From positions 1-22,499 of IMG/VR virus record IMGVR_UViG_3300034020_001542: DNA of 22,499 nucleotides; one strand, 5' to 3'. Within the stretch, counting starts at the first letter, position 1; every line of letters starts with the position of its first letter. This DNA comes from a virus. Below, in pieces: positions 1 through 22,499 of this stretch. The notes beneath the pieces were generated by a model. It was not told the origin of the DNA, did no database searches, and saw only the letters and a list, made by a program, of their open reading frames with translations. A program made the translations under genes and the position numbers.

Positions 1-87
1 GGTGTAGTCCAATTAAATGCAGAAATGCAGCCTACAAAACAAAAAACAAATCTCAAAACCAAAGAACCGTGGGGCGCACGGTCTTAA
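1..87 (+). CDS. tnpB: TnpB, C-terminal end only (IS200/IS605-type element)
   Basis: Frame 1 is open from the first base to a TAA at 85-87 and encodes 28 residues ending in KTKEPWGARS. A tail with KTKEPW just before the stop, followed by a hairpin-rich right end, is as I remember it typical of cyanobacterial IS200/IS605 TnpB proteins, the RNA-guided nucleases of these transposons. Only the extreme C-terminus is present; the RuvC-like catalytic residues and zinc finger would lie outside the window. The gene points toward the element's right end at about 164. Identification rests on this short tail plus the downstream structure. Confidence 0.6.
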   Translation, partial: GVVQLNAEMQPTKQKTNLKTKEPWGARS

Positions 88-164
88 AGCTCAGTTAATG
101 TCCTCATAGAGGAGTCACTGAGAAGCCTACATTCACCTGAAAGGGAGTGTGTGGAGTACGTCAC
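88..164 (+). mobile_element. Right end of IS200/IS605-type element / omegaRNA 3' scaffold
   Basis: Directly after the tnpB stop there is a nested hairpin: CTCAGT pairs with ACTGAG, enclosing TCCTC-ATA-GAGGA. A weaker hairpin follows (CACCT..AGG..GTG), and the segment ends near GGAGTACGTCAC. Subterminal hairpins at the right end are the landmarks read by the TnpA transposase in this family, and the same segment is the 3' part of the omegaRNA that guides TnpB. The guide would be the flanking DNA starting about 163-165, which is the 3' end of the MuF-like gene. The exact right boundary is inferred and uncertain by a few bases. Confidence 0.55.
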
Positions 165-2065
165 GGGGAATTATTTGAATTGTTTTGGTTGCTTGCCCCT
201 GGATTATTTGCGCGTCTTTCTCTGATTTTTCGTATTATCTCCTTGATATCAGTTGGATTTATAAATTCTGATGCAAGGGTAGTGACAATATCATTATTTA
301 AAGTTCCCGCAATATTCTCCGCAATCCATCCTGATACCGTATCTTTGACAGTTTCTTGGTGTTCTTTAGATGTTCGTTTGATTTCGTTTGCTATATTTTC
401 TGCCAGCATTTTTGTTTTTGCGATCGCGGAAGCAGTTTGAAAGGCTTGATCTAATGCTGCTTTCGCGTATTCTTTTTTGGAGATTTTCGTAACGTGCTTA
501 ATCCCATCACTTGCTATAGACCCTAAAAGTCCTCCAATTAATTCGCCGGGCTTACCACCTGTTATACCTCCTAAAACATTGCCCAATCCTTCTCCACTTA
601 TTTCAGCGATAAGATTAGTTGCTTCTTCTTTTAAATTAGCATTCTCGCCGGCTATTTTTTTAGCAGTTACATTTGCACCAACTTTAGCCGCTTTTTTAGC
701 TGCTGTAGGCAAATTACTTGCAACTATTCTCGTGCCTACTTTTATAGTTCTACCAACTGCTTTTTTGGCAAATTGTCCACGCGAATTTCTTATGTGTTGC
801 ATTGGATTCCACCAAGCATCTTCTCTAGATTGATCGCTGACATTAGCCTCAACCTTCTCCCTAATTTCAGGAGACAACCGAGCCAGAGTTGAATCAATAA
901 TTTCCTGTTTTTCTGCTTCTGGCATTGAACCTGCTGCACGTTGAAAACCCTGTTCTGCTACAGTCATCGGGTCTGGGGGGTTATCTAAAATAGTTGCCCC
1001 CATCCTATTCAACATTCTTTCATTGGCAGTAAAAGCAGTACACCGACATCCAAAAGCGCAAGTTGGAAATGCGACTTTCCAGAATGGATGATCTGAGCGA
1101 ATAGCCTTATTATTTAAAGCCAAGTGGTTAGGACGTGGTACAACACTATCACGATGAACCCACACTAAATAAGGACGACGCTGCATAATCTCAGGAGTCA
1201 TCGCCTGTTGCCACCGTCCAGCCGCATAACTTCTACGAGAATTGGTGTCTAAAATTGTGTAAATTCTGTTGTCGTCAGCTTGCCACCCCTTCCTACCAAT
1301 TAAGCGCTTGAATTGACGTTTGAAAGTTTCAACGTCGTCACCATTAGTAATTGCTTTATCAACCAACCATTTAGCGTCTTCCAGTAAATCACCGCGAGTT
1401 AAGCCAGAAATAGTAAACGCTACATCATGCTGTTCTGCCTTAAAATCCTTCCATGACTTTGTAGTGAATATAAATTTACTGCGGAAATAGGCTAACTGCT
1501 CCTCAAATGTTTGCTTAAACCAGTCAGGTATACTATCAGTTTTAAAGTCAATTTCATCATTTTCAGTATCCAGCATCCCAGCTAATTTAGATATCGTAAT
1601 TGCCTGTTCCAATTGATTCATAAATTGTTTGCTGGACAATGAATCATAGTAGTCAGCAACATTGATATCTTCTAAATTATCCTCACTTTGGATTTTTTTG
1701 GTAATTACATTAATCCAGGAATTTATAGATAGAGCGATCGCTCTTTGGTATTTTTCTACAATTAAATCAACTATATCTTCATCTTTTTCGGCATTATCAT
1801 TTTTTTTTACGGGTTCAAGAATAACACCGTCAGTTGGTTTAATATTGCCAACAATAACGCCATACATTTTTTCAGCCATAAAAAGACTGTAACCATAAAC
1901 GAATTGCATTAACAAAAGAATATCTTTGTATTCAATTCCTTTTTTGACGCAATCATGAATATCAAAAAAATCAGGATCTAAGGAAAAATTATCCGAAATT
2001 ACTTCTACTGTCTTTTTACTTATTCCAAAATCAAGTAACTCGCTGGGTTGAGCATAGTTAATCAT
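161..2065 (-). CDS. MuF/SPP1 gp7-like minor head (head morphogenesis) protein
   Basis: A 634-residue protein whose ATG overlaps the portal stop (ATGA), an arrangement typical of portal/minor-head pairs. Residues about 220-360 carry the MuF/gp7 signature: an S-R-R-S-Y-A-A-G-R-W helix, WVHRD with His304, a downstream RPNH-L segment, and FGCRC with Cys336, Cys340 and Cys342. In the family this domain sits in the capsid interior next to the portal and may be ejected with DNA. Residues about 430-520 are basic and then Gly-rich and hydrophobic. The last 20 residues are Asn/Ser-rich, and the TGA lies on the IS end sequence, so the natural C-terminus may have been lost (see findings). Confidence 0.8.
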   Translation of the reverse strand: MINYAQPSELLDFGISKKTVEVISDNFSLDPDFFDIHDCVKKGIEYKDILLLMQFVYGYSLFMAEKMYGVIVGNIKPTDGVILEPVKKNDNAEKDEDIVDLIVEKYQRAIALSINSWINVITKKIQSEDNLEDINVADYYDSLSSKQFMNQLEQAITISKLAGMLDTENDEIDFKTDSIPDWFKQTFEEQLAYFRSKFIFTTKSWKDFKAEQHDVAFTISGLTRGDLLEDAKWLVDKAITNGDDVETFKRQFKRLIGRKGWQADDNRIYTILDTNSRRSYAAGRWQQAMTPEIMQRRPYLVWVHRDSVVPRPNHLALNNKAIRSDHPFWKVAFPTCAFGCRCTAFTANERMLNRMGATILDNPPDPMTVAEQGFQRAAGSMPEAEKQEIIDSTLARLSPEIREKVEANVSDQSREDAWWNPMQHIRNSRGQFAKKAVGRTIKVGTRIVASNLPTAAKKAAKVGANVTAKKIAGENANLKEEATNLIAEISGEGLGNVLGGITGGKPGELIGGLLGSIASDGIKHVTKISKKEYAKAALDQAFQTASAIAKTKMLAENIANEIKRTSKEHQETVKDTVSGWIAENIAGTLNNDIVTTLASEFINPTDIKEIIRKIRERRANNPGASNQNNSNNSP

Positions 2066-5000
2066 CTCAATAATCCTCTGTTTCTAAATAATTTGTCAAA
2101 CTCAGGCAATATATTCGCGTTAAACTCTTTCTCGTCCCAATGCCCATTTCCAAAATCTCTGCTTGTTTTAGCAAGAAGGGTTTGCTTTAATTCTTCATTT
2201 CCTGATTTTGTTACAATATACTGTGTATATGCTCTAGCAAAAACTTCTGAAGGATCTAAGAGGTAATCTGCGTGTTGTCTCCATCTTCTTTGCCCAACCT
2301 CATCTATTCTCTTGATCGCATCAGAATTTCTTAATGCGTTCATTAATGGTGACATATCTGGCACTTCTTCCTTGGCTTGGTTTATTAGATTGTTATATAC
2401 TCCCTGATCATTATATCGTGTGACAAAAGTGCCATAACGTTTGTTATCTCCAAATAAAAGTAAATCAATTGTATGCCCCATTTCGTGAATAGTATGAGTT
2501 TGCGTAAGTAATTCATTTTCTTTCTTCCCAATATTTTTGTCATCTCTATTTTTTACAGATTGGACATTTATTTGTAAGGTGTTAAAGGATATATCGGCAA
2601 TACCATTTTCCCCTTTTTTCCCGGATGTTTGTACCATTCCACCTGTAATACCAGAATCATCAATTTTATTAATATCAATTTCAACTAACTTTGACTCTAA
2701 TTCTTCAAGAGAATGAACTCGATTAATTGTATCTAGTGACGCAGAAATAGCCGATTTAGCAATTTCGACAGCTTCTTTAAACTCTGGAGCTTTTGCTGAG
2801 TCTGTTACATAGATATCAGGAGCGTAAGGAATTGCTTCTTGTTCAGCCTTAACTTCCTGTTCACGTTTAACTCGTTCTTGTTCAGCCTTAACTTCCTGTT
2901 CACGTTTAATACGTTCTTGTTCAGCCTTAACTTCCTGTTCACGTTTAATACGTTCTTGTTCAGCCTTAACTTCCTGTTCACGTTTAATACGTTCTTGTTC
3001 AGCTTTAGCTTCCTGCTCACGTTTAACTCGTTCTTGTTCAGTTCTGGCTTTAGCTTCTTGTTCTGCCTTGGCTTTAGTTTTTTCGATTTCTGGATCTGGA
3101 TTTCCGTTGCCCGAATTACCTGGAGTAGAACCACCTCCGCGACCTGCTAAAGCTAGTGCAGCCACACCTCCAGCTATTCCTAATGCTGCTACCCCACCTG
3201 CTACAGCTAATCCTATCCCTGCACCATTAGGTTTAGATTTATTCTTTTCAGGGTTATTACTTGGCTTGGATTCAGGAGAACGTAGCGATTTAGGAGGATT
3301 TTTACGCCAATAGCCACCACCTTTAGCTTCTTTGTTGCTAACCCAGTGATATCCTTTACGCTCATTTACCCTAGAGTCCTCACGGCTTTCTCTGTTCCAC
3401 TTGTAAGTTAAAACATCTTGGCTTGAACCTTTTTTAATCCCAAATTTATAAGTCCCATATTCGCTAGAAAACTCACCAAAAATATTACCGTTGCCAGCTA
3501 CAGTCCAGTTATCTAAGCTAGATATTTTCTCTGGATAAATAGAACTAATTGCATCAGTAATATTCTTGTCATTGACTACATTGATTTGGCGATCGCCACT
3601 CAACACTTTAGTCCCAGTATCAATTTCTGGGACACTACAACCGCAGTTGTCTTGACGATAAACGCTTAATTCATCAGGTTTGATTGGCTCAATACCACCA
3701 AATCTACTAGCACCAGCATGATAAATAAAATTGCTCCTAACATCTTCAGGTGTCCTAAATCCTATAAAGTATTTGTCCTCATCATAAAATCCGGTTTTAG
3801 GGTCTAATTGTCTGACTTTGTAACCGTTGGAAGATTTTAAATCATCCCCCACATAAACATCAAGAGCTTTTTTATCAGGAGCATCACCATAAGAACCACG
3901 AATATGCCCATAACCACATTTCATCGGTTCACTCATGGGAAAACGCACATCCCCGGCTTCATGAGTTAAACCAATGCTGATGTTATTCCAGTTGAGAACT
4001 TTCTTGGGACGGGAATAACTACTGGCATTTAACTCATCTGCAAATCCGCCAACGCCCATTGCATCATATTTAGCACTACCATCAGCAGGTTCATTGGGAT
4101 TCCATAAATCTTTGACAGCCCAATAAGCAGGACTAAATTTATCTTTATAAGCAGGTTTTCCGTCCTTAGTTCTTACTTCCTGCATCCTCGCTAAAAAACT
4201 TTTCTTGGCTTCTGGTGAGTAATTGTGTTTGTAACCTTCTGCTCCATAATGAACCAAAGCAACTTGATTGCCTTCCTTAGCTAAAACCATTCGTTTCTTA
4301 CCAGCGCGATCGCTGGGCATTGGATTATCTGGTTGCCACCATTTGCCAAGGTAAAATACTTTCCCGTCTTTCTGCTTGAGATTGGAAATATCTACAGCAT
4401 CGGCACGGTAATCATAGGAATCCTGTTGAACTTCCTCTGGAGGTAATTCTTCCGATGGTGCTTGTTCTTCAGGGAATCCACCATAGCCACCATAGGGATC
4501 TTGCGCTTGCTGCTTGGCTTCATCCTGTTGTTTCTTGAATAAAGAATCATCAAGGGTAGTTTCAATAGAGAACCCAGACTTACCAAATCGGGATTTTCTC
4601 ACTTCCTCAATCAACAACACTCCAGCAGAAATATAAGTCTGATCAGTTGATGCCATTGTAGCCATGTTTGAGATTTTTTCAGCTTCACTCTCAACCATGA
4701 GATTGTGAAACTTAATACTCCATCCCTTAATTAATTCCCCCTTGGTCGGTCCCTCTTTACTCAGGAATATTAGTTTGAATAATCCGCGTAATTTCTTCCT
4801 CCACTTGCTAGTTTGGAAATCAGCGATCGTTGAAGCCCAATCTTTTTGCTCACTTTCACCAGATGCTCCTAAACCTGATGGAGATTCACCAAATAGTTTA
4901 GTGTGAGGAATATCAGAAACACCAATAAAATTGTCTCTTTGTTGGTTTGCAACTTCGGGAACACCTGCAAAATTTCTGCTGATAAATTCCATAGATTCTT

Positions 5001-5895
5001 TTTCGGCATCTATGATCGCACCACCAATAACACTAAGCATTGATCGGAATAATTTAATTCTCCCCTCTAACAAGAGAGAATCTTTACTCTTCATCATTGC
5101 CGATAAATCTTTCAGCTTATAAATAAAAATAGAAGCATCCTGAACCATTGCCCCGGTTGCCTTTAAAGAAGTTTTCCACTCAAGATAATCTTCCCATAAA
5201 GCAGCTAGTAAACTTTTTGTCCATCCCTGATTTTTCCGTAGCATATCAGGAGTAGCCCTAATGCCATCGGCATCAAATCTAATGATTCGGCTCTTATCAA
5301 TAATGTATTGGGGATTATCTTCTGTAACATTTTTCAGACTTTTCCTGACATATTCTGGCAGAACCAACCTATATTTATCAGGACGCAAAGGGTTAACGTC
5401 TGTCAATGCTAAAACAGGCTCTACTTTATATCTATCTAAAACTTCTAATTTAACTATTTTTTTAAGATTTTTAATATCAATCGGTTCGTAGGCTGGTTTT
5501 TTATCATCAACAATAATGATAATTACTGCACCACCGTAAACGTTGGCTTGGAATTGAGCCTCATTAAATGCTTCTTCTACTTCCAAATCATCATGTATAT
5601 CATTAAAATCTTCCAGGATGTCGTCATCACCATCCGAACCTAAAGTTAATTCCCAGCCTTTTTGAGTAGCCGCATCTACCTTAGCTGACACTACCCGATT
5701 TAAAATTAAATGTTCTGCTAAATCTTCTAGAGTTTGTTGCCCCCAATAGCCAACCCCATGCGGAATTGTCTGCGTTGTGCGATCGCTCCCAGTCCCCATT
5801 TTTGTCAGAAGATTGGACATGGTTGCATCAAACCGAATGTCTGACACTTCATCGGCTGAATCGGCATTAAAAATATCTAAAATATCTTCTGACAT
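2062..5895 (-). CDS. Portal protein fused to pyrophosphatase-like and HExxH metallopeptidase domains
   Basis: A 1277-residue polyprotein-like fusion. Residues about 1-440 resemble the DUF1073-type portal (TTQTIPHGVGYWGQQTLEDL near the start, then VDAATQKGWEL). About 455-500 is an acidic Gln/Pro linker. About 510-610 is a basic module with YSPEAKKSFLARM. About 645-745 matches the InPase-like domain of phage polyvalent proteins (MKCGYGHIRGSYGD followed by ALDVYVGDD). About 890-920 is a Gly/Ala hydrophobic segment, and 930-1020 is a tandem-repeat coiled coil. About 1030-1277 is a metallopeptidase with HEMGH at 1137-1141 and a candidate third ligand Glu1217 in SEVFARAY. Ordinary portals are 400-550 residues. 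It is translationally coupled to the MuF-like gene. The portal anchors DNA packaging and ejection; the extra domains may be released or ejected into the host, which is inference. Confidence 0.78.
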   Translation of the reverse strand: MSEDILDIFNADSADEVSDIRFDATMSNLLTKMGTGSDRTTQTIPHGVGYWGQQTLEDLAEHLILNRVVSAKVDAATQKGWELTLGSDGDDDILEDFNDIHDDLEVEEAFNEAQFQANVYGGAVIIIIVDDKKPAYEPIDIKNLKKIVKLEVLDRYKVEPVLALTDVNPLRPDKYRLVLPEYVRKSLKNVTEDNPQYIIDKSRIIRFDADGIRATPDMLRKNQGWTKSLLAALWEDYLEWKTSLKATGAMVQDASIFIYKLKDLSAMMKSKDSLLLEGRIKLFRSMLSVIGGAIIDAEKESMEFISRNFAGVPEVANQQRDNFIGVSDIPHTKLFGESPSGLGASGESEQKDWASTIADFQTSKWRKKLRGLFKLIFLSKEGPTKGELIKGWSIKFHNLMVESEAEKISNMATMASTDQTYISAGVLLIEEVRKSRFGKSGFSIETTLDDSLFKKQQDEAKQQAQDPYGGYGGFPEEQAPSEELPPEEVQQDSYDYRADAVDISNLKQKDGKVFYLGKWWQPDNPMPSDRAGKKRMVLAKEGNQVALVHYGAEGYKHNYSPEAKKSFLARMQEVRTKDGKPAYKDKFSPAYWAVKDLWNPNEPADGSAKYDAMGVGGFADELNASSYSRPKKVLNWNNISIGLTHEAGDVRFPMSEPMKCGYGHIRGSYGDAPDKKALDVYVGDDLKSSNGYKVRQLDPKTGFYDEDKYFIGFRTPEDVRSNFIYHAGASRFGGIEPIKPDELSVYRQDNCGCSVPEIDTGTKVLSGDRQINVVNDKNITDAISSIYPEKISSLDNWTVAGNGNIFGEFSSEYGTYKFGIKKGSSQDVLTYKWNRESREDSRVNERKGYHWVSNKEAKGGGYWRKNPPKSLRSPESKPSNNPEKNKSKPNGAGIGLAVAGGVAALGIAGGVAALALAGRGGGSTPGNSGNGNPDPEIEKTKAKAEQEAKARTEQERVKREQEAKAEQERIKREQEVKAEQERIKREQEVKAEQERIKREQEVKAEQERVKREQEVKAEQEAIPYAPDIYVTDSAKAPEFKEAVEIAKSAISASLDTINRVHSLEELESKLVEIDINKIDDSGITGGMVQTSGKKGENGIADISFNTLQINVQSVKNRDDKNIGKKENELLTQTHTIHEMGHTIDLLLFGDNKRYGTFVTRYNDQGVYNNLINQAKEEVPDMSPLMNALRNSDAIKRIDEVGQRRWRQHADYLLDPSEVFARAYTQYIVTKSGNEELKQTLLAKTSRDFGNGHWDEKEFNANILPEFDKLFRNRGLLR
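2839..3057 (-). repeat. 39-nt tandem repeat encoding a coiled coil
   Basis: Five to six near-identical copies of a 39-nt unit encode EQER(I/V)KREQE(V/A)KA, 13 residues each, inside the portal fusion. The regular alternation of charged residues predicts a long solvent-exposed helix or coiled coil between the hydrophobic segment and the metallopeptidase. The near-identity of the copies at DNA level points to recent expansion. Confidence 0.9.
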
Positions 5896-5951
5896 AGAGG
5901 TTTTTATAGATTACTGATATTTAATATCATATCAAATTAAGTTAAATGCCA

Positions 5952-5977
5952 ATAAAAAAGCCCCTACTACGGGGCTA
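5952..5977 (-). terminator. Rho-independent terminator after the radical SAM gene
   Basis: On the minus strand, AGCCCC-GTAGTA-GGGGCT is followed by TTTTTTATT. It lies about 18 bases beyond the stop of the radical SAM gene and upstream of the portal gene, so it separates the enzyme cassette from the virion operon. An almost identical terminator lies at 10693-10718. Confidence 0.85.
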
Positions 5978-5994
5978 ATTTTTAATTATTTTAT

Positions 5995-6885
5995 TCACAT
6001 TCGACGCTCAATAAGCGATCGTCTGACAATATCGCTACTAGCAGAACTGGCAACTTGGGCTAGTTGGAGAAGTTGATCAACATTGGCGATCGCTTCACTT
6101 TCCGATAATTTTGGCTGATTATTAATTGCCTCTCTGTAATACCACTGCTTTGGGGATAACAGCGATAAACCAGCATCTTTTACTTGTTGCCTCCATCCAT
6201 CTTCGGGGAGGATTTCTTCTATGCCATGTCCTTCGTATAATAGTTTAGAACTTGAGGGCATCCAAGATCCCATCGTTTCGGGGTTGTAGCGAAGTCCTTT
6301 GAAGCAAACTTCGTCATACCCCATCTTTTTTAATTCTGGCAGAAATGAGATATCGCTCACACCAGAAATATAAGGATGCACCATTGGGAGTGCTTTCACA
6401 TTATGTTTTTGGGCTAATTCTAAATTAGCCAATAATCTTTTAGTTGCGATTCTTTCGATAGTTTCAGCACCAGTTATAGTCACCACCAAATAAAAATCTG
6501 GAATGACTGCTAACTGCTCCATAAACTGATTTGTAATTGGCCATTTACTAACTACAGTTGTTAGCTTGGATTGAGTAGAAACTTTTTCAATCCAGTGCCA
6601 GAAATATTTTCTTAAATCTGACATCAAGCCATCTGTAACCGCAGTCCAGCCAGCAAAATCTCCCTTGAGAAGATGCCAGGGGAAATTGTAGAAGCGATCG
6701 CTTGTCTGCCTGTCTTCATTGATCCAAGGAGGCACATTCATAAACGTGCAAGCCTTATTTACTCCCACTAACCCATTTGTCCATTTGGCAGTTCTATCAG
6801 CGTCCAGTTCTGTTACGTGGCAATATTTACAAGCCACCGGACAAGCTGGAGAACCAACTTCAAATTTAAAATGCGATACCATCAT
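5995..6885 (-). CDS. Radical SAM protein (small, complete)
   Basis: The N-terminus carries ACPVACKYCHV, a CX3CX2C motif (about Cys15, Cys19 and Cys22 from the chosen start) that binds the [4Fe-4S] cluster and SAM in radical SAM enzymes. The rest fits the partial TIM barrel: GWTAVTDGLMSDLRKYF, then TVVSKWPITN, FYLVVTITGAETIERIATKR, and NVKALPMVHPYISGV. The closest resemblance by eye is to spore-photoproduct-lyase-like or other repair/modification radical SAM proteins, but the substrate is unknown. ATG 6885 is preferred because AGGAG lies 6 bases upstream; a TTG one codon earlier is possible. It overlaps the end of the kinase remnant and is last in the leftward cassette. Length (about 296 residues) is enough for a whole core domain. 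Confidence 0.8.
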   Translation of the reverse strand: MMVSHFKFEVGSPACPVACKYCHVTELDADRTAKWTNGLVGVNKACTFMNVPPWINEDRQTSDRFYNFPWHLLKGDFAGWTAVTDGLMSDLRKYFWHWIEKVSTQSKLTTVVSKWPITNQFMEQLAVIPDFYLVVTITGAETIERIATKRLLANLELAQKHNVKALPMVHPYISGVSDISFLPELKKMGYDEVCFKGLRYNPETMGSWMPSSSKLLYEGHGIEEILPEDGWRQQVKDAGLSLLSPKQWYYREAINNQPKLSESEAIANVDQLLQLAQVASSASSDIVRRSLIERRM

Positions 6886-7117
6886 CAAAAACTCCTATTA
6901 ATTGTTGAAATAATTGTTCTTCTGGTAAAGTTCCGTCATATTTACACCAATTGCAACGATCATTTTTAATCACTTCAATTAACAACGGAAACCTTTGTCT
7001 TTCTAATAGAGTGCGACGGGCGATCGCTTCTTTTTTATCACCACGTCGCAACATTCTTTTTTGACTTTCCTGGAAAGAAATATCTAGCCAAACAATAGAT
7101 GCTAATATTTCTAATCC
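6866..7117 (-). pseudogene. C-terminal remnant of a P-loop nucleotide/nucleoside kinase
   Basis: This frame opens right after the TAA of the upstream gene and continues in that same frame for 83 residues. It reads ...IVWLDISFQESQKRMLRRG... and ends ...YDGTLPEEQLFQQLIGVF. A hydrophobic strand ending in LD, then RxxRRGD and rRxxxE, then a YDGTLPEEQ tail is the C-terminal half of P-loop kinases of the adenylate/guanylate or phage polynucleotide type (lid arginines and last strand). No Walker A (GxxxxGKS/T) is present anywhere in frame. A 62-residue product could start at ATG 7054, but it would begin in the middle of the domain. It also has CNWC. I read it as decayed or deletion-joined; a functional small protein is less likely. 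Confidence 0.5.
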
Positions 7118-8326
7118 TTAAACATTAACTAAACTATGATTCAAGATTTGTACTGGACTCATGCCAACTGTTACTTGATATTCTGGAGGCAGAACATCCT
7201 TGAACATTGACAGAAAACAATATTTGCAATCAAAACACTTATTTGCGGGGACATATTCACTCCATGCCATCCAAGAATTGATGCCATAGAGATTGAACTT
7301 ACTCTGAAACTTGGGGTGAAAGCGCACATTGCCACCCTCGCCGGGAGGAACTAAAGGATCTGTTGCCAGCATCCCACCAGTTAAGAATCTGGCTAAACTC
7401 ATTTCTCCCCATGTGGGGTATGAGCCGTCCCATCCCCGGATATTGATATAAGGCATCCCCATGTCTGGGGCTTTGGGACAGTTTGTGCAGCACAAGGAGC
7501 ATTGACTTCTAATCTCCACTGGGCATTTTTGATATCGTTCGCTTGCTGTGTGGACTTCCACTTGAAAACCTAGATATTCTAGGAGTTCAATACTATGGGG
7601 AAGAGGTTTTACAAATTGTGCTGTGCCTTCACAAGTGCCTTGAATGGGACATGAAGCGCAATCCACAAAACCGGGAGCATTGTAATAGGGGTTTAGACTG
7701 CGTTTTTTACCCATCAAAGCAGACACCGCACATTGAGTACGAGTCCAGTAGGGGATATTTAACTGAGTAGCCAACTCTCGCATTAGTTTTGCTGATGCTT
7801 GAGAATTTAACTTGAGTGTCCGCATCCACTTCTGGTCGTCTGGGGCGGGGACATCTTCTAGTCCTGCATCCATTACAACTTGCTCATCACCACGAAAACC
7901 AGAGGAGACAATCGCATGACAACCCGAATCAACACTACGAGCAAACATCTCCGTGATTGTTTCAGGACTATCATTTACGGTGTGGATGATGGGGCGGATG
8001 TAGGCGATCGCCTTTGCGCCACACTCCCTAGCAGCTTTTAAAGTCCGATAGCGGGGTTCTGTGGGTGCTGGTTCTCTATCTTTGGGGAGATGGGAGATAG
8101 AAGCAAACACGAACAGATTAAGATTTTCAGACCAATAAGTTAATCTTTCACGCCACCAAGAAGACGATAAATCGCCTTTGGTGATAATTGCCACAGCACC
8201 AGTATGGCGATCGCTCACCAACTGGTTTAGTTTTGCCTCTGTGGAGAGGCGGAGAATACTAGGGTCTGCCAAATTATTTATAGAGACTGGCAAATCTCTT
8301 AACAATTTTTCCCACTCTTGACGCAT
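7118..8326 (-). CDS. Radical-SAM-like TIM-barrel protein with three Cys clusters, N-terminal cluster motif absent
   Basis: A 402-residue protein. Residues about 20-160 read like the part of a radical SAM barrel after the cluster loop: DPSILRLSTEAKLNQLV, GAVAIITKGDL, LFVFASISHLP, PRYRTLKAARECGAKAIAYIRPI, HAIVSSGFRGDE. No CX3CX2C precedes them, and the frame is closed by a stop a few codons upstream of ATG 8326, so the N-terminal lobe is missing or this is a diverged subfamily. The C-terminal half has Cys clusters CASCPIQGTC (about 219-229), CPVEIRSQCSLCCTNC (about 265-285) and CFDCKYC (about 365-372), plausible sites for auxiliary Fe-S clusters or zinc. AGGAG lies about 12 bases upstream. It sits 4 bases after the cupin gene, so the two are co-transcribed. 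Substrate unknown. Confidence 0.6.
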   Translation of the reverse strand: MRQEWEKLLRDLPVSINNLADPSILRLSTEAKLNQLVSDRHTGAVAIITKGDLSSSWWRERLTYWSENLNLFVFASISHLPKDREPAPTEPRYRTLKAARECGAKAIAYIRPIIHTVNDSPETITEMFARSVDSGCHAIVSSGFRGDEQVVMDAGLEDVPAPDDQKWMRTLKLNSQASAKLMRELATQLNIPYWTRTQCAVSALMGKKRSLNPYYNAPGFVDCASCPIQGTCEGTAQFVKPLPHSIELLEYLGFQVEVHTASERYQKCPVEIRSQCSLCCTNCPKAPDMGMPYINIRGWDGSYPTWGEMSLARFLTGGMLATDPLVPPGEGGNVRFHPKFQSKFNLYGINSWMAWSEYVPANKCFDCKYCFLSMFKDVLPPEYQVTVGMSPVQILNHSLVNV

Positions 8327-8330
8327 AATA

Positions 8331-8783
8331 TTAATTAACTCCTATTGCTAACTTTGGATAAACTAGGCATTTGGGATGCTCTAGTGGTACGAAGGGATTG
8401 TGTAGGCTCTCAACCAACAATCCTTCTGATCCACTTTTAAAGGTGTGAAGTATTCCCCTTGGCATCCAGACGCGAACGCCTCCAACCAAGGGAAAAGTTT
8501 GAACTTTCTTGTCGCGGTAGCAGATAAAATCACCACTACCTTTAATTACAGTTACACAGCGATCGCTTGCAGGGTGCGTGTGTAACCGATTATCTTCAGT
8601 AGAATTAGCAGGAAAATCCACCAATAATCTACCGAGTTGATCTGGAGTACAATCAAGCAAGATTGCTTTCATGTACTCTTCATACTCCACCCAGTCAAGA
8701 TGACCGGGGATGATTATTTCAGGAGGATCAACTAACTCCCAAAATAAATTACTATTCCATTTTTCTAAACATTGTTGCTTCAT
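8331..8783 (-). CDS. Cupin-domain protein
   Basis: A single-domain cupin of 150 residues. Motif 1 is seen as LHTHP with His68 and His70 followed by VIKGSGDF; motif 2 is MPRGILHTF with Pro108, Gly110 and His113. These three histidines are the usual metal ligands; the Glu normally following HxH is replaced by a DRC segment. Cupins bind metals and small molecules and act as isomerases, dioxygenases or binding proteins; nothing here fixes the substrate. It is the first gene of the leftward cassette shared with the two radical SAM-type proteins, so it may act on the same small molecule or nucleotide (inference). A hairpin lies 6 bases upstream of its ATG. Confidence 0.82.
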   Translation of the reverse strand: MKQQCLEKWNSNLFWELVDPPEIIIPGHLDWVEYEEYMKAILLDCTPDQLGRLLVDFPANSTEDNRLHTHPASDRCVTVIKGSGDFICYRDKKVQTFPLVGGVRVWMPRGILHTFKSGSEGLLVESLHNPFVPLEHPKCLVYPKLAIGVN

Positions 8784-8789
8784 ATTAAA

Positions 8790-8812
8790 AAGGCATATAA
8801 AATATATGCCTT
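8790..8812. promoter_or_regulatory. Perfect inverted repeat just before the cupin start
   Basis: AAGGCATATA-AAA-TATATGCCTT is a perfect 10-bp dyad with a 3-base centre. On the minus strand it ends in TTTTT 6-7 bases ahead of the cupin ATG, so it has the shape of a terminator or attenuator in the 5' leader. It could also be an operator between the divergent cupin and Csx3-like genes. Confidence 0.6.
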
Positions 8813-8836
8813 AAAAATTAGTCTGTATAACCAGCT

Positions 8837-8866
8837 ACAATAACAGAGATTATAGTAAGTTGTCAA
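8837..8866 (-). promoter_or_regulatory. Candidate promoter of the cupin/radical SAM cassette
   Basis: On the minus strand TTGACA (8866-8861) is separated by 18 bases from TATTGT (8842-8837). The -35 is consensus but the -10 is weak, and an alternative TATAAT lies inside the spacer. It would drive the leftward cassette through the hairpin at 8790-8812. Confidence 0.4.
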
Positions 8867-8909
8867 GCATCTTACTGTAATTATTTTAAAATTAGCTGAA
8901 ACATTGATT

Positions 8910-9314
8910 ATGACTACAAAAATCACAACTCTTGAGAAAGAAACAGAGACTTGGATATTTATTCAAGTCAGGGGAAAAGCAGATAGGCTTGATTTGTTGC
9001 AAATGACATTCCCGGAAATTAACGGAACAAAGGGATTGATTATATCGTGCGGAAAAATACCTTATTGGTTAGCAGCACCTATAATCAGTCATTATAGAAA
9101 TAGATGCAAATGGCAAGCGATCAAAGAAGCGGGTAAGACCATAGCTATTGTGACGACATCATTTGACCCGGATACACCTGTAGCAAGTGAAATACCAGCA
9201 AGCATGAATTGTCTTGTCTGTAATTCTGATTTAAGAAGCGATGCAATTTACCCATATTGTGAAGCCCACAAAAATTACGCACCGGAAAGACAAACTTATC
9301 AGAAGAAAAAATAA
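8910..9314 (+). CDS. Csx3-like protein (candidate cyclic-oligoadenylate ring nuclease) with C-terminal zinc-ribbon-like tail
   Basis: 134 residues from ATG 8910 (TTG 8904 is an alternative; no clear Shine-Dalgarno). Residues 41-85 read KGLIISCGKIPYWLAAPIIS followed by HY, a basic stretch, KWQAI and IAIVTTS. This matches the core of Csx3, as I remember it: GL.i.GrlPvWL...l.h.y...WvA...aVVv.S. Csx3 (Crn3) is a CRISPR-associated ring nuclease that cuts cyclic tetra-adenylate and so switches off type III CRISPR ancillary effectors. Differences: the DPRLG-type loop is replaced by KEAGK, and the His usually following the last Ser is not seen. Residues 101-120 hold C-x2-C...C-x2-H (Cys101, Cys104, Cys117, His120), which may bind zinc. 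No cas genes are visible. It is a single-gene unit with a hairpin right after the stop. Family call fairly good, activity unproven. Confidence 0.6.
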   Translation: MTTKITTLEKETETWIFIQVRGKADRLDLLQMTFPEINGTKGLIISCGKIPYWLAAPIISHYRNRCKWQAIKEAGKTIAIVTTSFDPDTPVASEIPASMNCLVCNSDLRSDAIYPYCEAHKNYAPERQTYQKKK

Positions 9315-9361
9315 TTAATAAAGCGATCGCACTAACAACAAATAGGCGATCGCTTTATTAA
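9315..9361 (+). terminator. Perfect 16-bp inverted repeat after the Csx3-like gene
   Basis: TTAATAAAGCGATCGC and GCGATCGCTTTATTAA flank a 15-base loop, starting at the first base after the stop codon. Each arm ends in a HIP1 octamer. The stem is strong but the T tract is short, so it may be a terminator or an RNA-stabilising hairpin. Confidence 0.6.
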
Positions 9362-9401
9362 TGAGTTAAAATAATTCAAGTATTGAAAGTAATTAATAAT
9401 T

Positions 9402-10046
9402 ATGTCAATCGGAACTATTTCATACGATCGCCCCGCGAATAGCACAGTGACAGCAACTACTTTAGAGACAGATTATCAAATAAGTTTCCCTTTGGCGAAC
9501 AGAGTTAGAATCACTCAGAATCTAACTTTAGATCCTGCTGCTGTTCCCCAAGTTTCCACAGTAACATTATCGGCTGGCTCAAATGGCGACGATATTGCTG
9601 TTCATTTAACGGTTGGCAGCACAACTTGGATTTATCGTCACGTCAAGGCTGCTGGTGACACAGTGACAACAATGGCTGCTTTCTTGGCAACTTTGATTAA
9701 TACCAATCCTAATGTTGCAGCCACATCATCTGCCGGAGTTATCACTATCACCAGTGCCATCCCTGGTCAAGCATTTACATTGGCAAATACAGACTCTACT
9801 ACTGTAGGCAACGTTGTTATTGCCACGACTACTGCTAACTCTGGCACAGCACTACACCGAAAAGTCGCAGACATTGATGTTACTTTCGCTGTCAATGCCA
9901 ACAAATTCCCCACAATTACTTTAGGCGGAAGCTGGTATAACGGTGCCGCCTCTCCTGTGGTTGTACTTCCTGTTTCTGTTTTGTCAACGTCCGGTCCACG
10001 ATCTATTGACACTTTGCAAACTGACGCAGGTATCGCAAGAGTATAA
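9402..10046 (+). CDS. Probable virion structural protein
   Basis: 214 residues, rich in Thr, Val, Ser and Ala with many alternating beta-strand patterns (TVTLSAGSNGDDIAVHLTV, GVITITSAIPGQAFTLANT) and almost no charged helices. No cysteine and no signal peptide are present. Codon use is more regular and GC-richer than its neighbours, as for a highly expressed protein. This suits a tail-tube, decoration or fibre-type beta-sandwich protein, but I do not recognise a family. It overlaps the next gene by one base (TAATG), so the two are co-translated. Confidence 0.55.
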   Translation: MSIGTISYDRPANSTVTATTLETDYQISFPLANRVRITQNLTLDPAAVPQVSTVTLSAGSNGDDIAVHLTVGSTTWIYRHVKAAGDTVTTMAAFLATLINTNPNVAATSSAGVITITSAIPGQAFTLANTDSTTVGNVVIATTTANSGTALHRKVADIDVTFAVNANKFPTITLGGSWYNGAASPVVVLPVSVLSTSGPRSIDTLQTDAGIARV

Positions 10047-10690
10047 TGACTAAACAATTCTGTCGGGCTTGGCTAGAAGTTAAAGGGAAAGTCGTTGACG
10101 CGATCGCACTCAACACTTCTATTAAACTGTCTGAAACTGAATTATCAATGACGTTTCAGGGTAATAGCCAACCCGCAGAATTGACCTCAATTGCGGCTGG
10201 TTCAAATTTTGTCGTGGAAGAAAATTCTATAGTTACAGAAATATTAGAAACTAAAGTTAAAAATAAAGTTGGTAAATTAAAGTTTTCCGGTAGTAGCGAT
10301 TTTAAAATTCATTCCATTGATAGCGCGATCGCATGGTACTTGGTAGGTGAAGGTGAGAAGGAAAGTGAAGCTAAGGGTTTAGAGATTGTCAAAAAGTCAG
10401 AAGTTAAATTTGATGACCAAATTGCTATATCCCAGGATGGGAGAATATTTGTTAGTGAAAATGTTAATGATAAATTGGTAAAAATCAGGACTGATATTTG
10501 TATTCCCCGACAAGTAATGACAATGCCAATACCGTTACCTGAGATTAAAGCACATTTAATTTATGTGGAAAATAATGCTGTTTGGTATTCGGGAATTGTG
10601 GGTAAAGTTATTAATAGTGATTCTAGTCTTAGACAACAAAAGAAAGTTGTGATGCAAATTTCTGAGAGAACAGTTGAAGTTGTAAATTGA
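10046..10690 (+). CDS. Hypothetical phage protein, co-translated with upstream structural gene
   Basis: 214 residues starting in a TAATG overlap. The middle is Lys/Glu-rich (ETKVKNKVGKLKFSG) and the end is beta-rich (LIYVENNAVWYSGIVGKVIN). No transmembrane segment or catalytic motif is seen. Its coupling to the beta-rich 9402-10046 product suggests a partner in the virion, for example a tail or baseplate component. Function not recognised. Confidence 0.5.
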   Translation: MTKQFCRAWLEVKGKVVDAIALNTSIKLSETELSMTFQGNSQPAELTSIAAGSNFVVEENSIVTEILETKVKNKVGKLKFSGSSDFKIHSIDSAIAWYLVGEGEKESEAKGLEIVKKSEVKFDDQIAISQDGRIFVSENVNDKLVKIRTDICIPRQVMTMPIPLPEIKAHLIYVENNAVWYSGIVGKVINSDSSLRQQKKVVMQISERTVEVVN

Positions 10691-10692
10691 CA

Positions 10693-10718
10693 ATAAAAAA
10701 GCCCCATGATAGGGGCTA
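10693..10718. terminator. Terminator between convergent genes
   Basis: AGCCCC-ATGATA-GGGGCT with a run of A on the left, giving TTTTTTATT on the minus strand. It terminates the leftward small-gene operon and lies directly after the rightward gene, so it may serve both. It shares CAATAAAAAAGCCCC and GGGGCTAA with the terminator at 5952-5977. Confidence 0.8.
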
Positions 10719-10733
10719 AATTAGAATTTTAAA

Positions 10734-10964
10734 CTATCTTTCAATATGAGAAGTATAGTCGTCTAATGCGTGTACCTCTTCTAAAATTTCACCAATTAAC
10801 TCATTGACTCTTTCAATTTTTTGATCTCTAAATTCACGCAGTTTTCTCGAAAATTCGGGATTATCTATTTCCCATTCTTGCGCTACGTCCAATAGATAAG
10901 ATGCTCTCGCTTTATACTCATCTATTGAATCCTGATCAAAGGAATCAAAATCTAAAAATTTCAT
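10734..10964 (-). CDS. Small acidic hypothetical protein
   Basis: 76 residues, highly charged and probably all-helical (DEYKARASYLLDVAQEWE, then EFSRKLREFRDQKIERVNEL). A strong AAGGAGG lies 5 bases before the ATG. It follows the ribbon-helix-helix-like gene by about 10 bases and is the last gene before the terminator. The pairing of a small DNA-binding protein with a small partner recalls toxin-antitoxin pairs, but no toxin motif is visible. Function unknown. Confidence 0.6.
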   Translation of the reverse strand: MKFLDFDSFDQDSIDEYKARASYLLDVAQEWEIDNPEFSRKLREFRDQKIERVNELIGEILEEVHALDDYTSHIER

Positions 10965-10974
10965 GCACTCCTCC

Positions 10975-11247
10975 TTAAATTAACTCCAGTAAAATTGTTA
11001 ACGCAGATTGGATAGACGCGATACCTTCGGTCAGCTTTGCGATCGCATCCTTAATCATTTTCCGTTCTTTCTTGTCCGGTTTACCAGACTTTGATAGTAG
11101 AATTTCACCATCAGCGATCGCCTTTAGTAATGCTGAAATGTTAGGGCGATCGCCCCATAGGCAGCCAAACTCCAAAGCTTTTTGTTCAAGTTCGGCTTTG
11201 TGTTCCCAGGAAAGGGAGAGCGTTATACTCTCCTGTTTTCTACTCAA
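10975..11247 (-). CDS. Small ribbon-helix-helix-like DNA-binding protein
   Basis: 90 residues. The N-terminus (SITLSLSWEHKAELEQKA) has the alternating beta strand and helix of CopG/Arc-type repressors, followed by PNISALLKAIADGE, the second helix; the C-terminal half is a basic helix and then a hydrophobic one. The start is TTG at 11247, supported by GAGGAG 5 bases upstream and by its overlap with the stop of the 43-residue ORF before it. It probably regulates this operon or a phage promoter. Confidence 0.55.
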   Translation of the reverse strand: MSRKQESITLSLSWEHKAELEQKALEFGCLWGDRPNISALLKAIADGEILLSKSGKPDKKERKMIKDAIAKLTEGIASIQSALTILLELI

Positions 11248-11375
11248 TTTGACTCCTCTAAATCACGCAACTTTTTGGCTTTTCTTGTTTCACTTAATTT
11301 AGTAAAACCGTTCTTAATTAAATCTGCTTCTGTGTCGTCGGCAGACAACAGGAACCGACCTTTAGTCTTAGCCAT
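11244..11375 (-). CDS. Short basic hypothetical protein (43 aa)
   Basis: The frame reads MAKTKGRFLLSADD... and ends KKLRDLEESN. It starts inside the last codons of the zinc-finger/HTH gene (overlap of 8 bases) and its TGA overlaps the TTG start of the next gene. Overlaps at both ends within a tight operon are the main support. N- and C-terminal Lys/Arg stretches suggest nucleic-acid or protein binding. No family is recognised. Confidence 0.5.
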   Translation of the reverse strand: MAKTKGRFLLSADDTEADLIKNGFTKLSETRKAKKLRDLEESN

Positions 11376-11763
11376 TTCGCTTTTTATTCCTTCTCGCCCC
11401 ATTTCTTATCTTGATAAGAGATATGGCTTGAGATGATACGTTGTAGCGTTCTGCCAATACAGAATATTTTTCTATACTGGCAATTATTTCTTCGTGATCT
11501 TGGCAAGTTAATTTACCCGATCCACTTATTCCAATTCCTGTAGGGTTGGGAGGATTAACACGAGAGTTTGCAGCGCACGAGCGACATTTAGTGCTTTTTC
11601 CCTTAACTAAAACTGCGTGCTTTTGCTGGGATATTTCCCCACACTTGCATTCACACTCATAGTAAGAATGTGAGTGAGATGTTTCTGAGGCATGAACAAA
11701 CTTTATAATCCTCCAATCTCCAATCATTGTTCCGGGGAGGAGAGGATTTGTGATTGTTTTCAT
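11368..11763 (-). CDS. Zinc-finger/helix-turn-helix phage protein
   Basis: 131 residues. An N-terminal module, GDWRIIKFVHASE..YYECECKCG..KGKSTKCRSC (Cys37, Cys39, Cys41, Cys60, Cys63), resembles the small zinc modules found at the N-terminus of phage AP2/HNH-type DNA-binding proteins. Residues 95-120 (YSVLAERYNVSSQAISLIKI) look like a helix-turn-helix of the type that recognises homing or regulatory sites. No HNH nuclease motif is present, so it is more likely a regulator or a truncated relative. First of three overlapping small genes. Confidence 0.55.
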   Translation of the reverse strand: MKTITNPLLPGTMIGDWRIIKFVHASETSHSHSYYECECKCGEISQQKHAVLVKGKSTKCRSCAANSRVNPPNPTGIGISGSGKLTCQDHEEIIASIEKYSVLAERYNVSSQAISLIKIRNGARRNKKRNG

Positions 11764-11865
11764 ATTTTTGCTTTTTGCGAATGCGATCGCATTAACTAAT
11801 TAAGCATTCTCTACAACATAGTTTGCGTATTCGCTAACTGAATAACCAGCGATCGCATTTGTTTT

Positions 11866-12534
11866 CTAGATTTCTACGTACAATCTGTCGCCATCAACGA
11901 AGGCATCAGTGGGTTTGAATTTTCCAGCTAATTCATATTCGCACTCATCATCACTTTTGAAGTACAACTGAGTCAATTTCTCGTTCGTTCTCCCGTAATA
12001 TTCGCCGTATTCATCTTGCTCTAAATTAGACACAGAGACGACTTCTTTATGTAAATGCTCAAACATCACTTGCTTAGTTTCTTCTTCAAGCTTGTTAATG
12101 ATTGCTTGAGAAATTTCATAATCACAGCGATCGCTTTCAACTTCTTCGGCATCATTTTCAGGGTAGGAAAAAATATAGTCTGAACCATATTTACGAGGTT
12201 CGCCCCGCACTTCAATCATTCTTGCAAACCATTCAGGCTCTTGGTCTTTTAGATAGCTGTCAACGAATACGTCAGCCTCTAAATTGATTACCGACTCTGG
12301 TGAATACCAGGATTCGGGATTAAGAACGACTTTGCGAATTAAGCTATAATCACCTTCTAAAATCTCAGTAAAAGCGTACCACAATGCTTTATTGAAGTCT
12401 TGGGAGTATCCATCACATTTACACCCAGGTGAATCACCCAACAACACATTTATGAAGAAAAATTGGTAGGGATTGGGGTGAAATTCATTTCCCGATTCTG
12501 ATGCAACGGAAGATAGCATTACAAATGTAGCCAT
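11866..12534 (-). CDS. Hypothetical acidic protein
   Basis: 222 residues, strongly acidic and rich in Glu, Asp and Tyr, with two Cys near GCKCDGYSQDF and no transmembrane segment. The N-terminus MATFVMLSSVAS is not followed by a convincing signal peptide cleavage site. It has a near-consensus promoter about 70 bases upstream and AAAGG before the ATG, so it should be well expressed. Highly acidic early phage proteins are often DNA mimics or inhibitors of host enzymes; that is only a possibility here. Confidence 0.55.
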   Translation of the reverse strand: MATFVMLSSVASESGNEFHPNPYQFFFINVLLGDSPGCKCDGYSQDFNKALWYAFTEILEGDYSLIRKVVLNPESWYSPESVINLEADVFVDSYLKDQEPEWFARMIEVRGEPRKYGSDYIFSYPENDAEEVESDRCDYEISQAIINKLEEETKQVMFEHLHKEVVSVSNLEQDEYGEYYGRTNEKLTQLYFKSDDECEYELAGKFKPTDAFVDGDRLYVEI

Positions 12535-12602
12535 GATACAATACCTTTAAACGATGTTTTACTTAGAGGCTTGGGCTTGCCCCCCTTGTCTCTACATTTA
12601 TA

Positions 12603-12631
12603 ATATTACACTTATACTTTATCCTTGTCAA
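12603..12631 (-). promoter_or_regulatory. Near-consensus sigma-70 promoter (leftward)
   Basis: On the minus strand TTGACA (12631-12626), a 17-base spacer and TAATAT (12608-12603). It drives the acidic protein gene and possibly the small-gene operon beyond it. The rightward gene starting at 12658 begins only 27 bases away, so the two directions may interfere. Confidence 0.75.
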
Positions 12632-12657
12632 TAGCAAAGTGTCCGTATATTTAAAAT

Positions 12658-13320
12658 ATGTATATTCGTTTGGATTTCAATGATTCCGACTATATTTTAT
12701 TATTCAAACATGACATCCCTGCCCACCGGCACAAAATAATCAGGGCATATCATGTTGAGCTTTTACAGAAAATATCAGATTCAGGATATCCGGTATGGCC
12801 GCCTGAAGCAGCAGATGAAATTTACCAGAATTTTAGTCTGCACATCAAAAAATTATTCTCAGTTCTAAATCTAAAAATTAACCCCGACGATCTAACTCCT
12901 ACCAGTCGTCACCATTTCTGCATCTGCACTGAACCAGTAGGAGATAGTGAAACCTACCGCCCCGGTTTATCACTACTAGAGCAATTAATGGGCTTCTCTC
13001 TAAAAGAAGTCCCACCACCAGACCCCAGTGCGCCAGAATATCCCACAACTGGAGATGAGGTTCTTGATGTCAAAGTGGACTTATTTTTAATATTTAAACG
13101 CCATGCCCCTAAATTATGGGAGTCTCACAGCTTGGAAGAATTGGCTTTGATGAGCCGACAAGCCAACGAGAGAATGCGAGATCCAAATCAGGAGTCGGAC
13201 AAAGATTGGGCTGACTTCAAAGAAGCGATGGAAGAATTGCCAGAATTATTCATACAAAGCAAAGATGCTATCTTGTTAAAATTAGAGCAGTTGAATATTT
13301 GTATTCCCCATGCCTTCTAA
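12658..13320 (+). CDS. Hypothetical phage protein
   Basis: 220 residues. Mixed composition with a helical start (HRHKIIRAYHVELLQKISDSG), a Pro-rich middle (KEVPPPDPSAPEYP) and an acidic helical end. It opens a rightward run of overlapping or closely spaced genes ending with the ParB-like gene. The position, in a set of similarly sized unknown genes, suggests head-tail joining or tail assembly, but no motif supports a specific call. The ATG is very close to possible promoter sequences, so its leader is short. Confidence 0.5.
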   Translation: MYIRLDFNDSDYILLFKHDIPAHRHKIIRAYHVELLQKISDSGYPVWPPEAADEIYQNFSLHIKKLFSVLNLKINPDDLTPTSRHHFCICTEPVGDSETYRPGLSLLEQLMGFSLKEVPPPDPSAPEYPTTGDEVLDVKVDLFLIFKRHAPKLWESHSLEELALMSRQANERMRDPNQESDKDWADFKEAMEELPELFIQSKDAILLKLEQLNICIPHAF

Positions 13321-13828
13321 TTTAAGTCCTTACGCCGAACTATGTGCAGATTTTTTCACCACACTCAACACCCGCTTTGTTGAATTATTTGAACTCAAAA
13401 CTTTCTACTCAGAGGATAATATTCTCCCAGGTGAAAGGTATGGAGTTATCACCCTAAATGGTATTGGACCGGATAGAGATAAAAGTTATGGGTCAGAAGT
13501 TCGTGGAAGTCATCAAATTTTGTCTATGCGAATGGATTTAATTCTCAAGTCAGGAATTAACACAAGAGTTGAAGGTGAAGCCGAAAAAGCCCGATTAATG
13601 CTAGACTTACATCATGGTATTCCTAAGTTAAAGGAGTATTATGATAATGATGAATTAGTAGGTGAAATCAGAACAGATGAAAATTTCTCAGGAATTTTAG
13701 CCCAAGCAAAACGCCCCCAAGGTAATGTTGCTAATTCTCCAAATTCCTGGATTGCTACTGTCACTTGTTCGGCGATCGCTCTAATTCTAATCAAGGTTGA
13801 TATTAACGGTTTGCATTTAATGAGGTAA
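13310..13828 (+). CDS. Hypothetical phage protein, possible tail-completion type
   Basis: 172 residues, overlapping the previous gene by 11 bases. The pattern (VELFELKTFYSEDNILPGERYGVITLNG, then GSHQILSMRMDLIL) looks like a compact alpha/beta fold as in head-tail joining or tail-terminator proteins of tailed phages, but the resemblance is structural intuition only. The C-terminus is hydrophobic (ATVTCSAIALILIKVDI), probably a buried strand. Three bases separate it from the next gene. Confidence 0.45.
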   Translation: MPSNLSPYAELCADFFTTLNTRFVELFELKTFYSEDNILPGERYGVITLNGIGPDRDKSYGSEVRGSHQILSMRMDLILKSGINTRVEGEAEKARLMLDLHHGIPKLKEYYDNDELVGEIRTDENFSGILAQAKRPQGNVANSPNSWIATVTCSAIALILIKVDINGLHLMR

Positions 13829-13831
13829 TTC

Positions 13832-14461
13832 ATGGCTGTTTTTAAATTACGTGGTCAATCATATCCAATTGCCAATGTTGGTACTTTGGGTAATAAAATT
13901 CAAACTTGTGCTAAAAATGCTTTTGCCTCACCTGCTGACGATGCGATCGCTGCTTACTGCGTATCCCGCGCTTGTCCCTCTATTCCTCCAGAAATAGCCA
14001 GTTGGAATAGCCAATCAGATTTTATATTCACCCTTGATGAATATGAGTTTGCAATATTCACCGGAGCATTTTCTTTAGCAGCATTAGAAAAGCAATTAGA
14101 AAATGCTACTGATTCTACTCAAAAAGGTATTATCAATCAATCAATTCAATCTATAAAATCCAAACTTGGTAATGTAGAATATGAGATGAATCAGGCGATC
14201 GCTGCTGAACTCTCAAAATCATTAACTGTAGTAGATGTAAAACCTCAAGCAACTATTTCTCAGGACGAGATTGATAAACATGAACGAAATTTAGTTCGCA
14301 TGGGAGTTCTAACAGAAAAAGAATTGAACGAAGCAAGGTTGCAAGCGATCGCTGTACAACCTTCTGAAGAAAGTGTAATAACCGAAGAGGAACAGCGATG
14401 GTTAAATGAACGCCGAGCAGCAAGAACAGGAGCAAGAATAGTAGAGGAAATTATCCAATAA
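13832..14461 (+). CDS. Hypothetical phage protein
   Basis: 209 residues. The N-terminus is MAVFKLRGQSYPIANVG; residues about 65-130 are helical (SLAALEKQLENATDSTQKGI), and the C-terminus is a charged helix with EEEQRWLNERRAARTGARIV. Its TAATG overlap with the ParB-like gene couples the two. A tail assembly chaperone-like role is possible given length and place; not recognised. Confidence 0.45.
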   Translation: MAVFKLRGQSYPIANVGTLGNKIQTCAKNAFASPADDAIAAYCVSRACPSIPPEIASWNSQSDFIFTLDEYEFAIFTGAFSLAALEKQLENATDSTQKGIINQSIQSIKSKLGNVEYEMNQAIAAELSKSLTVVDVKPQATISQDEIDKHERNLVRMGVLTEKELNEARLQAIAVQPSEESVITEEEQRWLNERRAARTGARIVEEIIQ

Positions 14462-15012
14462 TGACTAAACCAAAAGTTACCGAGGGGAAGATATCAGACT
14501 TAATTCCTGATGATAGAAATGCTAACAAAGGCACTGAACGCGGTCGTTACATGATTGAGCGATCGCTTACTACATTAGGAGCAGGTCGTTCAATTGTAGT
14601 TGATAAAAACGGTAAAATTATTGGTGGCAATAAGACCACTGAAGCCGCTTTTGAAAGTGGAATTGAAGATGCAATTTTTATCGAAACCGACGGTAGTAAA
14701 TTAATCGTCCATAAACGAATAGATTTAGATTTAGATGAGGATGAAAAAGCTAGACAGTTGGCGATCGCTGACAACAGAACTAGCGAAATTTCCTATGCAC
14801 CGGACGCTGAAATACTAGCTGAATTAAGCCAAGAAATTGATTTAACTGATTATTATTCTGAGGAGGAAATAGACAACCTTCTGAAAGACATAAATCAGGA
14901 TAATGGTAAATTGTTTGGAGGAGGTGCGCCTCCAGATGATAACAAAGAGATTGATGAGGACAAGTTAGGGGAAACAAAACATACTTGTCCAAGTTGCGGT
15001 TTTAAGTATTAG
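14461..15012 (+). CDS. ParB-like (ParB/Srx fold) domain protein
   Basis: 183 residues. The N-terminal 110 residues follow the ParB-like fold: KISDLIPDDRNANKGTERG, SIVVDKNGKIIGGNKTTEAA, then DEKARQLAIADNRTSE. NRT in the last motif and the G-G-NKT loop are typical of the ParB-like modules that precede phage DNA methyltransferases. The end is HTCPSCGFKY, with Cys176 and Cys179 forming half a zinc knuckle. It lies upstream of a C5-methyltransferase, the usual partner of this family. It may help recruit the methyltransferase or have NTPase/nuclease activity; which one is not decided. Confidence 0.75.
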   Translation: MTKPKVTEGKISDLIPDDRNANKGTERGRYMIERSLTTLGAGRSIVVDKNGKIIGGNKTTEAAFESGIEDAIFIETDGSKLIVHKRIDLDLDEDEKARQLAIADNRTSEISYAPDAEILAELSQEIDLTDYYSEEEIDNLLKDINQDNGKLFGGGAPPDDNKEIDEDKLGETKHTCPSCGFKY

Positions 15013-15018
15013 GAAGTG

Positions 15019-15044
15019 GCGATATCTATGATCTTAGATATCGC
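15019..15044 (+). terminator. Inverted repeat after the ParB-like gene
   Basis: GCGATATCTA-TGATCT-TAGATATCGC is a perfect 10-bp dyad followed by TTATTAAAATTAG. It sits in the 63-base gap before the methyltransferase gene and may attenuate read-through between the two. Confidence 0.55.
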
Positions 15045-15075
15045 TTATTAAAATTAGTAAAACAAATTATTTACA

Positions 15076-16011
15076 ATGAATCATAAATATACTGTAGTTG
15101 ATTCGTTCAGTGGTTGTGGTGGTAGTAGTTTAGGATGGAAGTTAGCGAATTTTAAAGAACTTCTTGCAGTGGAATTTGACCAAGATGCTGTTACCACTTT
15201 CCGCATGAATTTTCCTGAAGTTAATTTATATGCCGGGGATATTGCCACTTTATCGGGTGAGGAAGCATTAAGAATTACTGGATTAAAACCAGGGGAATTA
15301 GATGTGTTCTCTGGGTCCCCTCCGTGCCAAGGATTTAGTACAGCAGGTAAGCGAGAATTAAACGATCCTCGTAATTCTTTATTCAAAGAATATGCCCGAT
15401 TACTAAACACTTTTAAACCTAAAGTTTTCACTTTTGAAAATGTCGGTGGCATGATTAAAGGTCACATGAAACAGGTTTATTTGCAGGTCACAAAATTACT
15501 GCGGGAATCTGGCTATGAGGTCAAAGGACAAGTGATGAACGCTTGTTATTTTGGTGTTCCCCAGGGTAGAGAACGAGTAATTATAATTGGTGTCCGCAAA
15601 GATTTAGGGATACCACCAAGCCATCCTAAACCGTTCACTAGAACTATATCTGTGTCGGAGGCTTTCAAGGATTTAGTTTGCGAACCAGATGCTAAACCTT
15701 TGAGTCCTTATTATGTTAAATATTGGCATCAAACTAAGCCGGGGAAATCATTTGGTAAATTTGCTAGTTGCAAAAAATTACATCCTGATCGCGTGTCGTT
15801 TTGTCTTCCTAAGCATAATCATAGTTTGTATCATTGGGCAGAACCTAGATGGTTGCATACTGGTGAGTTAAAACGTATTTCTTCATTCCCCGATGACTTC
15901 AAATTTACCTCTTGGAAAAATGCGGCTAATCGTATGGGAAACTCAGTTCCACCACTAATGATGAAGGCGATCGCTGAACACATTCGTGATGAAATATTGA
16001 GCAAAGTTTAG
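15076..16011 (+). CDS. DNA (cytosine-5)-methyltransferase
   Basis: 311 residues with the C5-methyltransferase motifs in order: motif I DSFSGCGGSSLG (residues 9-20), motif IV GSPPCQGFS with catalytic Cys84, motif VI FENVGG with Glu121, motif VIII QGRERVIIIG near residue 163, and motif X RMGNSVPPLMMKAIAEHI near residue 286. It transfers a methyl group from SAM to C5 of cytosine in a specific site. The target recognition region between VIII and X is short and Cys/His-rich (FASCKKLHPDRVSFCLPKHNHS). No restriction enzyme is adjacent, so it is an orphan methyltransferase, as in phages that shield DNA from host enzymes. Recognition site unknown. Confidence 0.92.
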   Translation: MNHKYTVVDSFSGCGGSSLGWKLANFKELLAVEFDQDAVTTFRMNFPEVNLYAGDIATLSGEEALRITGLKPGELDVFSGSPPCQGFSTAGKRELNDPRNSLFKEYARLLNTFKPKVFTFENVGGMIKGHMKQVYLQVTKLLRESGYEVKGQVMNACYFGVPQGRERVIIIGVRKDLGIPPSHPKPFTRTISVSEAFKDLVCEPDAKPLSPYYVKYWHQTKPGKSFGKFASCKKLHPDRVSFCLPKHNHSLYHWAEPRWLHTGELKRISSFPDDFKFTSWKNAANRMGNSVPPLMMKAIAEHIRDEILSKV

Positions 16012-16066
16012 TCATTTTAGCGGTTGCTTGTAAGGGCGATCGCTTAACTATTTCTACTATTATTTG

Positions 16067-16075
16067 TGGTATAAT
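16067..16075 (+). promoter_or_regulatory. Extended -10 promoter of the BRO gene
   Basis: TGGTATAAT is an extended -10 element with a perfect TATAAT and no clear -35. A transcript starting about 16082 would include the hairpin leader that begins at 16083. Confidence 0.6.
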
Positions 16076-16082
16076 TAATAAA

Positions 16083-16147
16083 TGCCCTCGCGGGATAGTG
16101 TTGACAGCACTGAGTCCCCAGGGCAAGTAACCTGAATCAGAGGTCAC
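16083..16147 (+). promoter_or_regulatory. Structured leader of the BRO antirepressor gene
   Basis: One long interrupted hairpin: TGCCCT(16083-16088)/AGGGCA(16120-16125), GGGA/TCCC and AGTGT/GCACT with loop TGACA. It is followed by GTAACCT/AGGTCAC (16127-16147, one mismatch), whose right arm covers the Shine-Dalgarno AGAGG and ends next to the ATG. Translation therefore seems to be gated by RNA structure. Antirepressor genes in phages P1/P7 are controlled by the C4 antisense RNA; whether this is the same class is not established. Confidence 0.55.
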
Positions 16148-16858
16148 ATGAATAATATAGCAGTTTTTGAGTTTGAGTCAAAGGAACTTGAAGTAGTTGT
16201 TATTGACAACAATCCTTGGTTTAACGCTTCTCAGTTTGCTAAAGCACTAGGATATACTAATCCGTCAGAAGCTATACAGGACAATGTTTCCGCTAAATAT
16301 AGCCAGCAGCTAGATTTAGGAAGACGGGGTAAAAAACCTATTTTTATTAGTGAGCCAGGATTGTATCAGCTAATCATGAGATCAAGCCTTCCTAATGCTG
16401 AGAAATTTCAGGACTGGGTGTTTGAAGAAGTTTTACCAAGCATACGCAAGACAGGCACTTACTCAAAAGACTCTCACAAAGTCTTAGGAGCATACACGGA
16501 AAGAGTAGAAGCTATGTTTGACGCTGCCAATAAAATACCTGAAGGTTATTGGTGCGTACTTCATGAGTCGGCTAACTTGCTAATTTGGGTAGAAGCTAAA
16601 CTCAAGTATCCAGTAGATAGACATGATCTGCTTGATGGTAGCATCGGTATTCACTGGTCAAGATATCGCGCAGGAAAATCATGGGCTGGCGATCGCATTA
16701 GATTTGATTACCGTTTTCCTGATGGGCGTCCTTGCCATCCTTGGTGTTATCAAGAGCAGGAATTATTGCATTTTAGAGAGTTCTTGAGTAGTAAATATAA
16801 GCCGATTCTACTGCCTCGATATTTAGAAGATAAATACCCTGGTTTAGTGAAAGCTTAA
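16148..16858 (+). CDS. BRO-N domain antirepressor-type protein
   Basis: 236 residues. Residues 1-110 form a BRO-N domain: VVIDNNPWFNASQFAKALGY, NPSEAIQDNV, then ISEPGLYQLIMRSSLPNAEK and FQDWVFEEVLPSIRKTG, a classic signature of phage and baculovirus BRO proteins. Residues 115-236 are a different C-terminal domain, rich in Trp and Tyr, with no family recognised. BRO proteins bind DNA, and phage members often act as antirepressors. It stands alone behind its own promoter and structured leader and is followed by a hairpin- and repeat-rich non-coding region. Confidence 0.88.
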   Translation: MNNIAVFEFESKELEVVVIDNNPWFNASQFAKALGYTNPSEAIQDNVSAKYSQQLDLGRRGKKPIFISEPGLYQLIMRSSLPNAEKFQDWVFEEVLPSIRKTGTYSKDSHKVLGAYTERVEAMFDAANKIPEGYWCVLHESANLLIWVEAKLKYPVDRHDLLDGSIGIHWSRYRAGKSWAGDRIRFDYRFPDGRPCHPWCYQEQELLHFREFLSSKYKPILLPRYLEDKYPGLVKA

Positions 16859-16908
16859 GGTAGGGGCGATCGCTAAAATCAAAACATGAAGACAGCGATC
16901 GCTAAAAC

Positions 16909-16938
16909 TCACTAAACATTTTCACTAAAAATCACTAA
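16909..16938 (+). repeat. Three TCACTAA direct repeats
   Basis: TCACTAA occurs at 16909-16915, 16922-16928 and 16932-16938, within 30 bases. They may be protein-binding iterons; the third is closer than the others, so the spacing is not helical-phase regular. Confidence 0.55.
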
Positions 16939-17015
16939 GAATAAGCGCGTTACGATCCGCTAAATGATGCTTGATCCGGGGATCGCGTATTGCACTATAT
17001 AGATCATTACACGAT

Positions 17016-17034
17016 CCGCATATAGCGGTTTTTT
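17016..17034 (+). terminator. Terminator-like hairpin downstream of the BRO gene
   Basis: CCGC-ATATA-GCGG followed by six T is the form of a short rho-independent terminator. It lies about 160 bases after the BRO stop and is the nearest good candidate for ending that transcript. Confidence 0.6.
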
Positions 17035-17091
17035 ACTAATATTTAAAAACTGATAATTGCGGTTATTTCCTAACATTAATTACGGTGTTTT

Positions 17092-17125
17092 ATCACGATA
17101 TAAAAATTTTATGCCGTGATTTTTT
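17092..17125 (+). terminator. Second terminator-like hairpin
   Basis: ATCACG and CGTGAT enclose a complementary AT core (ATAAAA/TTTTAT), then five T. It stands about 60 bases after the first hairpin and may be a backup or an unrelated structured RNA end. Confidence 0.5.
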
Positions 17126-17289
17126 AGTGATTTTTTATTGCCTACGGTACGCTTAGGTGAACCGATTTCTGATTATATAAACCGTGATTAATTGGTATTG
17201 AATGACTATATATATAGTGATTAATTAATAGTAGTACAAATGCTCAAAGCTATATATAGCAAGTGTTCTAAAATAGTTTTTGTAAAGTC

Positions 17290-17328
17290 TTGACAATGTT
17301 TATGGATTGTGTGAACATAGACACAATC
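17290..17328 (+). promoter_or_regulatory. Promoter -35 with overlapping operator-like dyad
   Basis: TTGACA (17290-17295) is followed at promoter distance by a weak -10 (around GAACAT). The dyad GATTGTGT (17305-17312)...ACACAATC (17321-17328) spans this -10 region, so a repressor bound there would block transcription of the gene starting at 17353. Confidence 0.5.
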
Positions 17329-17352
17329 GAATAAATTACAAGTGAAAGAAAA

Positions 17353-18321
17353 ATGAAAACTACACAATATAGTCTCCTGGAATTATCCGATTTATTTCAT
17401 GCCAAGCAAATTGATATGTTGTCTAATGAGTCTGTCGAGATAACATTAGATGATAAAAGTGATGTGTCTTGTATTGAATTGTTAACTCATGATGACTGTA
17501 ACTACTTTGTTATTGCTAATAATGCAACTGGGTTAAATGAATCATTTTGGACTACTGACGATAGTCACTTTATAACCATAACAACAGTAGAGGAAACAAC
17601 GTTAAATGAATCATTTTGGACTACTGACGATAGTCACTTTATAACCATAACAACAGTAGAGGAAACAACTGTAGAGGAAACAACTGTAGACAATCTAGAT
17701 ATTAACGCGATCGCTGTAACCAATGAAGAAATAATTCAAGACCTTCAAAATAAAATAATTGCAGATGGTATAAATGCAGTTATGGATCTATGTTCCGAAT
17801 TTTCCGGTATTGAATTGCTGGAATTATGCCAAAAATTACAAACTATGGCGGTTAGAAAGATTAAAACTGAGATCAAAACTGAGAACAAAAAAACCAAAGT
17901 AAATAAACCAGAAACACAAACCGAAAAAAAAGAGCGCGTAAGCGCCAAAAACTTTAAATATTACGATCTTCTAAAATCGTGGCATGGTGTACCAACTGAT
18001 AAGATTATCGCAGATAAGTTAAACGGTGGTTATAGTTCATCTGTGATCAATGAGGATAAACGAGTAATAAATGTACTAATGGGAACCGATCCAAAATTAG
18101 AAATTAGTCAAGATTGGGCTAATTATATTATCGGTTACTGGGAACAAAATCCTGATACGACCTGGGTTAGGTTGCATTATTGCTTTGCCAAAACTAGCAA
18201 GTCTAACGGGGCCAGGGATTGTCAAGATATCGGATTGCTATGTAATTACATCGTAGATAACGGTGTATCCAAGGAAGACATAGAAGCAGCGATCGCGTCT
18301 CAGATCGCGTCTCAAAATTAG
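17353..18321 (+). CDS. Hypothetical protein with internal duplication
   Basis: 322 residues. The N-terminal half is acidic and includes two exact copies of the 23-residue unit LNESFWTTDDSHFITITTVE(ETT) and then VEETT repeats. Residues about 170-195 are a Lys/Glu-rich linker (KTEIKTENKKTKVNKPETQT). The C-terminal 125 residues look like a folded helical domain (YYDLLKSWHGVPTDKIIADKLNGGY, then QDWANYIIGYWEQNPDTTWVRL), perhaps DNA-binding. No family recognised. The promoter overlaps an inverted repeat and a perfect hairpin follows the stop, so it is a self-contained, probably regulated unit. Confidence 0.6.
   Translation: MKTTQYSLLELSDLFHAKQIDMLSNESVEITLDDKSDVSCIELLTHDDCNYFVIANNATGLNESFWTTDDSHFITITTVEETTLNESFWTTDDSHFITITTVEETTVEETTVDNLDINAIAVTNEEIIQDLQNKIIADGINAVMDLCSEFSGIELLELCQKLQTMAVRKIKTEIKTENKKTKVNKPETQTEKKERVSAKNFKYYDLLKSWHGVPTDKIIADKLNGGYSSSVINEDKRVINVLMGTDPKLEISQDWANYIIGYWEQNPDTTWVRLHYCFAKTSKSNGARDCQDIGLLCNYIVDNGVSKEDIEAAIASQIASQN
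17532..17669 (+). repeat. Perfect 69-nt tandem duplication inside a CDS
   Basis: Copies at 17532-17600 and 17601-17669 are identical base for base (69 nt, 23 codons) and keep the frame. They are followed by a 15-nt repeat encoding VEETT. Complete identity indicates a very recent duplication. Confidence 0.93.
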
Positions 18322-18330
18322 AACCAATTA

Positions 18331-18361
18331 ATAGATCGTTATCTGATACATAACGATCTAT
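18331..18361 (+). terminator. Perfect 12-bp inverted repeat between genes
   Basis: ATAGATCGTTAT-CTGATAC-ATAACGATCTAT, starting ten bases after the stop of the preceding gene. No T tract follows, so terminator function is likely but not certain. Confidence 0.55.
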
Positions 18362-18398
18362 CTCATTAGTCAATCACAACTTAACAGGAATTAAAATC

Positions 18399-19121
18399 AT
18401 GACAGACAACAGAGATCGAATCATAGAATCACTAAAAAGTCAAGTTGCAGAACTTAAAAAAACAGCCGAGCTATTAGTTGAGTTAAATCAAAATAGCCAA
18501 GACGCTATTAATAACCTAAAAAACTATTTTGATAATTCTCAGAAAATTTTGGCTAAATTGCAGTTAAGCAATAACAACGCAATTAATAGCGGCATTGAGT
18601 GCCAAAAATTAGAAACTAAATTAGTTGAGGTTGATCAATCCGATATCCCACCAACTAGCACTCCACCAACTTCTAAACCACCAACAAACACTCCACCAAC
18701 TAGCACTCCACCAACTTCTAAACCACCAACAAACACTCCACCAACTTCTAAACCACCAACTAGCACTCCACCAACTTCTAAACCACCAACTAGCACTCCA
18801 CCAACTTCTAAACCACCAACTAGCACTCCACCAACTAGCACTCCACCAACTTCTAAACCACCAACAAACACTCCACCAACTTCTAAACCACCAACAAACA
18901 CTCCACCAACTTCTAAACCACCAACTAGCACTCCACCAACTTCTAAGCCACCAACAAACACTCCACCAACTAGCACTCCACCAACTTCTAAACCACCAAC
19001 AAACACTCCACCAACTAGCACTCCACCAACTTCTAAACCACCAACAAACACTCCACCAACTTCTAAACCACCAACAAACACTCCACCAACTAGCACTCCA
19101 CCAACTCAGTCCACTAAATAA
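18399..19121 (+). CDS. Coiled-coil protein with long Pro/Thr repeat tail
   Basis: 240 residues. Residues 4-60 show heptad spacing (IIESLKSQVAELKKTAELLV) and predict a coiled coil, so an oligomer is likely. From about residue 84 the chain is a run of PPTS, KPPTN and TPPTS units ending TPPTQSTK. The repeat has no aromatic or hydrophobic residues and should be an extended, flexible stalk. There is no signal peptide or sorting motif, so surface display is not implied; a virion fibre, linker or cytoplasmic scaffold are options. AGGAA lies upstream of ATG 18399. Flanked by two perfect hairpins. Confidence 0.65.
   Translation: MTDNRDRIIESLKSQVAELKKTAELLVELNQNSQDAINNLKNYFDNSQKILAKLQLSNNNAINSGIECQKLETKLVEVDQSDIPPTSTPPTSKPPTNTPPTSTPPTSKPPTNTPPTSKPPTSTPPTSKPPTSTPPTSKPPTSTPPTSTPPTSKPPTNTPPTSKPPTNTPPTSKPPTSTPPTSKPPTNTPPTSTPPTSKPPTNTPPTSTPPTSKPPTNTPPTSKPPTNTPPTSTPPTQSTK
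18648..19105 (+). repeat. Pro/Thr-encoding tandem repeat (15/30-nt units)
   Basis: Units actccaccaactagc and actccaccaacttct alternate with aaaccaccaacaaac in varying order. The copies are almost identical, with a rare synonymous change near 18946 (aag for aaa). The array is open in three frames, which produces spurious ORFs. Expect length variation between related genomes. Confidence 0.95.
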
Positions 19122-19129
19122 CTAACCAC

Positions 19130-19156
19130 AATACAGCACTATTTTAGTGCTGTATT
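19130..19156 (+). terminator. Perfect 11-bp hairpin after the repeat protein
   Basis: AATACAGCACT-ATTTT-AGTGCTGTATT, beginning nine bases after the stop. The stem is strong with a five-base loop; the following bases are not a T tract. Confidence 0.6.
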
Positions 19157-19172
19157 CTACTATCAAGAAATT

Positions 19173-19481
19173 ATGGAACTAATCACAAATCTAATCAACA
19201 ATATCAAAACTACATTAGACAATTTAGAACCACTAATCAACTCGATATCAGATAAAACAAAAGATAGATTAGAACGGATAATAGTAGTCTATCTGGGAAC
19301 TATCAACAGTCAGATCCCGATGTATTCCTCAAATTTTCACTATTTTGGATATTCCTACAAATACGGAATTGTCCGCGTATCGTGCCAAAATCCAGGATAC
19401 AAAAGCGGGGATCTATTGTCCGGCACTTATCACGATAAGCAGAATTATCTATTCTCTGGAACTATTCACAAAGTTTATTAA
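19173..19481 (+). CDS. MELIT-leader small protein 1
   Basis: 102 residues starting MELITNLINNIKTTLD, a leader shared with the next two genes. The body is different from theirs: Tyr-rich and beta-like (HYFGYSYKYGIVRVSCQNPG, then YLFSGTIHKVY). The leader is amphipathic and could form a helix that docks on a common partner. No family recognised. It ends 13 bases before the next start; in the gap ATGGAACTAAT is tandemly repeated (19484 and 19495). Confidence 0.5.
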   Translation: MELITNLINNIKTTLDNLEPLINSISDKTKDRLERIIVVYLGTINSQIPMYSSNFHYFGYSYKYGIVRVSCQNPGYKSGDLLSGTYHDKQNYLFSGTIHKVY

Positions 19482-19494
19482 CTATGGAACTAAT

Positions 19495-19596
19495 ATGGAA
19501 CTAATAACGGATCTAATATCTAGCATCCAGATAACGCTAGATAGTATCAATAAGACTGTTAAAAAGTATCAGTCACAGTCAAAATCAAAAGTCAGT
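19495..19596 (+). repeat. Duplicated gene leader, copy A
   Basis: The first 102 nt of gene 2 match the first 96 nt of gene 3 (19928-20023) apart from about half a dozen substitutions and a 6-nt gap. Similarity stops abruptly after the VS codons. Confidence 0.85.
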
Positions 19597-19914
19597 GACA
19601 GCAATTTTCAAAAATTATGCGACGACATAATGAATTCAGGTAGAGCCGAAAGAAGTAGGTGGGAACACATTAAGATCGCCGACTTTCAGCAACACCTAGA
19701 AGATAGGGATCTAATAAAAAAAGTTCATAGCGCACCTGGTCGCTATGCCGAAATATCTGGGAAGGTATGGTTCGGTAGTGCCGAATATGATTTTTCGTTC
19801 CTAAGAATCAACGGCAAAGAGTTTACCTTCTATAGTATCTATGATGATCACCTAACTATAGAAATTCACGTTACCGCAGATCATCCAACCGCAAAAATTC
19901 TACTATTAAAATAA
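19495..19914 (+). CDS. MELIT-leader small protein 2
   Basis: 139 residues from ATG 19495, beginning MELITDLISSIQITLDS. I chose this start and not the in-frame ATG at 19345, because the latter would overlap the previous gene by 137 bases and would hide the shared leader. After about residue 34 the body diverges: basic helices (RAERSRWEHIKIADFQQHLE), then an alpha/beta end (EFTFYSIYDDHLTIEIHVTA). No family recognised. Confidence 0.6.
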   Translation: MELITDLISSIQITLDSINKTVKKYQSQSKSKVSDSNFQKLCDDIMNSGRAERSRWEHIKIADFQQHLEDRDLIKKVHSAPGRYAEISGKVWFGSAEYDFSFLRINGKEFTFYSIYDDHLTIEIHVTADHPTAKILLLK

Positions 19915-19927
19915 GAGAATATCAACT

Positions 19928-20023
19928 ATGGAACTAATAACGAATCTGATATCTAGCATCCAACTAACGCTAGATAGCATCAATAAGACTGTTAAAAAGT
20001 ATCAGTCAAAATCAAAAGTCAGT
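19928..20023 (+). repeat. Duplicated gene leader, copy B
   Basis: Second copy of the leader described at 19495-19596; the first gene (19173) carries a more diverged version limited to about 16 codons. Confidence 0.85.
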
Positions 20024-20461
20024 AGCGATCGCAAGCTACAGATCGCTATCAAAACAGCCCAGGAAATTTGCAGTACCTACGACGCGGTACAACACGGGAT
20101 CGCCGTTGCTGCACAGCAAGAGGGTGAGAGATACGCCGCGATATCGCTAGAACTGCAAATACAGGGATACGATCCCTATGTATGCCGTCCCAAATATCGG
20201 TACTGGACAGAATTTTGTCCAGACGTAGCTATAGGTGTCCTACATACCTTAATGGGAGAATACAGCACACCCGCACTTTTAAACCTGATTAAAAAATTGG
20301 TAATAATCGTCAAGCCGTTCCGCGCTCATACACCGGAACAGATAGAGACAAGATCGCTTGGCATCAAACCCTACAAATTCAATTCCTACGCGGTATGGCA
20401 TAACTCATTCTCAGATCATGGTATGAGCTATGCACTTTGGAGAGAGTGCGGCTTTGAATAG
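19928..20461 (+). CDS. MELIT-leader small protein 3
   Basis: 177 residues, beginning MELITNLISSIQLTLDS and nearly identical to gene 2 for the first 32 residues. The body is a third unrelated domain: a helix (AIKTAQEICSTYDAVQHGIA), a Tyr/Arg/Trp segment (YDPYVCRPKYRYWTEFCPD), and a C-terminus NSFSDHGMSYALWRECGFE. No catalytic motif recognised. The 13-base gap to gene 2 suggests one transcript. Confidence 0.6.
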   Translation: MELITNLISSIQLTLDSINKTVKKYQSKSKVSSDRKLQIAIKTAQEICSTYDAVQHGIAVAAQQEGERYAAISLELQIQGYDPYVCRPKYRYWTEFCPDVAIGVLHTLMGEYSTPALLNLIKKLVIIVKPFRAHTPEQIETRSLGIKPYKFNSYAVWHNSFSDHGMSYALWRECGFE

Positions 20462-20463
20462 CT

Positions 20464-20546
20464 TGGCGCGATCGCGCCACCTCAGAGTCGGAGTGCGATC
20501 GCCTAACCCGGAACATTTATAAAATCATCTAGTACCGGGACTAGAT
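20464..20546. promoter_or_regulatory. Two dyads between genes
   Basis: TGGCGCGATCGCGCCA (20464-20479) is a 16-bp perfect palindrome directly after a stop codon, containing the HIP1 core. ATCTAGT-ACCGGG-ACTAGAT (20527-20546) is a 7-bp dyad 15 bases before the next start and could be an operator or a leader hairpin. Confidence 0.55.
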
Positions 20547-20560
20547 CAAAAGTTAAAAAC

Positions 20561-21016
20561 ATGGAAACCAGAGAAATAGTAACTTCTTACTTTACTAAAC
20601 ACAGTGAGATTATAGATTCTTGTGTAAGCGATCGCTTTTATGAAGTGATAGAAGGATGTTTAGAGATTGAACACAACATCAAAATAGACTGGTTTTCTAC
20701 TACGTCAGGCTTGCTTTATGGGGAAACCGAAGACGGTTCTACTATTACTTTTTACTGTCGTCCCTGCTTAGATATCGAGAATTATAACTGGCTTTGTTAT
20801 CAAATCGTGTTGCAAATATACCCACAAGATCATCCTATTCACAAAGATTATTCATGGGTTTATCATCCCTACTTTCACTATTACTCAATAGGGTTAGGAG
20901 ATGCTGATTTTCTCGGTGATACAAACAGGGAATCATATCAAGCCTATCTACTAGGTTGCAGCGATCACTTATTAGAAGCGATCGCGCCACACGCCAAAAG
21001 TCCTCTATCCTATTAA
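20561..21016 (+). CDS. Hypothetical protein
   Basis: 151 residues, acidic and aromatic (WVYHPYFHYYSIGLGDADF), with four Cys that do not form a recognised cluster (two near ITFYCRPC). No transmembrane segment. The first 60 residues are helical and the rest beta-rich. It does not share the MELIT leader of the preceding three genes. It is a monocistronic unit flanked by inverted repeats. Function not recognised. Confidence 0.55.
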   Translation: METREIVTSYFTKHSEIIDSCVSDRFYEVIEGCLEIEHNIKIDWFSTTSGLLYGETEDGSTITFYCRPCLDIENYNWLCYQIVLQIYPQDHPIHKDYSWVYHPYFHYYSIGLGDADFLGDTNRESYQAYLLGCSDHLLEAIAPHAKSPLSY

Positions 21017-21029
21017 TAGCAATGCTTTT

Positions 21030-21051
21030 AAGATATCTTCTCAGATATCTT
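21030..21051 (+). terminator. Hairpin after the hypothetical gene
   Basis: AAGATATCT-TCTC-AGATATCTT, a perfect 9-bp stem, starts 13 bases after the stop at 21016. T-rich sequence precedes it but no T run follows. Confidence 0.5.
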
Positions 21052-21118
21052 GACATCTATTAGCTAGTGTGAGATAGAAAGAGAAAAATTAATTAATCGC
21101 TCTTGTTTGATATAAATG

Positions 21119-21149
21119 AAAAGCATATAGTCCTCAAGTATGCTTTTTA
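21119..21149 (+). terminator. Rho-independent terminator
   Basis: AAAAGCATA, an 11-base loop and TATGCTTTT, extended by further T and ATAC. The stem-plus-T-tract layout isolates the downstream gene from read-through. Confidence 0.65.
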
Positions 21150-21198
21150 TACAATTATGTCGCTGAAATACTCAATCAAAGTTTTATATTAGAAGTGC

Positions 21199-21227
21199 TT
21201 GACAAGTGCTTTCACTTCTGATATAAC
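21199..21227 (+). promoter_or_regulatory. Strong promoter of the gene at 21342
   Basis: TTGACA (21199-21204), 17 bases, TATAAC (21222-21227): close to the sigma-70 consensus. AAGTGCTT is repeated on both sides of the -35, and GAAGTG...CACTTC makes a dyad around it, which may be a repressor site. Confidence 0.75.
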
Positions 21228-21267
21228 TAGATTATTGAAGCAAAGAGAGAACAATTTATAAATCAAA

Positions 21268-21304
21268 AGGCAGGATGCGTCCTGAGAAAACTAACATCCT
21301 GCCT
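21268..21304 (+). promoter_or_regulatory. Leader hairpin with an alternative fold
   Basis: AGGCAGGATG and CATCCTGCCT pair perfectly over 10 bp with a 17-base loop in the 5' leader. The left arm also belongs to a smaller dyad, CAGGA-TGCG-TCCTG (21271-21284), so the two folds exclude each other. It lies about 40 bases after the -10 and 37 before the ATG. Confidence 0.55.
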
Positions 21305-21341
21305 GAGTTCATAAACATAAACCTAACTGGAGTATAGCATC

Positions 21342-22499
21342 ATGTCTTTAACAGCAACCCGTTTTTCTCGCGCTTTCAGTTCTTCCGAATATTCCGCCAT
21401 CCTCTTTTTAGAGGAGGCATTGTTTGAAGAAGGGTATTCCTATGATGGTAAAATCCTAGAAGAAATCGAAATTTTTGCCCCCGCCCGTCCCGCGACAGAA
21501 GGGGATCTATCCTACCTCAGAGAAATATTTTGGAATGAAGGTATCCGAGGACGGGATCTTAAAAAAGAAATTTATAACTTATCCCTAACCCATGGAGGTG
21601 AAAGACTCCTTCATGAAGCAGTCCGCGACTACCAGCAGAAGCCCCTAGCGAATTACGTCGCTAAATACCACTTCAGGAATAAATTGGCTTTGTGGCAAGT
21701 GAATGATGCCAATAGCAATGATTTTGCGGTTACTCAGCCGCTGATGGACTGTGGATACTGGAATAACTCTACAGAATTTAAAGCAGAAGCCGATATTCTT
21801 TGGGCTTATAACATCCGATGGGTAGAAGATGCAGTCAAAGTATATGAATTAATTCCCCACGTGTGGACAAAGGGAAGAAGCTTAACTAGTCCGTATCAAG
21901 TAAACCTTGATCAAGTCGTCTTGGTGGCGACAAATCCCAATTATCGCAACCTGCCTCTGTGGGCAAAAGTTCAAGCCATCAAAGGCAATCACGCATCTAG
22001 CCGTCCTGGTGATGTGTGGCGTACTTTGATGCCAGCATTAAAAGCTTGGAAGTGGGATAATTCCATTCCTAAAAGATTCGCGAAACGATTAGGTGAGATG
22101 TCTCCTAAGTATCGTGCTTTGGGTGCTGTAGCTTGGTCAATGTGTGAGCAAAACAAGAATGAGTTTTGGAGTCAGTTCAACCAGCTTTGCAAGAATCCTG
22201 ATGAAGCTGTCAAATTTTTGTTGTTCAATGACTGCGATTCTTGCAGCAGCTATTATTCTCGCGTCAGTGCTTACATCAGAAATCGAGCATTAGAAGTATT
22301 GTGGGGGCTTCCTCACAAATTCCTAAATGCTGACATCAGCGAAAAGCACAGAATAAGCGAGGAGGAATCCGCTATTGAACTCCTTGCTAAATACAGCGAT
22401 GGATTAGCCGGTGTCTGCCGGATGTTGTTCGGATGTGGTGGCAAGCAAGTTCAGAAATTGTTCAAATCATCCTCTCCTGATCATCGGAAGTGGGCGATC
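21342..22499 (+). CDS. Unknown protein, N-terminal 386 residues (runs off the window)
   Basis: An open frame from ATG 21342, with CTGGAG ten bases upstream, continues without a stop to the last base. The start is MSLTATRFSRAFSSSEYSAI. The chain is rich in Trp, Tyr and charged residues (DILWAYNIRWVEDAVKVYEL, PKYRALGAVAWSMCEQNKNE) and looks like a mostly helical cytoplasmic protein. Clustered Cys occur at DCDSCSSYYSR and near VCRMLFGCGG. No transmembrane segment, Walker motif or nuclease motif is seen. Its own strong promoter and folded leader suggest high, controlled expression. Function not recognised. Confidence 0.75.
   Translation, partial: MSLTATRFSRAFSSSEYSAILFLEEALFEEGYSYDGKILEEIEIFAPARPATEGDLSYLREIFWNEGIRGRDLKKEIYNLSLTHGGERLLHEAVRDYQQKPLANYVAKYHFRNKLALWQVNDANSNDFAVTQPLMDCGYWNNSTEFKAEADILWAYNIRWVEDAVKVYELIPHVWTKGRSLTSPYQVNLDQVVLVATNPNYRNLPLWAKVQAIKGNHASSRPGDVWRTLMPALKAWKWDNSIPKRFAKRLGEMSPKYRALGAVAWSMCEQNKNEFWSQFNQLCKNPDEAVKFLLFNDCDSCSSYYSRVSAYIRNRALEVLWGLPHKFLNADISEKHRISEEESAIELLAKYSDGLAGVCRMLFGCGGKQVQKLFKSSSPDHRKWAI

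Follow-up and report, generated by a model that had tools for sequence, protein, structure and literature searches.

The internal proteins of T-even phages have only an N-terminal leader in common, which directs packaging, and their bodies act as inhibitors of different type IV restriction enzymes (PMC12373910, PMC3012670). Ip1-Ip3 of T4 and its relatives are the closest known system to the locus described here, comprising small accessory genes with a shared short leader, unrelated bodies, and a set that varies between related phages (PMC12373910, PMC3012670). The shared-leader anatomy is already known from the T-even group, in which the bodies are subtype-specific anti-defence proteins and the leader sets their destination. 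Clustered small genes with a common leader and unrelated bodies were also found in the window, i.e., the whole of a 22.5-kb virus record (IMGVR_UViG_3300034020_001542), which was compared with three related phages denoted L004, L009, and CL131. The window differed from the T-even case in carrying three copies side by side in a cyanophage locus without T4-type neighbours, and the T-even leader was unrelated in sequence to that of the window (tblastn, no match). The T-even leader ends at a prohead-protease site, (L/I)xE. By reading, no such motif occurred within residues 1-35 of any of the three window proteins, and ISE, INE, and IKE were present at differing places in two L009 leader proteins (g1 and g3, respectively) and in gp149 of CL131. 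On this comparison the T-even anatomy would be the best current likeness of the window locus, with the leader sequence and protease site differing.

A parallel for the recombination step is provided by Rhs C-terminal displacement, where a homologous front part guides new C-termini in and leaves front-body-front-body arrays (PMC2935791). Rhs proteins have long cores and dissociated displaced tips, whereas every unit in the window was a full gene that has a start and a leader of its own, the latter 30 residues long. Displaced tips of the Rhs type, without start or leader, were not found downstream at the leader locus, where each of the three genes was a complete ORF.

The leader locus and its three genes

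An earlier note on this DNA had placed ORFs with MELIT-type leaders at 19173, 19495, and 19928, and all three positions matched those found here (g1, g2, and g3). The features of the locus and its surroundings were as follows.

18289..20504, no strand: block exchanged with L004, 97-100% identical inside
18289-18296 and 20495-20502, no strand: HIP1 octamer GCGATCGC marking either end of the exchanged block
18399..19121, plus strand: upstream protein with a coiled-coil-like N-terminus and low-complexity (PPTSTPPTSKPPTN)n repeats; candidate partner
19130..19156, no strand: perfect 12-bp palindrome AATACAGCACTA...TAGTGCTGTATT before g1
19173..19481, plus strand: g1, 102 aa; leader from residue 1 to about 25-30 and a small body RIIVVYLGTINS...IHKVY
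19484..19505, plus strand: tandem duplication of ATGGAACTAAT, copies at 19484 and 19495
19495..19914, plus strand: g2, 139 aa; leader residues 1-34 and an unrelated body
19495..19596, plus strand: g2 leader DNA, a copy of the g3 leader by leader alignment, tree, and dS
19928..20461, plus strand: g3, 177 aa; the leader's native owner, with a body homologous to CL131 gp149
19928..20023, plus strand: g3 leader DNA, hotspot of differences from L004
20025..20032, no strand: HIP1 octamer GCGATCGC placed precisely where the g3 leader and body meet, as in L009

Across 95-102 nt interrupted by a single 6-nt indel, the leader DNA of g2 matched that of g3 at 89-92% identity; their alignment scored 165, and no shuffle exceeded 39. 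The homology sets in about 4 nt ahead of the ATG and stops at 20023. The g1 leader (MELITNLI..I..TLDN) was related to both at the protein level, and no pair of leader proteins had its score reached by any of 1000 shuffles; its DNA was borderline, scoring 39 against g2 and 50 against g3 with shuffle maxima of 52 and 48. Past residue ~34 no similarity between the three bodies was detected by DNA or six-frame translation comparison. The claim that these genes share a leader in front of unrelated bodies was therefore upheld, with about 100 nt of g2 and g3 alike before an abrupt end and g1 alike as protein. In the 148 ORFs on contigs from related phages no further set of adjacent genes had N-termini in common, the one other pair being weak (E=0.002), which argues against chance. 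Assembly error is likewise not the cause, because two more metagenome contigs agree, L004 having the same arrangement and L009 having g1 with g3.

Searches of Pfam, PHROGs, PADLOC, and PDB gave no significant or convincing match for g1, g2, or g3, and no known family or fold was matched by their bodies. When tblastx was used to ask whether the g1 and g2 bodies derive from phage sequence read in a shifted frame or in reverse, only orthologues and chance matches were recovered. The AlphaFold model of g2 was unreliable (pLDDT 38) and too poor for fold comparison; the three bodies appear distinct by sequence, the models of g2 and g3 being too weak to compare folds.

The duplicated 11-nt start motif reported at 19484/19495 was also recovered, as ATGGAACTAAT at both positions. 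A short frame of 6 codons (MELIWN) begins in the first copy and terminates inside the g2 leader. The 11-mer occurred four times in the window, every time at the leader locus, and once, at an unrelated position, in the other phage sequence compared. Upstream of its start, the g2 frame has no stop across the second half of g1 (19345-19494), giving a 189-aa TTG-started ORF that overlaps g1 probably by chance. The stem of the palindrome before g1 was kept in L004 and L009, with a differing loop in L009, and is a predicted terminator or operator. After g3, the stretch 20514-20551 (CATTTATAAAATCATCTAGTA..GGGACTAGATCAAAA) was kept in L009, there preceding a different gene.

Relatives, copying order, and the exchanged block

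A 28.5-kb contig (L003/L006) represented the same phage as the window, being identical across the 7 kb compared. L004, from a different metagenome, contained g1, g2, and g3, with its g2 identical to that of the window until an altered stop codon that falls within the g3 start. In L009, g1 and g3 were present and g2 was absent; the g1 orthologue was 80% identical in amino acids (15/24 leader and 68/78 body residues alike) and g3 was 55% identical to window g3. In CL131 (MG209611.1), an isolated Aphanizomenon phage of 112.8 kb, the one leader gene in total was g3 (gp149), g1 and g2 being absent. The g3 body matched gp149 by tblastn (E=3e-14), with 37% amino acid identity over the whole protein, and the two were colinear from residue 1 (MITILDCINQMIAICDRLTTTTKK vs MELITNLISSIQLTLDSINKTVKK) with I4, I8, D16, KK, and the following body in common. 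The CL131 N-terminus had 7/24 residues in common with the g3 leader, and the leader alone as a BLAST query did not find gp149.

The gp149 protein, annotated as hypothetical, resembles g3 as an orthologue with a colinear N-terminal helix, a repeat protein upstream, and MoxR and VWA genes downstream, and is unlike the window locus in being a single copy without g1 and g2. Its colinearity with g3 and the shared neighbourhood indicate that the leader belongs to the g3 family. By body, colinear helix, and neighbours, g3 is a member of this family of CL131-like cyanophages, to which the g1 and g2 bodies do not belong; g1 and g2 would be additions or, less simply, losses elsewhere, gain and loss being inseparable with four phages. 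The suggestion that the leader is an ordinary part of one family thus stood for g3 and not for g1 and g2, whose bodies are absent from CL131, and that of g2 from L009.

No further leader copies were found in five phage records. With the leader as tblastn query, 50,697 phages gave no match other than one Shewanella phage, present as two records, at E=4, and thus no T-even phage, and no relative below E=4 was found in 72,556 plasmids. A phage-wide or plasmid-borne tag was rejected, these searches having given no further copies. The mobile leader of the earlier note, for which a search of other phages and plasmids had been proposed, is accordingly restricted to one locus of these phages, where it is also the native N-terminus of the g3 family and no free-standing tag. 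Two genome scans with g3 yielded nothing real, and queries with MoxR, the upstream gene, and Bro/BstA returned the same phages only; a gammaproteobacterial contig (L010) was dropped as a chance match near penicillin-binding-protein genes.

In the leader tree, g2 grouped with the window and L004 g3 leaders (bootstrap 100%), followed by L009 g3 as next out, with the g1 leaders outside. The dS between the g2 and g3 leaders was 0.22 compared to 1.27 between window g3 and L009 g3. This nesting and the lower dS suggest that the g2 leader arose after L009 had branched off, having been copied from g3 or homogenised with it by gene conversion; the g2/g3 leader identity could be kept by such conversion instead of marking a recent copy. 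The window and L004 had no difference across 18948-19909, and were thus identical across g1 and g2, and four differences that all fall in a 93-nt stretch covering the g2/g3 junction and the g3 leader (scan p = 0.015), namely an 11-nt indel just upstream of the g3 leader, two substitutions, and a 6-nt CAGTCA indel. In the L004 g3 leader, 2/3 of the leader changes bring the sequence closer to g2. Codons 10-15 of the L009 g1 leader differed from L009 g3 at 3/18 nt and from window g1 at 10/18, a small patch seen by inspection that hints at g1/g3 gene conversion in L009. The copying of leaders by recombination ahead of different bodies, implied in the earlier note, is supported by the g2 leader postdating the L009 split and by the differences clustering at the junction.

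The locus lies within a longer block common to the window and L004. To its left the adjoining gene had 61% nucleotide identity to L004 (49% for the protein), and directly to its right nothing was common to the two phages. Judged by these identities, the block 18289-20504 is a unit that moved between phages. Several further window/L009 block edges also coincided with HIP1, and window positions within 2 nt of a HIP1 amount to 2%. The HIP1 octamers at block edges are a lead, noticed after the fact, as conserved octamers can draw alignment edges. For HIP1 there is some evidence for site-specific recombination and none for homologous recombination (reviewed in PMC4390886).

The 18399 protein was encoded directly upstream of the leader gene(s) in all four phages, its CL131 homologue spanning the record ends. 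The shared neighbourhood runs from a gene with a BstA-like C-terminus through a T-rich repeat gene (17353/gp001) and the 18399 protein to the leader gene(s), which were followed by a MoxR ATPase and a VWA protein in CL131 and L004. In the window, 57 nt at 21116-21172 were identical to the 3' end of the L004 VWA gene (7484-7540) and may be the scar of a MoxR/VWA pair deleted in the window phage. A Bro-N domain is fused to the BstA-like C-terminal part at 16148-16858, and in CL131 gp002 a near identical C-terminal part lies behind a different N-terminal domain. The window gene at 17353-18321 contains an exact 69-nt tandem duplication at 17532-17669 (LNESFWTTDDSHFITITTVEETT twice). Both ends of the L004 contig (G002 112-198, 52057-52143) matched window 1-87, a near-terminal direct repeat, though the contig is classed as linear.

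The leader as protein and its possible roles

Leader changes between phages were mostly synonymous (dS 1.3-1.9 vs dN 0.2-0.3), with dN/dS of about 0.14 for window g3 vs L009 g3 and 0.16 for g1, compared to 0.31 for the g3 body. On these ratios selection is acting on the protein sequence of the leader, in keeping with the earlier proposal of an encoded helix. A hydrophobic heptad, I4-I8-[IVM]11-[LC]15-[IL]18 (22), was in register in six leaders (joint column permutation p=0.0006), that of CL131 alone being not significant (p=0.64). The AlphaFold model of g3, mediocre overall (pLDDT 55), contained a helix at residues 2-64 with a leader pLDDT of about 75 for residues 1-20. Protein-level selection, the heptad, and the helix models together point to a docking or oligomerising helix as the best reading.

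The preferred explanation, given a probability of roughly 0.5, is that such a helix originally belonged to g3 and was locally duplicated in front of new bodies, the genes forming a cassette that is transferred in one piece. The leader would be the native N-terminal helix of the g3 family in CL131-like cyanophages, and local recombination would have put it ahead of the g1 body first and of the g2 body later, within the window/L004 lineage, so that CL131 has a single leader gene, L009 two, and the window and L004 three. Retention of the copies would follow from the usefulness of the helix as protein. As a short heptad helix of the coiled-coil type, it may recruit small bodies of different kinds to a common partner, be it another leader helix or the coiled-coil/repeat protein at 18399, which is a candidate because it stands beside the leader genes in four phages and inside the exchanged block. 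The bodies would have an accessory, perhaps anti-defence, role. Within this explanation, homology of the leaders, copy order, protein-level selection, and block transfer form the part supported at the sequence level. A more specific version is tentatively conceivable, in which the locus is a 'plug-in' site where the g3 docking helix duplicates onto incoming bodies with breakpoints at HIP1 and the start codon, effectors would join a complex in one step, and the 2.2-kb cassette would move by HIP1-edged exchange.

It is rather unlikely that the shared stretch is kept as DNA or RNA, serving as a handle for recombination and a module for translation start (an ATG overlapped by a stop, ATGGAACTAA), with the protein incidental. 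This would accommodate the homology from about 4 nt before the ATG, the tandem ATGGAACTAAT at 19484, the termination of L004 g2 within the g3 start, the concentration of window/L004 differences around the g2/g3 junction, and the HIP1 octamer where leader and body meet, but change is mostly synonymous while the hydrophobic heptad persists, and L009 leaders without the 11-mer have kept the helix.

A capsid-targeting leader in the style of the T-even internal proteins, by which different anti-host proteins would be sent into the head for injection, is improbable. The leader genes adjoin genes of the regulator, methylase, and MoxR/VWA types and lie on the other strand from the portal and MuF genes. 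Copy number varying between relatives is consistent with capsid targeting, against which stand the single leader gene in the 112.8 kb of CL131, with none among its other genes, and the finding, by reading, that the (L/I)xE protease motif seen in L009 and gp149 is missing from all three window leaders. ORF149 is not named in the main text of the CL131 paper (PMC6293099), in which the virion proteome counts 23 proteins.

An amphipathic helix placing the proteins on the host membrane would agree with a hydrophobic moment of 0.41-0.54 and the lysine-rich end in g2, g3, and gp149, and is nevertheless quite improbable given that the 3-4 heptad suits a coiled coil equally and that g1 has no lysine end and a low mean hydrophobicity (0.07). 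Least tenable is a single fold with g1, g2, and g3 as paralogues whose C-terminal parts drifted beyond recognition, for although the leaders are homologous and a weak g1/g3 profile alignment (hhalign 89%) is due to the leader, the drop from about 90% g2/g3 DNA identity to none at one point is incompatible with drift, and g3 keeps 55% amino acid identity to L009 and 37% to CL131 with nothing in its body shared with g1 or g2.

If a docking helix native to g3 was copied onto new bodies, the copy numbers of one, two, and three among the relatives suggest an order of events and offer a rare stepwise view of viral protein building. The same anatomy as in the T-even leader genes would have arisen in cyanophages from an unrelated helix, which may serve as a simple handle for new effectors, these being whatever follows the leader. 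The general question made testable by the locus is whether phages recruit a new protein by giving it a copy of a docking helix.
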